DNA of 64,000 bases from Halomonas getboli (GTDB taxonomy: Bacteria > Pseudomonadota > Gammaproteobacteria > Pseudomonadales > Halomonadaceae): assembly GCF_023094245.1 (NCBI RefSeq), contig NZ_JALMEW010000003.1, positions 1 through 64,000 on the forward strand. Direction: 5' to 3'. Below are positions 1 through 64,000 of this stretch, piece after piece. The notes under the pieces are model-generated. The model did not search any database. It saw nothing but the letters and a program-made list of their open reading frames with translations, and had not been told where the DNA came from. The first letter of the stretch is position 1. Each line of letters opens with the position of its first letter. Made by a program: the position numbers and the translations under genes.

Positions 1-90
1 CCAGCAAGACGAGCTGGTTGATAGGTCGGGTGTGGAAGCGCTGCAAGGCGTTGAGCTAACCGATACTAATGGCCCGTGAGGCTTGACCAT
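1..90 (+). rRNA. rrl: 23S ribosomal RNA, 3' end (partial)
   Basis: The first 90 bases match the conserved 3' terminus of bacterial 23S rRNA, including the GAGCTAACCGATACTAAT block and the final GGCTTGACC. The gene begins before the window. The 3' boundary is set by comparison with the E. coli 23S end and is good to a few bases. Confidence 0.93.
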
Positions 91-177
91 ATAACACCCA
101 AGTGGTCTGTGGATGACACGGACGACAAGCGGATACGCGAGAGACGATCTCGTCAGCATGATTCGCATTGCCTTTTT

Positions 178-296
178 CGCCTGACGACCATAGCGTGCGG
201 GAACCACCTGATCCCTTGCCGAACTCAGCAGTGAAACCGCTCAGCGCCGATGGTAGTGTGGGAGTTCCCATGTGAGAGTAGGTCATCGTCAGGCAC
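178..296 (+). rRNA. rrf: 5S ribosomal RNA
   Basis: A complete 5S rRNA follows 23S after a spacer of about 87 bases. It has the conserved CCGAACTCAG and GCGCCGATGGTAGTG blocks, and its ends (GCCTGACGACC and GTCAGGC) pair to form helix I. No tRNA lies between 23S and 5S. The boundaries come from the E. coli gene and are good to 1-3 bases. Confidence 0.95.
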
Positions 297-305
297 TTAT
301 CCCGG

Positions 306-340
306 AAAAGCCCCGGCCTCATCAGAGGTCGGGGCTTTTC
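306..340 (+). terminator. rRNA operon terminator
   Basis: A 15-bp perfect stem (AAAAGCCCCGGCCTC paired with its complement around ATCA) ends in a short T run about 10 bases after 5S rRNA. It is the expected intrinsic terminator of the rrn operon. Confidence 0.85.
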
Positions 341-395
341 TCATTGGGGCGAGAAACGCCGGCGACGACCAGGCCTCGCGTGAAGGGATACTGAA

Positions 396-435
396 CCTCG
401 CCCCTCGCCCCTCGCCCCTCGCCCCTCGCCCCTCG
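396..435. repeat. CCCCTCG tandem repeat, period 7
   Basis: Five complete head-to-tail copies of CCCCTCG (401-435) plus a partial copy lie between the rRNA terminator and a second terminator. The tract carries no plausible gene. It is a simple low-complexity repeat. Confidence 0.9.
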
Positions 436-438
436 CTG

Positions 439-475
439 AAAAACGCCCCGTCCTCATAAGAGGGCGGGGCGTTTT
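439..475. terminator. Second, bidirectional terminator hairpin
   Basis: A 16-bp perfect stem (AAAACGCCCCGTCCTC around ATAA) has A tracts on one side and T tracts on the other. It can end rightward rrn read-through as well as the leftward VOC gene, whose stop is at 496. Confidence 0.8.
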
Positions 476-495
476 GCGTTGCTGGAACAGGGCGG

Positions 496-903
496 TCAGT
501 CGGCGGTTTCGTACAGCTCGATCGGCGTGCCGTCGGGATCGGCCAGAAAGGTGAAGCGGGCACCGGTGTATTCGTCGACGCGGATCGGCTCGGGTGCCGC
601 ACCGCGGGCCTCGAGCAGGGCGACGCAGGCGTCGAGATCGGGCGTGGCGAGCGCCAGGTGGCGCAGCCCGCAGGCCTCGGGGTAGCTCGGCCGCGGCGGC
701 GGTGAGGGGAAGGAGAACAGCTCGAGCTGAATGCCGCCCGGCAGGCGCAGGTCGAGCTTGTGGCTGTCCCGCGTCTCGCGATAGGCCTCGTTGAGGATCT
801 CGGCGTCCATCACCTCGAGGTAAAAGCGCCTGGCACGGGGATAGTCGGCGGTGATCAGCGCCACGTGGTGTACGCGGCTCAGGGGCAGTCGTGAGTCGGC
901 CAT
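496..903 (-). CDS. gloA2: VOC family (glyoxalase-like) protein, GloA2/YaeR type
   Basis: This 135-residue protein is a single vicinal-oxygen-chelate domain. It closely resembles E. coli YaeR/GloA2: an N-terminal VHHVALIT strand, then YREtRDSHKLDL, ELFSFPSPPPRPS, EACGLRHLA, and a C-terminal DPDGTPIELYE strand with the metal-ligand Glu. Family members bind a divalent metal and act on small electrophiles, but the substrate of this subgroup is not established. It is a single gene that ends at the bidirectional hairpin 439-475 and lies downstream of hisC on the same strand, with an 80-base gap. Confidence 0.88.
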   Translation of the reverse strand: MADSRLPLSRVHHVALITADYPRARRFYLEVMDAEILNEAYRETRDSHKLDLRLPGGIQLELFSFPSPPPRPSYPEACGLRHLALATPDLDACVALLEARGAAPEPIRVDEYTGARFTFLADPDGTPIELYETAD

Positions 904-982
904 ATGGGCCTCGTATGGGAGTATCGGTCCAGCGGGGGAGGGCGAGGGGCGTCGAGCGACGCCCCTGACGTTCAGTCCCGGA

Positions 983-2038
983 TCAGCGGCAGAGGTCTTC
1001 CAGTACTTCGACCAAGCTGTCCATCTCGTCTTCGGTGCCGATGGAGATGCGCAGCCAGCCGTTCAGCGCCTCGGTGTTGAAGTGGCGCACCAGCACGCCG
1101 CGCTCGCGCAGGCCGACGAACAGCTGGGCGGCATCCTGCTCGGGGTGATGCACCAACAGGAAATTGCTTTGCGACGGCAGCACCTGGAAGCCCAGGCTCT
1201 CGAGGCGCGTGCGGGTGCGCTCGCGGGTGGTGATCACCGCCTCGCGGCAGGCCTCGAAGTGCTCGCGGTCTTCCAGCGCGGCGACGCCGATGGCGCTGGC
1301 CAGGCTGTCGATCGGGTAGGAGTTGAAGGAGTCCTTGACCCGCTCGAGGCCTTCGATCAGCTCCCGCGAGCCCACCGCATAGCCGAGCCGCAGGCCGGCC
1401 AGGCTGCGTGACTTGGAGAAGGTGCCTGTGACCAGCAGGTTGGGGAAGCGCTCGATCAGCGGGATGGCGCTTTCGCCGCCGAAATCCACGTAGGCCTCGT
1501 CGACCAGCACCACCGACTCGGTGATGCGCGCGAGCAGTGCGGCGATCGCCTCCCGGCCGTGGCCGTGGCCGGTCGGCGCGTTGGGATTGGCGAAGATGGC
1601 CCCCCCGGCATCGGGGGAGAAGGCCTCGAGGTCGACGCGCCAGTCGGCGTCCAGCGGCAGGGTGCGGCGCTCCACGTCGTAGAGCCGGCAGTACACCGGA
1701 TAGAAGCTGTAGGTGATGGCCGGCATCTCCAGCGGACGGCCGTTGGCGAAGAAGGCCTGGAAGGCCAGGGCCAGCACCTCATCGGAGCCGTTGCCGACGA
1801 ACACCTGCTCGACCTCGACGCCGAACTCCCGGGCCAGCGCCTCGCGCAGGCCGTGCGACTCGGGATCGGGATAGCGGCGCAAATGGTCGGCTGGAAACTC
1901 CCGCAGCACCGCCTCGACGCCCGGCGCCGGCGGATAGGGGTTCTCGTTGGTGTTCAGCTTGATCAGGCGTTCGCGCGGCTGCTCGCCGGGGACGTAGGGC
2001 GTCAGCTCGCGGACCTTGGGGCTCCAGAACTTGCTCAT
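983..2038 (-). CDS. hisC: Histidinol-phosphate aminotransferase
   Basis: This 351-residue fold-type I PLP aminotransferase converts imidazole-acetol phosphate plus glutamate to histidinol phosphate. It has the HisC signature LNTNENPYPP near the N-terminus, a conserved Asn-Pro-Asn-Ala-Pro-Thr-Gly loop, and the PLP lysine in TFSKSRSLAG followed by LRLGY. The start at 2038 (MSKFWSPKVRELTPYV) matches usual HisC N-termini. In-frame ATGs at 2044, 2071 and 2098 would only add non-conserved residues, so the exact start is uncertain. It lies well away from hisBHAF at 8.3-11.2 kb, and the cell could carry a second HisC. Confidence 0.93.
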   Translation of the reverse strand: MSKFWSPKVRELTPYVPGEQPRERLIKLNTNENPYPPAPGVEAVLREFPADHLRRYPDPESHGLREALAREFGVEVEQVFVGNGSDEVLALAFQAFFANGRPLEMPAITYSFYPVYCRLYDVERRTLPLDADWRVDLEAFSPDAGGAIFANPNAPTGHGHGREAIAALLARITESVVLVDEAYVDFGGESAIPLIERFPNLLVTGTFSKSRSLAGLRLGYAVGSRELIEGLERVKDSFNSYPIDSLASAIGVAALEDREHFEACREAVITTRERTRTRLESLGFQVLPSQSNFLLVHHPEQDAAQLFVGLRERGVLVRHFNTEALNGWLRISIGTEDEMDSLVEVLEDLCR

Positions 2039-2236
2039 CTTCATGTCTCGGATCGTGGGCAATCCGGTCATGGTCGCCCGGGCGCGGCGCCCGCGCAAGC
2101 CAGCCCTCCCGCCGGGGTGGCGGGCGGGGAGGGAACCCGATGGCGTTCGGGCTGTCCGCTGTTCTCACGAGAGGTTATGCTGTGAGTCAGGCTGCCGTGT
2201 AAGGCGGCGTCATGCCCATTGGTTAGGAGGACGAAT

Positions 2237-2686
2237 ATGCAAATCAGGACGTTGCTGGCCGGTTCCGCGATGCTTGCCCTGCTGGCAGGCTGTGCGGGCG
2301 GTCCCGGCGGGCAGGGCACCGAGCCCGGAATGGAAGCGACCCAGAGCACCTACCAGGGCACGCTGCCCTGCCGTAACTGCGAAGGGATCGATCTGAACGT
2401 GACCATGATGGGCGATGCCCAGAGCCCGGCCGCGGATCGCACCTTCGATCTGCAGGCCTCCTATCGTGGCCACCCGCAGAATCCGCCGGACGAGAACTAC
2501 GAGGGTAGCTGGCAGCTGCTCGACGGCACCGCGGACAACCCCGATGCCACCGTCTACGAGCTGACGCCCCAGGGCGAGGGTCAGACCTACTACTTCCTGC
2601 GCCTCGACCCGCAGACCCTGGAGCTGATCGACCCTCAGCGTCGCCGCTTCCAGAACAACGAGATGCTGCGTCTGAAGCGCCTCTGA
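2237..2686 (+). CDS. NlpE N-terminal domain-like lipoprotein
   Basis: This 149-residue exported lipoprotein has the signal MQIRTLLAGSAMLALLAGC, with a lipobox LAGC. The mature part starts a NlpE_N-like domain with TYQGTLPCRNCEGIDLNVTM, holding the CxxC pair typical of copper-stress/envelope-sensor NlpE proteins. A Thr-Val-Tyr-Glu-Leu strand and a C-terminal LKRL follow. The start is fixed by a strong AGGAGG eight bases upstream; a TTG at 2219 lacks one. It is shorter than E. coli NlpE and lacks the C-terminal OB domain. The role is inferred to be in the outer membrane or envelope and is unproven. Confidence 0.82.
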   Translation: MQIRTLLAGSAMLALLAGCAGGPGGQGTEPGMEATQSTYQGTLPCRNCEGIDLNVTMMGDAQSPAADRTFDLQASYRGHPQNPPDENYEGSWQLLDGTADNPDATVYELTPQGEGQTYYFLRLDPQTLELIDPQRRRFQNNEMLRLKRL

Positions 2687-2784
2687 GGCGGTCGGTCACG
2701 TAGCAGCGAGGGGCGGCCGACGGGTCGCCCCTCGTCGTTGGGTTCTCGGGCTCGCCATTCACCGCAACCGTCGTCGGACCTCCC

Positions 2785-4167
2785 ATGGCCAAAGCGAAAA
2801 GCGCCTTCGTCTGCACCGAATGCGGTGCCGAATACAGCAAGTGGCAGGGGCAGTGCACCAGCTGCCGCGAGTGGAACACCCTGAGCGAGATCCGGCTGTC
2901 GGCCGCCCGGCCCGGTGCGGGCAGCGGCGGCGGAGGCTCTGCGGCGCGGGGCGGCTATGCCGGGGCGATCTCCCGCGAGGTGATCGATCTTGCCAACGTC
3001 GATCTCAGCGAGGTGCCGCGGCTGTCCTCGACCTTCGAGGAGTTCGACCGGGTGCTGGGCGGAGGCCTGGTGCCGGGCTCGGCGGTGCTGCTGGGCGGTC
3101 ATCCCGGCGCCGGCAAGTCGACCCTGCTGCTGCAGACCGCCTGCAAGCTGGCCCAGCAGCGCAAGGTGCTCTACGTCACCGGCGAGGAATCGCTGTCCCA
3201 GGTGGCGATGCGCGCCCATCGCCTGCAGCTTCCCACCCAGGGCCTGCAGATGCTGGCCGAGACCAGCATCGAGACCATCCTCGGCGTGGCCGAGCGCGAA
3301 CGCCCCGAGATCCTGATCATCGACTCGATCCAGACCACCCACCTCGAGGATATCTCCTCGGCGCCGGGCGGCGTGGCCCAGGTGCGCGAGTCCGCCGCGG
3401 CGCTGACGCGCTTCGCCAAGCAGTCCAGCACCGTGCTGCTGCTGGTCGGCCACGTCACCAAGGACGGCACCCTGGCCGGCCCCAAGGTGCTCGAGCACAT
3501 GATCGACGCCTCGCTGCTGCTCGAGGGCGGGGCCGACTCGCGCTTCCGCACCCTGCGCGGGCAGAAGAATCGCTTCGGTGCGGTCAACGAGCTCGGCGTG
3601 TTCGCCATGCTCGAGCACGGCCTCAAGGAGGTGAAGAACCCCAGCGCCATCTTCCTGTCGCGCACCGAGGAGCAGGCGCCGGGCAGCCTGGTGATGGTGG
3701 TCTGGGAGGGCACCCGGCCGATCCTGATCGAGGTGCAGGCGCTGCTCGACGACTCGGCGCTCGGCAACCCGCGACGGGTGGCGGTGGGCGTCGATCAGAA
3801 CCGCCTGTCGATGCTGTTGGCGGTGCTGCATCGCCACGGCGGGCTGTTCACCGGCGATCAGGACGTGTTCCTCAACGTGGTCGGCGGGGTCAAGGTGCTC
3901 GAGACCAGCGCCGACCTGGCGGTGCTGCTGGCGGTGGTATCGAGCCTGCAGAGCCGGCCGCTGCCGCGCGAGCTGGTGGTGTTCGGCGAGGTCGGCCTGT
4001 CCGGCGAGATCCGCCCGGTGCCGAGCGGCCAGGAGCGCATCGTCGAGGCCGCCAAACACGGCTTCCGGCGCGCCATCGTGCCGCGCGCCAACGCGCCCAA
4101 GCATTCGCCCGAGGGCATGGAGGTCGTCGCCGTGGACAAGCTGGCCGATGCGCTGGAGGCGCTGTAG
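2785..4167 (+). CDS. radA: DNA repair protein RadA (Sms)
   Basis: This 460-residue RecA-like branch-migration ATPase acts in recombination intermediates. The N-terminal zinc finger is C10-x2-C13...C24-x2-C27. Walker A (GGHPGAGKST) is near residue 105, followed by IIDSIQT (Walker B). The RadA-specific KNRFG motif is near residue 261. The C-terminal part is a Lon-protease-like domain. Length and order match the family. The gene stands alone between a lipoprotein gene and selD, with 98 bases upstream. Confidence 0.97.
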   Translation: MAKAKSAFVCTECGAEYSKWQGQCTSCREWNTLSEIRLSAARPGAGSGGGGSAARGGYAGAISREVIDLANVDLSEVPRLSSTFEEFDRVLGGGLVPGSAVLLGGHPGAGKSTLLLQTACKLAQQRKVLYVTGEESLSQVAMRAHRLQLPTQGLQMLAETSIETILGVAERERPEILIIDSIQTTHLEDISSAPGGVAQVRESAAALTRFAKQSSTVLLLVGHVTKDGTLAGPKVLEHMIDASLLLEGGADSRFRTLRGQKNRFGAVNELGVFAMLEHGLKEVKNPSAIFLSRTEEQAPGSLVMVVWEGTRPILIEVQALLDDSALGNPRRVAVGVDQNRLSMLLAVLHRHGGLFTGDQDVFLNVVGGVKVLETSADLAVLLAVVSSLQSRPLPRELVVFGEVGLSGEIRPVPSGQERIVEAAKHGFRRAIVPRANAPKHSPEGMEVVAVDKLADALEAL

Positions 4168-4259
4168 GCGGCGAGTCCGCAAGCGTGAAATCGCCGTCCA
4201 GCGACGGAGCGGGGGCGCTGTGTTGTAGAATGCCGGGAAACGACGCCAAGGAGACCGTG

Positions 4260-5297
4260 ATGAGTGCCATCCGTCTGACGCAGTACAGCCACGGCGCCGG
4301 CTGTGGCTGCAAGATCGCCCCCGACGTCCTCGACGGGATCCTGGCCAAGGCCGGGCCGGGCGCCAGCCACTCGCGGCTGATCGTCGGCAACCAGGGGCGC
4401 GAGGACGCCGCCGTCTACGATCTGGGCGACGGCCGCGGCATGATCGCCACCACCGACTTCTTCATGCCGATCGTCGACGACCCCTTCGACTTCGGCCGCA
4501 TCGCCGCCACCAACGCCATCAGCGACGTCTACGCCATGGGCGGCACGCCGATCATGGCGCTGGGCATCCTCGGCTGGCCGCTCGACAAGCTCGGCGCCGA
4601 CATCGCCGGCGACGTGGTCGGCGGCGCCCAGGCGGTGTGCCGCGAGCTGGGCCTGGCGCTGGCCGGCGGCCACTCCATCGATGCCCCGGAGCCGATCTTC
4701 GGCCTCTCGGTCAACGGCCTGGTCGACCTCGAGCTCCTCAAGCTCAACAAGGGCGCCCAGGTGGGCGACCTGCTGTACCTCACCAAGCCGCTTGGCGTGG
4801 GGCTTTTGACCACCGCCGAGAAGAAGGGCCTGATCCAGCCCGGCCATCAGGGCCTGGCGCGGCGCACCATGCTCGAGACCAACCGCATCGGCGCCGAGCT
4901 GGCAAAGATTCCCGGCGTGCATGCCATGACCGACGTCACCGGTTTCGGCCTGGCCGGCCACCTCAGCGAGGTTTGCGAGGCCAGCGGCGTGGCCGCGCGC
5001 ATCGACTTCCGCCGCCTGCCGCGCCTCGCCGAGGCCGAGTCCTACCGGCGCCAGGGCGCGGTCCCCGGCGGCACCCTGCGCAACCGCGACGCCCTCGGCA
5101 AGGCGCTGCCGGCCATGGACGATGCCCACTGGCAGTGGCTGTGCGACCCGCAGACCTCCGGGGGCCTGCTGCTGTCGGTGCACCCGTCCTGGGAGGACGA
5201 CGTCGAGCGCGTGGGCCGGCAGTACGGCCTCGAGCTCGAGCCGTTCGGCGAGGTGATCGCCGCGCGCGGCGAGGCGCGTCTCGAGGTGAAGGGATGA
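4260..5297 (+). CDS. selD: Selenide, water dikinase (selenophosphate synthase)
   Basis: This 345-residue protein makes selenophosphate from selenide and ATP. The N-terminal catalytic stretch reads HGAGCGCK; C15 and K18 correspond to E. coli C17 and K20, so the active-site residue is encoded as Cys, not selenocysteine. DTTDFFMPIVDDPFDFG-like metal-binding acids, GGHSID and GFGLAGHL follow. The reading frame is open far upstream, but similarity to SelD begins exactly at this ATG, preceded by AAGGAGACCGTG. The stop overlaps the selU start (ATGA), so the two genes are translationally coupled. Confidence 0.97.
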   Translation: MSAIRLTQYSHGAGCGCKIAPDVLDGILAKAGPGASHSRLIVGNQGREDAAVYDLGDGRGMIATTDFFMPIVDDPFDFGRIAATNAISDVYAMGGTPIMALGILGWPLDKLGADIAGDVVGGAQAVCRELGLALAGGHSIDAPEPIFGLSVNGLVDLELLKLNKGAQVGDLLYLTKPLGVGLLTTAEKKGLIQPGHQGLARRTMLETNRIGAELAKIPGVHAMTDVTGFGLAGHLSEVCEASGVAARIDFRRLPRLAEAESYRRQGAVPGGTLRNRDALGKALPAMDDAHWQWLCDPQTSGGLLLSVHPSWEDDVERVGRQYGLELEPFGEVIAARGEARLEVKG

Positions 5298-6418
5298 GTC
5301 TTCCGCTGGTCGAGCCGGACCTCGCGCTGCTGCGCGAGAGGCGAACGCTGATCGACGTGCGTGCCCCGGTGGAGTTCGCCCAGGGCGCGCTGCCCGGGGC
5401 GATCAATCTGCCGCTGATGGACGACGAGGAGCGCCATCTGGTCGGCATCGCCTACAAGGAGCAGGGCCAGCAGGCCGCCATCGAACTGGGCGAGCGCCTG
5501 GTCGGCGGCGGCATCAAGGCCGCCCGGCTCGACGCCTGGCGTCGCGAGCTGGAGGCCCATCCCGATGCGATCATCTACTGCTTCCGCGGTGGGCTGCGCT
5601 CCCAGGTCGCCCAGCAGTGGCTGGTCGAGGCCGGCATCACCCGGCCGCGCATCCGCGGCGGCTGGAAGGCCATGCGCCAAGCGCTGTGCGCGCACATCGA
5701 TGCCGCCGCCGAAAGGCCGATGCTGGTGGTGGGCGGGCTGACCGGCTGCGCCAAGACCTCGCTGATCACCGCCCTGGACCAGGGCCTGGACTTGGAGGGC
5801 TGCGCGCGCCACAAGGGCTCGGCCTTCGGCCGCCACCCGCTGCCGGCGCCGTCGCAGATCGACTTCGAACACGCCATGGGGCTGCGGTTGCTGGCGCTGC
5901 CGGGGCCGCTGGTGCTGGAAGACGAGTCGCGCCATATCGGTTCGGCCAACGTGCCGCTGACCTTCTGGCGCGGCATGGAGGCCGCCCCGCGGATTCGCGT
6001 CGAGATGCCGCTGGACTGGCGCCTGGCGCAGATCCACAAGGACTACATCGACGACCTGTGGGCGGTCTATCGTCAGCAGTTCGGCGACTGGCTGGGCTGG
6101 ACGCTGATGCGCAAGCAGCTTTCAGGTGCGCTCGGCCGGCTCAAAAAACGCCTCGGCGGCGCCCGGCTGGCGCGACTGCAGCGCTTGCAGGAGCTGGCCT
6201 TCCGCGAGCACGAGCGCGGCAATCGTCAGGCCCACGAGGCCTGGCTGGCGCCGCTGCTCACCGAGTACTACGACCCCATGTACCGCTACCAGCTGGAGAA
6301 GCACGACGACCAGCGCTTCCTCCACGTGGGCGACTGGGACAGCTGCCTGGCCTTCGCCCGCGACTGGGTCGCCGAGGCCGAGGCCCAGCACCGGCCGAGC
6401 GCGACCGTCTCGGCCTGA
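5294..6418 (+). CDS. selU: tRNA 2-selenouridine synthase
   Basis: This 374-residue two-domain enzyme (also named MnmH) replaces the sulfur of mnm5s2U34 with selenium through a geranylated intermediate. The N-terminal rhodanese domain carries the active-site C96 in YCFRGGLRSQ. The C-terminal P-loop domain has GLTGCAKTSL near residues 149-157. The start overlaps the selD stop by ATGA, so substrate supply (SelD) and use (SelU) are made together. No selA or selB is visible here, so the sequence shown only proves the tRNA-modification branch of selenium metabolism. Confidence 0.96.
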   Translation: MSLPLVEPDLALLRERRTLIDVRAPVEFAQGALPGAINLPLMDDEERHLVGIAYKEQGQQAAIELGERLVGGGIKAARLDAWRRELEAHPDAIIYCFRGGLRSQVAQQWLVEAGITRPRIRGGWKAMRQALCAHIDAAAERPMLVVGGLTGCAKTSLITALDQGLDLEGCARHKGSAFGRHPLPAPSQIDFEHAMGLRLLALPGPLVLEDESRHIGSANVPLTFWRGMEAAPRIRVEMPLDWRLAQIHKDYIDDLWAVYRQQFGDWLGWTLMRKQLSGALGRLKKRLGGARLARLQRLQELAFREHERGNRQAHEAWLAPLLTEYYDPMYRYQLEKHDDQRFLHVGDWDSCLAFARDWVAEAEAQHRPSATVSA

Positions 6419-6433
6419 ACACGGGGACGAGCC

Positions 6434-7123
6434 TCAGCTTGCCGTCGCGTGTTTCGCCCACTGGCTCAGCACCCGGTCGAGCAGCGGCGCCATGCGGTCG
6501 AAGCGCCGCGCATCGTCGAGCATCGCCTCGCGGTCCTGGCGGTAGGGGCTGTCGGCGTCGCCCTCGGGGCGCGGCAGGTGGTCGAGCATGGCGGTGACGC
6601 TCTCCGCGGTGGCCTCCAGGTGGCAGAGCATTCCGACCACCCGGCCGGCGTCCCAGGCGAAGCCCTGCAGCGGGCTCGCCGGAGTGCCGCCCAGCGGCAG
6701 GGCGTCGTCCGGCAGGGCGAAGATCTCGCGGTGCCAGGTGAAGGCCTCGAAGCGTTCCGGCAGGTCGAACGGGCTGGTCGGCGCCAGGGTGACGGGCTGC
6801 CAGCCGGTCTCGGCCAGGGTGCCGCGGGACACCGGCGCGCCCAGTGCCTCGGCGATGCGCCGGGCGCCGTGGCCGATGCCGAGCAGCGGCCGCCGGCCGT
6901 CGAGCAGGCGCTCGATCAGCTTGCGCTCGCCGCGGGCCCAGTCGGTCTCCGGCTCGCCCTCGGGAGCGTCGAGCACGATCAGCGCCTCGACGTCGCCGGC
7001 GCGCGGCGGCAGCTCGCCCTCGTCGAGGTGGAAGACCGTGTGGCTGTGCCCCATGCTGTCGAGCCAGTCGCCGAGACGGGCGGGCCCCAGATGGGGGCTG
7101 TGCTGGAGCAGGTGGACGTGCAT
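6434..7123 (-). CDS. Class I glutamine amidotransferase-like protein lacking the nucleophile Cys
   Basis: This 229-residue protein has the class I (triad) GATase fold seen in YfeJ/GuaA-like proteins. The nucleophile elbow, normally G-I-C-x-G, reads GIGHGARRIAEALG, so the catalytic Cys is replaced by Gly. The other landmarks persist: FTWHREIFALP and a His-Leu-Glu in GMLCHLEATAE. Amidase activity is therefore not expected by the usual mechanism. The start at 7123 has GAGGT seven bases upstream; an ATG at 7153 lacks a Shine-Dalgarno site. It converges on selU with a 15-base gap and is divergent from the atl gene. Confidence 0.8.
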   Translation of the reverse strand: MHVHLLQHSPHLGPARLGDWLDSMGHSHTVFHLDEGELPPRAGDVEALIVLDAPEGEPETDWARGERKLIERLLDGRRPLLGIGHGARRIAEALGAPVSRGTLAETGWQPVTLAPTSPFDLPERFEAFTWHREIFALPDDALPLGGTPASPLQGFAWDAGRVVGMLCHLEATAESVTAMLDHLPRPEGDADSPYRQDREAMLDDARRFDRMAPLLDRVLSQWAKHATAS

Positions 7124-7173
7124 TCGGGCGACCTCGCCGATATCGGAAAACATGAAGAGGACAGGCAGGTTAC

Positions 7174-7467
7174 ATGAACGCGGCCCTCAAGGAACAGATA
7201 CTCACGGTGATGGCCGAGATCCCCCCGGGGCGGGTCACCACCTACGGGCGCATCGCCGCCATGACCGAGGGCGGCACGCCCCGGCTGGTAGCCCGGGCAC
7301 TGCGCGAGCTGCCGTCCGGCCACGGCCTGCCGTGGTTCCGGGTGATCACCGCCTCGCGCAAGCTGGCCGACCATCCCGGCGCCGACGAGCAGCGCCGGCG
7401 GCTGATCGACGAGGGCGTGGCGTTCGATGTGCGGGGAAAGGTATCGCCGGAGCGCATGTGGCCCTGA
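7174..7467 (+). CDS. atl: Alkyltransferase-like protein (Atl/YbaZ family)
   Basis: This 97-residue MGMT-family DNA-binding domain has the conserved PPGRVTTYGRIA (nucleotide-flipping Tyr24) and PRLVARAL helix. The methyl-acceptor motif PCHRV of true alkyltransferases is PWFRV here (W54, F55), so it cannot accept alkyl groups. By analogy with Atl1/YbaZ it would bind O6-alkylguanine and hand it to nucleotide excision repair. GGCAGG lies upstream of the ATG. It is divergent from the amidotransferase-like gene, so their promoters share about 50 bases. Confidence 0.9.
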   Translation: MNAALKEQILTVMAEIPPGRVTTYGRIAAMTEGGTPRLVARALRELPSGHGLPWFRVITASRKLADHPGADEQRRRLIDEGVAFDVRGKVSPERMWP

Positions 7468-7651
7468 GCCTCGATACCACGCCGCTTATTCGGCGACAGG
7501 CCCCGAAGTGTCGGACCATCGGGGAGGCGCTGTGAACCCATCCCTGGGCGCTACCGACGCCATCCCTGGCGTAGGACCTCCCCTCTGGCCTGCCTCCGAT
7601 GCGCCGTCCCATCTATCAATGACTCGAACAACAGGGTCTCAAGGAGCATCC

Positions 7652-8233
7652 ATGAGCGGTTTCTTTCAGCGCCTGCAGCGGCTCGAACCGCGCCGTCAGC
7701 AGGCCTTCATGGCGGCGCTGTGCGAGCGACTGCTGCCGAACTACGCCTTCTACGCCGAGGCCACCGGCCACGGCGATCCCAAGGCGCTGCGGGTCGTGCT
7801 TGATCTGGTCTGGGAGCGGCTGGCGGTCAAGGACGCGCGCATCGACTTCGATCGCCAGGCCGAGAAGCTGGCCGAGCTGGAGCCGCCGGCCGAGGACGAC
7901 AGCTTCGGCGCTCGTCGCGCGCTGGAGGCGGTGGTGGCGATCTCGTCGCTGCTCGACACCCTGCGCGGCGACTCGCCGGAGGCGGTGCTGGAGGTGAGTC
8001 GCACATCACGTGGGGGCGTCAGGGCCTTTATCGAGCTGACCGAGGGCGAGGAGGACGGCGAACGCCTCGCCGCCATCGTGCGCGAGCATCCGCTGATGGA
8101 AGACGAGAACGGCTTCCAGGATGCGGTGCTCGAGGCGGTGGAAGGCGAACTGGGCCGCGACGGCCTCAAGGCGCTGCGCCGGCTGGGCCGCAACGAGGGC
8201 GTCAGTAACCTGGGGCTCGGCGGCGAGGAATAG
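7652..8233 (+). CDS. yjaG: DUF416 protein, YjaG family
   Basis: This 193-residue protein resembles E. coli YjaG: an N-terminal RLERL-like segment, then FMAALCERLLPNYAFY, LDLVWERLAVKDA..DFD, and a C-terminal E-x-GVSNLG. The function is unknown. The protein is predicted to be soluble and all-alpha. The start is fixed by AAGGAG seven bases before the ATG; the frame is open upstream but without family similarity. It ends at a strong hairpin shared with the convergent hisF. Confidence 0.9.
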   Translation: MSGFFQRLQRLEPRRQQAFMAALCERLLPNYAFYAEATGHGDPKALRVVLDLVWERLAVKDARIDFDRQAEKLAELEPPAEDDSFGARRALEAVVAISSLLDTLRGDSPEAVLEVSRTSRGGVRAFIELTEGEEDGERLAAIVREHPLMEDENGFQDAVLEAVEGELGRDGLKALRRLGRNEGVSNLGLGGEE

Positions 8234-8258
8234 TCGCCCGCGCGCCGGCCACAACGGC

Positions 8259-8286
8259 GAAGGGCCCGCCAAATGGCGGGCCCTTC
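8259..8286. terminator. Bidirectional hairpin between yjaG and hisF
   Basis: A 12-bp perfect stem (GAAGGGCCCGCC around AAAT) lies between two convergent genes. The T-tract is short, so termination strength is uncertain. Confidence 0.65.
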
Positions 8287-8312
8287 GTGTGAGGCGGGCG
8301 GTAGGTGAGGCG

Positions 8313-9086
8313 TTACAGCCTCATTTCTATGCCACGCTCGGCCATGTACCGCTTGGCCTCTGGGATGGTGTACTCGCCGAAGTGGAAGATGCTGGCCGCC
8401 AGTACCGCATCGGCGCCGCCATCCTTCACGCCCTCGACCAGGTGGTCGAGGTTGCCCACGCCGCCGGAGGCGATCACCGGCACGCTCACCGCTTCCGAGA
8501 TGGCGTGGGTCACGCCGATATCGAAGCCAGACTTGGTGCCGTCGCGGTCCATGCTGGTCAGCAGCAGCTCGCCGGCGCCCAGTTCGACCATCTTCTTCGC
8601 CCACTCCACGGCATCGAGGCCGGTGGGGCGGCGGCCGCCGTGGGTGAAGATTTCCCAGCGTGGCGCCTCGCCGTCCTCGGAGACCTTCTTGGCGTCGATC
8701 GCCACCACGATGCACTGGCTGCCGAAGCGCTCGGCGGCCTCGTGCACGAACTCGGGGTTGTGCACCGCGGCGGTGTTGATCGACACCTTGTCGGCACCGG
8801 CGTTGAGCATGGTGCGGATGTCATCGCAGGTGCGGATGCCGCCGCCCACGGTCAGCGGGATGAAGACCTCGCCGGCGATGCGCTCGACCATCTCCACCGT
8901 GGTGCCGCGATCCTCGTGACTGGCGGTGATGTCGAGGAAGGTGATCTCGTCGGCGCCCTGCTGGTTGTAGCGCTGGGCGATCTCCACCGGGTCGCCGGCG
9001 TCACGGATGCCGATGAAGTTCACGCCCTTGACCACCCGGCCGGCATCGACGTCCAGGCAGGGGATGATGCGCTTGGCGAGTCCCAT
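8313..9086 (-). CDS. hisF: Imidazole glycerol phosphate synthase, cyclase subunit
   Basis: This 257-residue TIM-barrel enzyme takes ammonia from HisH and converts PRFAR to imidazole-glycerol phosphate and AICAR. Motifs: [18 protein letters not shown] with catalytic Asp12, VGGGIR phosphate site, AIDAKKV, and [14 protein letters not shown] with the second catalytic Asp. The start at 9086 has GGGAG eight bases upstream. It is the last gene of hisB-hisH-hisA-hisF and lies 4 bases after hisA. Confidence 0.97.
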
Positions 9087-9090
9087 GGTG

Positions 9091-9843
9091 TCAGCTCCCG
9101 TCACGTTGGCCGGTGAGTTCGTCGCACAGCGCCTGGGCCTCGGCCACGTCCAGGCTGCCTTCGTAGATGGCGCGGCCGGTGATGGCGCCGAGGATGCCCG
9201 GCTCGCCGGCCGCGATCAGCGCTCGCAGGTCGTCGAGGTTGGTCACCCCGCCGGAGGCGATCACCGGCAGGCCGCCCTCGCGGGCCAGCTCGGCGGTGGC
9301 CTCGACGTTGACGCCGCCCATCATGCCGTCGCGGGCGATGTCGGTGTAGACGATCGAGGACACGCCGTCGTCGGCGAAGCGCTTGGCCAGCTCGGTGGCC
9401 TTCAGGGTCGAGACCTCGGCCCAGCCGTCGGTGGCCACGAAGCCGTCGCGGGCGTCGAGGCCGACGATCACGTGGCCGGCGAAGGCCTTGCACATCTCGG
9501 TCACGAAGGCCGGTTCCTTGACTGCCTTGGTGCCGATGATGACCTGGGACACGCCGGCCTCGAGGTAGTGCTCGATGGTCTCGGCCGAGCGGATGCCGCC
9601 GCCGATCTGGATCGGCAGGTGCGGGTAGGCCCGGGCGATGGCGGTGACCGCCTCGCCGTTGACCGGCTCGCCCTCGAAGGCGCCGTTGAGGTCGACCAGG
9701 TGCAGGCGGCGGGCGCCGGCCTCGACCCAGCGTGCGGCCATGGCCACGGGGTCGTCGCCGTAGGTGGTGGCATCGTCCATCCGGCCCTGCTTGAGGCGAA
9801 CGCACTTGCCGTCCTTGAGATCGATGGCGGGGATTACCAGCAT
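9091..9843 (-). CDS. hisA: Phosphoribosylformimino-5-aminoimidazole carboxamide ribotide isomerase
   Basis: This 250-residue TIM-barrel isomerase converts ProFAR to PRFAR, the substrate of HisHF. It begins [20 protein letters not shown], with catalytic Asp8 in AIDL. It also has QIGGGIRS and [12 protein letters not shown] with the second Asp, and [10 protein letters not shown]. The frame is open upstream, but the conserved N-terminus defines the start. It is separated from hisH by 124 bases containing a three-copy tandem repeat, which is unusual for this otherwise tight operon. Confidence 0.97.
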
Positions 9844-9864
9844 GTCCAGTCCTCTACGGGCACT

Positions 9865-9960
9865 CAGCGGGCGCCCTTTGATTGTCAGGCGCGGCAGCGG
9901 GCGCCCTGTAAATTGTAAGGGGCGCGGCAGCGGGCGCCCTTGAAATTGTCGTAGGCGTGG
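9865..9960. repeat. Three-copy tandem repeat in the hisH-hisA gap
   Basis: Three head-to-tail units of 30, 33 and 33 bases (9865, 9895, 9928) each start with CAGCGGGCGCCCT and continue through a TTGTAA/TTGTCG-like segment to GGCGCGG or GGCGTGG. They fill nearly all of the hisH-hisA intergenic space inside the operon. Confidence 0.85.
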
Positions 9961-9967
9961 TCGCCGC

Positions 9968-10609
9968 TCAGGGCGTCCACTGCACGAAGTTTTCCAACAG
10001 CCGCAGACCGGCCCGGGAGCTCTTCTCCGGGTGGAACTGCACGGCGAAGGTGGCATCGCGGCCGGTAGCCACGTGGGCGGTGACGCGGCCGTAGTCGGTG
10101 GTGCCGAACACCTGGGCGTCCTCGCCAGCCTCCACGTAGTAGCTGTGCACGAAGTAGAAGTGCTCCTGGTCGTCGATGCCCTTCCACAGCGGGTGGTCGT
10201 GGCGCTGGCGCACCAGGTTCCAGCCCATGTGTGGCACCTTCAGGCGATGGTCCATGTCGTCGCGCATGTCGGCGGGGAAGCGCCGCACCTGGCCGTGCAT
10301 GAAGCCCAGGCAGTCGACGCCGCCGTTCTCCTCGCTGCGCTCGTGGAGCATCTGCTGGCCGACGCAGATGCCGAGCAGCGGCTTGGACTGCTGGGCCAGC
10401 AGCTCCTCGACCAGACCGCGCAGCTCGGTGCGCTCGAGTTCGCCCATGCAGTCGCGGATGGCGCCCTGGCCGGGCAGCACCAGGCGCGTGGCGCCCTGGA
10501 TGCGGCGGGCGTCTCGGGTCACCACCACGTGTTCGTGGGTGACGTGCTCCAGTGCCTTGGCGACGGAATGCAGGTTGCCCATTCCGTAGTCGATGACGGC
10601 AATGGTCAT
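9968..10609 (-). CDS. hisH: Imidazole glycerol phosphate synthase, glutaminase subunit
   Basis: This 213-residue class I amidotransferase delivers ammonia to HisF. It has [15 protein letters not shown] at the start, the nucleophile Cys in [10 protein letters not shown] (about residue 81), and the His/Glu pair in AVQFHPEKS near the C-terminus. The triad is intact, unlike the amidotransferase-like protein at 6.4 kb. AGGAG lies six bases before the ATG. It follows hisB after 28 bases. Confidence 0.97.
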
Positions 10610-10637
10610 GGGACGCTCCTCGTGTCGGTCGGCGGGA

Positions 10638-11231
10638 TCACAGGCTGCCCTTGGTGGACGGCATCTGGCCGGCCATGCGGGGATCCTCGGCGGCCGCCAT
10701 GCGCAGCGCTCGGCCGAAGGCCTTGAAGATGGTTTCCGCCTGATGGTGGGCATTGAAGCCCTTCAGGTTGTCGATGTGCAGGGTGACCTTGGCGTGGTTC
10801 ACGAAGCCCTGGAAGAACTCCCAGAACAGCTGGGTATCCAGGCGGCCGATGCTGGCGCGGGTGAACTCGACGTCCATGAACAGGCCCGGGCGGCCGGAGA
10901 AGTCTACCACGACCCGCGACAGCGCCTCGTCGAGCGGCACGTAGGCGTGGCCGTAGCGGTAGATGCCGCGCTTGTCGCCGATCGCCTGGTCGAAGGCCTG
11001 CCCCAGGGTGATGCCGAGATCCTCGACGGTGTGGTGGTCGTCGATATGCAGGTCGCCCACCGCCTTGATCTCCAGATCGATCATGCCGTGGCGGGCCACC
11101 TGGTCGAGCATGTGGTCGAGGAAGGGCACGCCGGTCTCGCAGACCAGCTGGCCCTTGCCGTCGAGGTTCACGGTGACCGTGATCTGAGTTTCCTTGGTGT
11201 CGCGGGTGACGGTGGCGATACGCTCGGACAT
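10638..11231 (-). CDS. hisB: Imidazoleglycerol-phosphate dehydratase
   Basis: This 197-residue enzyme carries the metal-binding motifs [30 protein letters not shown] and FNAHHQAE. It is the monofunctional dehydratase, without the N-terminal histidinol-phosphatase domain of enteric HisB. It is first in the minus-strand hisBHAF operon. The promoter should lie in 11232-11402, shared with the divergent panZ-like gene. Confidence 0.97.
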
Positions 11232-11402
11232 GTCGGGTCTCCAGCGCCGGGGCGCGTGTCGGAATGGGGCCGCCGTCGGGGCGGAAAGACGGGGCGGCCC
11301 CGCCGTTGCAAGGCTGCCATTATAGTGAAACGCTACCCCCATTCGCTACAATGCCCCCACCATGCGGCAGGCCTGGCCTGCCTCTTTCAGGGAGATACCT
11401 GC

Positions 11403-11855
11403 ATGCCGGTCACGCTACAGCGCGTCGATCAAGCGATCTGGGAAGCGGATGCCCAGGTGCGCAGCGATCTGATCCGCATCTATCAAGATGCCCCCGCCGA
11501 GCGCCTGCCGGCCTCGCCCGAGCAGTTCGTCGGCGATCACCTGACCGCCGAGCGCTATTTCTTCTGTGCCCGCTTCAACGACCGCCTGCTGGGGGCGCTG
11601 GCCGTGTCGCCGGACGATGAGGCCTGGTGGCTGTCGCATCTATGCGTGCGCCAGACCACCCGCCGCCGCGGCGTCGGCTCGCGGCTGCTGGCCCTCACCG
11701 GCGAGGCCGCTCACGTCGCCGGCCGTCGGCTGCGCGTGCTGGCCTCCCAGCTGCCCATGGCCGACCAGGTGCTGCTGACTCGCATGGGCTACCGGCTGAC
11801 CCAGGCCGGTGACTACTTTGAAATGGATCTCTCGCCCAAAGGAGCCGGGCAATGA
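11403..11855 (+). CDS. panZ: PanZ-like GNAT acetyltransferase
   Basis: This 150-residue GNAT-fold protein has FCARFNDRLLGAL and LSHLCVRQTTRRRGVGSRLL, the acetyl-CoA pyrophosphate loop. The arrangement resembles E. coli PanZ (PanM), which binds acetyl-CoA and activates PanD self-cleavage for beta-alanine and CoA synthesis. It is longer than PanZ of E. coli, so the assignment is a family inference. The start is the ATG within GATACCTGCATGCCG. Its stop overlaps the asmA start (ATGA). Confidence 0.75.
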   Translation: MPVTLQRVDQAIWEADAQVRSDLIRIYQDAPAERLPASPEQFVGDHLTAERYFFCARFNDRLLGALAVSPDDEAWWLSHLCVRQTTRRRGVGSRLLALTGEAAHVAGRRLRVLASQLPMADQVLLTRMGYRLTQAGDYFEMDLSPKGAGQ

Positions 11856-14188
11856 AGCGAATCCTGCGTACCCTGCTGGCTGCCGTTGGCGTCCTCGGCC
11901 TGGTATTGGTCGGCGCCGTGGTGTTCATCACCACCTTCTTCGACCCCGAGGACCTCAAGCCGCGCCTGATCGACGTCGTGCGCGAGCACAGCGGCCTGGA
12001 GCTGGAGCTGGACGGCCCGCTGAGCTGGTCCTTCTATCCGCGCCTCGGCGTCGGCGTGGCCAGCGCCGAGGCGCGCCTGCCCGGCCAGGCCGCCGAGGCC
12101 GAGCCCTTCGCCGCCTTCGACCACGCCGAGGTCAGCCTGGCCATGGCACCGCTGCTGCGGGGCGAGATCGCCATCGACGGCCTGACCCTCGACGGCCTCG
12201 ACCTCAACCTCGAGCGTGACGCCGAGGGACGCGGCAACTGGCAGACCCTGATCGAGCGGCTGCGCAGCCGCAGCGAACAGGCGGAATCGGTGCTGGCTCC
12301 GGCCAGTGCCGGGCCCAACCCCGGCGCCAGCGGTCTGGACGTGGCGCTGAACATCGCCAGCGTGCAGCTGCGCAACGGCCACATCGACTACCGCGACCTC
12401 CAGGCCGGGCGCGAGCTGATGCTGTCGGGCGTCGACATCACCGGCAGCAACGTCAATCCCGACAAGCCGTTTCCGCTCAGCGCCAGCCTCGACGTCGCCC
12501 TGAACGACGCGCTGGGCGCCGAGACGCCGAGGCTGGCCAGCCAGCTGAGCCTCGAGACCCAGGTCAGTCTGGGGCTGGCCGAGGGACGGCACGTGCTCGA
12601 GGGGCTGTCGCTGTCGTCCAGTACCCGGCTCGACGGCGAAAAAGAGGCCCAGGAGGCGGAGCTCGACGCCGACCAGCTGGTGCTCGATCTGTCCGCCAAC
12701 CGGCTGAAGGTGAACGGCGGCCAGCTCGACGTCGGGCTGATGGACTCCCGGCTGGGTGACGAGCGCCTGCCACTGTCGCTGGCCTTTGGCCTCGACGCCG
12801 ACCTGGCCGACAGCAGTGCGCGGTTCAGCGACCTGGCGCTGACCGGGCCCGACGGCCTCGATCTCGACGGCAGCCTGACGCTCACCGGTCTGGAAGACAG
12901 CCCGGCCTACAACGGCCAGCTGCGTCTCGCCGAGCTGTCGCTGCGGCCCTGGCTCGAGCGCTTCGATGTGATGCCGGACATGGCCTCCGACGAGGCCCTG
13001 AGCCAGGTGGCGCTGACCAGTCCGATCGAGGGCGACCTGGAGCATGTCACCCTGGACGGCCTGAACCTGAGCCTGGACGGCAGCACCTTCAACGGTCGCC
13101 TGGGGGGACGCTTCGACGGCGCCCGCCTGGAGGCCGACCTGCAGGGCGATCGCCTGGTGATGGACGACTACCTGCCGTCGACCGAGCCTTCCGCCGAGAC
13201 TGCCGGTGGCCCCAGCCTGCCCGGCGTCGGCCGCGCCATCGCCCAGAACGGCCAGGAGCCGCTGCTGCCCGCCGACTGGCTGGCCGCGCTCTCGCTCGAC
13301 GCCAAGCTGAGCCTCGGCGAGCTGATCCTGATGGGCCAGACCTTCAGCGACGTCAGCCTGACCCTGGTCGGCGACGACGGCCGCCAGCGGCTGGTGAACT
13401 TCGAGTCCGGCCTGCATGAGGGGCGGCTGTTGGCCAATGGCGAGCTCGACGCCCGCGAGACGCCGCTGCGCTGGCAGCTGTCGCCGCGGATCGAGAATCT
13501 GCGCCTGGGCTCGCTGCTGGCCTCGCTGGGCGAGGAACCCGCACCGATCGAGGGGCGGCTGAACGCCGAGGGCGAGCTGACGACCCGCGGTAACAGCGTG
13601 CCCGAGCTCAAGCGGGCCCTGAACGGTCAGCTCGATACCCAGCTGGCCGAGGGCCGCCTGCCCGGCGTCAACGTCTCGCAGCAGCTGTGCACGACCGCCG
13701 CGCGCCTGGAAGGCAACAGCACCAGCCGCGAATGGGCGCCCGATACCCGCCTGCAGCGCGCCGAGGCCAGCTTCCGTATCCGCGACGGCGTGGCCGAGAG
13801 CGATGACCTCAGTGTCGCCATCCCCGGCGTTGGCCTGGGCGGCAACGGCAGCTTCGACCTGACCAGCGAGCGCTTCGATCTGCGCGCCAATGCCCGCTTC
13901 ACCGGCGAGGACGTGGACGCCGCCTGCGAGGTCAATCCGCGGCTGGTCGACGTGCCCTTCCCGGTGCGCTGCGAAGGCCAGCTGGGCGGCGACAGCGCCG
14001 AGTGGTGCCGCTTCGACCGCGATGCCTTCCGCTCCACCCTGGGCGATCTGCTGCGCGGGGAAGTCTCCCAGCGGGCCAACGACAAGCTGCGCGAGAGCCT
14101 CGGCGATGCGGTGAAGAAACTCGACGAACGCATCGATGAGGATTCGCGTGGGGAACTTCGCGACGCCCTCAAGGGTCTCTTCAATTGA
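11852..14188 (+). CDS. asmA: AsmA family protein
   Basis: This 778-residue protein has an N-terminal transmembrane anchor (about residues 7-29) followed by DPEDLKPRLIDVVREHSGLELELDGPLSWSFYPRLG-type AsmA opening motifs. A long beta-rich periplasmic repeat region follows, then the C-terminal AsmA domain with LRIRDGV-like and GNGSFDLTSE segments. AsmA-like proteins span the periplasm from the inner membrane and are implicated in lipid transport and outer-membrane homeostasis. It is translationally coupled to the panZ-like gene and ends at an intrinsic terminator. Confidence 0.93.
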   Translation: MKRILRTLLAAVGVLGLVLVGAVVFITTFFDPEDLKPRLIDVVREHSGLELELDGPLSWSFYPRLGVGVASAEARLPGQAAEAEPFAAFDHAEVSLAMAPLLRGEIAIDGLTLDGLDLNLERDAEGRGNWQTLIERLRSRSEQAESVLAPASAGPNPGASGLDVALNIASVQLRNGHIDYRDLQAGRELMLSGVDITGSNVNPDKPFPLSASLDVALNDALGAETPRLASQLSLETQVSLGLAEGRHVLEGLSLSSSTRLDGEKEAQEAELDADQLVLDLSANRLKVNGGQLDVGLMDSRLGDERLPLSLAFGLDADLADSSARFSDLALTGPDGLDLDGSLTLTGLEDSPAYNGQLRLAELSLRPWLERFDVMPDMASDEALSQVALTSPIEGDLEHVTLDGLNLSLDGSTFNGRLGGRFDGARLEADLQGDRLVMDDYLPSTEPSAETAGGPSLPGVGRAIAQNGQEPLLPADWLAALSLDAKLSLGELILMGQTFSDVSLTLVGDDGRQRLVNFESGLHEGRLLANGELDARETPLRWQLSPRIENLRLGSLLASLGEEPAPIEGRLNAEGELTTRGNSVPELKRALNGQLDTQLAEGRLPGVNVSQQLCTTAARLEGNSTSREWAPDTRLQRAEASFRIRDGVAESDDLSVAIPGVGLGGNGSFDLTSERFDLRANARFTGEDVDAACEVNPRLVDVPFPVRCEGQLGGDSAEWCRFDRDAFRSTLGDLLRGEVSQRANDKLRESLGDAVKKLDERIDEDSRGELRDALKGLFN

Positions 14189-14208
14189 GCAAGCAATAGC
14201 CAGTCACT

Positions 14209-14236
14209 GCGCCGACTTACCGTCGGCGCTTTTTTT
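14209..14236 (+). terminator. Terminator after asmA
   Basis: The stem GCGCCGAC/GTCGGCGC around TTACC is followed by seven T residues, 20 bases after the asmA stop. It is a canonical intrinsic terminator separating asmA from mutY. Confidence 0.85.
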
Positions 14237-14254
14237 CGTGCCGAGAAAATATCC

Positions 14255-15370
14255 ATGACGGAGACGTCCCCCGCTATCCTGGCTCCCGACACCTTCCAAC
14301 AGCGCCTGCTCGAGTGGTTCGATGTGCACGGCCGCCACGACCTGCCCTGGCAGCATGACCGCACGCCGTACCGGGTGTGGGTCTCGGAGATCATGCTGCA
14401 GCAGACCCAGGTCGCCACCGTGATTCCCTACTTCGAGCGCTTCATGGAACGCTTCCCCGACGTGCGTTCGCTGGCGGTCGCCGAGCAGGACGAGGTGCTG
14501 CACCTATGGACCGGGCTCGGCTACTACGCCCGCGGCCGCAACCTGCACAAGGCCGCCCGGGTAGTGGTCGAAGAACACGGCGGCGACTTCCCCGTGCACA
14601 GCCTCGACGCCATGGCCGCGCTACCCGGCATCGGCCGTTCCACCGCCGGGGCGGTGATCGCCCAGAGCACCGGCCAGCGGGCGGTGATCCTCGATGGCAA
14701 CGTCAAGCGCGTGCTCACGCGGCTTCACGCCGTGGAGGGCTGGCCGGGGCGCCCGGCGGTGGAGCGCGAGCTGTGGGGCCTCGCCGAGCACTACACGCCC
14801 GAGCGCCGGGTGGTCGACTTCACCCAGGCGATGATGGACCTCGGCGCCACCCTGTGCCGGCGCGGCCAGCCCGACTGCGAGCGCTGCCCCTTCAATGATG
14901 TCTGCGTGGCCCGGGCCCGCGGCGAGCAGAAGCGCTTCCCGGAGTCCAAGCCGAAGAAGGCCATTCCCACCCGCACCACTACCATGCTGCTGCTGCAGGA
15001 TGAGGCCGGGCGGGTGCTGCTCGAGCAGCGCCCCTCCAGCGGCCTGTGGGGCGGGCTGTGGAGCCTGCCGCAGTTCGACACCTCGCTGGAGTTGCGCGCC
15101 TGGCTCGACCACCACGCGCCCGGTGCGAGCCTGGAGGCGCCCTGGGAGGCCTTCACCCACGTGTTCAGCCATTTCCGCCTCGAGATCACTCCGCAGCCGG
15201 CGCGGGTGAGTCGCCTCGACGGCGTGGGCGAGACGCGGCGCTGGTTCGATCCCGCCGCGCCGGACAGCATCGGCCTGGCCGCGCCGGTGAAAGGCTTGCT
15301 GGACGCGCTGCGCCCCTTCACCCTGAGCGTCCAGGACGCGCCCCATTCTTCCTCATCCCAGGAGCCATGA
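14255..15370 (+). CDS. mutY: A/G-specific adenine DNA glycosylase
   Basis: This 371-residue glycosylase removes adenine opposite 8-oxoguanine. It has the catalytic Glu45 in [13 protein letters not shown], the helix-hairpin-helix [12 protein letters not shown] with the catalytic Asp in LDGNVKRVL, and the 4Fe-4S cluster C201-x6-C208-x2-C211-x5-C217. A C-terminal NUDIX-like domain (from about residue 240, [16 protein letters not shown]) recognises oxoG. Gammaproteobacteria commonly pair it with yggX, as here (gap 3 bases). Confidence 0.97.
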
Positions 15371-15373
15371 CCG

Positions 15374-15646
15374 ATGAGCCAGACCGTCTTCTGCCGCAAG
15401 TACCAGCAACAACTCGAGGCCCTGCCGTTCCCGCCGCTGCCCGGCAAGAAGGGCCAGGAGATCCAGGCCACCGTCTCCAAGCAGGCCTGGGAGGAGTGGC
15501 AGGCCCTGCAGACCCGCCTGATCAACGAGAAGCACCTCAACATGCTCGAGCCCTCGGCGCGCGAGTACCTGATGGAGCAGCTGGAGCGCTTCCTCGACAA
15601 CGAGCAGACCGACCAGGCGGAAGGTTACGTACCGCCCGAAAAGTAG
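15374..15646 (+). CDS. yggX: Probable Fe(2+)-trafficking protein YggX
   Basis: This 90-residue protein matches YggX: MSQTVFCRKYQQQLEAL with the conserved Cys7, PPLPGKKGQEI, EW..LQT.LINEKHLN, and a C-terminal FL.NEQ...AEGYVPP. It protects Fe-S proteins and limits oxidative DNA damage. It starts 3 bases after the mutY stop, so the repair glycosylase and the iron protector are likely one transcript. Confidence 0.96.
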   Translation: MSQTVFCRKYQQQLEALPFPPLPGKKGQEIQATVSKQAWEEWQALQTRLINEKHLNMLEPSAREYLMEQLERFLDNEQTDQAEGYVPPEK

Positions 15647-15694
15647 GCGCGACGGGGCCTGCGGTCGTCTTCCAACTTTTTGAATCGAAAAGAG

Positions 15695-15723
15695 TTGACG
15701 ACAGCGGGCCATTACGGTTTAAT
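15695..15723 (+). promoter_or_regulatory. Sigma-70-type promoter of the tRNA cluster
   Basis: TTGACG (15695-15700), a 17-base spacer and TTTAAT (15718-15723) form a near-consensus promoter ending 16 bases before tRNA-Phe. Spacing and position suit a stable-RNA promoter. Confidence 0.75.
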
Positions 15724-15739
15724 ACGCACCGTTGGCGAG

Positions 15740-15815
15740 GGCCAGATAGCTCAGTCGGTAGAGCAGGGGATTGAAAATCCCCGTGTCGGCGGTTCGATTC
15801 CGTCTCTGGCCACCA
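15740..15815 (+). tRNA. tRNA-Phe (GAA)
   Basis: The 76-base cloverleaf has a perfect acceptor stem (GGCCAGA/TCTGGCC), discriminator A and encoded CCA. The anticodon loop TTGAAAA reads GAA. The D-arm (GCTCAGTCGGTAGAGC) and the T-loop TTCGATT are canonical. Confidence 0.97.
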
Positions 15816-15818
15816 CGT

Positions 15819-15893
15819 TGGGGTATAGCCAAGCGGTAAGGCACCGGTTTTTGGTATCGGCATGCGCAGGTTCGAATCCTGCTACCCCAGCCA
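15819..15893 (+). tRNA. tRNA-Gln (TTG)
   Basis: The 75-base cloverleaf TGGGGTA...TACCCCAGCCA has anticodon loop TTTTGGT (anticodon TTG), as in bacterial tRNA-Gln, and encoded CCA. It follows tRNA-Phe after 3 bases, implying a joint precursor. Confidence 0.96.
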
Positions 15894-15916
15894 CGCCAAC
15901 ATAAGTTTTCGAGAAG

Positions 15917-15941
15917 CCGTGAACGAAGGTTCACGGTTTTT
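15917..15941 (+). terminator. Terminator between tRNA-Gln and tRNA-Thr
   Basis: The stem CCGTGAAC/GTTCACGG with loop GAAG is followed by five T residues. It should end the Phe-Gln transcript, so tRNA-Thr probably needs read-through or its own promoter. Confidence 0.8.
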
Positions 15942-15988
15942 CTCGCTCAGGAGGGCACGTTCCTCCTGCAGTGGTTGCAAGCGCCGTT

Positions 15989-16064
<76 letters not shown>

Positions 16065-16092
16065 TTTGCTATCACTGTGTTAGCGACATTAG

Positions 16093-16118
16093 AACCGCCC
16101 CTCGAAGGCGGTTTTTTT
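16093..16118 (+). terminator. Terminator after tRNA-Thr
   Basis: The stem AACCGCC/GGCGGTT around CCTCGAA is followed by seven T residues. The same hairpin design and flanking GCGACAT recur after the tRNA-Thr relic at 19547-19570. Confidence 0.85.
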
Positions 16119-16545
16119 GTGTCCGCACGATACGTCGTGCAACTATCCCCAGTCCCCTCGCCGGCGGCGGGTGTGGATATCCTTTCTCCAGGCAAAAAAA
16201 CGGCCCGCCAGACGGCGAGCCGGAATCTCGGAATTTCCCAAATCCAGATCCATATCACGTGTCACCTCGTGATAGGACCCATCCTATCCGCGGATTCTTG
16301 CAGCCGTGTGACGTCCGGCAGCCTGAGCCGCATCATGGCGCCGAGAAGGCCGTGACGGCGCCTGTGAAGCCGCTGTGGCGGCGCCGATGTGTGCCCGTTC
16401 GACCGCGCCACGTTGTCAGAGCATCCGGTGACGGCTAAATTATCTTCAGTCTTGATGCCCGACAAGGCCGATGGGAAGAGTGCCCGCGTCGAGCGTGTCA
16501 TCACCTGGCTGTGGACAACGACGATAAACCACGGAGGGGCGGGCT
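16119..16545. other. Non-coding left end of the tRNA-Thr island
   Basis: I find no convincing gene in these 427 bases. They hold a minus-strand terminator (16194-16222), a nearby inverted repeat (ATAGGA...TCCTAT, about 16274-16290) and the leader of the DUF2726 gene. Open frames here lack ribosome binding sites and resemble nothing I know. Confidence 0.6.
16194..16222 (-). terminator. Orphan minus-strand intrinsic terminator
   Basis: Read on the minus strand, the stem CGGCTCGCC/GGCGGGCCG around GTCT is followed by seven T residues. No minus-strand gene lies upstream of it before the divergent cassette, so it ends either a lost gene or a small RNA. Confidence 0.7.
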
Positions 16546-17268
16546 ATGGAACAGGCCATGCAGGAGCTCACAAACACCGTCGTGACGTTCACCATCTATG
16601 GGGTGCTGTTCATGGCAGCCCTCACCATCCTCAAAATCATCTTCTATCGCTCCAGTATCGGAAAGCTATTAGGCTCGGGAAACAAGCGCAAACGCGGTAG
16701 AAGGCGCGGCAAAGCCGACCCCAAGGCCATCTCTTCCACCGCACAGTTCGTTTACGCGCAGTACAAGGATCACGAGCGAAAAACGAAGGCTGATGCATGG
16801 AAAAGCCCCCAAGAGCCGGCTGCCGACCTTGCAGAAAAGCGAGAGAAAAGCGACCGGAATTATTCAGAAGAGCTGATGGGTCGAGGTGATGCCTATATCG
16901 CCCGCACCCACCTGATGACTCCTACCGAACGTGACGTTTTCAAGGTGCTCCAAAAAGCCTATGGTGATAAGTATCACATTTTCTGCCAAGTTCGTGTTGT
17001 AGATATCATTCAGCCGAACACATCGAAGTATCACGCAAAAAGCAAAGAGTATATGTCGCTTTTCAGGCAGCTTTCGCAATGGCACTTTGATTATGTTTTA
17101 TGTAGCAGGGATGATCTCAAGGTCTTTTGTGCCCTAGAGCTTGACGACAAAACACATGAGCGGCCGGAAAGGAGGAAAAGAGATAGGATTATAAATATGG
17201 CCTGTGAGGTTTCTGGTCTTAGGTTGGAAAGAATGGTTGTGGATCATAATAAAAAAGCATTGAAGTAA
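16546..17268 (+). CDS. Membrane-anchored DUF2726 protein (nuclease-like fold)
   Basis: This 240-residue protein has one hydrophobic segment (about residues 11-33) followed by a very basic stretch (KRKRGRRRGK, 47-56), so the bulk should be cytoplasmic and tethered to the inner membrane. Residues 120-235 match the DUF2726 pattern: LMTPTERDVFKVL, HFDYVLC (Asp182), a Glu198-x-Asp-Asp-x-x-His stretch and a final GLRLERM. I believe DUF2726 is grouped with PD-(D/E)XK-type folds; Asp182, Glu198 and Lys202 would fit such a site. GGAGG lies upstream of the ATG. Codon and base use are AT-richer than the neighbours. It is the first gene of a two-gene cassette (29-base gap). The function is unknown. Confidence 0.85.
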   Translation: MEQAMQELTNTVVTFTIYGVLFMAALTILKIIFYRSSIGKLLGSGNKRKRGRRRGKADPKAISSTAQFVYAQYKDHERKTKADAWKSPQEPAADLAEKREKSDRNYSEELMGRGDAYIARTHLMTPTERDVFKVLQKAYGDKYHIFCQVRVVDIIQPNTSKYHAKSKEYMSLFRQLSQWHFDYVLCSRDDLKVFCALELDDKTHERPERRKRDRIINMACEVSGLRLERMVVDHNKKALK

Positions 17269-17297
17269 AGTGATTTGCGCATGAGGCTGGAGGTTTG

Positions 17298-18734
17298 ATG
17301 AGATTTTCTGAGTATTTCGGACTCTATAGAAGTCAGGCGTATCTGGATTTTGTGGATGTTCCGCTGGATACAGATTTAAGCGTTTTCGTAGAGCCGGTTG
17401 CTATTAAGCAGCTGCAGTCGTCTTGGGGGAATGAGCTGGCTTCACTCTTGCAGACCTTTTTTGACAAGGTCCTTTCTTGTATAAGGTCCGGAAATAACGA
17501 TGAGGCTAGACGGTTGCTGGCCTCTCTGAATGAGAGTAACGAGTTTCATCTTGGGTACTCATCAGGGAAGTCTATGGGGCATGGGTTTGGAGAAGGTTCA
17601 GCTGAAAGTGTATGGACTGCTCTGACTCAAAGCAAAGCCTCAGTTACCGGGCTTCTTAGGGATTTAGAAGATACTGCCCTTTTGATTCCTGGTGTTGGAT
17701 CGGACATGATCTCTGATGCTGTTTGTAATATCTTGAGGGGGGCGTTTATTAAATATACCCAAGATATGTGCAGCTACTATGGAGTGACTTTGACTCCAAA
17801 TGTGGCATCAGGACCAATATGGAATCCTCAAAAGGGAGGCTGGGAACAAGCCTATGTTGCGCTACCTGTTACTGAATTTGGTAAAGTGATTCTTGTTCCC
17901 AAGATTGTAGTTCGTCATCGTCTAGTTTATGACTCTGCGCAATATTACCGGCATTATATATTGCCGCATATGCAAGATGAACACATTAGGATGCGATCAC
18001 CTCTGGTGGATGTCCTAAAGGATGGCCGCCTGAATGTTACTAAAAAAAAGCTCATGGAGAAGTATGGCAAGGATAAACTTGCCGTTGCACAGCAAACTGT
18101 AGCTAGGCCCCACGTGCTAGATGAATATAGGGAGCAAAAAGCTAACTCCCCCTCTAGTCCGCTAAGTCAAGAGCAGCTCGCAGAGGTTGAGGGTAGAGAT
18201 GTTCCTGACATAAAACCCTTGATTGCCTCCCTTAAATCACTCCCCCCAGGGAATCAGCACGCTCATGAATATGAAGGTTTGATAGAGAAGATATTCACGG
18301 CCATATTTTATCCGTCTTTATGTAATCCCCGTAAGCAGCATAAAACACACGGGGGGCGAAAAATTGTTGATATCACATACTCTAATGAAGCGAAAGCTGG
18401 ATTCTTTTCTTGGCTCTCGAGGCACTACACTTGCCCTATGATTTTTGTGGAGTGTAAGAATTATGGTAAGGAAATAGGAAACCCTGAGATAGATCAGATT
18501 TCTGGAAGGTTTTCACCTAGCAGGGGGTGGGTGGGGATTTTAGTCTGTCGGTCTCTCAAAGATAAGAAAAGAATGGTTCAGCGGTGCATTGATACTGTGA
18601 ATGATCAGAGAGGCTATGTCATCGTTCTAGATGATGGTGATGTGGAAGAGATTGTTGAAGAATATGCTAGCAACGAGGGGAGTCAAGATCATACTGGTCT
18701 TCGGAAAAAATGGGAGGAGATCGTGTTTTCATAG
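17298..18734 (+). CDS. PD-(D/E)XK restriction-endonuclease-like protein
   Basis: This 478-residue protein is not one I can name. The C-terminal third carries a nuclease signature: Glu-containing helix (HEYEGLIEKIF, 322-333), Asp358 in GRKIVDITY, Glu385-Cys-Lys387 in IFVECKNYG, and Gln400 in EIDQISGRF. This is the order of PD-(D/E)XK/Mrr-like enzymes. The first 300 residues show no known domain and may form a sensor or DNA-recognition part. The ATG at 17298 has GGAGG four bases before it; a TTG at 17295 would be too close. Base composition is much lower in GC than the surrounding chromosome. It ends at a clear terminator and is probably cotranscribed with the DUF2726 gene. Confidence 0.85.
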   Translation: MRFSEYFGLYRSQAYLDFVDVPLDTDLSVFVEPVAIKQLQSSWGNELASLLQTFFDKVLSCIRSGNNDEARRLLASLNESNEFHLGYSSGKSMGHGFGEGSAESVWTALTQSKASVTGLLRDLEDTALLIPGVGSDMISDAVCNILRGAFIKYTQDMCSYYGVTLTPNVASGPIWNPQKGGWEQAYVALPVTEFGKVILVPKIVVRHRLVYDSAQYYRHYILPHMQDEHIRMRSPLVDVLKDGRLNVTKKKLMEKYGKDKLAVAQQTVARPHVLDEYREQKANSPSSPLSQEQLAEVEGRDVPDIKPLIASLKSLPPGNQHAHEYEGLIEKIFTAIFYPSLCNPRKQHKTHGGRKIVDITYSNEAKAGFFSWLSRHYTCPMIFVECKNYGKEIGNPEIDQISGRFSPSRGWVGILVCRSLKDKKRMVQRCIDTVNDQRGYVIVLDDGDVEEIVEEYASNEGSQDHTGLRKKWEEIVFS

Positions 18735-18754
18735 TCCCTGGCCTGCATGGGAAA

Positions 18755-18797
18755 AGACGCCGAGCATAAGTTTTTAACTCTCTGCTTGGCGTTTTTA
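18755..18797 (+). terminator. Terminator of the nuclease cassette
   Basis: The stem ACGCCGAGCA/TGCTTGGCGT with a 16-base loop is followed by TTTTT, 20 bases after the nuclease stop. It closes the two-gene unit and faces the convergent DUF4124-like gene. Confidence 0.8.
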
Positions 18798-18811
18798 TAG
18801 TAAATGGAGTT

Positions 18812-19279
18812 TTATCTTCTTAGATAGTCTTTTATTATGTCATTGCAAGAGGTCGCTCTGTGAGAAAACCCATCGTTATTCGGGTTTTGCCAAAAAAGCA
18901 ACTCACAGCTTTTTCCATCTAAATCGGAAATCATTCGCCGAGTATTTGGTTCCCCAAGTATGGCTATAGCCTTGCGCCTCGACATCCCTTCTACAAGATA
19001 GCCACCAGCATAAGCCCTAGCCTCAAGGTGGGGTTGAAGCGGGTTAGCAAGCTGCTCCATGATAATGGCTGAGACATCTGGCGGTGGGCGTCTGCCATCA
19101 CCACCCATTGTCGAGAGATTACCGAGGTCGGGCATCTGGCCAGGTCCTGAAGCTCCTGCCCCTGCACATGGGCGATCCTGGTATCGGATATCGCCTCCAA
19201 CCTCGCACTTATAGACTTGGGCACTGGCAGAAAAGGGCAGCAGGGCAGCGACGAACAGCAGCAAGGCGGGAGCGATCAT
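18812..19279 (-). CDS. Exported DUF4124-like protein, paralog 1
   Basis: This 155-residue protein has a signal peptide (MIAPALLLFVAALLPFSASA), then YKCEVGGDIRYQDRPC (the DUF4124 pattern of two Cys around a Tyr-Gln). A C-terminal YLVEGMSRRKAIAILGEPNTRR resembles BamE/OmlA-type repeats. Start chosen at 19279: GGAG lies seven bases before it, while frame-open residues upstream overlap the promoter. A second copy at 19940-20425 shares the promoter, leader and signal peptide almost exactly but diverges in the mature part. The likely location is periplasm or cell surface. The function is unknown. Confidence 0.8.
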   Translation of the reverse strand: MIAPALLLFVAALLPFSASAQVYKCEVGGDIRYQDRPCAGAGASGPGQMPDLGNLSTMGGDGRRPPPDVSAIIMEQLANPLQPHLEARAYAGGYLVEGMSRRKAIAILGEPNTRRMISDLDGKSCELLFWQNPNNDGFSHRATSCNDIIKDYLRR

Positions 19280-19298
19280 CCCTGATCTCCAAGCAGAC

Positions 19299-19326
19299 TC
19301 TATAGACCTAAGAAAATCTAGCACAA
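19299..19326 (-). promoter_or_regulatory. Putative promoter of DUF4124-like paralog 1
   Basis: On the minus strand TTGTGC (19321-19326), a 16-base spacer and TATAGA (19299-19304) precede the gene by about 20 bases. The same block recurs before paralog 2, where the -10 reads TAGAGA. Confidence 0.55.
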
Positions 19327-19445
19327 GCCCCGGAAAGCGGTAGCGCTGGTGTCCACATCGTGTCTACGGTAGGATGTCGCACCCTGCGCGATTGAGCGGA
19401 GATGGCGTTCTAACGCATTGATATTGCATGGTGTGAGCCGGAGCG

Positions 19446-19570
19446 ACCGGCATTGATAGAATCTTGTCATCGGTAGGTCCCGGCCCGATTCCTGGTGCCA
19501 GTACCATTTAAAGCGCTTTGCAAGCATCTTCTTGCGAGCGACATCCAAACCGCCAGCTGGCGGTTTTTTT
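19446..19570 (+). pseudogene. Decayed tRNA-Thr copy with its terminator
   Basis: Bases 19446-19506 align with tRNA-Thr(TGT) of 15989-16064: ACCGGCAT, a deleted D-arm, CTTGTCATC for the anticodon arm, GGTAGGTCCCGG, CGATTCCTGGTGCC and ACCATTT. The acceptor stem no longer pairs. Downstream, GAGCGACAT and the hairpin AAACCGCC-AGCT-GGCGGTTT with seven T residues (19547-19570) copy the functional gene's terminator. It is either the displaced original tRNA end or a duplicated attachment site of a tRNA-Thr-targeting element. Confidence 0.8.
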
Positions 19571-19632
19571 GTGCGTGTCCACTTTGTTTCCACCCTCCTT
19601 TCTGTCCCATAGCGTCCATTCGTGACGAGGTG

Positions 19633-19654
19633 AAAAAAGCCCCCCGAGGGAGGC
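19633..19654 (-). terminator. Minus-strand terminator after the integrase relic
   Basis: On the minus strand GCCTCC/GGGGGC closes a short loop and is followed by TTTTTT. It lies about 120 bases beyond the stop of the recombinase relic and may be its original terminator. Confidence 0.5.
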
Positions 19655-19775
19655 AAAAGTGCCGTCTCAAGCAGGGAAGCGAAAGACGGCTCACGCAATT
19701 TATCGCACTCGCGAAAAAAGATGTATCCCAATTGCTTGATTTGGCACAGTTTCAGCTAACTCTTTGCTTCTGTCT

Positions 19776-19919
19776 CTATAACCGAGGTCCGGCGACTGGA
19801 TTCATTTTGGCCGCCTCCTCAAGATGGTCGGGTACGACGTGGGCATCGGGCATGGTCATCGAGTGATGACCGAGAATTCGTTGCAGCACCAGGATTTGGC
19901 CGTCGTTCTTCACGCCCGA
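19776..19919 (-). pseudogene. Tyrosine recombinase (integrase), C-terminal relic
   Basis: One minus-strand frame reads VKNDGQILVLQRILGHHSM, then TMPDAHVVPDHLEEAAKMN and PVAGPRL before TAG at 19776. This matches the end of phage-type integrases (usual form: LQ..LGHSSI.MT.RYAHLAPDHL..A...NPL). Two residues are missing and the catalytic Tyr position is lost (MPDAH for M-x-RYAH). An in-frame stop lies just upstream, and nothing of the rest remains. Beside the tRNA-Thr copy, it marks the edge of a former mobile element. Confidence 0.8.
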
Positions 19920-19939
19920 TGAAGTAGATCACCCCGGGG

Positions 19940-20425
19940 TTATCTCCCGGTGACCAGGCCGTTGCAGATGATCGCCCGATAGCGCCGCTTGTCCAGGAAC
20001 CTCGGGTTTATCCACACCCAGTTGTGGCATTTTTCGCCGTCCGAGTTCACAAAATCGCTGCCGTAGTCTGGCTCGCCAAGCATGGCGTAGACCTGCCCCT
20101 TGGTCATGCCGGGAATCAGCTCGCCGCGGGCCTGGGCGCGCACGCGATCGTTGCGCTCCGTCACGCTGGACCGATAGCCCGCAGACGAGGTGGATCGATT
20201 TGCCTGGGGCCGAGGCTGCGGCGGGGGTGGCAAGACCCGTCGCAGCGCACGAAGATCCGGCGACTGATAGATCATGGCGTTGCCGCGGGTCATGGGCACC
20301 TGAACGCCCGGGCACGCGTCTTCCTGGTACAGCGTGTCGTTGCCGATCTGACACTTATGGATATCGGCGTGGGCAGACAACGGCAGCAGGACGGCGACGA
20401 ACAGCAGCAAGGTGGGAGCGATCAT
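19940..20425 (-). CDS. Exported DUF4124-like protein, paralog 2
   Basis: This 161-residue protein has the signal peptide MIAPTLLLFVAVLLPLSAHA, then IHKCQIGNDTLYQEDACPG (DUF4124 pattern), a Pro/Arg-rich middle and a C-terminal LIPGMTKGQVYAMLGEPDYG, which resembles BamE/OmlA repeats. A final Cys pair lies in EKCHNWVW and AIICNG. The start at 20425 has GGAG seven bases upstream, exactly as in paralog 1. Identity of the two genes is high from about 90 bases around the start and low afterwards. The function is unknown. Confidence 0.8.
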   Translation of the reverse strand: MIAPTLLLFVAVLLPLSAHADIHKCQIGNDTLYQEDACPGVQVPMTRGNAMIYQSPDLRALRRVLPPPPQPRPQANRSTSSAGYRSSVTERNDRVRAQARGELIPGMTKGQVYAMLGEPDYGSDFVNSDGEKCHNWVWINPRFLDKRRYRAIICNGLVTGR

Positions 20426-20522
20426 CCCTGATCTCCATGAGGACTCTCTATTCCTAAGAAAATCTAGCACAAGCCCCGAAGAGCGGTAGGCCATCATCCG
20501 CCCGCATTGGCTTGTTTTCTGT

Positions 20523-20597
20523 AGCCATAAAAAAGCCCGTCGGGGCAGACGGGCAATAAGGGACTTACAGGACAGGGAACTCAGTAAGTGTGATAAC
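20523..20597 (-). ncRNA. Candidate structured RNA / repeat element, copy A
   Basis: Read on the minus strand, this 75-base unit has CTTAC-(15-base loop with GAGTTCCC)-GTAAG, a short linker, then the intrinsic terminator GCCCGTC/GACGGGC with TTTTTT and ATGGC. A second copy (22679-22756) keeps the GAGTTCCC hairpin, spacing and terminator while the stem bases differ. That pattern suggests a small RNA or a conserved 3'-end element. Copy A lies downstream of the GGDEF gene and could also serve as its terminator. Confidence 0.5.
20528..20554 (-). terminator. Terminator downstream of the GGDEF gene
   Basis: On the minus strand GCCCGTC/GACGGGC with a 6-base loop is followed by six T residues. It lies about 145 bases past the GGDEF stop. 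Confidence 0.75.
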
Positions 20598-20698
20598 TAT
20601 ATCGCCGCGGCCCGGTGCTGCCCATCCAAGCATCTGTATGACCCCGTTAGGCTGGGCCTATCGGCTCGCCGATGCCCGTCTTGATCGGGCCGGCGGCC

Positions 20699-22405
20699 CT
20701 AGAGGCTGCTGACCCGGTCGCGCCCGCTGCGCTTGGCGGTATACAGGGCGGTGTCGGCGCGCTTGAACAGGTTCGAGAAAGACTCGCCCGCGATGTGCTC
20801 GCTGACGCCGCCGCTGACGGTGACGGCGAGACGCAGGCCGTCCTCGAGCGTGACGCTGCCGGCGCTCACGTGCTCGCGTACCCGCTCCATGGCCGAGGCC
20901 GCTTCCGAGGCGCGCGTGCCGCGCATCACTACCACGAATTCCTCGCCACCGGTGCGCGCCACCATGTCGCCCTCGCGCAGGCATTCGGACACCCGGCCGC
21001 TCAGCCACTGGAGCACGGCGTCGCCGGTATCGTGGCCGTGCTGGTCGTTGACCCGCTTGAAGTGATCGATGTCGAGCACGGCCAGTGAGAAGGGCTCGTC
21101 GCGGGTGTCGTGGGCATGGATCAGCGCTGCGACTTGCTGGTCCAGGTAGGCGCGATTGGGCAGGCCGGTCAGGTAGTCGCGCAGCGCCTTGTCGGCCATG
21201 CGGTCGAGCTCCTGTCGCACCTGCTCGATCTCGGCCTCGTTGGTGATCACGCGCTCCACCGCATCGGCGATCAGCCGCACCAGCTCGATCTCCATCTGGT
21301 CGAAGGGTTCCTGGCGCGGCTGGGCGCTGGAGAAGTTGAGCGTGCCCCAGACCTCGCCGTTGAGGCGCAGCGGGGTGCCGATATAGCTCTCCAGGCCGAA
21401 CGTCTGGTAGCAGGGATGGCCGCTGATGCGCGGATCCTTGCCGGCCTCGGTGGTGTGGAACACGCCTTCGGCGTCCAGCATCAGCCGGCAGTAGGTGTCG
21501 CCCAGCGCGAAGGTGTCGTCCGGTGAGAGGTCGGCGACCTCCGAGGTGGCCCACTTGATGATGTACTGCTCGTCGATGATGCGGCTGACCAGGCCGATAT
21601 CCAGCGACAGGTAGGCGAGCGCATCGCGCAGCAGCTGGTCGATGATCTCGTCGCTGTCGATGTCGGTGCGGTTCACGCCGCTGTGCACGTCGCGCAGCAG
21701 CTGGATCATGGCGCGGTATTCGGAGATGTCCTGGATGATGGCATATAAGCCGACCACCTCGCCGTCCAGGAAGTCGGGGGTGTAGTGCACCTTGAAGTAG
21801 CAGGTGCGGCCGTCCGCGAGGGTGATCCGGTCCTCGTAGGTGACCTCCTCGCCCGCCAGGGCCCGCTGCAGGCGCGGTTGAACTCGCTCGAAGGAGGCGG
21901 GCTCCATCACCGAGGCGACCGGCTGGCCGTACAGCGCCTCACGGTCGATGCCGATGAAGTCCATGTAGGCCTGGTTGTTGAGGCGGAAGCGCAGGTCCTG
22001 GTCGACGTAGGCCACCAGGATCGGCAGCTGATCGGCGAGCCGGCCGACGATGCCCTGGTCGACCTTCAGCGCCGCGGTCAGCTTGATCACGAAGCTGCCG
22101 TCGGCGAGGCCGTAGTAGCTGCCGGCGCCGTCCTCGAAGCCCCAGGTCTCGCCGGGGCGGATCTCGCTCCGTGCCAGGCTCTCGGCCACGGCGCCGCCGA
22201 GCTGGGCGCGGATGTCCCTGAGCTCGCTCAGTGCCATGCCGATCAGCGCCGACGGCTCCCTGCCGACCAGCGTCTGGGTATCGCCCAAGGCGTCAAGGAT
22301 GCGCTGCTCGCGCGAAATATGCAGATAGGCGGAATGCGAGAGGCTCAGGACCTCTTCCCACCAGGCCGGTTGTGTCACGACACCACATCTCCCTTGTCGG
22401 TGCAT
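20699..22405 (-). CDS. Diguanylate cyclase with PAS and GAF domains
   Basis: This 568-residue soluble signalling protein makes c-di-GMP. Domains: an N-terminal segment of unclear type (1-110), PAS (about 115-235, ending in YAIIQDISEYRAM), GAF (about 245-395, with SYIGTPLRLNGEVWGTLNF) and GGDEF (about 405-568). The active-site loop is GGEEF, preceded by five residues and REGD, the RxxD inhibitory site, so product feedback is expected. No transmembrane segment is seen. A GTG at 22378 with GGGAG ten bases upstream is an alternative start; the ATG at 22405 has only a weak site. Confidence 0.9.
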   Translation of the reverse strand: MHRQGRCGVVTQPAWWEEVLSLSHSAYLHISREQRILDALGDTQTLVGREPSALIGMALSELRDIRAQLGGAVAESLARSEIRPGETWGFEDGAGSYYGLADGSFVIKLTAALKVDQGIVGRLADQLPILVAYVDQDLRFRLNNQAYMDFIGIDREALYGQPVASVMEPASFERVQPRLQRALAGEEVTYEDRITLADGRTCYFKVHYTPDFLDGEVVGLYAIIQDISEYRAMIQLLRDVHSGVNRTDIDSDEIIDQLLRDALAYLSLDIGLVSRIIDEQYIIKWATSEVADLSPDDTFALGDTYCRLMLDAEGVFHTTEAGKDPRISGHPCYQTFGLESYIGTPLRLNGEVWGTLNFSSAQPRQEPFDQMEIELVRLIADAVERVITNEAEIEQVRQELDRMADKALRDYLTGLPNRAYLDQQVAALIHAHDTRDEPFSLAVLDIDHFKRVNDQHGHDTGDAVLQWLSGRVSECLREGDMVARTGGEEFVVVMRGTRASEAASAMERVREHVSAGSVTLEDGLRLAVTVSGGVSEHIAGESFSNLFKRADTALYTAKRSGRDRVSSL

Positions 22406-22550
22406 TCGATCTTCTCTGACCTACTCTGCTCCTGTCGCGCGCTAACGTCTATTGGAGAGCCTTCAACAGCGTCGTGGCCGGTCCATCTCGAGGCCTCGAT
22501 GCGGCGATATCGCCTGCCGGGAGCCGCAGTGCGCAACCGACGCCAGACGC

Positions 22551-22578
22551 AAAAAAGCCCGCCCCGGAAGGGGCGGGC
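22551..22578 (-). terminator. Minus-strand intrinsic terminator
   Basis: On the minus strand the 9-bp GC stem GCCCGCCCC/GGGGCGGGC around TTCC is followed by six T residues. It lies 146 bases upstream of the GGDEF start and would shield that gene from read-through, or end a small RNA starting to its right. Confidence 0.75.
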
Positions 22579-22678
22579 CAACCTCGCATCTGGTGTGATG
22601 CCTGCTCTGCCTGATCACGAGCATGCCTCGTGAGGCTTCGTATTCTGGCCTCGCCTTCTTGCAGCGAGATGACGATGA

Positions 22679-22756
22679 GCCATAAAAGAGACCCGCCGGG
22701 ACTGGGCGGGTCTTGAAAGGCTTACCAAGCGGGGAACTCAAGTAAGCAAGGTAATG
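22679..22756 (-). ncRNA. Candidate structured RNA / repeat element, copy B
   Basis: On the minus strand it shows CTTAC-(loop with GAGTTCCCC)-GTAAG, then the stem GACCCGCC/GGCGGGTC followed by TCTTTTATGGC. It is about 78 bases and collinear with copy A at 20523-20597. The compensating stem differences argue for RNA structure. Its upstream promoter, if any, would lie near 22780-22830. Confidence 0.5.
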
Positions 22757-22963
22757 ATGCCCGTTCGCATTGATTCTCATATCAGGAAGTACGGATGTTT
22801 TAGGGCGCTGTTCATCCTCAAGGCGGGGCGGCCACGGTCGAGGGGATCGGGATGTCCGGAGAGCGTGTGCATCGCACCGGTGTGCCTACCGGCCGTCGCT
22901 GGCCTGAACGCGCTGCCGCGATCTCGCATCGCGTTGATACACTTGCCGGGAGACATGGGTGTT

Positions 22964-22982
22964 CGAGCGCAATTCGCGCTCG
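22964..22982. promoter_or_regulatory. Inverted repeat upstream of putA
   Basis: CGAGCGC and GCGCTCG flank AATTC, 94 bases before the putA start. It is a plausible operator, since this PutA has no DNA-binding domain and must be controlled by a separate regulator. No regulator is identified. Confidence 0.35.
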
Positions 22983-23075
22983 GGCGCCTACGCTAGATGA
23001 GTGACTTTCGACAATGACGACGCCATCCGAGCCGTAACATCGGCGATGCGTGTCGCGTCGCCAGGGAGATCGACC

Positions 23076-26000
23076 ATGAACGAAGCCAACCGTCATCCAC
23101 ACGATACCGTGAGCGAGCCGCGCGCGCGCATACGTGCCCACTACGACGTCGACGAGGCGGAGGTGCTGCGCGGGCTGGTGGAGCGCATCGAGCTCTCGGC
23201 GGAGCAGCGCCGCCAGGTGGCCGAGGCCGGGGCCAACTACGTGTCACGGGTGCGCAAGGAGACCTCGCCCAGCATGATGGAGGCGTTCCTGGCCGAATAC
23301 GGCCTCTCCACCGCCGAGGGCGTCGGCCTGATGTGTCTAGCCGAGGCGCTGCTGCGGGTGCCCGACGCCGAGACCATCGATGACCTCATTCACGACAAGA
23401 TCGAGCCGTCCGACTGGGGGGCCCACCTGGGCAAGTCGTCCTCGTCGATGGTCAACGCCTCGACCTGGGCGCTGATGCTGACCGGCAACGTGCTGGAAAA
23501 GGATCCCAAGGGCCCGGTGCGCGCGCTGCGCGGGCTGGTGCGGCGGATGGGCGAGCCGGTGGTGCGCACGGCGGTGGGCCGGTCGATGAAGATCCTCGGC
23601 CGCCAGTTCGTGCTCGGCCAGACCATCGAGGAGGGCATGAAAAACGCCCGCGAACTCGAGAAGCAGGGCTACACCTACTCTTACGACATGCTGGGCGAGG
23701 CGGCGCGCACCGACGACGACGCGCTGCGCTATCACGAGGCCTATGCCCAGGCGATCGCCGCCATCGCCAAGCAGGCCAAGGGCGACGTGCGCGGCAGCCC
23801 CGGCATCTCGGTGAAGCTTTCGGCGCTGCACCCGCGCTACGAGACCAGCCATCGCGAGACGGTGATGCGCGACCTGGTGCCGCGCGCCCGGGAGCTGGTC
23901 CGGCAGGCCGCCAAGGCCAACATCGGCTTCAACATCGACGCCGAGGAGCAGGACCGGCTGGACCTGTCGCTGGACGTCATCGAGGCGCTGCTGGCGGACC
24001 CCGAGCTGGCCGGCTGGGACGGCTTCGGCATCGTGGTGCAGGCCTACGGGCGGCGCGCCGCGCCGGTGATCGAGGCGCTCTACGACATGGCCGAGCGCCA
24101 CGACCGCAAGATCATGGTGCGGCTGGTGAAGGGCGCCTACTGGGACACCGAGATCAAACTGGCCCAGGAGATGGGCGTCGAGACCTTCCCGGTGTTCACC
24201 CGCAAGGTCAACACCGACGTCAGCTACATGGCCTGCGCGCGCATGCTGCTCGAGCGGCGCGACCGCATCTATCCGCAGTTCGCCACCCACAACGCCCACA
24301 CCTGCGCCGCCGTGGTCGCCATGGCCGGCGACGACAAGGACAGCTACGAGTTCCAGCGCCTGCACGGCATGGGTGAGTCGCTGCACCACATCGTCAAGCA
24401 GTCGGAGGGCACCCACTGTCGCATCTACGCCCCGGTCGGCGCCCACCGCGACCTGCTGGCCTACCTGGTGCGCCGCCTGCTGGAGAACGGCGCCAACTCC
24501 TCCTTCGTCAATCAGGTGGTGGACACCTCTATCCCCGCCAGCGAGGTGGCGAAGGACCCGGTGGCCGGCTTCGAGCGCCTGGGCGATGCCATCGCCAATC
24601 CGTCGATCCGTCGGCCCGGCGAGCTGTTCGCCCCCGAGCGCAAGAACTCCCGCGGCTACCGGATCAACGAGCCGGCCTCGATCCTGCCGCTGCTGTCGGC
24701 CCGCGAGGCGTTCGCCGACGCCACCTGGACCGCGGCGCCGATGCTGGTCGGCGGCCCCGCGCCCCGGGGCACTGCGCGGGAGGCGCTGTCGCCGGCCGAC
24801 GGGACGCGAGTGGTCGGCCAGGTGTATGAGGCGACCCCCGAGGAAGTGGCGGCGGCGCTGGACGCCGCCGAAGACGGCTACCGCGAGTGGTCGGCCCGGC
24901 CGGTGGCCGAGCGTGCCGCGGTGCTGCGCCGCACCGCCGACCTCTACGAGGAACACATGGCCGAGCTGACGGTGATCGCCACCCGCGAGGCCGGCAAGAT
25001 GATCCTCGACGGCATCGCCGAGGTGCGCGAAGCGGTGGACTTCCTGCGCTACTACGCCGTCGAGAGCGAGCGGCTGGTGGCCGAGGAGCCGGGCGAGGCG
25101 CGTGGCGTCTTCGTCTGCATCAGCCCCTGGAACTTCCCGCTGGCCATCTTCACCGGCCAGATCGCCGCGGCGCTGTCGGCGGGCAACGCGGTGCTCGCCA
25201 AGCCCGCCGAGCAGACGCCGCTGATCGCCGCCCGCGCCGTCGAGCTCATGCGAGAGGCCGGGCTGCCGGAAGCGGCGCTGCAGCTGCTGCCCGGCGACGG
25301 CCCCACGGTGGGCGGGCCACTGACCAGCGACCCGCGCATCGCCGGGGTCTGCTTCACCGGCTCGACCGAGGTGGCACAGCTCATCCACAAGGCCTTGGCG
25401 AAGAACGCCGGCCCGGAGGCGACGCTGATCGCCGAGACCGGCGGGCTCAACGCCATGATCGTCGATTCGAGCGCGCTGACCGAGCAGGCGGTGCGCGATA
25501 TCCTGATCTCGTCCTTCCAGTCGGCCGGCCAGCGCTGCTCGGCGCTGCGCATGCTGTACGTGCAGGAGGAGGCGCGCGAGCGGCTGCTGACGATGCTCGA
25601 CGGCGCCATGGATGCCCTGGTGATCGGCGATCCCTGGAATACCGACACCGACGTCTCCCCGGTGATCGACGCCGAGGCCCAGGCCGACATTGCCGGCTAT
25701 GTGGCGACGCAGGAAAAAGCCGGCAAGGTGCTCAAGACACTGCCCGCCCCCGACGGCGGCACCTTCGTCACCCCGGCGGTGGTCGAGGTCGGCGGCATCG
25801 AGGATCTGGAGCGCGAGATCTTCGGCCCGGTGCTGCACGTGGCCACCTTCCAGGCGCGCGACATCGACAAGGTGGTCGATGCGATCAATGCCAAGGGCTA
25901 CGGGCTGACCTTCGGCCTGCACACCCGCATCGACGACCGCGTGCAGCAGGTCGTCGAGCGGATCCATGTCGGCAACATCTACGTCAACCGCAACCAGATC

Positions 26001-26741
26001 GGCGCCATCGTCGGCTCGCAGCCCTTCGGCGGCGAGGGGCTGTCGGGCACCGGCCCCAAGGCCGGCGGCCCGCTCTACGTGCCGCGCTTCCGGCGCACCG
26101 CCGCCGTCGAGCAGCATGACGCGCCCCGGGGCGAGGCCGTGTCTCTCGACGCGCTCCAGGCGGCGCTCGACGGCCTGGATGCGCGCAACTGGGCGGCGCG
26201 ACCCGACCGGGTCGAGGTGCTGCGCAAGGCGCTTTCCGGGCGCCGCGGGGTGGTCCGCAAGGCGCTCGCCGAGACCGCGGCTCTGGACATGACCCCGCAG
26301 ACACTGCCGGGGCCGACGGGGGAGAGCAACCGGCTGGCGCAGTATCCCAAGGGACCGGTGCTGTGCCTGGGGCCGACCCTCGAGATCGCCATCGCCCAGG
26401 CGGCGCAGGCGCTGGGCGCGGGCTGTCCGGCGCTGATCGTCGCCCCCGGCGCGGACGGCGAGGTGCGTTCACTGAGCGCGGCCGGGGCGCCGGTCGCCAC
26501 CCTCGACGGCACCGTGGCCGCCGAGACGCTCACCGCCCTCGACGGCATCGTGGCCGTGGCCGCCGCCGGGGGCGGCGACTGGACCCGGGCGCTGCGCCTC
26601 GCGCTCTCCGAGCGCGATGGTCCCATCGTGCCGCTGGAGACCGAGACCATCGCCCCGGCGCGCTACGTGGTGGAGCGCCACCTGTGCATCGACACCACCG
26701 CCGCCGGCGGCAACGCCAGCCTGCTGGCGAGCGCCGAATAG
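23076..26741 (+). CDS. putA: Bifunctional proline dehydrogenase / P5C dehydrogenase (type B PutA)
   Basis: This 1221-residue enzyme oxidises proline to glutamate by substrate channelling at the inner membrane face. The FAD proline dehydrogenase part (about 60-480) has SVKLSALHPRYE, VRLVKGAYWD, FATHNAHT and RRLLENGANSSFVNQ. The P5C dehydrogenase part (about 530-1000) has ETGGLNAMIV and the nucleophile Cys821 in SAGQRCSALRM. A further roughly 200-residue C-terminal domain follows, as in type B PutA. There is no N-terminal ribbon-helix-helix, so it should not autoregulate. The start has AGGGAG before it; upstream frame residues lack similarity. Confidence 0.96.
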   Translation: MNEANRHPHDTVSEPRARIRAHYDVDEAEVLRGLVERIELSAEQRRQVAEAGANYVSRVRKETSPSMMEAFLAEYGLSTAEGVGLMCLAEALLRVPDAETIDDLIHDKIEPSDWGAHLGKSSSSMVNASTWALMLTGNVLEKDPKGPVRALRGLVRRMGEPVVRTAVGRSMKILGRQFVLGQTIEEGMKNARELEKQGYTYSYDMLGEAARTDDDALRYHEAYAQAIAAIAKQAKGDVRGSPGISVKLSALHPRYETSHRETVMRDLVPRARELVRQAAKANIGFNIDAEEQDRLDLSLDVIEALLADPELAGWDGFGIVVQAYGRRAAPVIEALYDMAERHDRKIMVRLVKGAYWDTEIKLAQEMGVETFPVFTRKVNTDVSYMACARMLLERRDRIYPQFATHNAHTCAAVVAMAGDDKDSYEFQRLHGMGESLHHIVKQSEGTHCRIYAPVGAHRDLLAYLVRRLLENGANSSFVNQVVDTSIPASEVAKDPVAGFERLGDAIANPSIRRPGELFAPERKNSRGYRINEPASILPLLSAREAFADATWTAAPMLVGGPAPRGTAREALSPADGTRVVGQVYEATPEEVAAALDAAEDGYREWSARPVAERAAVLRRTADLYEEHMAELTVIATREAGKMILDGIAEVREAVDFLRYYAVESERLVAEEPGEARGVFVCISPWNFPLAIFTGQIAAALSAGNAVLAKPAEQTPLIAARAVELMREAGLPEAALQLLPGDGPTVGGPLTSDPRIAGVCFTGSTEVAQLIHKALAKNAGPEATLIAETGGLNAMIVDSSALTEQAVRDILISSFQSAGQRCSALRMLYVQEEARERLLTMLDGAMDALVIGDPWNTDTDVSPVIDAEAQADIAGYVATQEKAGKVLKTLPAPDGGTFVTPAVVEVGGIEDLEREIFGPVLHVATFQARDIDKVVDAINAKGYGLTFGLHTRIDDRVQQVVERIHVGNIYVNRNQIGAIVGSQPFGGEGLSGTGPKAGGPLYVPRFRRTAAVEQHDAPRGEAVSLDALQAALDGLDARNWAARPDRVEVLRKALSGRRGVVRKALAETAALDMTPQTLPGPTGESNRLAQYPKGPVLCLGPTLEIAIAQAAQALGAGCPALIVAPGADGEVRSLSAAGAPVATLDGTVAAETLTALDGIVAVAAAGGGDWTRALRLALSERDGPIVPLETETIAPARYVVERHLCIDTTAAGGNASLLASAE

Positions 26742-26783
26742 GCGATTCGCCCACGTCCCAACGCGATGTTTCACCTATCTGCT

Positions 26784-26810
26784 GCGAGCCCGGCCCCCGG
26801 CCGGGCTCGC
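26784..26810. terminator. GC hairpin after putA
   Basis: An 11-bp perfect stem GCGAGCCCGGC/GCCGGGCTCGC lies 43 bases past the putA stop. There is no T run, so it may be a weak terminator or RNA-stability hairpin. Confidence 0.5.
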
Positions 26811-26976
26811 GGTCTGTCGGGCATTCGATCGCTGGCGCCCGGGCATCCGGGCCTTGAAAAGTCGTGAAGCATCGCCACATCCCCATCGCGGGCCTCATAT
26901 GGCCCCGCCGTGCGGCCAATCGCCGTCGGTAGCGAGATCGAATCTGAACCCATTCCGACTGCAAAGGAGGTAGTGG

Positions 26977-27969
26977 ATGTCAGTGCAGACATCGTCCGAC
27001 CGACCGATGGAACAGACGACCCGGTTCGAGATCGTCGATTCCCCGGATCCCCAGAGCCGAGTGCGCAGCGCGCCGCTGCCCGGCGAGGATCCCTATCCCA
27101 CCCGCCTTGCCGAGCCTCTCGATCTGCCCTGGCTGAATCGCCAGGAGCCGGTGGTGAAGGGGCGCGACCGGCAGGGTCCGCTGTCCGCGGCGCAGCTCGA
27201 TGCGTTCGAACGCCAGGGCTTTCTGTTCGAGCCCGACTTCCTCGCGGGCGACGAGCTCGACGAGCTGCGCCGGGAGCTCCAGCGGCTGCTCGACCACGAT
27301 GCCTACCGCGGGCGCGATTTCAGCATCACCGAGCCCCGAGGCAACGAGATCCGCTCGCTGTTCGCCGTGCACTTCCTGTCGCAGCGCTTCGGCCGCCTGG
27401 CCCATGACCCGCGCCTGACCGACCGCGCCCGGCAGATCCTCGGCGGCGAGCCCTACGTGCACCAGTCGCGCATCAACTACAAGCCGGGCTTCGAGGGCCA
27501 GGGCTTCAACTGGCACTCCGACTTCGAGACCTGGCACGCCGAGGACGGTATGCCGGCCATGCATGCGGTGAGCGCCTCCATCGTGCTGACCGACAATCAC
27601 GCCTTCAACGGCCCGCTGATGCTGGTGCCGGGCTCCCACCGGGTGTTCGTTCCCTGCCTCGGCGAGACGCCGGAGGACAATCACAAGCAGTCGCTGAAGA
27701 CTCAGGAGATCGGCGTGCCGGGCCGCGAGGCGCTACGGCGGCTGATCGACCGCCACGGCATCGAGGCGCCCACCGGCGCGGCCGGCGGGCTGCTGCTGTT
27801 CGACTGCAACACCCTGCACGGTTCCAACGCCAACATGTCGCCGGACCCGCGCAGCAACGCCTTCTTCGTCTACAACCGCCGCGACAATCGCTGCGTCGAG
27901 CCCTTCGCCGCCGGCAAGCGTCGTCCGCGTTTCCTGGCCCACGACCCCGACGAGGACTGGACGCCCTGA
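26977..27969 (+). CDS. ectD: Ectoine hydroxylase
   Basis: This 330-residue Fe(II)/2-oxoglutarate dioxygenase converts ectoine to 5-hydroxyectoine, a compatible solute. The EctD signature GFNWHSDFETWHAEDGMP carries the iron ligands His180 and Asp182; the distal ligand His281 is in TLHGSNANMSPDPR. NGPLMLVPGSH is also typical. AAAGGAGG lies before the ATG; an in-frame ATG at 27007 is possible. No ectABC is nearby, so ectoine must come from another locus. It strongly suggests a halophile. Confidence 0.97.
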   Translation: MSVQTSSDRPMEQTTRFEIVDSPDPQSRVRSAPLPGEDPYPTRLAEPLDLPWLNRQEPVVKGRDRQGPLSAAQLDAFERQGFLFEPDFLAGDELDELRRELQRLLDHDAYRGRDFSITEPRGNEIRSLFAVHFLSQRFGRLAHDPRLTDRARQILGGEPYVHQSRINYKPGFEGQGFNWHSDFETWHAEDGMPAMHAVSASIVLTDNHAFNGPLMLVPGSHRVFVPCLGETPEDNHKQSLKTQEIGVPGREALRRLIDRHGIEAPTGAAGGLLLFDCNTLHGSNANMSPDPRSNAFFVYNRRDNRCVEPFAAGKRRPRFLAHDPDEDWTP

Positions 27970-28078
27970 CCGTCGCCCGACGAGCCGCGAGCAAGGTCTT
28001 GGCCTGACGACGACTGGCTGGCGCGCGTAGACTGAGGGCTTAGCCGTTTCCGTTCCGTCAGCCAGGAGTCGCATCGTC

Positions 28079-28753
28079 ATGCGTTTCGTTCCCCGTTTCA
28101 CCGATGGTCGGGCCTTCCCGCAGCCGCTGGGCAAGATCGTCTGCGTCGGCCGCAACTATGCCGAGCATGCCCGGGAGCTCGACAACCCGGTGCCCGAGGC
28201 GCCGCTGCTGTTCATCAAGCCGGCCTCCAGTGCCGTGAGCCTAGAGGAGACCATCGACGCGCCCTTCGCCCGCGGCGAGGTGCACTTCGAGACCGAGCTG
28301 GCGCTGCTGGTGGGGGAGACGCTGAAGGACGCCGACGCCGCCGACGCCGCCGAGGCCGAGCGGGCCATCGTCGGCATCGGTCTCGCGCTGGATCTGACCC
28401 TGCGCGACGTGCAGGGCAGGCTGAAGGCGAAGGGGCATCCCTGGGAGGTGGCCAAGGGCTTCGACGGCGCCTGCCCGCTGTCGGCCTTCCTGCCGCTGGG
28501 CGCGGTGCCCAACTGGAGCGCCCTGGCCTTCACCCTGGCGGTGGACGGCGAGGAGCGCCAGCACGGCCACGGTGCCGATATGCTGTTCCCCGTGCCGGAA
28601 CTGGTGGCCGAGATGAGCCGCCACTTCACCTTGGAACCGGGCGACGTGGTGCTGACAGGCACCCCGGCCGGCGTGGGCGAGCTGTCCCGCGGCGCCGAGC
28701 TGCGCCTGGCACTGACCGGGGGATTGGAGGTCGTGACGCGGGTCGTCGACTGA
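28079..28753 (+). CDS. ycgM: FAH-family protein, YcgM-like
   Basis: This 224-residue fumarylacetoacetate-hydrolase-fold protein resembles E. coli YcgM: KIVCVGRNYAEHARE, LFIKPASS, the metal ligands in HFETELALLVG, ALDLTLRDVQG and VVLTGTPAGVG. Members act as acylpyruvate hydrolases, decarboxylases or oxaloacetate tautomerases with Mg or Mn; the substrate here cannot be read from sequence. An Ala/Asp-rich stretch (DADAADAAEAE) extends the loop after the first metal ligands. It ends at a strong bidirectional terminator. Confidence 0.9.
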   Translation: MRFVPRFTDGRAFPQPLGKIVCVGRNYAEHARELDNPVPEAPLLFIKPASSAVSLEETIDAPFARGEVHFETELALLVGETLKDADAADAAEAERAIVGIGLALDLTLRDVQGRLKAKGHPWEVAKGFDGACPLSAFLPLGAVPNWSALAFTLAVDGEERQHGHGADMLFPVPELVAEMSRHFTLEPGDVVLTGTPAGVGELSRGAELRLALTGGLEVVTRVVD

Positions 28754-28776
28754 CGCGCCGCGAATCGGCTCCGATA

Positions 28777-28821
28777 GACGACAAGGCCCCCGCCGGCGAT
28801 GCCGGCGGGGGCCTTGTCGTC
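28777..28821. terminator. Bidirectional terminator between ycgM and gcd
   Basis: A perfect 21-bp stem (GACGACAAGGCCCCCGCCGGC around GAT) sits between convergent genes. It is one of the longest hairpins in the window. Confidence 0.8.
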
Positions 28822-28853
28822 TGGGAACGCCTCCGGAGAGGCGCCCCTGGCCG

Positions 28854-31196
28854 TTACTGCTGAGGCAGCTTGTAGGCCATCACGTAGTCACCGATGGTGG
28901 TGCCGATGGAACCGTGGCCCCCGGCGACCTGGACGACCATCTGCTCGCCCTGGCTGTTGAGGTAGGTCATCGGCGTGGCCTGACCGCCGGCCGGCAGGCG
29001 GGTTTCCCACAGCTGCTCGCCGGTGTGCAGGTCATAGCCGCGCAGGTAGTTGTCCACGCTGGCGGCCAGGAACACCACGCCGCTGTCGGTGATCACCGGG
29101 CCGCCGATGCCGGGCACGCCCATCTTGATCTTCAGCGGCAGCGCGGTCATGTCCTCGACGGTGCCGTTCTTGTGCTGCCAGGCGACCTCGCCGGTGCGCA
29201 GGTCGGTGCCGGCCACGTAACCCCACGGGGGCTGCTGGCAGGGCACGCCGAACGGCGACAGGAACGGCTTCATGTCGACGGCATAGGGGCCGCCGGCGTT
29301 GGCGTTGAGGCCGTGCTCACCCTGGTTGGCGCCGGACATGTCGGCGTTGTCCTTCGGCACCAGGGTGGAGGTGAAGGCCAGATAGAGCGGCATGCCGAAC
29401 ATCACCTGGCGCTTCGGATCCACCGCGATGCTGCCCCAGTTGAAGACACCGAAGTTGCCCGGGAAGACGATGGTGCCCTGCTCGGAGGGCGGCGTGTACT
29501 GGCCCTCGTAGCGCAGCGACTTGAACTGGATGCGGCACATCAGCTGGTCGAACGGCGTGGCGCCCCACATGTCCGCTTCGCGCAGGGTCGGCGGACGGAA
29601 GGACAGGCTGGACTTCGGCTGCGTCGGAGAGGCGTGGTCGCCCTCGATGGTGCCCTGCGGTGCCGGCTCCTCGGACACTGGGAAGATCGCCTCGCCGGTC
29701 TTGCGGTTCAGCACGTAGACGTCGCCCTGCTTGGTGGGAACCACCAGGGCCGGCTGGGTGCCGCTGTCGGTGTCGAGATCGACCAGGCTCGGCTGGGCCG
29801 GGGTGTCCATGTCCCACAGATCGTGGTGCACGAACTGGTGGACCCACGCCACCTGGCCGGTCTCGAGGCTCAGCGCCACCACCGAGGTCGCGTACTTCTC
29901 CTCGGCTTCGGTGCGGTACATGCCGAGCTGGTCCGGGGTGCGGTTGCCCATCGGCAGGTAGATCAGCCCCAGGTCCTCGTCGGCGCTGGCGATCGACCAG
30001 CTGTTCGGAGAGCTGGTGGTGTAGACCTCGTCCGGGCCGATCGGCGCGGTCTCGTCCGGATTGCCGGAATCCCAGTTCCACACCAGTTCACCGGTCTTGG
30101 CGTCGTAGGCGCGGATCACACCGGACGGCGAATTGATGGCGTAGTTGTCGTTGACCGAACCGGCCACCACGACCTTGCCATCGGCCACCACGGGCGGCGA
30201 GGTGGAGTAGTAGAAGCCGGCCTGCTTGTACGGCATGTTGTGCATCAGGTCCAGCTCGCCGTTGTCGGCGAAGTTGGCGCAGCGAGCGCCGGTGGCCGGA
30301 TCGACGGCCAGCAGGCGGGCGTCGGAGGTCGGCATGAACAGCTGGGCGTCGCACTGGACGGGCGCCAGGTCCTCGGCCGGGCCGCTGGCGACCTGCACGT
30401 CGAGACTGTCGGCGTCGCCGGAGGCCGGCGGTAGATAGGAAACGCCGCGGCAGGTCTGGTGCTGGCGCGAGCTCTCGGCCGGCGGCTTGGCGTCATAGAC
30501 CCACTGCTGCTCGCCGGTATCGGCGTTCAGCGCGACCAGCCAGTTGTGCGGGGTGCACAGGAACAGCGAGTTGCCCACCTTCAGCGGGGTGACCTCGTAG
30601 GTGGTCTCGCCCACATCGTCGGGGCCCTTCACATCGCCGGTCTGGTACTGCCAGGCCAGTTCCAGGTCGCCCACGTTATCGGGGGTGATCTGGTCCAGCG
30701 GCGAGAAGCGCTGGCCCATGTTGCTGCGACCGTAGGCGTGCCAGCTCGCGTCCGGGCTATCGCCGAGGTCGGGATTCTCGGTGACCACGTCGCGGTTCAG
30801 CTCACCATCGATACGATGCTGGTCCACGGCCATGCTGCCCAGCAGGCCGACGCCGATGACCGCCCATACCGGCAGCAGCACGGCGGTGCCGAGGCGGGAG
30901 CCGCCCTTGGCCGGCCACAGCAGCGGGATGGCAAGCAGCAGGAAGATGCCGAGGCGCGGGGCCAGCGGCCACCAGTCATAGCCGGATTCCCACAGCGCCC
31001 AGGCGGCGGTCGCCGCCAGGAACAGCGCATACAGCAGCTGGGCCTTGGGGCGGCGAGAGCGCGTCATGACGCCGACGGCGATCAGCACGATGCCGGAGAT
31101 GGCGTAGTACCAGCTGCCGTCGAGGGTGATCAGCCACAGGCCACCCCCGAGCAGGGCCAGCCCCACCAGCCAGAAAATGAGAGAGAGTATGATCAT
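28854..31196 (-). CDS. gcd: Membrane-bound PQQ-dependent glucose dehydrogenase family
   Basis: This 780-residue quinoprotein has five N-terminal transmembrane segments (about 1-125) and then a periplasmic beta-propeller PQQ domain. Motifs include WHAYGRSNMGQRFSPLDQI, TPLKVGNSLFLCTPHN, HQTCRGVSY, and VHHDLWDMDTPAQPSLVD. It oxidises aldose, or quinate/shikimate in related enzymes, and feeds electrons to ubiquinone. Length and topology fit glucose dehydrogenase. The start has AAGGAG upstream within a CTTGCTC triplication. No PQQ synthesis genes are in the window. Confidence 0.92.
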   Translation of the reverse strand: MIILSLIFWLVGLALLGGGLWLITLDGSWYYAISGIVLIAVGVMTRSRRPKAQLLYALFLAATAAWALWESGYDWWPLAPRLGIFLLLAIPLLWPAKGGSRLGTAVLLPVWAVIGVGLLGSMAVDQHRIDGELNRDVVTENPDLGDSPDASWHAYGRSNMGQRFSPLDQITPDNVGDLELAWQYQTGDVKGPDDVGETTYEVTPLKVGNSLFLCTPHNWLVALNADTGEQQWVYDAKPPAESSRQHQTCRGVSYLPPASGDADSLDVQVASGPAEDLAPVQCDAQLFMPTSDARLLAVDPATGARCANFADNGELDLMHNMPYKQAGFYYSTSPPVVADGKVVVAGSVNDNYAINSPSGVIRAYDAKTGELVWNWDSGNPDETAPIGPDEVYTTSSPNSWSIASADEDLGLIYLPMGNRTPDQLGMYRTEAEEKYATSVVALSLETGQVAWVHQFVHHDLWDMDTPAQPSLVDLDTDSGTQPALVVPTKQGDVYVLNRKTGEAIFPVSEEPAPQGTIEGDHASPTQPKSSLSFRPPTLREADMWGATPFDQLMCRIQFKSLRYEGQYTPPSEQGTIVFPGNFGVFNWGSIAVDPKRQVMFGMPLYLAFTSTLVPKDNADMSGANQGEHGLNANAGGPYAVDMKPFLSPFGVPCQQPPWGYVAGTDLRTGEVAWQHKNGTVEDMTALPLKIKMGVPGIGGPVITDSGVVFLAASVDNYLRGYDLHTGEQLWETRLPAGGQATPMTYLNSQGEQMVVQVAGGHGSIGTTIGDYVMAYKLPQQ

Positions 31197-31198
31197 GA

Positions 31199-31219
31199 GC
31201 CCTTGCTCCTTGCTCCTTG
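31199..31219. repeat. 7-base triplication over the gcd ribosome binding site
   Basis: CCTTGCT/CCTTGCT/CCTTGCG lies directly before the gcd start. On the coding strand it gives repeated GCAAGGA blocks, so two possible Shine-Dalgarno sites precede the ATG. Confidence 0.7.
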
Positions 31220-31315
31220 CGATGTGTCAGGGATACATCCATGATAAAACATTAGGATGCAAATAAAAATGGCATCAGCGGACCATTTCCGCGTGCCGGG
31301 CACGCAACAACGATC

Positions 31316-31348
31316 TCACGCCTTCACTATGGTTCAGTGAAGGCGTGA
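31316..31348. terminator. Hairpin downstream of speA
   Basis: A perfect 13-bp stem (TCACGCCTTCACT around ATGGTTC) lies 19 bases past the speA stop. There is no T run on the speA strand, so it may be a factor-dependent or stability hairpin. Confidence 0.55.
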
Positions 31349-31366
31349 CGTCAGGTCGGCGCTGAG

Positions 31367-33289
31367 TTATTCCAGGTAGGTGTAGCCTTCGAGGCCTTCC
31401 GACAGGTCGGCGAGGAAACGCGACTGTTCGTCGCCGTCGAGGCCGCTGGCGGCGAGCTGGTCGGCGAGACGCTGGCGCAGCACCTCGGCGTCGAAGTCCA
31501 CGTAGCCGAGCACGTCGGCGACCCGGTCGCCGCGGCGGCGATGGTCGAGGCGCCAGGCGCCGTGCTCGTCCAGCGAGGCGTCCACCGAGTCGGTGTCGCC
31601 GAACAGATTGTGCAGGTCGCCGAGGATCTCCTGATAGGCGCCGACCAGGAAGAAGCCCAGCAGGCGCTCCTCGTCGTCGTCCCACTCGGGCAGCGGCAGC
31701 GTGGCCTCGACGCCCTCGCCGTCCACATAGCCGTCGATGCGGCCGTCGCTGTCGCAGGTGATGTCCTGAATCACCGCGCGCCGCGCGGGCGGGCGGTCCA
31801 GGCCGCTCAGCGGCAGCACCGGGAAGATCTGGTCGATCCCCCAGACGTCGGGCACCGACTGGAACAGCGAGAAGTTGACGAACAGCTTGTCGGCCAGCTT
31901 CTCGGCGAGCTCGTCGTGGATCTCGCGATGGGCGCGATTGCGCGGATCGAGGCGTTCGCGCAGCCGGGCGCAGGCGGCGCTGTAGACGCCTTCGCCCTCG
32001 GCGCGGGCCTCGAGCCCGGCCAGCCCCATCACGAAGCGCTCCTGCAGCTCGCCGATGGCCTGGCCCAGGTCGTGCCAGGCCTCGACCAGCCCGCGCGGGG
32101 CCTGGTCGGCCGCCAGGGCGTCGTGGACCCGCCACAGTTCGGCGACCTGGGGGTCGCCCTCGACCCGGGCCGTCGGCGCCCGGGTGTCGGCGCGCTCCTC
32201 GCCGATCACGTTGGTGATCAGCACCGCATGGTGTGCGGTCAGGGCGCGGCCCGACTCGCTGATCAGGTGCGGATGAGGCAGCCCCGCCTCCTCGCATACC
32301 TGGGCGAAGGCCGCCACCACGTTGCGGGCGTACTCGCGCATGGAGTAGTTGATCGAGCAGAAGCTGCGCGACCGGGTGCCCTCGTAGTCGATGCCGAGCC
32401 CGCCGCCCACGTCGACGGTATCCACCGGCGCGCCCAGCGTGATCAGGCTCTGGTAGAAGCGGGCGCACTCGCGCAGGCCGCGCTGGATGTCGCGGATGTT
32501 GGCGATCTGCGAGCCCAGGTGGAAGTGCACCAGCTGCAGGCTGCCCAGGGCATCGGCCTCGCGCAGCCGCTCGACCACGGCCTGGATCTGCCCGGCGGTG
32601 AGGCCGAACTTGGACTTCTCGCCGCCGGTGTTCTGCCACTTGCCCTTGCCCACCGAGGCCAGCCGGGCGCGCAGGCCGATGCGCGGCCGCACGCCCAGGC
32701 GCTCGGCCTCCTCGAGGATCAGCGGCAGCTCCGAGAGCTTCTCCACCACCAGATAGACGCGATGGCCGAGCTTCTCGCCCATCAGTGCCAGGCGGATGTA
32801 CTCGCGGTCCTTGTAGCCGTTGCAGACGATCAGCGAGGGGCCGTCGCCGGACAGCGCCAGTACCGCCAGCAGCTCCGGCTTGCTGCCGGCCTCCAGGCCG
32901 ACCCGATCGTGGCCGCGCTCGCGGGTGTTGAGGATCTCCTCGACCACCCGGCGCTGCTGGTTGACCTTGATCGGGTAGACCGCGGTGTAGCCGCCGCCGA
33001 ACGCCTCCTCTTCCATGGCCCCGTCGAAGGCGGCGCACAGCTGCTCGACGCGGTCGTGGAGGATGTCGGTGAAGCGGACCAGCACCGGCAGCCGCAGGCC
33101 GGCCTCGCGCAGCTGCGCGATCAGCGGCGAGAGCGGCAGCGCCGGGCCATCGTCCTCGCTGCCGAGCGGTCTCACCAGGGCCTGGCCGTCGTCGGCCACG
33201 TCGAAGTAGCCGCTGCCCCACTGGTCGATGTTCCAGGTGTGCCGGGCGCGCTGGGCGGGCCCGGTCATGCTGCCCATGCTCAGGCTCAT
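31367..33289 (-). CDS. speA: Biosynthetic arginine decarboxylase
   Basis: This 640-residue PLP enzyme of the alanine-racemase fold converts arginine to agmatine for polyamine synthesis. The PLP Lys108 is in YPIKVNQQ. Further motifs are GLEAGSKPELL, HFHLGSQ, VDVGGGLGIDYEG and CDSDGRIDGYV with the dimer-site Cys. GAGG lies seven bases before the ATG at 33289; ATGs at 33274 and 33268 are alternatives. Its start overlaps the thrB stop (ATGA), an unusual coupling of threonine and polyamine genes. Confidence 0.96.
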   Translation of the reverse strand: MSLSMGSMTGPAQRARHTWNIDQWGSGYFDVADDGQALVRPLGSEDDGPALPLSPLIAQLREAGLRLPVLVRFTDILHDRVEQLCAAFDGAMEEEAFGGGYTAVYPIKVNQQRRVVEEILNTRERGHDRVGLEAGSKPELLAVLALSGDGPSLIVCNGYKDREYIRLALMGEKLGHRVYLVVEKLSELPLILEEAERLGVRPRIGLRARLASVGKGKWQNTGGEKSKFGLTAGQIQAVVERLREADALGSLQLVHFHLGSQIANIRDIQRGLRECARFYQSLITLGAPVDTVDVGGGLGIDYEGTRSRSFCSINYSMREYARNVVAAFAQVCEEAGLPHPHLISESGRALTAHHAVLITNVIGEERADTRAPTARVEGDPQVAELWRVHDALAADQAPRGLVEAWHDLGQAIGELQERFVMGLAGLEARAEGEGVYSAACARLRERLDPRNRAHREIHDELAEKLADKLFVNFSLFQSVPDVWGIDQIFPVLPLSGLDRPPARRAVIQDITCDSDGRIDGYVDGEGVEATLPLPEWDDDEERLLGFFLVGAYQEILGDLHNLFGDTDSVDASLDEHGAWRLDHRRRGDRVADVLGYVDFDAEVLRQRLADQLAASGLDGDEQSRFLADLSEGLEGYTYLE

Positions 33290-34245
33290 CGAGCGGCCTC
33301 GGGCAGCGGCAGGGCGCCGTCGGCGATGCGCCGCTTGAGCACGGTGCGGAACACGTCCGGGTCGTGGGGCGTGAGATCGTGGGCGGGCGGGTCGACGTAG
33401 ACCACCAGCAGCCGCGACAGCCAGTAGCGCAGCGCGGTCATGCGCAGCATCATCGGCCAGGCCTCGCGCTCGCTGTCCTCCAGCGGACGCCGCGCCTGAT
33501 AGGCGCCGAGCAGCGCCTCATAGCGCGCCGGGTCGAGCCGGCCGTCGGCCTCGGTGGCCCAGTCGTTGATCACGATGGCGAGGTCGAACAGCAGGTCGCC
33601 GGTGCAGCCGTTGTAGAAGTCGATCAGCCCGCCCAGCGCGTCGCCGTCGAACAGGGTGTTGTCGCGGAACAGGTCGCCGTGGATCGCGCCCTGAGGCAGC
33701 GTCGGCGCGTCGCCGAAGAAGCCCTGGTAGATCTCCACCTCGTCCTTCATCAGCGCCTGATCCTCGGGCGAGAGATAGGCCAGCACCTTGTGATGCATCG
33801 GCAGCAGCCAGTGCAGGTCGCGCGGGTTGGGGCGGTGGCCCGGGAAGCGCCGCGAGACCTTGTGCATGCGGCCGAGAGCGTCGCCCAGCGCCCGGCACTG
33901 GGCCAGGTTGGGGGCCTCGGGATGCTTGCCGGGCAGGCGCGGGAACAGCAGCGCCGGCTTGCCGGCGAGGCTGTGCAGGGCGATGCCGTCGCGGTCGTGA
34001 AGCGGCCCGGGCACGGGCAGACGGTGCTCGTCCAGGTAGTCGAGCAGCTCGACGAAGAACGGCAGCTCCTCGTGCTCGCCCTGCTCGAACAGCGTGAGCA
34101 CCAGCTCGCGACGGTCGGTGGTGACGAAGAAGGTGCTGTTCTCGGTGCCGGCGGGCACGCCCTTGCAGGCGACCAGCGAACCGGCGTCGAAGCGGCTCAG
34201 GAACGTCTCGACCTGGGAGTCGGTCAGCGGTGTGAATACGGCCAT
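33286..34245 (-). CDS. thrB: Homoserine kinase (ThrB2 type)
   Basis: This 319-residue kinase has the choline-kinase-like fold used by Pseudomonas-type ThrB, not the GHMP fold of E. coli ThrB. It has the N-terminal MAVFTPLTDSQVETFLSRF, GTENSTFFV nucleotide loop, catalytic AIHGDLFRDNTLFDG (HGD-x4-N) and GLIDFYNGC. It phosphorylates homoserine for threonine synthesis. The start is set by the conserved N-terminus. It is followed by speA with a 4-base overlap and preceded by the DUF2782 gene. Confidence 0.93.
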   Translation of the reverse strand: MAVFTPLTDSQVETFLSRFDAGSLVACKGVPAGTENSTFFVTTDRRELVLTLFEQGEHEELPFFVELLDYLDEHRLPVPGPLHDRDGIALHSLAGKPALLFPRLPGKHPEAPNLAQCRALGDALGRMHKVSRRFPGHRPNPRDLHWLLPMHHKVLAYLSPEDQALMKDEVEIYQGFFGDAPTLPQGAIHGDLFRDNTLFDGDALGGLIDFYNGCTGDLLFDLAIVINDWATEADGRLDPARYEALLGAYQARRPLEDSEREAWPMMLRMTALRYWLSRLLVVYVDPPAHDLTPHDPDVFRTVLKRRIADGALPLPEAAR

Positions 34246-34345
34246 GGATGTCTCGCCCGGGTATGCGAAGCCGCCTATTGTAGCGGCTTGGCGGCGTGAT
34301 GCACGAACCGGATGGCGTCGCCCCCGCGGTCGGCGGGGGCGAGGG

Positions 34346-34639
34346 TCAGAAACGCTTGAGGACCCACTCGGGCACGGCGATGCGCTGGCCGTTCTGGCGC
34401 TCGAAGTCGCCGTCGCCGTCGCGGTCGACCAGGTAGTAGGAGGGCCCGGCGGCGGGCTTGATCTCGATGGCATAGAGCTCACCGTTGACCCGGTACTCGC
34501 GGATGGTGCGGTCTTCTTCCTGGCGGATGGTGACGTCCGGCTCGACGTCGGTGCTGGACTGGGCCAGGGCCGGCAGGGCGGCGGTGACGAGGGCCAGGCC
34601 GGCCAGCGGCGCAAGCAGGGCGGAGCGCATGAGGTTCAT
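34346..34639 (-). CDS. DUF2782 exported protein
   Basis: This 97-residue protein has a signal peptide (MNLMRSALLAPLAGLALVTAALPALA) and the DUF2782 core: VTIRQEEDRTIREYRVNGELYAIEIKP, then YYLVDRDGDGDFER and VPEWVLKRF. AGGAG lies seven bases before the ATG. The order thrB / DUF2782 / polA is also seen in Pseudomonas, which supports the call. The function is unknown. It is divergent from polA. Confidence 0.9.
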   Translation of the reverse strand: MNLMRSALLAPLAGLALVTAALPALAQSSTDVEPDVTIRQEEDRTIREYRVNGELYAIEIKPAAGPSYYLVDRDGDGDFERQNGQRIAVPEWVLKRF

Positions 34640-34823
34640 GGTGTTCTCCTGACCATGGGGTTGCCCCCAGTGTATGCCCTTGGCGGTCGACAACGCATGC
34701 TTTGCCCGGCAAATCGGCTCGGCAATGCGTATCATGACTGACCAGGATCAGGGGCGGCGCTCGCGATGACCGCCGGCCCCTCGACACGCGATCATCTGCC
34801 CAGCCTGCAAGGGATGCCGATTC

Positions 34824-37598
34824 ATGGCCGACACCCCCATCGTCCTCGTCGACGGTTCCTCCTATCTCTACCGCGCCTTTCACGCCCTGCCGCCGCTGAC
34901 CACCTCGGAGGGGCTGCCCACCGGCGCCGTCAAGGGCGTGCTCAACATGCTCAAGCGGCTGATCAAGGACTACCCCGACAGCCCCATGGCGGTGGTGTTC
35001 GATGCCCCGGGCAAGACCTTCCGCGACGAGCTCTACGCCGAGTACAAGGCCCAGCGCCCACCGATGCCGGACGACCTGCGCGCCCAGGTCCAGCCGCTGC
35101 ACGATTGCGTGCGCGCCCTCGGCCTGCCGCTGCTGTGCATCGAGGGCGTGGAGGCCGACGACGTCATCGGCACTCTGGCGCGCCACGCCACCGAGGCCGG
35201 CCGCGACGCGGTGATCTCCACCGGTGACAAGGACATGGCCCAGCTGGTGAATGGCCACATCACCCTGGTCAACACCATGAAGGACGAGACCCTGGACGTG
35301 GACGGGGTGAAGGAGAAGTTCGGCCTGCCGCCGGAGCTGATCATCGACTTCCTGGCGCTGATGGGCGACAAGGTCGACAACATTCCCGGCGTGCCGGGCG
35401 TCGGCGAAAAGACCGCGCTGGGGCTGCTGCAAGGCATGGAGGGCGGCCTCGAGACCGTCTACGCCGACCTGGAGAAGGTCAAGACGCTGGGCTTCCGCGG
35501 CGCCAAGACGCTGCCCAAGAAGCTCGAGGAGCACCGCGACCAGGCCTTCCTGTCCTACGAGCTGGCCACCATCAAGACCGACTGCGAGCTACCGGTGGGC
35601 CTCGACGACCTGGACATCGCCCATCCCGACCGCGAGGCGCTGGCCGAGCTGTATCGCCGCCTGGAGTTCAAGGCCTGGCTGTCCGAGCTGCTGGAGGGCA
35701 AGGACAAGGGCGTCGATGACGCCGCCTCGGGCGAGGGTGCCGAAGGCGGTGAGAGCGGTGGAGAACGCGATGGCGAGAGCGGCGGCGCCGAGCGCGAGGA
35801 CGCGGTGATTCTCGAGCAGGCCGATCTCGACGCCTGGCTCGCGCGCCTCAACGACGCCGAGGCCTTCTGCTTCGATCTCGAAACCACCAGCCTCGACTAC
35901 ATGGAGGCCGAGATCGTCGGCGTCGGGCTGTCCCTCGAACCCGGCGAGGCCGCCTACATCCCGCTGGCCCACGACTACCTGGACGCGCCGGCCCAGCTCG
36001 ACCGCAAGGCCGTGCTCGAGGCGCTGACGCCGCTGTGGGCGGACGCCGGCAAGGCCAAGATCGGCCAGAACCTCAAGTACGACATCTCGGTGCTGGCGCG
36101 CCACGGCATCGAGGTGGCCGGCGCTCTCGAGGACACCATGCTCGAGTCCTACGTGCTGGATTCCACCGCCACCCGCCACGACATGGACTCGCTGGCGCTC
36201 AAGTACCTGGGCGAGAAGACGGTCAGCTTCGAGGACATCGCCGGCAAGGGCGTCAAGCAGCTGACCTTCAACCAGATCGCCCTGGAGCAGGCCGCGCCCT
36301 ACGCCTGCGAGGACGTCGACATCACCCTGCGTCTGCACCGCGAGCTGCGCCCGCGGGTCGAGGCCGAGGGGCGCCTGGCCGAAGTGCTCGACAGCCTGGA
36401 GCGCCCGCTGATCCGGGTGCTGTCGCGCATGGAGCGCGGCGGCGTGGCGCTGGACGCCGAGCGCCTGCATGCCCAGAGCCAGGAGCTCGGCCAGCGCATC
36501 GGCGAGCTCGAGCAGCAGGCCTTCGAGCTGGCCGGGCGCGAGTTCAACCTGGGCTCGCCCAAGCAGCTCGGCCAGATCCTGTTCGAGGAACAGAAGATCC
36601 CGGTGATCAAGAAGACGCCCAAGGGCGCGCCGTCCACCGCCGAGGCGGTGCTCGAGGAGCTGGCGCTGGACTACCCGCTGCCCAAGGTGATCATGGAACA
36701 CCGCGGGCTCTCCAAGCTGCGTTCCACCTACACCGACAAGCTGCCGAAGCTGGTCAACAAGGCCACCGGCCGGCTGCACACCAGCTACCACCAGGCGGTC
36801 ACCGCCACCGGGCGGCTGTCGTCCTCCGATCCCAACCTGCAGAACATTCCGATCCGCACCGAGCAGGGGCGCAAGATCCGCCAGGCCTTCGTCGCGCGGC
36901 CCGGCTATCGCATCGTCGCCGCCGATTACTCGCAGATCGAGCTGCGCATCATGGCGCACCTGTCCGGCGACAAGGGCCTGCTCGAGGCCTTCGCCGCCGA
37001 CCGCGACATCCACGCCGCCACCGCTTCCGAGGTGTTCGGCGTGGGGCTGGACAAGGTCACCCCGGACCAGCGCCGCAGCGCCAAGGCGATCAACTTCGGG
37101 CTGATCTACGGCATGAGCGCCTGGGGGCTGGGCCGCCAGCTGCACATCGAGCAGAAGCAGGCCAAGACCTACATCGACCGCTATTTCGACCGCTATCCCG
37201 GCGTGGCTCGCTACATGGAGCGGATTCGCTCGCAGGCGGCGGAGGACGGCTTCGTCGAGACGGTGCTCGGCCGGCGCCTCTACCTGCCGGAGATCCACTC
37301 CCAGAACCGCGCCCGGCGTCAGGGCGCCGAGCGCACCGCCATCAACGCGCCCATGCAGGGCACCGCGGCGGACATCATCAAGCGCGCCATGATCGACGTT
37401 GACGCCTGGCTGGCCGAGGGCGAGGTCGACGCCATGATGGTCATGCAGGTCCACGACGAACTGGTGTTCGAGGTCGCTGAAGACGCCGTCGAGGCCTTCA
37501 TTCCCGAGGTCAAGCGGCGCATGCAGGCCGCCGCCGAGCTCGACGTGGCGCTGATCGTCGAGGCCGAGAGCGGCGTTAACTGGGACGAGGCGCACTGA
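34824..37598 (+). CDS. polA: DNA polymerase I
   Basis: This 924-residue enzyme has a 5'-3' exonuclease domain (1-290; VLVDGSSYLYRAFHAL, STGDKDMAQL, GDKVDNIPGVPGVG), a 3'-5' exonuclease domain (about 335-520; FDLETTSLD retains the Asp/Glu pair), and a polymerase domain (about 530-924; DYSQIELRIMAHLSG, RRSAKAINFGLIYG, QVHDELVFE). Residues about 292-325 form a Gly/Glu-rich acidic linker that is longer than in E. coli. The proofreading acids appear intact. Confidence 0.97.
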   Translation: MADTPIVLVDGSSYLYRAFHALPPLTTSEGLPTGAVKGVLNMLKRLIKDYPDSPMAVVFDAPGKTFRDELYAEYKAQRPPMPDDLRAQVQPLHDCVRALGLPLLCIEGVEADDVIGTLARHATEAGRDAVISTGDKDMAQLVNGHITLVNTMKDETLDVDGVKEKFGLPPELIIDFLALMGDKVDNIPGVPGVGEKTALGLLQGMEGGLETVYADLEKVKTLGFRGAKTLPKKLEEHRDQAFLSYELATIKTDCELPVGLDDLDIAHPDREALAELYRRLEFKAWLSELLEGKDKGVDDAASGEGAEGGESGGERDGESGGAEREDAVILEQADLDAWLARLNDAEAFCFDLETTSLDYMEAEIVGVGLSLEPGEAAYIPLAHDYLDAPAQLDRKAVLEALTPLWADAGKAKIGQNLKYDISVLARHGIEVAGALEDTMLESYVLDSTATRHDMDSLALKYLGEKTVSFEDIAGKGVKQLTFNQIALEQAAPYACEDVDITLRLHRELRPRVEAEGRLAEVLDSLERPLIRVLSRMERGGVALDAERLHAQSQELGQRIGELEQQAFELAGREFNLGSPKQLGQILFEEQKIPVIKKTPKGAPSTAEAVLEELALDYPLPKVIMEHRGLSKLRSTYTDKLPKLVNKATGRLHTSYHQAVTATGRLSSSDPNLQNIPIRTEQGRKIRQAFVARPGYRIVAADYSQIELRIMAHLSGDKGLLEAFAADRDIHAATASEVFGVGLDKVTPDQRRSAKAINFGLIYGMSAWGLGRQLHIEQKQAKTYIDRYFDRYPGVARYMERIRSQAAEDGFVETVLGRRLYLPEIHSQNRARRQGAERTAINAPMQGTAADIIKRAMIDVDAWLAEGEVDAMMVMQVHDELVFEVAEDAVEAFIPEVKRRMQAAAELDVALIVEAESGVNWDEAH

Positions 37599-37668
37599 CG
37601 CATGGTTCATGCCATGCTGTAGGAGTACCGGCGGGCCGCGAGGGCCCGATCGAACAAGGAGGCGATGG

Positions 37669-38181
37669 ATGCGAAGGATCATGACCCCATGGCTGCTGGG
37701 CGCGGGCGTGGCCCTGCTGACCGGCTGCGCGAGCCAGGCCACCGAGCAGACGGCGGCGAAGCGCTTCGACTGCGCCGCCCTGGATCGGGCGATCGCGAGC
37801 GCGGAGATGGGCTTCGAGGACATCAAGGGGCGCCTGGAGACCACCAATCTGACGCGCACCTGGCAGACCGACACCCAGGCGTTTCATGACGCCTGCGTGA
37901 TCACCTCGGCCCGCCGACCCGACCACTACCTGTGCTTCGGCCCGCTGGCGACCGACGACCCGCGCGGCGCGCTGGTGGCCGGCGGCGAGGCCCTCGGCCA
38001 GTGCCTGGGCGAAGGCTGGCAGTCCGAGCGCACCGGGCCGGACCGGCTCGCGTTCACCCGCCAGGGCCGCGAGCCCGTGGTGGTGCTCGAGAGCTTCCTC
38101 AACGACCGCGGACGCCGCATGGGCACCCTGGGCGTGTATCAGAACGCCGCCGACGCCGCGCCCCGGCCGGGCGACGAGTGA
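37669..38181 (+). CDS. Hypothetical lipoprotein
   Basis: This 170-residue protein starts MRRIMTPWLLGAGVALLTGC with a lipobox LTGC; AAGGAGG lies six bases before the ATG. The mature part has four Cys (DCAALD, DACVIT, YLCFGP, GQCLGE) that could form two disulfides. I recognise no family. It follows polA after 70 bases on the same strand and ends at a strong terminator. Confidence 0.75.
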   Translation: MRRIMTPWLLGAGVALLTGCASQATEQTAAKRFDCAALDRAIASAEMGFEDIKGRLETTNLTRTWQTDTQAFHDACVITSARRPDHYLCFGPLATDDPRGALVAGGEALGQCLGEGWQSERTGPDRLAFTRQGREPVVVLESFLNDRGRRMGTLGVYQNAADAAPRPGDE

Positions 38182-38213
38182 GGCAAGCCGGCGCCTGAGC
38201 GTGGCCGCCAATG

Positions 38214-38245
38214 AAAAGGCCCGCGGCAATGCCGCGGGCCTTTTT
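38214..38245. terminator. Terminator after the lipoprotein gene
   Basis: A 14-bp stem AAAAGGCCCGCGGC/GCCGCGGGCCTTTT around AAT ends in TTTTT, 32 bases past the stop. Confidence 0.85.
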
Positions 38246-38332
38246 CGTGATGGCCGATGCTCCGGGCCAGGACGCGCCGGTGGATGGTGTCAATACAGCG
38301 ATAAATCGCTGTTGCCTGGCTGAGCGAGGCGG

Positions 38333-38464
38333 TGTCTGAAAAGTCGGCGAGCGAAGGCTAGACAAGGCAAAAATCAGCGAGGATGCGCAGTTTACAAAGG
38401 GGTAAATGAGCATTTCGAGCTGATTTTTAACGCCGTATAGCCGAGCGCAGGCACTTTTCAGACA
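38333..38464. repeat. MITE-like palindromic intergenic element
   Basis: A 132-base element is bounded by perfect 12-bp terminal inverted repeats, TGTCTGAAAAGT and ACTTTTCAGACA. Inside, AAAAATCAGC pairs with GCTGATTTTT and GCGAAGGCTAGACAAGGC pairs imperfectly with GCCGTATAGCCGAGCGC, so the whole unit folds as one long hairpin. It has no coding capacity. Elements of this look recur in Pseudomonas and marine gammaproteobacteria, to my recollection. It ends 4 bases from the fbpA stop. Confidence 0.8.
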
Positions 38465-38468
38465 TTGA

Positions 38469-39497
38469 CTACCGCCAGCCGACGCGATCGAAGATACGTA
38501 CCGCCTGCGGGTTGTTCTCGCCCAGCACGCTGACGTTCAGATCGTCGGTCTTGAAGTCGCCCCAGGAGGCCAGCACGTCGTCGATCGGCACGCCGTCGAC
38601 CACCGGGAACTCGTGGTTGCCGCTGGCGAAGATCGATTGGGCCTCGTCGGAGGCCAGGAACTCCAGGAAGCGCACGGCGTTGTCCGGATGCGGCGCGCCC
38701 TTGACCATGCCGGCGCCGCCGATGTTGATGTGGGCGCCGCGACCGCCCTGGTTGGGGAACAGGATCTGCACCTGTTCGGCGGCCTCGCGGGTGGCGTCGT
38801 CGTCGGACTTGAGCATGCGCACGTAGTAGTAGTGGTTGGCCACCGCCACGTCGCACTCGCCGCTGGCCACGCCGAGGATCTGGTCGATATCGCCTCCCTC
38901 GGGGTCGCGGGCCATGTTGTCGACCACGCCCTGGGCCCACTGCTCGGCGCCTTCCTCGCCGTGGTGGGCGATCATCGAGGCCAGCAGCGACTGGTTGTAG
39001 ATATTGTTGGAGGAACGGATGCAGATCTCGCCCTTGAAGCGCGGATCGGCCAGGTCCTCGTAGGTCTTCAGCTCGTCGGCGCCGACCTTCTCCGGGTTGT
39101 AGAAGATGGCGCGCACGCGCTGGCTGAAGCCGAACCACTTGCCCTCGGGGTGGTGCATGTTGGCGGGCAGGCGCTCGTCGAGCAGCTCGGAGTCGACGCT
39201 GGCGAAGATGTCCTCCTGCTCGGCGCGCCACAGGCGGCCGGCGTCCACGGTCATCATCACGTCGGCGGGGCTGGCCTGCCCCTCGCGCTCGATGCGCTGG
39301 ATCAGCTGGTCGGAGCCGCCCTCGAGGACGTTGACCTCGATGCCGGTCTCTTCGGTGAAGGCGTCGTAGAGCGCCTGGTCGGAGTCGTAATGACGGGCCG
39401 AATAGATGTTCACCTCGTCGGCGGCGGCCTGAGTGGCGAAGGCCGCGCCGGCCAGCAGGGTGGCGAGGGGAAGGGCGAGTCGACTGTGCTGGGGCAT
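38469..39497 (-). CDS. fbpA: Fe(3+) ABC transporter substrate-binding protein
   Basis: This 342-residue periplasmic iron-binding protein has a signal peptide (MPQHSRLALPLATLLAGAAFA...) and begins its mature part with EVNIYSARHYDSDQALYDAF. The iron-binding tyrosines are in NHYYYVRM, and IRSSNNIYNQSLLASMI is typical of FbpA/FutA. GAGGT lies before the ATG at 39497. It is transcribed away from fbpC, with a possible Fur site between them. The MITE begins 4 bases past its stop. Confidence 0.93.
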   Translation of the reverse strand: MPQHSRLALPLATLLAGAAFATQAAADEVNIYSARHYDSDQALYDAFTEETGIEVNVLEGGSDQLIQRIEREGQASPADVMMTVDAGRLWRAEQEDIFASVDSELLDERLPANMHHPEGKWFGFSQRVRAIFYNPEKVGADELKTYEDLADPRFKGEICIRSSNNIYNQSLLASMIAHHGEEGAEQWAQGVVDNMARDPEGGDIDQILGVASGECDVAVANHYYYVRMLKSDDDATREAAEQVQILFPNQGGRGAHINIGGAGMVKGAPHPDNAVRFLEFLASDEAQSIFASGNHEFPVVDGVPIDDVLASWGDFKTDDLNVSVLGENNPQAVRIFDRVGWR

Positions 39498-39534
39498 CGT
39501 GGACCTCGTGGAAGCGGAAGCCGGCGAAGACTTC

Positions 39535-39556
39535 GAATGATAATAGGTTGTATTAG
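39535..39556. promoter_or_regulatory. Possible Fur box between fbpA and fbpC
   Basis: GAATGATAATAGGTTGTATTAG contains ATGATAAT, the core of the Fur consensus, with a partial inverted half-site TATTAG. It lies about 40 bases before the fbpA start. The match is incomplete. Confidence 0.35.
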
Positions 39557-39684
39557 GCTTGCCATTGAAGCGCCTGCCCGGCATGGCGTCAACCGGCATC
39601 GCGGCCCCGCCAAATGACGACGAAAAGACGAAGGTTTCGCGTTACCATGGAGTTTCCTGTCATGCCAGCTGCCGATTCTCGCCT

Positions 39685-40812
<1,128 letters not shown>

Positions 40813-42561
40813 GCCGCGCATCGCCAGGCTGAGCAGGATCACCGGAATGATGCCCACCGCGACGATGGTCAGCGAGGCGGTGGAGGCCTCGGCCAGGCGC
40901 TCGTCGGCGGCCAGGTTGTGGGCCCGCACCGCCAGCGTGTCGAAGTCGAAGGGGCGCAGGATGATGGTCGCCGGCAGCTCCTTCATCACGTCGACGAACA
41001 CCAGGATGCCGGCGGCCAGCAGGCTGCCGCGCATGATCGGCGTGTGCACCTTGCGCAGGGTGCCGCCGGCGGTCTGGCCCAGGGTGCGGGCGGCCGCGTC
41101 CATGCTCGGCGTGACCTTGCCGAGACTCGCCTCCAGGGCGTTGAACGACACCGCCAGGAAGCGCACCACGTAGGCGTAGATCAGGATGAAGGCCGAGCCG
41201 CTGAAGATCAGCCCGGCCATCACGCCGTAGTGGGCCTTGAGGAAGCCGTTGAGGGTGTCGTCCAGCCAGGCGAAGGGAATCAGGATGCCCACCGCCACCA
41301 CCGAACCGGGCACCGCATAGCCCATCGCCGCGACGCGCGTGGCGGTTCGCGTCACCGGGCCCGGGTTGAGCCGGGCGCCATAGCTCAGCACCAGCGCCAG
41401 CCCCACCGCGACCAGTGCCGCCACCGTCGCCAGCAGCAGGCTGTTGCCGGCGAACTCCAGGAACTGGGCGCCGAACAGCGAATCCCCGCCCTTGAACGAC
41501 AGATAGCCCAGCAGGCCGCTGGGAATCAGGAAGCCCACCAGCACCGGCAGCAGGCAGGCCAGGGTCGCGGCGGCAGCGCGCAGGCCGCTCAAGCGGAACT
41601 CCGGCAGCTGCTGATAGCGCCCGGTGGTGTGGAAGTAGCGACGCTTGCCCCTTGACCAGCGCTCGAGCAGCACGAACACGATCACGAAGGCCAGCAGGCA
41701 GGCCGCCAGCTGGGCGGCGGCGACCTGTTCGCCCATGCCGAACCAGGTGCGATAGATGCCGGTGGTGAAGGTATCGACGCCAAAGTACTGTACCGCGCCG
41801 AACTCGTTGAGGGTCTCCATCAGCGCCAGCGACACGCCGCCGACGATGGCCGGGCGTGCCAGCGGGATGGCGATGCTGGTGAACAGCCGCCAGGGGCCGC
41901 GGCCCAGGGTGCGGCCGACGTCGAGCACGCACACCGACTGCTCCAGAAAGCTGGCCCGGGCCAGCATATAGACGTAGGGGTAGAGCACCAGGGTGATCAG
42001 GGTCGCGGCGCCGCCCAGCGAGCGGATGTCGGGAAACCAGTAGTCGCCGCGCTCCCAGCCGAAGGCCTCGCGTAGCGCGCTCTGCAGCGGTCCGGCGTAC
42101 TGCAGGAAGTCGGTGTAGGCGTAGGCGATCACGTAGGTCGGCACCGCCAGCGGCAGCAGCAGCGCCCACTCGAACAGCCGTCGCCCGGGGAAGCGGCACA
42201 TCACCACCAGCCAGGCGGTGCCGGTGCCGATCGCGAAGGTGCCGAGCCCCACCGTAACGACGAGAAACAGCGTGTTGGCCAGATAGCCGCCCAGCACGGT
42301 GCTGGCCAGGTGCTGCCAGACGCCGCCGGCGGGCATCACGATATGCGCCAGCACCGTGAGCACCGGCAGGGCCACGATGGCGGCGATGAGCAGCGTCACG
42401 ACGCTCCATGCATCGAGGCGAAGCCAAGACCTTGGAGCGGACGAGGCGGGTCGATGGCTGAGGTGGCTGGACAACGCGGGGTCTCCTTCCGGTGGCCGTC
42501 AGCGGCCAGATGCGAGTGGCTGGCGGGTGAAAGATAGTATCAGCTGACAGCCGGTTCGGCA

Positions 42562-42655
42562 TGCCCGCGACGCCCCGAAGGGGCGGTCGTCGCGGGAAAA
42601 GGAAAGGAGGAAGGAGAAGGGGAGCGGAGTGCCGGGCGCGGAGCCCGGCAGGCGC
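42562..42655. terminator. Hairpins between dctM-like gene and fbpB
   Basis: Two GC stems lie here: CCCGCGAC-GCCCC/GGGGC-GTCGCGGG (42569-42596, imperfect) and GCCGGGC/GCCCGGC (42632-42650). A purine-rich tract separates them. Neither has a T run, so they may be factor-dependent ends of the TRAP operon. Confidence 0.4.
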
Positions 42656-42665
42656 GTCTTTCGGC

Positions 42666-43997
42666 TTACTGGTAGCCCAGCAGCATCGAGGGCAGCCCGG
42701 TCACCAGGCTCGGGAACATCGCCATCAGCAGGCAGGCCAGCAGGATCAGGGCGCAGAACGGGATCACCGCCTTGTAGAGATCCAGGGTCTCGATCTCCGG
42801 CGGCGCCACGCCCTTGAGGTAGAACAGCGCATAGCCGAACGGCGGGGTCAGGAAGGACGTCTGCAACACCACCGCCACCATCACCACGAACCACAGCATG
42901 TCGACGCCCATGGCATCGATGATCGGCAGCATGATCGGGAAGCTCAGCAGCACGATGCCGGTCCAGTCGAGGAACATGCCCAGCACGAACACCAGCAGGA
43001 ACATCAGGATCAGGGCGCCGGCGGTGCCGCCGGGCATGGCCAGTACCAGGCCGCTGATCACGTCCATGCCGCCGCCGATCGAGAACACCCCGGTGAAGGC
43101 GGTGGCGCCGACCAGCACGAACATCACCATGGTGGTGGTCTTGCTGGCCTCGATGAAGGTGCGATAGCAGGTCGAGAGCTTGCGGTCGCCGAAGATCAGG
43201 AACAGCACGAAGGCCAGCGTCACGCCGATCGCCGAGGCCTCGGTGGCGGTGGCGATGCCGGTGAACAGCGCGCCCAGCACGCCGAGGATCAGGCTCATCG
43301 GCGGCAACACGTACTTGGCCAGCCGCTTGACCAGATCGCCGGTGGAGAGATCGGCGAGCTCCTCGGCGGCCACCGGCGGGCCGTAGCTGGGCTTGATCCA
43401 GCAGATCACCAGCACGTAGCCGGCGTAGAGCACGCCCAGCAGCAGGCCCGGCACCAGAGCGCCGGCGAACAGCGCGCCCACCGACACCGGCGAGTAGCTG
43501 GCCATCAGGATCAGCATGATGCTCGGTGGAATCAGGATGCCCAGGCAGCCGCTGGCCATGATCACCCCGGCCGACAGCCCCTTGTGATAGCCGTACTTGA
43601 GCATCGGCACCAGGGCGATCAGCCCCATCACCGCGATCGAGGCGCCGACGATGCCGGTGGTGGCGGCCAGCAGCACCGAGACGATGACCACGGTCAGCGC
43701 CAGGCCGCCGCGCACCCGCCCGAGCAGCAGACGCATGCTCTCGAACATCCGCTCGGTGACGCCGGAGTCGTTGAGGAATCGCGCCATGAGGATGAACAGC
43801 GGGATGGCCACCAGCACGTAGTTGTCCATGGCCCGGCCGTAAATGTTGTTGATGATGATGCCGAGCACCTGGGGGCCAGGGCCGAACCAGGCGCCGAGCA
43901 CCGCGGTACCGCCCAGCACGAAGGCCAGCGGATGGCCCATGAATAGCCCCACCAGCAGGCCGCCGAACATGAACAGGGTGAGCATTTCCGGGCTCAT
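42666..43997 (-). CDS. dctM: TRAP transporter large permease (DctM)
   Basis: This 443-residue membrane protein of the DctM family has about 12-13 transmembrane segments and motifs GHPLAFVLGG, NYVLVAIPLFILMARFL, GASGCLGILIPPSI-like (MASGCLGILIPPSIMLI) and FLTPPFGYALFYLKGV. It forms the transport channel with DctQ, driven by a sodium or proton gradient. It overlaps dctQ by ATGA. Confidence 0.94.
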   Translation of the reverse strand: MSPEMLTLFMFGGLLVGLFMGHPLAFVLGGTAVLGAWFGPGPQVLGIIINNIYGRAMDNYVLVAIPLFILMARFLNDSGVTERMFESMRLLLGRVRGGLALTVVIVSVLLAATTGIVGASIAVMGLIALVPMLKYGYHKGLSAGVIMASGCLGILIPPSIMLILMASYSPVSVGALFAGALVPGLLLGVLYAGYVLVICWIKPSYGPPVAAEELADLSTGDLVKRLAKYVLPPMSLILGVLGALFTGIATATEASAIGVTLAFVLFLIFGDRKLSTCYRTFIEASKTTTMVMFVLVGATAFTGVFSIGGGMDVISGLVLAMPGGTAGALILMFLLVFVLGMFLDWTGIVLLSFPIMLPIIDAMGVDMLWFVVMVAVVLQTSFLTPPFGYALFYLKGVAPPEIETLDLYKAVIPFCALILLACLLMAMFPSLVTGLPSMLLGYQ

Positions 43998-44512
43998 GAG
44001 GCGTCCTCCGATGACGACGGGCCGGCGGCGAGCTCGCTGAAGGCGCGGATCACGATGGCGATGGCCTGCAGCAGCACCAGCACGCCGGCGATGACCAGCA
44101 CCGCCTTCACCGGATAGACCGGGATCGAGACGATGCCGTAGGTGGATTCGCCGCGACTCCAGGAGCGCTCGAAGAAGCTCCAGCTATAGGTGATGAACAT
44201 CAGGATGAAGGGGGTGAAGAACAGCAGATAGCCGAGCAGCTCGATCAGCGCCCGGCCGCGCCGCGACAGCAGCCGCTTGAGCACATCCACCTCGACGTGG
44301 GCGTGATGCTTGAGGCCGTAGGCCGTCATCAGCATGAAGTGGCTGCCGAACAGCATGGTGGTGACATCGAAGGCCCAGTCGCTGGGCCGGCCGAAGAAGA
44401 AGCGCATGGCGATGTCGTAGACCACCACGACGGTGATGATCGCGATCAGCGGCGCGATCAGACGACCGAAGCCCTCGTTGAGGGCATCGATGGCCTTGGC
44501 GATGGCGTGCAT
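43994..44512 (-). CDS. dctQ: TRAP transporter small permease (DctQ)
   Basis: This 172-residue protein has four transmembrane segments and the DctQ motif region MRFFFGRPSDWAFDVTTMLFGSHFMLMTAYGLKHHAHVEVDVL. It is the small membrane partner of DctM. The gap to dctP (84 bases) carries a GC hairpin, a common way to make more binding protein than permease. Confidence 0.92.
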   Translation of the reverse strand: MHAIAKAIDALNEGFGRLIAPLIAIITVVVVYDIAMRFFFGRPSDWAFDVTTMLFGSHFMLMTAYGLKHHAHVEVDVLKRLLSRRGRALIELLGYLLFFTPFILMFITYSWSFFERSWSRGESTYGIVSIPVYPVKAVLVIAGVLVLLQAIAIVIRAFSELAAGPSSSEDAS

Positions 44513-44541
44513 CCAGAGAGCCTCCTCGGATAACGGACAAA

Positions 44542-44568
44542 GCCGGCGGCCTCAGATGCGCCGCCGGC
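44542..44568. promoter_or_regulatory. Hairpin between dctP and dctQ
   Basis: GCCGGCGGC and GCCGCCGGC pair across a 9-base loop in the 84-base gap. It probably stabilises the upstream dctP message or partly terminates it, giving excess binding protein. Confidence 0.5.
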
Positions 44569-44596
44569 CGGTAAGGGAGTTCGGGCCGTGAACCGT

Positions 44597-45703
44597 TTAC
44601 GGGTTCATGCAGGCCTCGATCTCCTCGAGGGAGGGCAGATTGTCGGTGACCCGGCTCATGTTGAAGGGCACCGAGACGTCACGCCACTGGGCGTAGTCCT
44701 GCAGATAGCTGATCATCGAGTGATAGATCTTGGCGTGCATCGGGTCCTCGCAGGCGCCCTGCACGATCACCTCGTTGGTGATGTCCTGGATCTTGGCCAG
44801 GTCTTCCTCGGACAGCTGGTTGATGGTGGTGCCATCCTCGAGGAACTTGGCGGTGCCCTCGGTGGACTGCTTCTCGGACCAGGCCAGCGACCAGGCCATG
44901 GTGGCCTCGGCGGCGGTCTTCAGGGTCTGTTGGGTCTCCTCCGAGAGCGCGTCCCAGGCGTCCTTGTTGATCATCACGCCGAACACGCTGGCCGACTGGT
45001 GCCAGCCCGGGGTCAGCCAGTAGTCGGCGACCTCGGAGAAGCCGGCCTTGTAGTCCACGCCCGGGGTCGAGAACTCGGCACCGTCGACCACGCCGCGCTC
45101 GATGGCCTGGTAGATCTCGCCGCCGGCCAGGGTGACCTGGGAGCCGCCGAGCTCTTCCAGCACGCGCCCCTGGTCGCGGCCGGAGAGGCGCAGGCGCTTG
45201 CCTTCCAGGTCGGCGAGGCTCTCGATCGGCGTGCCGCCGCGGAAGCCGGACTCGTTGTTGGTGATGCCGTAGGGCAGATAGACCATGTTGTACTGGCCGT
45301 AGACCTCCTGATAGAGATCGAAGCCGCCCCACTGGTTGATCCAGTTCAGGTAGTCCACGCCGTTGAACAGGCTGGTGGTGGTGGCCAGCGGCGAGAACGC
45401 CGGGCTGCGGCCGGCCCAGTAGCCCGGCCAGTCGCCGGCGGCCTGGATGCTGCCGGTCTCGGTGGCGTCGAACACCTCGGTGCCGGGCATCAGGGTGCCG
45501 CCGGCGTAGAATTCGATCTTCAGCTCGTCGCCGGCCAGCTGATTGACCAGCTCGGCCCAGTGGCGGTCGATCTGGATCAGGTCGAGGTTGTCCGGCCAGG
45601 TGGTGGTCATGGTCCAGGATTCCTGGGCCTGGGCGGCGGTGGTCATGCCGGCCAGGGCGATGCCGGCAGCCAGGCCGGTCAGGGCAAAACGCGTCGGCTT
45701 CAT
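44597..45703 (-). CDS. dctP: TRAP transporter substrate-binding protein (DctP family)
   Basis: This 368-residue periplasmic protein has a signal peptide (MKPTRFALTGLAAGIALAG...AQA). Its mature part matches the DctP family: WTMTTTWPDNLD, GTEVFDATETGSIQAA, FRGGTPIESLADLEGKRLRLSGRDQGRVLEELGGSQVTLAGGEIYQAIERGVVDGAEF. The typical substrate-binding Arg in LRLSGR is present. The subgroup resembles binders of keto- or hydroxy-acids; the ligand is unknown. GGGAGAG precedes the ATG. Confidence 0.93.
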   Translation of the reverse strand: MKPTRFALTGLAAGIALAGMTTAAQAQESWTMTTTWPDNLDLIQIDRHWAELVNQLAGDELKIEFYAGGTLMPGTEVFDATETGSIQAAGDWPGYWAGRSPAFSPLATTTSLFNGVDYLNWINQWGGFDLYQEVYGQYNMVYLPYGITNNESGFRGGTPIESLADLEGKRLRLSGRDQGRVLEELGGSQVTLAGGEIYQAIERGVVDGAEFSTPGVDYKAGFSEVADYWLTPGWHQSASVFGVMINKDAWDALSEETQQTLKTAAEATMAWSLAWSEKQSTEGTAKFLEDGTTINQLSEEDLAKIQDITNEVIVQGACEDPMHAKIYHSMISYLQDYAQWRDVSVPFNMSRVTDNLPSLEEIEACMNP

Positions 45704-46047
45704 GGCGATTCTCTCCCGAGGGTTGTTCTGATTGTGGGGATGTTGCAGTGCGATAAAGGCGCGGTCGTCCCGCACCGGCGCCCGCGCCGGCGAGACGACT
45801 CTGAAAACAAGCTAGCATGGGCCGCTGGGGCAGGGAGAAGGCCTCCGAACGTCGTAGTGCCGGTCGCGAGAGTCGGCCTCGCCGACATTCCTGTAGAGAA
45901 AAACCCTTGAATTTCAGTTGTATAAAACAAGAGTATGACCGGCATGCTGCATTGCCGAAGGACGGGTGGGCGTTGAAAGGGCGTCACCCGCTTAGACCAA
46001 AGTTCAGCGATGTAAACCATTAGACGATTTTTGAAGAGAGAGCGCCG
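45704..46047. other. Intergenic region between dctP and tmcA
   Basis: These 344 bases hold the divergent leaders of the TRAP operon and tmcA. I see only a small palindrome (CCGGCG-CCCG-CGCCGG, about 45776-45791) and AT-richer DNA with TATAAA near 45920. No gene or strong regulatory motif is recognisable. Confidence 0.5.
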
Positions 46048-48243
46048 ATGGAAGCTTCCGTGCCCGCCGAGCTGCTGGCCTGCCAGGAGCGTCTGACCGA
46101 ACGCCGCTGGCGGGGCCTGGTATGGCTGACCGGCGACATCGAGAGCGTCCGCGAACGCGGACTGGCACTCTGGCACGCCCTGGACGTGACGGCGCCGCTG
46201 TGGGTCGGCCCCGAGCCGCCCGAAGGCATCGCTGCCGAGACCTGGCTGCCCGCCGCCAAGGCGCGTACCCGGCTCGGCGGCGAGCACGACCTGATCGTCT
46301 TCGACGCGCTGTCGCCCGGCGCCGGCTTCGACCCCGACGCCTTCGGCGCGCTCTCCGGCACCCTGCGCGCCGGCGGGCTACTGGTGCTGCTGACGCCCGC
46401 CGACTGGGGCGTGCGCCCCGACGCCGACTACGCCCGGCTCGCCGCCCACCCGCATGCGGCCGAGGCGCTCTCGGCGCACTATCTGGCGCGGCAGGCCCGC
46501 CTGCTGGAGGCGTCGCCGCGGACGATCCGCTGGCCCGCCGAGGGCGCGCCGACGCTGCCCGACTGGCCCGAGGCCGCGGCGCCGGCCCCGATACCCGACG
46601 ATGGCGACTGCCTGACCGCCGATCAGGCCGAGGCGGTGTCGCGGCTGGTCAAGCTGCGCCGGCGCCGGCCGCTGGTGCTCACCGCCGACCGCGGCCGCGG
46701 CAAGACCGCCGCCCTCGGCATCGCCTGTGCCCGGCTGCTGGCGAAGGCACAGCAAGACGGCGGCGCGTTGGAGATCCTCGTCACCGCGCCGCGCCCCGCG
46801 GCGGTGGCGGGGCTGTTCGAGCGGCTCGCCGCGCTGCGTCCCGAGGGCCGGCGCCAGGGGCATCGCTTCGCGGATGCCGGCGGGCGCGTCGTGTTTCTGG
46901 CGCCGGACGAACTCAGCGCCCGGGTCGAGCGCGGGGAAGCCGGCGGCGCCGGCACCTGGCTGCTGGTCGACGAGGCCGCGGCGATTCCCGCCGGGCTGCT
47001 CGGCCAGTGGTTGGAAGCCTTCCCGCGCATCGCCTTCGCCACCACCGTGCACGGCTACGAGGGCGCCGGGCGCGGCTTCGCGCTGCGCTTCCGTGCGCGG
47101 CTGGAGCGCCTGACGCCGGAGTGGCGCGAGTTCCACTTGTCCGCGCCGATCCGCTGGGCCGAGGACGACCCGCTGGAGGCGCTGACCTCAAGGCTGCTGA
47201 TGCTCGACGCCGAGCCGGTCGCGCCCCATGACGCCGCCTCGGCGACGTCGGTCGACTGGCGGGTCGAGTCGTTGGATGCGCTGGCCCGTGACGAGCCGCG
47301 CCTGCGGGCGCTGTTCGGCCTGCTGGTGCAGGCCCACTACCGCACCACGCCGAGCGATCTGCGTCATCTGCTGGACGGCCCCGACACACGGCTCGCCACC
47401 CTGGGCGATGCCGCCGGTCCCGCGGCCGTAGCGGTGATGGCCGACGAGGGCGGCTTCGGTGCTGACTTGGCCGAGCGGGTGGCGCGAGGCGAGCGCCGGC
47501 CCCGCGGTCACCTGATGGCCCAGTCGCTGGCCGCCCACGCCGGCTCGCGGGAGGCGCTGACCGGCCGCCTGCGCCGGGTGCTGCGCATCGCCGTGCATCC
47601 CGCCGCGCGTCGCCGCGGGCTGGGGCGCGAACTGCTGGCGCGGGAGCGCGAGGCGGCCCGCGAGGCCGGTATCGAATTGCTGGGGGCGAGCTTCGGCGCC
47701 GAGCCGGGCCTGCTGGCCTTCTGGCGCGCCCAGGGCTTTCGCACGGTGCGCCTCGGCCTGACCCGGGAGGCGGCCACCGGCGAGCACGCGGTGATGGTGG
47801 TGGCGCCGGCGGGCGAGGGCGGCGAGGCACTGGCCGAACGGCTGGCGGGCCGCTTCCAGGCGCTGCTGCCGTCGCTGCTGGCCTTCGAGCTCAAGGCGCT
47901 CGATCCCGCGGTGGCGCTGGCGCTGCTGGCCGAGGGCGAACCCCGGCCGCTCGACGCCGCCGCGTGCCGCGACCTGGAGGACGTGGCCCACGGCCATCGC
48001 GAGCCGGCGCTGGCGCGGCCCGCGCTGCAGGCGCTGATCGTTCGGGCTGCTCGGCAGGAGGGCGGCGAGACGGACGCTGATCTGGCGGCGCTGGCCGCCT
48101 GGGCCTTCCAGGGCCGCGACACGGCCTGGCTGGCCGCGCGGCTGGGACTCTCCGGTGGCCGGGAAGTGGACGCCTGGCGCCGCGACAAGGTGGCGCGCCT
48201 GCTGGCCGGGCCGGCGCTTTCCTCGGGCCCGGGCGAGGGGTAG
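46048..48243 (+). CDS. tmcA: tRNA(Met) cytidine acetyltransferase
   Basis: This 731-residue enzyme acetylates the wobble C34 of elongator tRNA-Met with acetyl-CoA and ATP. It has an N-terminal DUF1726-like part, a helicase-like module with the P-loop LTADRGRGKTAALG (about 211-224) and LLVDEAAAIP, and a GNAT domain (about 450-600; LRIAVHPAARRRGLGRELL). A C-terminal tRNA-binding tail follows. GAGAGAG lies upstream of the ATG. The order of domains matches E. coli TmcA. Confidence 0.95.
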   Translation: MEASVPAELLACQERLTERRWRGLVWLTGDIESVRERGLALWHALDVTAPLWVGPEPPEGIAAETWLPAAKARTRLGGEHDLIVFDALSPGAGFDPDAFGALSGTLRAGGLLVLLTPADWGVRPDADYARLAAHPHAAEALSAHYLARQARLLEASPRTIRWPAEGAPTLPDWPEAAAPAPIPDDGDCLTADQAEAVSRLVKLRRRRPLVLTADRGRGKTAALGIACARLLAKAQQDGGALEILVTAPRPAAVAGLFERLAALRPEGRRQGHRFADAGGRVVFLAPDELSARVERGEAGGAGTWLLVDEAAAIPAGLLGQWLEAFPRIAFATTVHGYEGAGRGFALRFRARLERLTPEWREFHLSAPIRWAEDDPLEALTSRLLMLDAEPVAPHDAASATSVDWRVESLDALARDEPRLRALFGLLVQAHYRTTPSDLRHLLDGPDTRLATLGDAAGPAAVAVMADEGGFGADLAERVARGERRPRGHLMAQSLAAHAGSREALTGRLRRVLRIAVHPAARRRGLGRELLAREREAAREAGIELLGASFGAEPGLLAFWRAQGFRTVRLGLTREAATGEHAVMVVAPAGEGGEALAERLAGRFQALLPSLLAFELKALDPAVALALLAEGEPRPLDAAACRDLEDVAHGHREPALARPALQALIVRAARQEGGETDADLAALAAWAFQGRDTAWLAARLGLSGGREVDAWRRDKVARLLAGPALSSGPGEG

Positions 48244-48275
48244 AGTGCCCGGGTCATCCGCGATACAGAAGCATC

Positions 48276-49742
48276 ATGAACGCACATCTCGAGCAGCTTT
48301 CGCCGTCGCCCCTGTGGCGCCACTTCCGCACCCTGTGCAACACGCCGCGCCCCTCCGGGCACGAGGCCGCCCTGGTGGCCCTCCTCGAGGCCTGGGCCGA
48401 CGAGCGCGGCCTGGCTCACGACCGCGACGCCTACGGCAACCTGCGGCTGCGCAAGCCGGCCAGCCCCGGCCATGAAGGCGCGCCGGGCATCGTGCTGCAG
48501 GGCCATCTGGACATGGTGGCCCAGGCCAATGCCGAGCATCCCCACGACTTCACCCGCGACCCGCTCGACACCTACGTCGAGGATGGCTGGCTGCACGCCC
48601 GCCACACCACCTTGGGTGCCGACAACGGCCTCGGCGTGGCGGCGGCGCTGGCGGTGCTCGAGGACGAGACCCTGACTCACGGCCCGCTGGAGGCGCTGTT
48701 CACCCTCGAGGAAGAATCCTCCATGGGCGGGGCGCTGAACCTGGCCGAGGGCTGGCTGGAGGGCCGGCTGCTGCTCAATCTGGACTCCGAGGATCGCGGC
48801 CAGGTCTACATCGGCTGCGCCGGCGGGGCCGATGTGGTGGTCGACGCCCAGCTGCCGACCTCGTCGCTGCGCGACGAGGAAGTCGCGCTGCGGCTCTCGC
48901 TCACCGGCCTGCGCGGCGGCCACTCCGGCATCGACATCGACAAGGGCCGCGGCAACGCCAATCGCCTGCTGGTGCGGGTGCTGCGCGACCTCGAGTCGCT
49001 CGATGCGCGGCTGGTCGACTATCGCGGCGGCACCCTGCGCAACGCCCTGCCGCGGGAGGCCTTCGCCACCCTGGCGCTGCCGGCCGACGCCGTCGAGGCC
49101 GCCCGCGAGCGGCTGCCGGGCCTGGAGGCCACGCTGCGCGACGAGCTGGCTGGCGCCGACGACGGCCTGGCGCTGGCGATCGAGCGTGTGCCGGCCCCCG
49201 AGGGCGAGGCGCTCAGCCGCGATGCCAGCCGGCTGCTGGTGGCCGCGCTTCACGCCGCGCCCTGCGGCGTCGAGCGCATGAGCGTGGCCGTGCCCGGGGT
49301 GGTCGAGACCTCCAACAATCTGGGCGTGGTGTCGCTGGAGGCGGGGCGCTTCCATCTCTGCGCCCTGGTGCGCTCGCTGCGCGACAGCGCGGTCGAGGAC
49401 CTGGCCGATCGCTTCCGCGCGCTGTTCGACCTGATCGGCGCCCGCACCCGGGTCGAGAACGCCTATCCGGGCTGGACGCCGGACCCCGAGAGTCCGCTGC
49501 TGGCCCGCTTCCGCGCGCTGCACGCCGCACGGCTGGGCGTCGATCCCGAGGTCAAGGTGATCCATGCCGGCCTCGAGTGCGGCATCCTGGGTGCCAAGTA
49601 TCCGGACATGTCGATGATTTCCTTCGGCCCGCTGATTCGCGGCGCCCACTCGCCGGACGAGCGGGTCGAGCTGGCCTCGGTGGAGGAGTTCTGGGGGCTG
49701 CTCAAGTCCCTGATCGAGGATCTGGCGGCGGAGACCGCCTGA
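48276..49742 (+). CDS. pepD: Aminoacyl-histidine dipeptidase (PepD)
   Basis: This 488-residue M20-family metallopeptidase cleaves Xaa-His and other dipeptides in the cytosol. Zinc ligands and catalytic acids are visible: LQGHLDMV, TTLGADNGLGVA, LFTLEEESSMGGA, LLNLDSEDRG, and the C-terminal IHAGLECG with the last His/Glu. Length and order match E. coli PepD. Its 3' end overlaps a small minus-strand gene by 41 bases. Confidence 0.96.
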   Translation: MNAHLEQLSPSPLWRHFRTLCNTPRPSGHEAALVALLEAWADERGLAHDRDAYGNLRLRKPASPGHEGAPGIVLQGHLDMVAQANAEHPHDFTRDPLDTYVEDGWLHARHTTLGADNGLGVAAALAVLEDETLTHGPLEALFTLEEESSMGGALNLAEGWLEGRLLLNLDSEDRGQVYIGCAGGADVVVDAQLPTSSLRDEEVALRLSLTGLRGGHSGIDIDKGRGNANRLLVRVLRDLESLDARLVDYRGGTLRNALPREAFATLALPADAVEAARERLPGLEATLRDELAGADDGLALAIERVPAPEGEALSRDASRLLVAALHAAPCGVERMSVAVPGVVETSNNLGVVSLEAGRFHLCALVRSLRDSAVEDLADRFRALFDLIGARTRVENAYPGWTPDPESPLLARFRALHAARLGVDPEVKVIHAGLECGILGAKYPDMSMISFGPLIRGAHSPDERVELASVEEFWGLLKSLIEDLAAETA

Positions 49743-50046
49743 GAGGCGAACGGGGTCGGCGTCGATGGTGCTCCAGCTCGATCCGCGGCTCGACAATGAT
49801 CAGCGGCGCGTCGTCGCGCCGTTCGGGTTCGGCGTCCCGGGAATGGGAGCGATAGGAACGGGTGCGATAGCGCCCCGGTGCCTCCCGATCGTCCGGGCCG
49901 TTGCCGTAGTGTACCGGGCCGTGCTGATGCGCGTCGCCGGTGCCGTAGATCACGGGCCCGTGGCGGATGTCGTCCGCCATGGCTGGCGTCGGCAGTGTGA
50001 ACGGCAGCAGGAGCGAGACGAGCAGGGCGGTCGTCGAGCGGCGCAT
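49702..50046 (-). CDS. Small exported hypothetical protein
   Basis: This 114-residue protein has a signal peptide (MRRSTTALLVSLLLPFTLPTPAMA) and a His/Arg/Pro-rich, probably disordered mature part with RHGPVIYGTGDAHQHGPVHYGNG repeats. GAGGAG lies seven bases before the ATG, which argues that it is real. The last 13 codons run antisense to pepD. No family is recognised. Confidence 0.65.
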   Translation of the reverse strand: MRRSTTALLVSLLLPFTLPTPAMADDIRHGPVIYGTGDAHQHGPVHYGNGPDDREAPGRYRTRSYRSHSRDAEPERRDDAPLIIVEPRIELEHHRRRPRSPLRRSPPPDPRSGT

Positions 50047-50150
50047 CGAGAGGCTCCTCGGCGGGCGAGCGATGTTCCCAGTATAGTGACGGCGATATCG
50101 CCGCGCGGGAGCGTGCGGCGTTTGCGACGGGCGTGATCAGGGAGGGCAGC

Positions 50151-51572
50151 ATGCTCGATGAGATGGCGGGAACCGGCGGTGGCGTGATGATCGCCCTCGG
50201 CGCGCTGGCGCTGCTGGCGGTGGGCTGGGGGCTGGCCCAGCGGCGCCGGCTGGCCGAAACGCGCCGCGAGCGGGATGAGTCGTACCGCGAGCTGTCCGAG
50301 ACGCGCGACGAACTGGCCGAGCGCCGGGATACCGCCGCGCGGCTGGAGCAGGAGCTGACCCAGAGCGACGCCCAGCTCGATGGCTGCCGCGAGCGTCTCG
50401 AAAGCCTCGAGGCGGCGCTCGCCGAGGCCCGCGACCGGCTGGGCGAACAGCGCGAGCGCTCGGCCCGGCTGGAGGCGGAGCGCGAGCAGACGGCGCTGCG
50501 CCATCGCGAGCAGCTGGCGCTGCTGGAGGAGGCCCGGGAGCGGCTCAAGGACGAGTTCCACCAGCTCGCCGGCCGGGTCTTCGAGGAGCGCCAGCAGGCC
50601 TACAGCGCCCAGAGCCGCGAAAGCCTGGAGGCCTTGCTTCAGCCGTTCCGCGAGCAGGTCGAGCAGTTCCGCCAGCGGGTGGAGACGCTGCACGGCCAGG
50701 AGCAGCGCGAGCGCGGCTCGCTCAAGGCCCAGCTCGATCAGCTGGCCGGGCTCAACGCCCGGCTCGGCGACGAGGCGGCCACCCTCGCCCGGGCGCTCAA
50801 GGGCGATCAGAAGGCCCAGGGCAACTGGGGCGAGCTGATCCTCGAGACGGTGCTGGAGCGCAGCGGCCTGCGCCGCGACGTCGAATACCGCCGCGAGGTG
50901 TCGATCGACGGCGAGGCCGGCCGGCAGCGCCCCGATGCCGTGATCTACCTGCCCGAGTCGCGCCACCTGATCGTCGATGCCAAGGTCTCGCTGGTGGCCT
51001 GGAACCGGGTGGTCAACGCCGAGGACGAGGCCGAGCGCGAGGCGGCCATGGGCGATCATCTGCGCTCGCTGCGCGCCCACGTGCGTGGGCTCGCAGTCAA
51101 GGACTATCCCGCCTTGCCGGGCCTGCACTCGCCGGACTTCGTGTTCCTGTTCGTGGCGGTGGAGCCGGCCTTCGCGGCGGCCTTCGAGCGCGACCCGACG
51201 CTGTTCCAGGAGGCCTTCGACCGTCAGGTGGTGATGGTCACGCCGACCACGCTGCTGGCCAGCCTGCGCACCGTGGCCGGGCTGTGGAGCCTGGAGCGCC
51301 AGAACGAGAACGCGCGGCTGATCGGCGAACGCGCCGAGCGGCTGCTGACCAAGTTCTCCGGGCTGGTGGAGAGTCTGCAGGAGGTGGGGCGCCACCTGGA
51401 GCGCGCCGGCGACAGCCATCGTCGCGCGGTCAACCGGCTCTCCGAGGGGCAGGGCAGCCTGGTGGCCCAGGCCCGCGAGCTGGAGCGGCTGGGCGTGCGC
51501 ATGAAGAAGCCGCTGCCCGACGAGCTGGTGCGCGCCGCCGAGGGCGAGGCGTCGGGCGACGAGCCTTCCTGA
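50151..51572 (+). CDS. rmuC: DNA recombination protein RmuC
   Basis: This 473-residue protein has one N-terminal transmembrane segment (about 8-25) and a long coiled coil (about 30-215). The RmuC domain is a PD-(D/E)XK-like nuclease fold: GNWGELILETVLERSGLRRDVEY, RPDAVIYLPESRHLIVDAKVSL (Asp...Asp-Ala-Lys). RmuC limits inverted-repeat recombination and has been linked to phage defence. GGGAGG precedes the ATG at 50151. Confidence 0.94.
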   Translation: MLDEMAGTGGGVMIALGALALLAVGWGLAQRRRLAETRRERDESYRELSETRDELAERRDTAARLEQELTQSDAQLDGCRERLESLEAALAEARDRLGEQRERSARLEAEREQTALRHREQLALLEEARERLKDEFHQLAGRVFEERQQAYSAQSRESLEALLQPFREQVEQFRQRVETLHGQEQRERGSLKAQLDQLAGLNARLGDEAATLARALKGDQKAQGNWGELILETVLERSGLRRDVEYRREVSIDGEAGRQRPDAVIYLPESRHLIVDAKVSLVAWNRVVNAEDEAEREAAMGDHLRSLRAHVRGLAVKDYPALPGLHSPDFVFLFVAVEPAFAAAFERDPTLFQEAFDRQVVMVTPTTLLASLRTVAGLWSLERQNENARLIGERAERLLTKFSGLVESLQEVGRHLERAGDSHRRAVNRLSEGQGSLVAQARELERLGVRMKKPLPDELVRAAEGEASGDEPS

Positions 51573-51590
51573 TCATTTCCTGACCAACGA

Positions 51591-51618
51591 AAGACGCCGC
51601 CCCATGGGGCGGCGTCTT
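51591..51618. terminator. Bidirectional terminator between rmuC and dps
   Basis: A 13-bp perfect stem AAGACGCCGCCCC around AT lies between the two convergent genes. Confidence 0.75.
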
Positions 51619-51642
51619 CTTGTGAGGAGGCTCTAGGCGTGC

Positions 51643-52116
51643 TCAAGCGAGGTAGGCGTTGAGCATCCAGACGGTCTTTTCCTGCTCGCGGATGTAGTCG
51701 CCGACCTGGGCGGCGGTGCCCTCGTCGTCGGCGTCGGAGGCCAGGGACAGGATCTCGCGCTGCAGCTCGAGCATCTGCTGGTAGCCCTGAAGCACGCCGC
51801 GTACGCAGGACTGGCCGTCGTGCACGTCCTTGTCTTCCTCGATGCTGGCGATCTTGAAGTAGTCGCTGTAGGCGTGCACCGGGGTGTGGCCCAGGGTCAG
51901 GATGCGCTCGGCGACCTCGTCGACCTTGGTCAGCAGATCGGTGTAGAGCTCCTCGAACTTCTCGTGCAGCTGGAAGAACTGCTGACCCTTCACGTTCCAG
52001 TGATAGCCGCGCACGTTCATGTAGAAGATCTGGTAGTTGGCCAGCAGGACGTTGAGCCGCTCGGCGAGCTGGCTGGCGCTGCCTTCATGCAGACCGATGC
52101 TGTTGGTGTCGCTCAT
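51643..52116 (-). CDS. dps: DNA starvation/stationary-phase protection protein Dps
   Basis: This 157-residue ferritin-like protein forms dodecamers that oxidise and store iron and protect DNA. The inter-subunit ferroxidase residues are in YHWNVKGQQFFQLHEKFEELY and TKVDEVAERILTLG. AAGGAGG lies before the ATG. No Lys-rich DNA-binding tail is seen at the N-terminus (MSDTNSIGL...), so DNA binding may be weak. Confidence 0.95.
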   Translation of the reverse strand: MSDTNSIGLHEGSASQLAERLNVLLANYQIFYMNVRGYHWNVKGQQFFQLHEKFEELYTDLLTKVDEVAERILTLGHTPVHAYSDYFKIASIEEDKDVHDGQSCVRGVLQGYQQMLELQREILSLASDADDEGTAAQVGDYIREQEKTVWMLNAYLA

Positions 52117-52299
52117 GTAGATGCCTCCTTGATCTCTTTACTGCCGGTGTATGCCAGCAGTGTACGTGAGCAGAGCATGGGGGATAAGCTAATTTACTGC
52201 ATCGCCATCATAGCCCTGTTCCATGACATCGTGGCGTCGTCGGCGGCTTTCAAGGGGGAGGCGCTGCTAGACTCCAGGCAGGTCGAGGAGAATTCGCTC

Positions 52300-52818
52300 A
52301 TGTGGCGTCCACTGGGAATCATCCTGTTCGCGGGGCTGGCCGGCTGTCAGGCGCTGCCGTCGCAGCTGCCGGTGGCCGAGCCGCCGCCCGCCGAGGCGTG
52401 CCACTGGCCGCGCGGCGACGACGTGCCGCCGATCACCCTGGCCGGTGCGGTGGCGGCGATGGAGGACGACGACTTTCTGATCCGCCACACCGAGACGACG
52501 CTGGGGCTGGTCAGCGCCGAGCGCTCCCGGCGCACCTTCTACCACGGTGCCCCCGAGCCTGACATCTTCCTGCTGGGGGCCTCGGGCGGCCACGGCGTGC
52601 TGTTCGGCGGCGGCGTGGGCTTCGGCCTGCGCGACGACGAGGCCACCGAGATCGAGCGGGTCTCGGTGGTGGTCGGCGAGCAGACGGTGCGGGTGACCCG
52701 GGACCTTCGCCTGTTCGACTGGCGGGGCGAGCAGCGCCGGTCGCGTACCGCCAGCGACGATACCTTCTGCCGCGAGCTGCACGAGGCGATGCGCCGTCAC
52801 TCGGGGGAAACCTCATGA
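52300..52818 (+). CDS. Hypothetical lipoprotein
   Basis: This 172-residue protein starts MWRPLGIILFAGLAGCQ with lipobox LAGC and has GAGGAG upstream. The mature part includes a Gly-rich stretch (GASGGHGVLFGGGVGFGL) and paired Cys (EACHWP, DTFCREL). No family is recognised. Its stop overlaps the next lipoprotein gene (ATGA), suggesting that the two products work together in the envelope. Confidence 0.75.
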   Translation: MWRPLGIILFAGLAGCQALPSQLPVAEPPPAEACHWPRGDDVPPITLAGAVAAMEDDDFLIRHTETTLGLVSAERSRRTFYHGAPEPDIFLLGASGGHGVLFGGGVGFGLRDDEATEIERVSVVVGEQTVRVTRDLRLFDWRGEQRRSRTASDDTFCRELHEAMRRHSGETS

Positions 52819-53192
52819 GACGTCCGGGCGTGATACGGAATGCGCTGCTGGCGCTGTGGCTGGGGGCGGGCCTGGGAGGGTGCGCGACGACGCCGTCGCC
52901 GGCCTTACCGGCTACCCGCACGGTCTCGGTGGCGCCGGCCACGGTGCTGGAGGCGTCGCTGTCGATGCTGATGGAGCGCGGGTACGTGATTCTCCACGCC
53001 GACGCCGAGCTGGGGCGCCTGGAGGCGGTGATCGCCCGCTGGCCCGGCTATCGCCTGCGGCTGGAGATCGAGACGAACGGCGGCGGTGAAGACAGCCGGC
53101 TGGCGATGACCGCCTGGCGCGGCGGCCAGCCGCTGCCGCCTTCACTGGTCGAGCCGCTGCTGACGGAGCTGAACGCTCGTCTGGCTCGCTAG
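52815..53192 (+). CDS. Hypothetical lipoprotein
   Basis: This 125-residue protein starts MRRPGVIRNALLALWLGAGLGGC with a lipobox-like GGC. The mature domain (VSVAPATVLEASLSMLMERGYVILHADAELGRLEAVI) looks like a small alpha/beta fold. No family is recognised. It is translationally coupled to the upstream lipoprotein gene. Confidence 0.75.
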   Translation: MRRPGVIRNALLALWLGAGLGGCATTPSPALPATRTVSVAPATVLEASLSMLMERGYVILHADAELGRLEAVIARWPGYRLRLEIETNGGGEDSRLAMTAWRGGQPLPPSLVEPLLTELNARLAR

Positions 53193-53202
53193 GCGTGTGG
53201 CC

Positions 53203-53634
53203 TTACGAGCCGCGCAGTTCGTCGATGCCATCGACGATCGCCAGCAGGCGGTCACGCATCGCCGCCAGGCCGTCGAGATCGTAGGGTTCGGCCTGGCCCT
53301 GCCCCCATACCGGTCCCGGCCAGGCGTCGTCGCCCTCGCGGCGCAGCACCACGTGCAGGTGCAGCTGCGGCACCAGGTTGCCGAGGGTGGCGATGTTGAG
53401 CTTGTCGCCGCCGAGAGTCTCCTTGAGGGCGCGACCGAGCAGGCTGGCCTCGCGCCACAGCTGCTGCTGATCGTTCTCGCTCAGGTCGAACACCTCGACC
53501 GCGCCGGGATGGCGCGGAATCAGCACCAGCCAGGGGTAGCGGGTGTCGTCCATCAGCCGCAGCTGGCACAGCGGCAGCTCGGTGACCGGGTGGGTGTCCT
53601 CGATCAGGCGGGGATCCAGCGTGACGTCCGTCAT
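53203..53634 (-). CDS. HIT domain protein
   Basis: This 143-residue histidine-triad protein has PWLVLIPR, FDLSENDQQQLWREA, KLNIATLGNLVPQLHLHVVLR and WPGPVWG. In the triad H-x-H-x-H the first His is Gln (QLHLHVV), as in a subgroup of HIT proteins. It is likely to hydrolyse nucleoside phosphate adducts, with substrate unknown. The start at 53634 has AGGAG five bases before it. It converges with the lipoprotein pair. Confidence 0.88.
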   Translation of the reverse strand: MTDVTLDPRLIEDTHPVTELPLCQLRLMDDTRYPWLVLIPRHPGAVEVFDLSENDQQQLWREASLLGRALKETLGGDKLNIATLGNLVPQLHLHVVLRREGDDAWPGPVWGQGQAEPYDLDGLAAMRDRLLAIVDGIDELRGS

Positions 53635-53736
53635 GGGGGCTCCTGGTGGCATCCTGGGGGCGTGAAGGCGCTATGATGGCACAGCGCGGCGCCCGGCGAT
53701 GCCCCGGGCGCGTCACCGACCGGAAAGGATGCCATC

Positions 53737-54483
53737 ATGACGCCATTCGAGCTCCTGGCCCTGTTCGCCATCGGCGGGCTGGCCGGCTTCATCAACGTGC
53801 TGTCGGCGGGGGGCTCGATGCTGACCCTGCCGCTGTTGATCTTCCTGGGGCTGCCGCCCCAGGCCGCCAACGGCACCAACCGGGTGTCGGTCGCCCTGCA
53901 GAGCGTGTCGGCGGTGGCCAACTTCTTCCGCGCCGGCGCCCATCACCTGGGCCTGAGCCTGCGCCTGGCGGTGCCGGCGATGCTCGGCGCGCTGCTCGGG
54001 GCGCGGCTGGCGCTGGACGTGAGCGATGCCCTGTTCGAGACCGTGCTGGTGGTGGTGATGGCGCTGTCGGCGCTGCTGATGCTGCTGCCGCAGCCGACGC
54101 TCGAGACCCGGCCGCTGACGCCGGAGCGGCTGACGCCGGCGGTCTATCTGGCGATGTTCGCCATCGGCCTCTACGGCGGCTTCATCCAGGTCGGGGTGGG
54201 CATCCTGTTCATCGTGGTGCTCTACCGCCTGCTGAAGATCGACCTGGCCCAGGTCAACGTCTTCAAGGTGCTGATCGTGCTGGTCTACACCCTGCCGGCG
54301 CTGGCCATGTTCGTCTATGACGGCCAGGTGCGCTGGGGCTACGGCCTGGCGCTGGCCGCCGGCAGCATGACCGGCGCCTGGCTGGCGGTGAAGGTCAACA
54401 TGAGCCCCCGCGGGGCGCTATGGGTGAAGTGGCTGACCGTGGCGGTGATCGTGGCGATCATGCTGCGGCTGCTGTTGACCTGA
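53737..54483 (+). CDS. TauE/SafE family sulfite exporter-like permease
   Basis: This 248-residue membrane protein has about seven to eight transmembrane segments and the TauE/SafE signatures GGLAGFINVLSAGGSMLTLPLL, GTNRVSVALQS and the second-half GLYGGFIQVGVGILF. Family members export sulfite, sulfoacetate or other anions; the substrate is not deducible. GGAAAGGA lies upstream of the ATG. It is divergent from the HIT gene. Confidence 0.9.
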   Translation: MTPFELLALFAIGGLAGFINVLSAGGSMLTLPLLIFLGLPPQAANGTNRVSVALQSVSAVANFFRAGAHHLGLSLRLAVPAMLGALLGARLALDVSDALFETVLVVVMALSALLMLLPQPTLETRPLTPERLTPAVYLAMFAIGLYGGFIQVGVGILFIVVLYRLLKIDLAQVNVFKVLIVLVYTLPALAMFVYDGQVRWGYGLALAAGSMTGAWLAVKVNMSPRGALWVKWLTVAVIVAIMLRLLLT

Positions 54484-54563
54484 CGGGGGCTGGCTCAACG
54501 CACGGGGTTTGCTAGATTGAATCGGCACAGGCTGTTCCGATGACTTACCCCAAAGGAGCTAAC

Positions 54564-54695
54564 ATGAAACGGACCCTTCTGCTGACGATCGCCGCCCTCT
54601 TCACCCTGTCCCTGCTCGCCGGCTGCAACACCGTGCGCGGCGTGGGTCAGGATATCGAGGAGGGCGGCGAGGCCATCCAGCAGTCCTCGTCGTAA
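54564..54695 (+). CDS. Entericidin A/B-like small lipoprotein
   Basis: This 43-residue protein starts MKRTLLLTIAALFTLSLLAGC with lipobox LAGC; the mature peptide is NTVRGVGQDIEEGGEAIQQ plus three Ser. Gly-Val-Gly-Gln-Asp-Ile and Gly-Glu-Ala-Ile-Gln are typical of entericidin-family lipoproteins. AAAGGAG is six bases before the ATG. Entericidins act in the membrane under stress; the role of this one is inferred only. Confidence 0.88.
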   Translation: MKRTLLLTIAALFTLSLLAGCNTVRGVGQDIEEGGEAIQQSSS

Positions 54696-54707
54696 GACGC
54701 CAGGACC

Positions 54708-55211
54708 TCAGCCGGCGCCGTGCTCGACCTGGGCACGGCGCTCCTCTTCCTCGGCCTGCTTGCGCCGCTGCTTGCGCATCTCGGCCTTCTCGAAGCGCAG
54801 TCTCTGGGTATCGGTCTCGAGGGCCAGCGCCGGCACTCGGGCCGGCTTGCCGTGCTCGTCTACCGCCACCATGGTCAGGTAGCAGCTGTTGGTGTGGCGG
54901 ATCAGCTTGTTCTGGATGTCCTCGGCGACCACCTTGATGCCGATCTCCATGGAGGAGCGCCCCACGTGATTGACGCTGGCCAGGAAGGTCACCAGTTCGC
55001 CGACGTGGATCGGCTGCTTGAACAGCACCTGGTCCACCGACAGGGTCACCACGTAGTGGCCGGAGAAGCGGCTGGCACAGGCGTAGGCCACCTCGTCGAG
55101 CTTCTTGAGGATGGCGCCGCCGTGCACCTTGCCGCTGAAGTTGGCCATGTCGGGGGTCATCAGCACGGTCATGGTCAGCTCGTGCTGGCCGGAAAGGGCG
55201 TGTTCGTCCAT
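54708..55211 (-). CDS. Acyl-CoA thioesterase (hotdog fold)
   Basis: This 167-residue single-hotdog thioesterase resembles the YciA/YkhA group: MTVLMTPDMANFSGKVHGGAILKKLDEVAYACASRFSGH, with the catalytic Asp in the LDEVA helix, then VTLSVDQVLFKQPIHVGE and a Lys/Arg/Glu-rich tail (KAEMRKQRRKQAEEEERR). It hydrolyses acyl-CoA in the cytosol. The start at 55211 has AAGGA about ten bases upstream. Its stop faces the entericidin-like gene. Confidence 0.9.
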   Translation of the reverse strand: MDEHALSGQHELTMTVLMTPDMANFSGKVHGGAILKKLDEVAYACASRFSGHYVVTLSVDQVLFKQPIHVGELVTFLASVNHVGRSSMEIGIKVVAEDIQNKLIRHTNSCYLTMVAVDEHGKPARVPALALETDTQRLRFEKAEMRKQRRKQAEEEERRAQVEHGAG

Positions 55212-55330
55212 CGAGAGGGGATCCTTGGGGCTATTGTCCCCACAGCATAACGCCTTGCCCCCGCCATGGGGACAAGGCGTCGATGGTGATATGGGGCGAC
55301 CGGTCCCCGGCGCCCTTCTTCCTGCCAGGT

Positions 55331-56641
55331 CTAGAGGAATGTCAGTCCGAGGGCGATGATAATGCCGGTCAGCAGCAGCTGGACCAGGCAGAAGCCCATG
55401 ATGTCCTTGGCCTTGAGGCCGGCGATGCCGAGCACCGGCAGGGCCCAGAACGGCTGCAGCAGGTTGGTCCAGGCGTCGCCCCAGGCCACGGCCATGGCGA
55501 CCCGCGGCACGTCGACGCCCAGCGCCTCGGCGGCCGGCAGCATCACCGGCGCCTGCACGGCCCACTGGCCGCCGCCGGAGGGCACGAAGATGTTGACGAT
55601 GCCGGCGCTGATGAAGGTCCAGAACGGCAATGTGGTCTCGGTGGCCAGCGAGACCAGCGCCTGGGACAGCGTCTCGGCCAGCCCCGACTGCACCATGATC
55701 GCCATGATGCCGGCGTAGAAGGGGAACTGGATGACGATGCCGGCGCCGCCCTTGATCGCCTCCTGCAGGCTCTCGAGCAGGCTGCGCGGAGTGCGGTGCA
55801 GCACGATGGCCAGGAACAGGAACAGGAAGTTGACCACGTTGAGGTTGAGCCCGCCGCCCTGCAGCACGAAGTGATCGACCAGGAACAGCAGCCCGGGGAT
55901 ACCGACCAGCCACGCCAGAGTCATGCTGTTCTCGAGGCGTTCCGCCGGGCGGGTGATGCGCACGCGCTGCTCGTCGTCGTCCTCGAGCAGGCTCGGATCG
56001 ATGAACACGCTGTCCTTCTCGTCGGGCAGCATCAGGCGGTTGAACAGCGGCACGGCGATGAATAGCGCCAGCACGATCGCCAGGTTGAACAGCGAGAAGA
56101 TGGTCTCGGAGGTGCCGATCACGCCGATCTGCTCGACGGCGAAGTGGCCCTCGGTGGCGATGGTCAGCGGCACCGAGCCGGCCAGGCCGCCGTGCCAGAC
56201 GATGAAGCCCGAGTAGGCGCTGGCCACCAGCAGCCGGTAGTCGACGCGGATCTGCTTGGCGAGCTCCTTGGCGAACAGCGCCCCGACCACCAGGCCGAAG
56301 CCCCAGTTGATCCAGCTGGCCGCCAGCGATACCAGGGTGACCAGCACGATGGCCGCGCCGGCGTTGTTGGCCAGGCCGGCCAGGCGCCGCAGCAGCCGCT
56401 TCACGGGCGGTGAACTGGCCAGCATGAAGCCGGTGACCAGCACCAGCAGCATCTGCATGGAGAAGGTCAGCAGGTTCCAGAAGCCGTCGCCCCAGAAGCG
56501 CAGCACCGCCAGCGGCGTCTGGCGCTCCACGGCGATGGCCGCTGCCGCGGCGATCACGGTCAGCAGCAGCACGAAGATGTAGGGATCGGGCAGATAGCGC
56601 TCGACCAGCTTCACGGCCGGGCGCGAGATTACCTTCAGCAT
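55331..56641 (-). CDS. atoE: Short-chain fatty acid transporter, AtoE family
   Basis: This 436-residue membrane protein of the AtoE/TIGR00366 family has about 10-12 transmembrane segments. Motifs: RYLPDPYIFVLLLT, GFGLVVGALFAKELAK, YSGFIVWHGGLAGSVPL, FVPSGGGQWAVQAPVM and AWGDAWTNLLQPFWALP. It probably imports short-chain fatty acids with protons. The frame is open far upstream, but similarity starts at this ATG, which has AAAGGT before it. It follows the MATE gene on the same strand by 110 bases. Confidence 0.92.
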   Translation of the reverse strand: MLKVISRPAVKLVERYLPDPYIFVLLLTVIAAAAAIAVERQTPLAVLRFWGDGFWNLLTFSMQMLLVLVTGFMLASSPPVKRLLRRLAGLANNAGAAIVLVTLVSLAASWINWGFGLVVGALFAKELAKQIRVDYRLLVASAYSGFIVWHGGLAGSVPLTIATEGHFAVEQIGVIGTSETIFSLFNLAIVLALFIAVPLFNRLMLPDEKDSVFIDPSLLEDDDEQRVRITRPAERLENSMTLAWLVGIPGLLFLVDHFVLQGGGLNLNVVNFLFLFLAIVLHRTPRSLLESLQEAIKGGAGIVIQFPFYAGIMAIMVQSGLAETLSQALVSLATETTLPFWTFISAGIVNIFVPSGGGQWAVQAPVMLPAAEALGVDVPRVAMAVAWGDAWTNLLQPFWALPVLGIAGLKAKDIMGFCLVQLLLTGIIIALGLTFL

Positions 56642-56751
56642 GATGACGTTACCTTTTCGCAGGTGAAAAGCCGCGGTGGCGGCGGTGAGGGCAAGCCTCG
56701 GGTCAATTGACGCCAACGTAAAGGTGAAATATAGCCAAAATCGACGAATGT

Positions 56752-58092
56752 CTAAGTTTTGGCGCCCGACCAGCGCGTGCGGCGGTAATGAGTGTAATAG
56801 GCGATCAAAACCCCCGAGCGCACCGCGGTGAACAGGGTGAAGGCCAGCCACAGGCCGTGGTTGCCGAGGCTGCGACTCAGCCACCAGGCGGGCAGATAGA
56901 CCGCCAGGGCGATGAAGATGCTGTTGCGCATCTCGCGGGTGGCGGTGGTGCCAATGAAGACCCCGTCCAGCAGGTAGCTCCACACCGCGATCAGCGGCAT
57001 GGCGACCATCCATGGCAGGTAGTCGCCGGCGGTATCGCGCACCTCCGGCAGGCCGGTGAGCAGGGCGATCAGCCAGGGCCCGCCGATGGCGAAGGCCAGC
57101 GCGGCCAGCCCGGCGGTGATCAGCGAGAAGCGTGCCGCGGCGCGCACCGAGTCGCCGAACTCGTCCCAGCGGGAACGGCCCACCGCGCGGCCGGTCAGCG
57201 CCTCGGCGGCGTGGGCGAAGCCATCCAGGCCGTAGGAGGTCAGCATGATGAACTGCAGCAGCACGGCGTTGGCTGCCAGCACGGTGTCGCCCTGGGCGGC
57301 GCCGCGGGAGGTGAAGAAGGCCATCGCGAACAGCAGCCCCAGGGTGCGCACGAACAGCTGGGCGTTGACCCGGAACAGCTCGCCGTAGGCCGAGAGTCGC
57401 AGCAGCCGCGCGCGGCGGAAGCGCCCGCCGAGGCCGTCGAGCTGGCGCCATATCCGCCACAGGCCGAAGGCCAGCGCCGAGTAGTCGGCGATCACCGTGG
57501 CCCAGGCCACGCCGTCGCTGGTCATGCCCAGGCCGACCACGAACACCAGATCCAGGGCGATGTTGACGCCATTGGTCAGCACTAGCAGCGCCAGAGTCAC
57601 CCGCGAGTTCTGCTGGCCCAGGAACCAGCCGAGGATGGCGTAGTTGGCCAGCACCGCCGGCGCCGAGAGCAGCCTGATGCCGGCGTATTCCGCGGCAAGC
57701 CGGGTGGCCTCGGGGCTGCCGTCGAGGAGCCTGAGGCCGAGCGCGATCAGCGGATCGCCGGCCAGGATCAGCATGCCGCCGATCAGTACCGCCAGCAGCA
57801 GCGACTGGCCGAGCAGGGTCTTCACCGACTCATCGTCCTCGCGGCCCGCCGCCTGAGACGTCAGCCCGGTGGTGCCCATGCGCAGGAAGCCGAAGCCCCA
57901 GTAGAGGAAGCCGAACAGGGTGGCACCGAGCGTCACCGCGGCCAGGTAGCGGGAATCCGGCAGATGGCCGACCACGGCGGTATCGACCAGGCCGAGCAGC
58001 GGCACCGTGATGTTGGAGAGGATGATCGGCCAGGCCAGGGCCCAGATGCGTTGGGGGGCTCGGGCGGACGAGGCGGGGGCAGTCGCGGTCAC
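56752..58092 (-). CDS. dinF: MATE family efflux transporter (DinF type)
   Basis: This 446-residue protein has 12 transmembrane segments in two halves and resembles DinF: WALAWPIILSNITVPLLGLVDTAVVGHL, FGFLRMGTTGLTSQA, GWFLGQQNSRVTLALLVLTNGVNIALDLVFV and LDGFAHAAEALTGRAVG. MATE pumps export organic cations using sodium or protons. The conserved Asp37 in LVDTAVVG is present. Confidence 0.92.
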   Translation of the reverse strand: MTATAPASSARAPQRIWALAWPIILSNITVPLLGLVDTAVVGHLPDSRYLAAVTLGATLFGFLYWGFGFLRMGTTGLTSQAAGREDDESVKTLLGQSLLLAVLIGGMLILAGDPLIALGLRLLDGSPEATRLAAEYAGIRLLSAPAVLANYAILGWFLGQQNSRVTLALLVLTNGVNIALDLVFVVGLGMTSDGVAWATVIADYSALAFGLWRIWRQLDGLGGRFRRARLLRLSAYGELFRVNAQLFVRTLGLLFAMAFFTSRGAAQGDTVLAANAVLLQFIMLTSYGLDGFAHAAEALTGRAVGRSRWDEFGDSVRAAARFSLITAGLAALAFAIGGPWLIALLTGLPEVRDTAGDYLPWMVAMPLIAVWSYLLDGVFIGTTATREMRNSIFIALAVYLPAWWLSRSLGNHGLWLAFTLFTAVRSGVLIAYYTHYRRTRWSGAKT

Positions 58093-58249
58093 GATGGCTC
58101 CGGTCGGTGGCTGAGGCGAGGATCATGGCGGCTGGTCTCGAGCGCTGCAAGCGGCTCGGCATCGCCAGGCCGACTACGCTGGAAGGATGGCGCGCAGGAA
58201 AGCCGCCGAAGGCGGACGCGTCGAACCGACACGACAGGAGGGGTGAAAG

Positions 58250-58558
58250 ATGAGGCGACTGAGCGGATGGGGCCTGGGGCTGGCGTTGGGGCTGCTGGTC
58301 AGCGCGCCGCCGGCGCTGGCCGTGGAGGACGAGGCGCGCCCCAGCGGCGGCGCCATGGTGGTGGATGCGGTGTTCGCTCGCCCGCTGCTGGCCGTGGCCA
58401 CGGTGGGGGGCGCGGCGGTATTCCTGGTCTCGCTGCCGTTCAGCGCCCTGGGCGGCAACGTGGACGAGGCCGCGGAAACGCTGATCAAGACGCCGGCCGA
58501 GGCGACCTTCCGGCGCTGCCTGGGCTGCGAGGTCAGTCGTCGCGGCGACGAACGCTAG
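58250..58558 (+). CDS. Small exported protein with one membrane segment
   Basis: This 102-residue protein has a signal peptide (MRRLSGWGLGLALGLLVSAPPALA), a hydrophobic segment (PLLAVATVGGAAVFLVSLPFSALGG) and a C-terminal FRRCLGCE with a CxxC. Similar small proteins are widespread in gammaproteobacteria under names such as 'multidrug transporter' without evidence. AGGAGG lies nine bases before the ATG. The function is unknown. Confidence 0.78.
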   Translation: MRRLSGWGLGLALGLLVSAPPALAVEDEARPSGGAMVVDAVFARPLLAVATVGGAAVFLVSLPFSALGGNVDEAAETLIKTPAEATFRRCLGCEVSRRGDER

Positions 58559-58585
58559 CGCTCTGCCTGATACCTGGCACAAGAC

Positions 58586-58614
58586 ACGACGCCCCGCGCT
58601 GTGCGGGGCGTCGT
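58586..58614. terminator. Hairpin between the small exported protein and ferredoxin genes
   Basis: A 12-bp perfect stem ACGACGCCCCGC/GCGGGGCGTCGT lies between convergent genes and can act on both. Confidence 0.7.
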
Positions 58615-58639
58615 CGCGGCGCCTGTGGTGACGGGAGGG

Positions 58640-58891
<252 letters not shown>

Positions 58892-58946
58892 TTACCTCAC
58901 GGGAGTCGTGGCCGGCGGGCTCGGGCGTCATGCCCGAGCTCCATGG

Positions 58947-61345
<2,399 letters not shown>

Positions 61346-61571
61346 GCCGGGTTCCTCGTAGTGCGGTTGATATATGGGCTGCTATTGTCCTTTTGGCCAA
61401 GGATCATAGCACCCGGCCCGGTGCGCCGTCATGCGAGGCATGGAAGGGTTTCCCACGCCTTGCACGATTCGGCGGCGATCGGTCGCGCCGGGGCGCTGGC
61501 GCGGGATGAATCAAGACGATCGGCCCGTCATCGGGAGCGGAGGTTCGGGCGTGGGTTGTCGGGAGGAACGG

Positions 61572-62657
61572 ATGCTGCAGCTGGGATGGCGGTCGGGACT
61601 GGCCGGGGTGCGCGAGGACGCTCCCGTTCATGTGACGGCGATGGCCTATATCGGGGTGGCCTGGACGGCCGCCGCGCTGATCGGCCGGGGAGACGATTTT
61701 TCCTTCCTGATCTATCCCGAGACGCTGTTGCGGCTACTAGTCTTCTTCGGGCTGCTGACCGGGATCGGCTATCTCGTTCACCTGTGCGTGTGGGTGCGGC
61801 CGGCGTTTCCGCTGCGACACCTGTTGCGTCAGGTCCGAGGAGCGCTGGGGGTGGCGGGGCTCTGCCTGGCCGTGCGCTCGGTGGCGCTGCTGCTGATCCT
61901 GTCGCTGACGTTCTCGGCCATGTCGTCGTTCAAGACGTTGATTCCGGTGATCCATCCGTATCACCTGGATCACGTCCTCATGGTCCTCGACCGCTCCCTG
62001 CACCTCGGGCAGGCGCCCTGGCGATGGCTGCAGCCGCTGGTGGGCCATCCCCGGACCACCTTCGCGCTCAACATCGTCTACAACCTATGGTTTCTGGTCA
62101 TGTTCGGCCTGCTGTTCTGGGTCGTCTTCCGGGAAACCGGTCGCCGGAGACAGCATTTTCTGGTGGCCTTCCTGCTCTGCTGGGCCATCAACGGCTCTCT
62201 GCTGGCGGCGTGGCTCTCCTCGGCCGGGCCTGCCTACTGGGCGCATGTGCTGCCGGCTATGGAAGATCCCTATGCACCGCTGATGGCCTACCTGGAACGC
62301 GTCGATGCGCAGCATACCCTCTGGGCGTTATCGACCCAGGCGAAGCTCTGGGAGGACTATGCGCGCCAGGGGCTCGACGTGGGCTCCGGCATCTCGGCGA
62401 TGCCCAGCATGCATGTCTCCGTGGCCTGGCTGATGCTGCTGTATGCCTGGCGAAGCGGCTGGTGGCTGCGTGTGCCCGTCCTGCTCTTCGTCGGCTGCAT
62501 AGGGATCGGCTCGGTGCATCTGGCCTGGCACTATGCCGTCGACGGCTATCTTTCGATCGTCACCACCAGCCTGATCTGGTGGGCGGTCGGACACTGGTCG
62601 ACGCGGCGAGAGTGCCGGCGCCAATCGGCGTGCGTACGCGTTGCCGATGTCGGCTGA
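61572..62657 (+). CDS. PAP2-superfamily membrane phosphatase/transferase
   Basis: This 361-residue protein has about eight transmembrane segments. A C-terminal PAP2 site is visible: GISAMPSMHVSVAW (Ser-x-His) and GSVHLAWHYAVDGYLS (His-x3-Asp). The layout resembles inositol-phosphorylceramide synthase-like (AUR1-type) PAP2 proteins, so it may transfer or remove a lipid phosphate head group. GGGAGG lies five bases before the ATG at 61572; longer in-frame starts lack a site. The substrate is unknown. Confidence 0.85.
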   Translation: MLQLGWRSGLAGVREDAPVHVTAMAYIGVAWTAAALIGRGDDFSFLIYPETLLRLLVFFGLLTGIGYLVHLCVWVRPAFPLRHLLRQVRGALGVAGLCLAVRSVALLLILSLTFSAMSSFKTLIPVIHPYHLDHVLMVLDRSLHLGQAPWRWLQPLVGHPRTTFALNIVYNLWFLVMFGLLFWVVFRETGRRRQHFLVAFLLCWAINGSLLAAWLSSAGPAYWAHVLPAMEDPYAPLMAYLERVDAQHTLWALSTQAKLWEDYARQGLDVGSGISAMPSMHVSVAWLMLLYAWRSGWWLRVPVLLFVGCIGIGSVHLAWHYAVDGYLSIVTTSLIWWAVGHWSTRRECRRQSACVRVADVG

Positions 62658-62696
62658 TAGAATGCGCGCCTTCCCATTCCCCGACCGATCACCGCC

Positions 62697-63386
62697 ATGT
62701 CCGAGCGTTCTCGCATCATCACCTCCAACCAGCCCGGCCCCCATCACGATCTGGCGCGCCGGGTCGAGCGGGCCCTGACCCATCCGCTGCGCAAGCCGCT
62801 GGCCGACCATACCCGCGAGGCCTTCGCCGCGGCCGAGGCGTGGCGGGCGGCACGGGGCGAGGCGCCGCTGATCCTCGATGCCGGCTGCGGCGTGGGGCTG
62901 TCGACGCGGCGGCTGGCCGAGGCCCACCCCGACTGCGTGGTGATCGGCGTCGATCGCAGCGCCGACCGGCTGTCCCGCGAGCACGGCGCGCCGCCCGACA
63001 ATGCCCTGCTGGTACGCGCCGACCTGGTGGACTTCTGGCGGCTGGCGCTGGCGGCCGGCTGGCGCCCGGTGCGCCACTACCTGCTGTATCCCAACCCCTA
63101 TCCCAAGTCGACGCACCTCAAGATGCGCTGGCAGGGGCATCCGGTGTTTCCCGCCATCCTGGCGCTGGGCGGGCGGCTGGAGCTGCGCTCCAACTGGCGG
63201 CTCTACGTCGAGGAGTTCGCGCTGGCGATCGAACAGGCGACCGGCGTCGCCTCGCCGGTGGAGGCGCACGACCCTGAGGGCGATTTCCTCACTCACTTCG
63301 AGCGCAAGTATCACCTGAGCGGCCAGCCGCTGTGGAAACTGGTGGCCGAGCTGCCGCACCGCCCGGGGCTGATGCCGGTCGAGTGA
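62697..63386 (+). CDS. TrmB-like SAM-dependent methyltransferase
   Basis: This 229-residue class I methyltransferase of the TrmB (tRNA m7G46) family has ITSNQPGPH at the start, SAM motif ILDAGCGVGLSTRRLAE, HYLLYPNPYPKSTHLKMRW where TrmB has DPWPKxRHxKRR, and LELRSNWRLYVEEFALAI. The catalytic DPWP-type Asp is Asn here (NPYP), so it is a divergent paralog whose substrate may not be tRNA m7G46. A standard TrmB is presumably encoded elsewhere. Confidence 0.8.
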   Translation: MSERSRIITSNQPGPHHDLARRVERALTHPLRKPLADHTREAFAAAEAWRAARGEAPLILDAGCGVGLSTRRLAEAHPDCVVIGVDRSADRLSREHGAPPDNALLVRADLVDFWRLALAAGWRPVRHYLLYPNPYPKSTHLKMRWQGHPVFPAILALGGRLELRSNWRLYVEEFALAIEQATGVASPVEAHDPEGDFLTHFERKYHLSGQPLWKLVAELPHRPGLMPVE

Positions 63387-63392
63387 GCCGGC

Positions 63393-64000
63393 TCAGCGGC
63401 GGCGTCGGTCGCGGAACCGCTCGCCCAGCGTCTGCCGCAGCCAGCGGGCGATCGGCCCCTGGGCGGCGTCGCGGCGTGAGACCGTCTCCACCTCGATGAT
63501 CGGCAGGGGGCCCAGCGCCGTGTCCGGCACCGCGACCAGGTCGTCGCGGAACGGCGGGTACTGGGCGATGTGCTCGGGCACCAGCGCCCAGCCGAGCCCG
63601 CGGGTGACCAGCTCGGCCATCGAATAGAAGCTGTTCAGGCGCCAGAACTGGGCGCTGAGCGGCGTGTCGCCGTCGCCTTCCGAGCGCGAGGCGATCAGCA
63701 GCTGGCGATGGCCGGCCAGGTCGCCGTGGGTGGGCGCGCCCTGGCCGGCCAGGGGGTGATCGCGGCCGACCACCAGCGACTGGCGCAGGTGGGCGATCGG
63801 CATGCCCTCGAGCAGCGGACCGCGGCCCAGCCGGCCGAGCAGGATGCCGAGATCGGCGGTGCGATCCTCGACCCAGCCGGCGATATCGCCCTGGGCACCG
63901 TAGAGCAGGGTCAGCTGCAGGGCGGGGTAGTGGTGGGCCAGGGCCTCGAGAGTCTCGTCTACCGGTGGCATCTCGACCAGCGCCTCGTCGATGGCCAGCA
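63393..64000 (-). CDS. LysR family regulator, substrate-binding domain (partial)
   Basis: The window ends inside this gene. The visible 200 or so residues are the C-terminal effector-binding domain of a LysR-type regulator: LALHHYP-like opening, DLGILLGRLG, LVVGRDHPLAGQG, GLGWALVPEHIA and a final WLRQTLGERFRDRRRR. The helix-turn-helix lies beyond base 64000. Target genes cannot be inferred. It converges on the TrmB-like gene. Confidence 0.88.
   Translation of the reverse strand, partial: LAIDEALVEMPPVDETLEALAHHYPALQLTLLYGAQGDIAGWVEDRTADLGILLGRLGRGPLLEGMPIAHLRQSLVVGRDHPLAGQGAPTHGDLAGHRQLLIASRSEGDGDTPLSAQFWRLNSFYSMAELVTRGLGWALVPEHIAQYPPFRDDLVAVPDTALGPLPIIEVETVSRRDAAQGPIARWLRQTLGERFRDRRRR

Follow-up and report, generated by a model that had tools for sequence, protein, structure and literature searches.

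Short hairpin-terminator units flanking a diguanylate cyclase gene in Halomonas getboli look like members of a previously uncatalogued, prophage-associated family of very short RNA genes

The DNA analysed here is a stretch of 64,000 nucleotides (the window) from Halomonas getboli, whose genome is G000 in the comparisons below. It contains a tRNA-Thr gene, for which ARAGORN gave the anticodon UGU in 11 relative loci, and a gene for a PAS-GAF-GGDEF protein that is flanked by two short minus-strand units (Table 1). On that strand each unit reads CTTAC..GAGTTCCC..GTAAG, followed by a linker, then a GC-rich hairpin and its T-run, and finally ATGGC. Copy 1 comprises ACTTAC-TGAGTTCCCTGTCCT-GTAAGT, the linker, a terminator stem GCCCGTC/GACGGGC and six T, while copy 2 comprises GCTTAC-TTGAGTTCCCCGCTTG-GTAAGC, the linker, a stem around ACCCGCC/GGCGGGT and a T-run broken by a C. 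The first-pass annotation had picked out both units, with their shared 5' hairpin and their ATGGC ending, and the letters bear this out; the ATGGC is also common to the copy in the relative G077 and is not found in the copies of the relative G061. On its minus strand the window also encodes, at 18812-19324 and 19940-20497, two small proteins that resemble each other and have a signal-like N-terminus. Neither gave a Pfam match, and a relative of the two, with a similar upstream region, lies in an island of G023 (L075:14503-14976).

Table 1 Features of the window that bear on the hairpin-terminator units
Feature	Position	Strand	Basis or remark
tRNA-Thr, integration site	15989..16064	+	Rfam tRNA match 15989-16061; intact 3' end at 16063
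Diverged tRNA-Thr 3' end (att relic), downstream of copy 3	19482..19505	-	5 mismatches in 24
Copy 3, diverged: stem GCCGTC/GACGGC, loop with UUCCC, terminator	19631..19691	-	24.9 bits with R1, outside training set
C-terminal relic of phage-type integrase, upstream of copy 3	19794..19907	-	tblastn E 1e-10, 67.5% identity
Copy 1: C-rich-loop 5' hairpin, then linker and intrinsic terminator	20527..20591	-	88.2 bits with R1 (training member)
Conserved upstream (promoter-like) region of copy 1	20592..20664	-	three-genome alignment; conservation falls further upstream
-10-like hexamer TATAGT of copy 1	20596..20601	-	ends six bases before first stem base
PAS-GAF-GGDEF protein (diguanylate cyclase), between copies 1 and 2	20699..22405	-	Pfam
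Distinct conserved hairpin-hairpin-terminator, between copy 2 and cyclase gene	22549..22640	-	fold z -4.57
Copy 2: architecture as copy 1	22683..22749	-	77.0 bits with R1 (training member); conserved in G061
-10-like hexamer CATCAT of copy 2, weak (4/6)	22754..22759	-	offset as in copy 1

Copies 1 and 2 are both more stable than dinucleotide shuffles (fold z of -3.00 and -3.05), and their local alignment score of 27 compares with a maximum of 21 among 5000 dinucleotide shuffles and a best score of 17 at T-run sites elsewhere in the window. A BLAST of copy 1 against its own genome recovered copy 1 alone. The pattern CTTAC-N0-2-GAGTTCCC-N5-8-GTAAG matched exactly two places in that genome, copies 1 and 2, with no third exact copy. 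Among 90 same-genus genomes it was found in three, the genome of the window included (two matches there, two in G061 and one in G077), and its reversed control gave no match in the same 90. Over these five clear copies from three genomes, both sides change in three of 13 pairs and pairing is kept in 65 of 65 cells, so that the earlier remark that the terminator stems differ in their bases and still pair is upheld as a matter of compensated changes. Looser or wider pattern searches yielded mostly candidates that we rejected: an inexact search of 38 genomes gave 13 matches, none of which except copy 2 had the hairpin-terminator layout on inspection, and a scan of a genome collection gave 10 stretches, one from Halomonas and nine from distant MAGs that were taken as chance. 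A 25-base pattern had no match in IMG/VR.

A covariance model, R1, was built from the five clear copies and searched in 250 family genomes. A sixth row, from G023, was misaligned by MAFFT and kept out of R1; its sequence was regained by the model search. As some match at E<=1 was obtained in 237 of the 250 genomes, and those inspected were mostly other terminators, R1 E-values alone prove little and the location of a hit is its informative part. Local R1 searches, which supplied the members of the second model below, returned 27 hits with E<=0.05 from 26 sources, and several of these hits were other RNAs. In G023, a genome of 4.05 Mb with no sequence in the R1 training set, eight matches were found at E<=1, and among the matches listed at least five lie within 19 kb (C1:243,006 to 261,945). 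The top match in G072, at 50 bits, sits in the same region, the tRNA-Thr locus. Copy 3 of the window has a fold z of -5.13. The first-pass annotation had missed this copy, the integrase relic and tRNA-Thr fragment next to it, and the further hairpin-terminator at 22549-22640.

A second model, R2, was built on 15 members (three from the window, four from G061, one each from G077 and G072, and six from G023), these four relatives carrying one to six clear copies each. In the R2 alignment 98.5% of cells are paired, against at most 48.2% in slid controls, and both sides change in seven of 13 pairs, against a shuffle mean of 3.4; this alignment had been fitted to the structure, so the covariation figures lean in its favour. 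When the 15 members are folded singly, every minimum-energy fold has two hairpins and leaves UCCC unpaired (15 of 15), with 5' stems that vary between CTTAC/GTAAG, GCCGTC/GACGGC and GGCTT/AAGCC. Across 275 family genomes, R2 scores above 50 bits were reached by the 15 training members and by no other sequence, and these hits fall in one region per genome. The next scores, at 43.8 and below, are mixed with other RNAs, and weaker hits elsewhere are not separable from ordinary terminators by score. One of these, in G022 (43.4 bits), sits at the same tRNA-Thr locus; part of its UCCC is paired in the fold, and it is counted as a 16th member in the hexamer tally below. The covariance-model search of the genome and its relatives that the first-pass annotation had recommended was thus productive of further copies and of covariation. 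Together with a -10-like hexamer at a fixed distance, these support its suggestion of a small family of short RNAs, and the units are more than two ordinary terminators.

Two other RNA-like elements came up in these searches. One, in another genus, g24 (among L039-L064, about 35-44 bits), was rejected as a member: it has a different hairpin, and its likeness to the family is limited to the linker and terminator. It consists of GGGCTGCAGTGAGCCAAGCCC plus a terminator, is conserved in many genomes (L039, L041-L051, L054, L057-L064 and others) and had no Rfam match in two loci tested. The other combines a hairpin whose loop contains UCCC (TGTCTGCATCCCCTGCATGACA and variants) with a terminator, and occurs in several Halomonas genomes (L089, L090, L097, L099, L104, L106). 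It resembles the family in its C-rich loop and terminator, but lies elsewhere in the genome than family members, and two loci tested gave no Rfam match.

The sequence just upstream of the units was compared across members. At the fixed offset seen for copies 1 and 2, the mean match to TATAAT is 3.36 of 6 in 11 non-orthologous representatives, versus 1.57 at other offsets, and a mean of 3.36 was reached by none of 2000 shuffles at any of 70 offsets; the mean over all 16 members is 3.62. The copy 1 hexamer is TATAGT or TACAGT across three genomes, and one G023 copy has a perfect TATAAT. Three of the 16 members match at two positions or fewer, among them copy 3, which has one of six at the fixed offset and four of six one base further upstream. 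No -35 consensus was seen among the representatives. Conservation of copy 1 (G061, G077 and the window) runs from about 75 bases upstream of CTTAC to the T-run, and that of copy 2 (the window and G061) from the -10 region to the T-run. A Fur box considered at copy 2 was dropped, as the stretch is not conserved in G061. Since a -10-like hexamer precedes the stem and conservation stops at the T-run, the units look like sRNA genes of about 60 bases.

The genomic setting of the family is a tRNA-Thr integration site. In the window, G061, G072 and G023 the strong members are found near mutY-yggX-tRNA-Phe-Gln-Thr, and the G077 copy, near a contig end, adjoins the cyclase gene. The gene yggX is present in 87 of 90 genomes; in 20 further yggX-tRNA loci, some of which end at contig ends, R2 gave four matches at E<=0.1, of which only that in G022 is strong. 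At the G023 locus there is an integrative element whose integrase is of the P2/186 type (Pfam Int_N and Phage_integrase) and shares about 50% identity with the phage 186 enzyme. We regard this integrative element as inovirus-like because it carries a Zot-family gene, and here the hairpin-terminator elements lie between integrase and tRNA-Thr. Downstream of other G023 elements there are copies of the tRNA-Thr 3' end (L075:15203 and L025:4045), and upstream of these elements tblastn finds integrase relics (L025 4730-4533, E 6e-27; L075 15771-15730, a weak match with E 0.022). Counting copy 3, the order integrase-element-tRNA is seen in five modules of three genomes (one in the window, one in G022 and three in G023), one of the five resting on the weak relic match. 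A third kind of hairpin-terminator, preceded by TATAGAGTTCTCCC, stands right after the integrase end in G023 at L075:2821-2888 and L075:15641-15709.

This arrangement gives some weight to a plainer explanation, that the units are intrinsic terminators with an extra upstream hairpin, marking the 3' ends of integrase or neighbouring genes and multiplied by repeated insertion. They would then halt transcription heading into the convergent tRNA operon; the elements do lie 3' of integrase genes and convergent with that operon, and in G016 and G095 an integrase relic is followed by another hairpin-terminator, whose UUCCC is paired in the fold (G089 has a similar sequence). A plain terminator would, however, need neither a -10-like hexamer at a fixed offset nor a UCCC loop that is kept while the stems change, nor the two copies that follow one another inside a single G023 module. 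We consider this explanation rather unlikely. More doubtful still is that the units are DNA-level phage parts, such as hairpins for single-strand replication or packaging in an inovirus-like element, kept by chance after decay. The Zot-family gene in the G023 element and the position of the units at the prophage end would suit such a role, whereas the T-run on one strand and the fixed hexamer spacing would not, nor would the distribution of the elements: the integrase occurs at 11 places in seven of 90 genomes, and an element stands beside two of them and is absent at nine, while G092 has a decayed integrase at tRNA-Thr without an element. Moreover, copies 1 and 2 are conserved; no phage gene was detected next to either, and a tblastn with the integrase gave no relic there. 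For this reason a mobile origin of copies 1 and 2 can be proposed only from their kinship and neighbourhood; five modules place the gene within or beside an integrative element, none of them formed by copy 1 or 2. R2 searched beside 80 integrase loci of IMG/VR gave five weak matches of 18-24 bits. The first-pass annotation had alternatively imagined a mobile terminator element. That idea holds in part, as some units do sit in integrase-element-tRNA modules, but there is no sign that the unit itself transposes, and copies scattered over the genome, as for a dispersed mobile terminator or repeat, were not found among hits above 50 bits.

The position of copies 1 and 2 on both sides of the cyclase gene, in the window and in G061, together with a G-rich AAGGGAGA in the start region of that gene, could suggest a regulator dedicated to the cyclase. 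Cyclase homologues (E<=1e-100) were found at 14 places in 13 of 90 genomes, and elements stand beside four of these (the window, G061, G077:C11 and G023). At the other 10 places, three of which end at contig ends, there is no element at E<=0.05; among them is G048, where the cyclase gene is next to tRNA-Thr, and G072 conversely has an element and no cyclase gene. A dedicated regulator is therefore improbable. Judging from gene order, the cyclase is a bystander and the flanking position reflects a shared neighbourhood, in line with the earlier caution that placement beside a c-di-GMP gene may be chance. Upstream of the gene stands a separate hairpin-hairpin-terminator (identity 90% in G061 and 88% in G077), which runs TCACGAG..CTCGTGA, then GCAT-CACACCAG-ATGC, then the terminator; it may be a further sRNA or serve as a leader for the cyclase gene. 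In G077 the TTCCC motif is absent from the 700 bases upstream of its counterpart.

If the loops pair with G-rich ribosome-binding sites, target genes might be recognised by their starts. The sequence GGGAACTC occurs within 14 bases before ATG 14, 15 and 14 times in G000, G061 and G077, against 11, 9 and 13 in reversed controls, an excess that is only slight, and one of the G000 matches is copy 2 itself. Most of the 29 match loci inspected open short frames; two starts belong to recognised families, a chemoreceptor and a 5-formyltetrahydrofolate cyclo-ligase. The chemoreceptor, with three PAS stretches and an MCP signalling domain, has a start reading GCAGGGGGAACTC-ATG in G000 and G061, and for copies 1 and 2 paired with these starts the predicted duplex energies are -22.0 to -24.1 kcal/mol, compared with a best of -21.0 over 40 window starts. 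Among 14 genomes tried, the gene was found in G000, G061, G072 and G023, and not in G077, which has copy 1, or in G022. The G072 site is GCAGGGGGCTCTC-ATG, with no compensating change that mirrors the G072 loop; its own pair is predicted at -19.2, and pairs of other members with it at -14.6 to -23.3. This start is the best target candidate from the modelled duplexes, chosen post hoc where we estimate about one match before some gene per genome by chance. The cyclo-ligase of G061 has GGGAACTC 8 bases before ATG, with near-identical matches in G000 and G077, and by duplex energy its start takes first rank for copy 1 and fifth for copy 2.

Integrase mRNA was considered as a target and set aside, as its GGGAA ribosome-binding site is also present in five of six element-free relatives compared. 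In its favour, GGGAA occurs in none of 40 window starts; the cognate duplex energies are mixed, ranking 1 (G022) and 13 and 34 (G023) of 40 window starts. A scheme that would build on such pairing is RNA-based control of integration at tRNA-Thr, in which sRNAs beside the attachment site would silence integrase or replication genes of their own element and of incoming relatives. Hosts would then keep old copies as immunity, and copies 1 and 2, recruited for host chemotaxis, would tune it through the chemoreceptor start. We think this scheme has little chance of being right.

The reading that we favour, with a probability of about one half, is that the units are prophage-borne sibling sRNA genes of about 60-65 bases whose UCCC loops pair with G-rich ribosome-binding sites. 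Sequence evidence supports the existence of the family, its structure and its conservation, along with the promoter-like hexamer and the integrase-element-tRNA order of five modules. The two units would then be two of three sibling genes in the window. Transcription would begin at the first stem base or immediately ahead of it, with the -10-like box six bases upstream directing RNA polymerase, and the RNA would consist of the 5' hairpin, a short linker and the intrinsic terminator. Its loop would act as the seed, and by analogy with LhrC and other UCCC-loop sRNAs it should block translation of the paired messages. The genes would have arrived with inovirus-like integrative elements that insert at tRNA-Thr through a P2/186-type integrase; serial insertion and decay would have left several copies, of which copies 1 and 2 were presumably kept by selection.

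At gathering score, Rfam 15 recovered only rRNA and tRNA in the window and, in seven relative loci of which two carry elements, nothing but tRNA; the best sub-threshold match over copy 1 was anti-hemB, at 15.9 bits against a cut-off of 49.5. Literature searches, with most subscription journals outside their scope, gave no title naming a native Halomonas sRNA among the matches listed and no paper on these elements for Halomonas with tRNA-Thr and integrase. The elements look like a previously uncatalogued family of very short RNA genes in Halomonas, prophage-associated siblings with an anti-SD-like loop. Halomonas is a genus used in industry, and base-pairing sRNAs seem little described in it. 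Should the units be transcribed, they would make up a compact sRNA family, present in several copies and linked to integrative elements at a single tRNA gene, and would show how phage-borne sRNAs accumulate and are retained at an integration hot spot.

Several known systems resemble the units. Cuckoo RNAs and AbcR are anti-SD-like sRNAs with C-rich loops, and a C-rich loop as presumed seed is common to them, to RsaE, SprD and FsrA, and to the Halomonas units. RsaE, SprD and FsrA are presented as C-rich-loop sRNAs in the LhrC literature (PMC4132741), where UCCC motifs of LhrC and other sRNAs are described as binding G-rich sites before start codons. The LhrC family of Listeria monocytogenes shares with the units several homologous sRNAs per genome, a hairpin and terminator, and UCCC motifs (PMC4132741); several copies with UCCC in single-stranded loops are likewise found in the window (three), G061 (four) and G023 (six). 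LhrC differs in that it belongs to another phylum, has three CU-rich sites per RNA where the Halomonas units have one shared loop, and has proven targets where those of the units are candidates (PMC4132741). The likeness drawn here is one of description. The Pas sRNAs of E. coli prophages, which multiply by repeated acquisition, are also prophage-borne and present in several copies that diverged after integration (PMC13192938). Their likeness to the Halomonas units is again one of description. As reported for Pas, the copies lie in prophages far apart, the closest pair 22 kb from each other, whereas the Halomonas copies lie within a few kilobases at one tRNA gene (PMC13192938).
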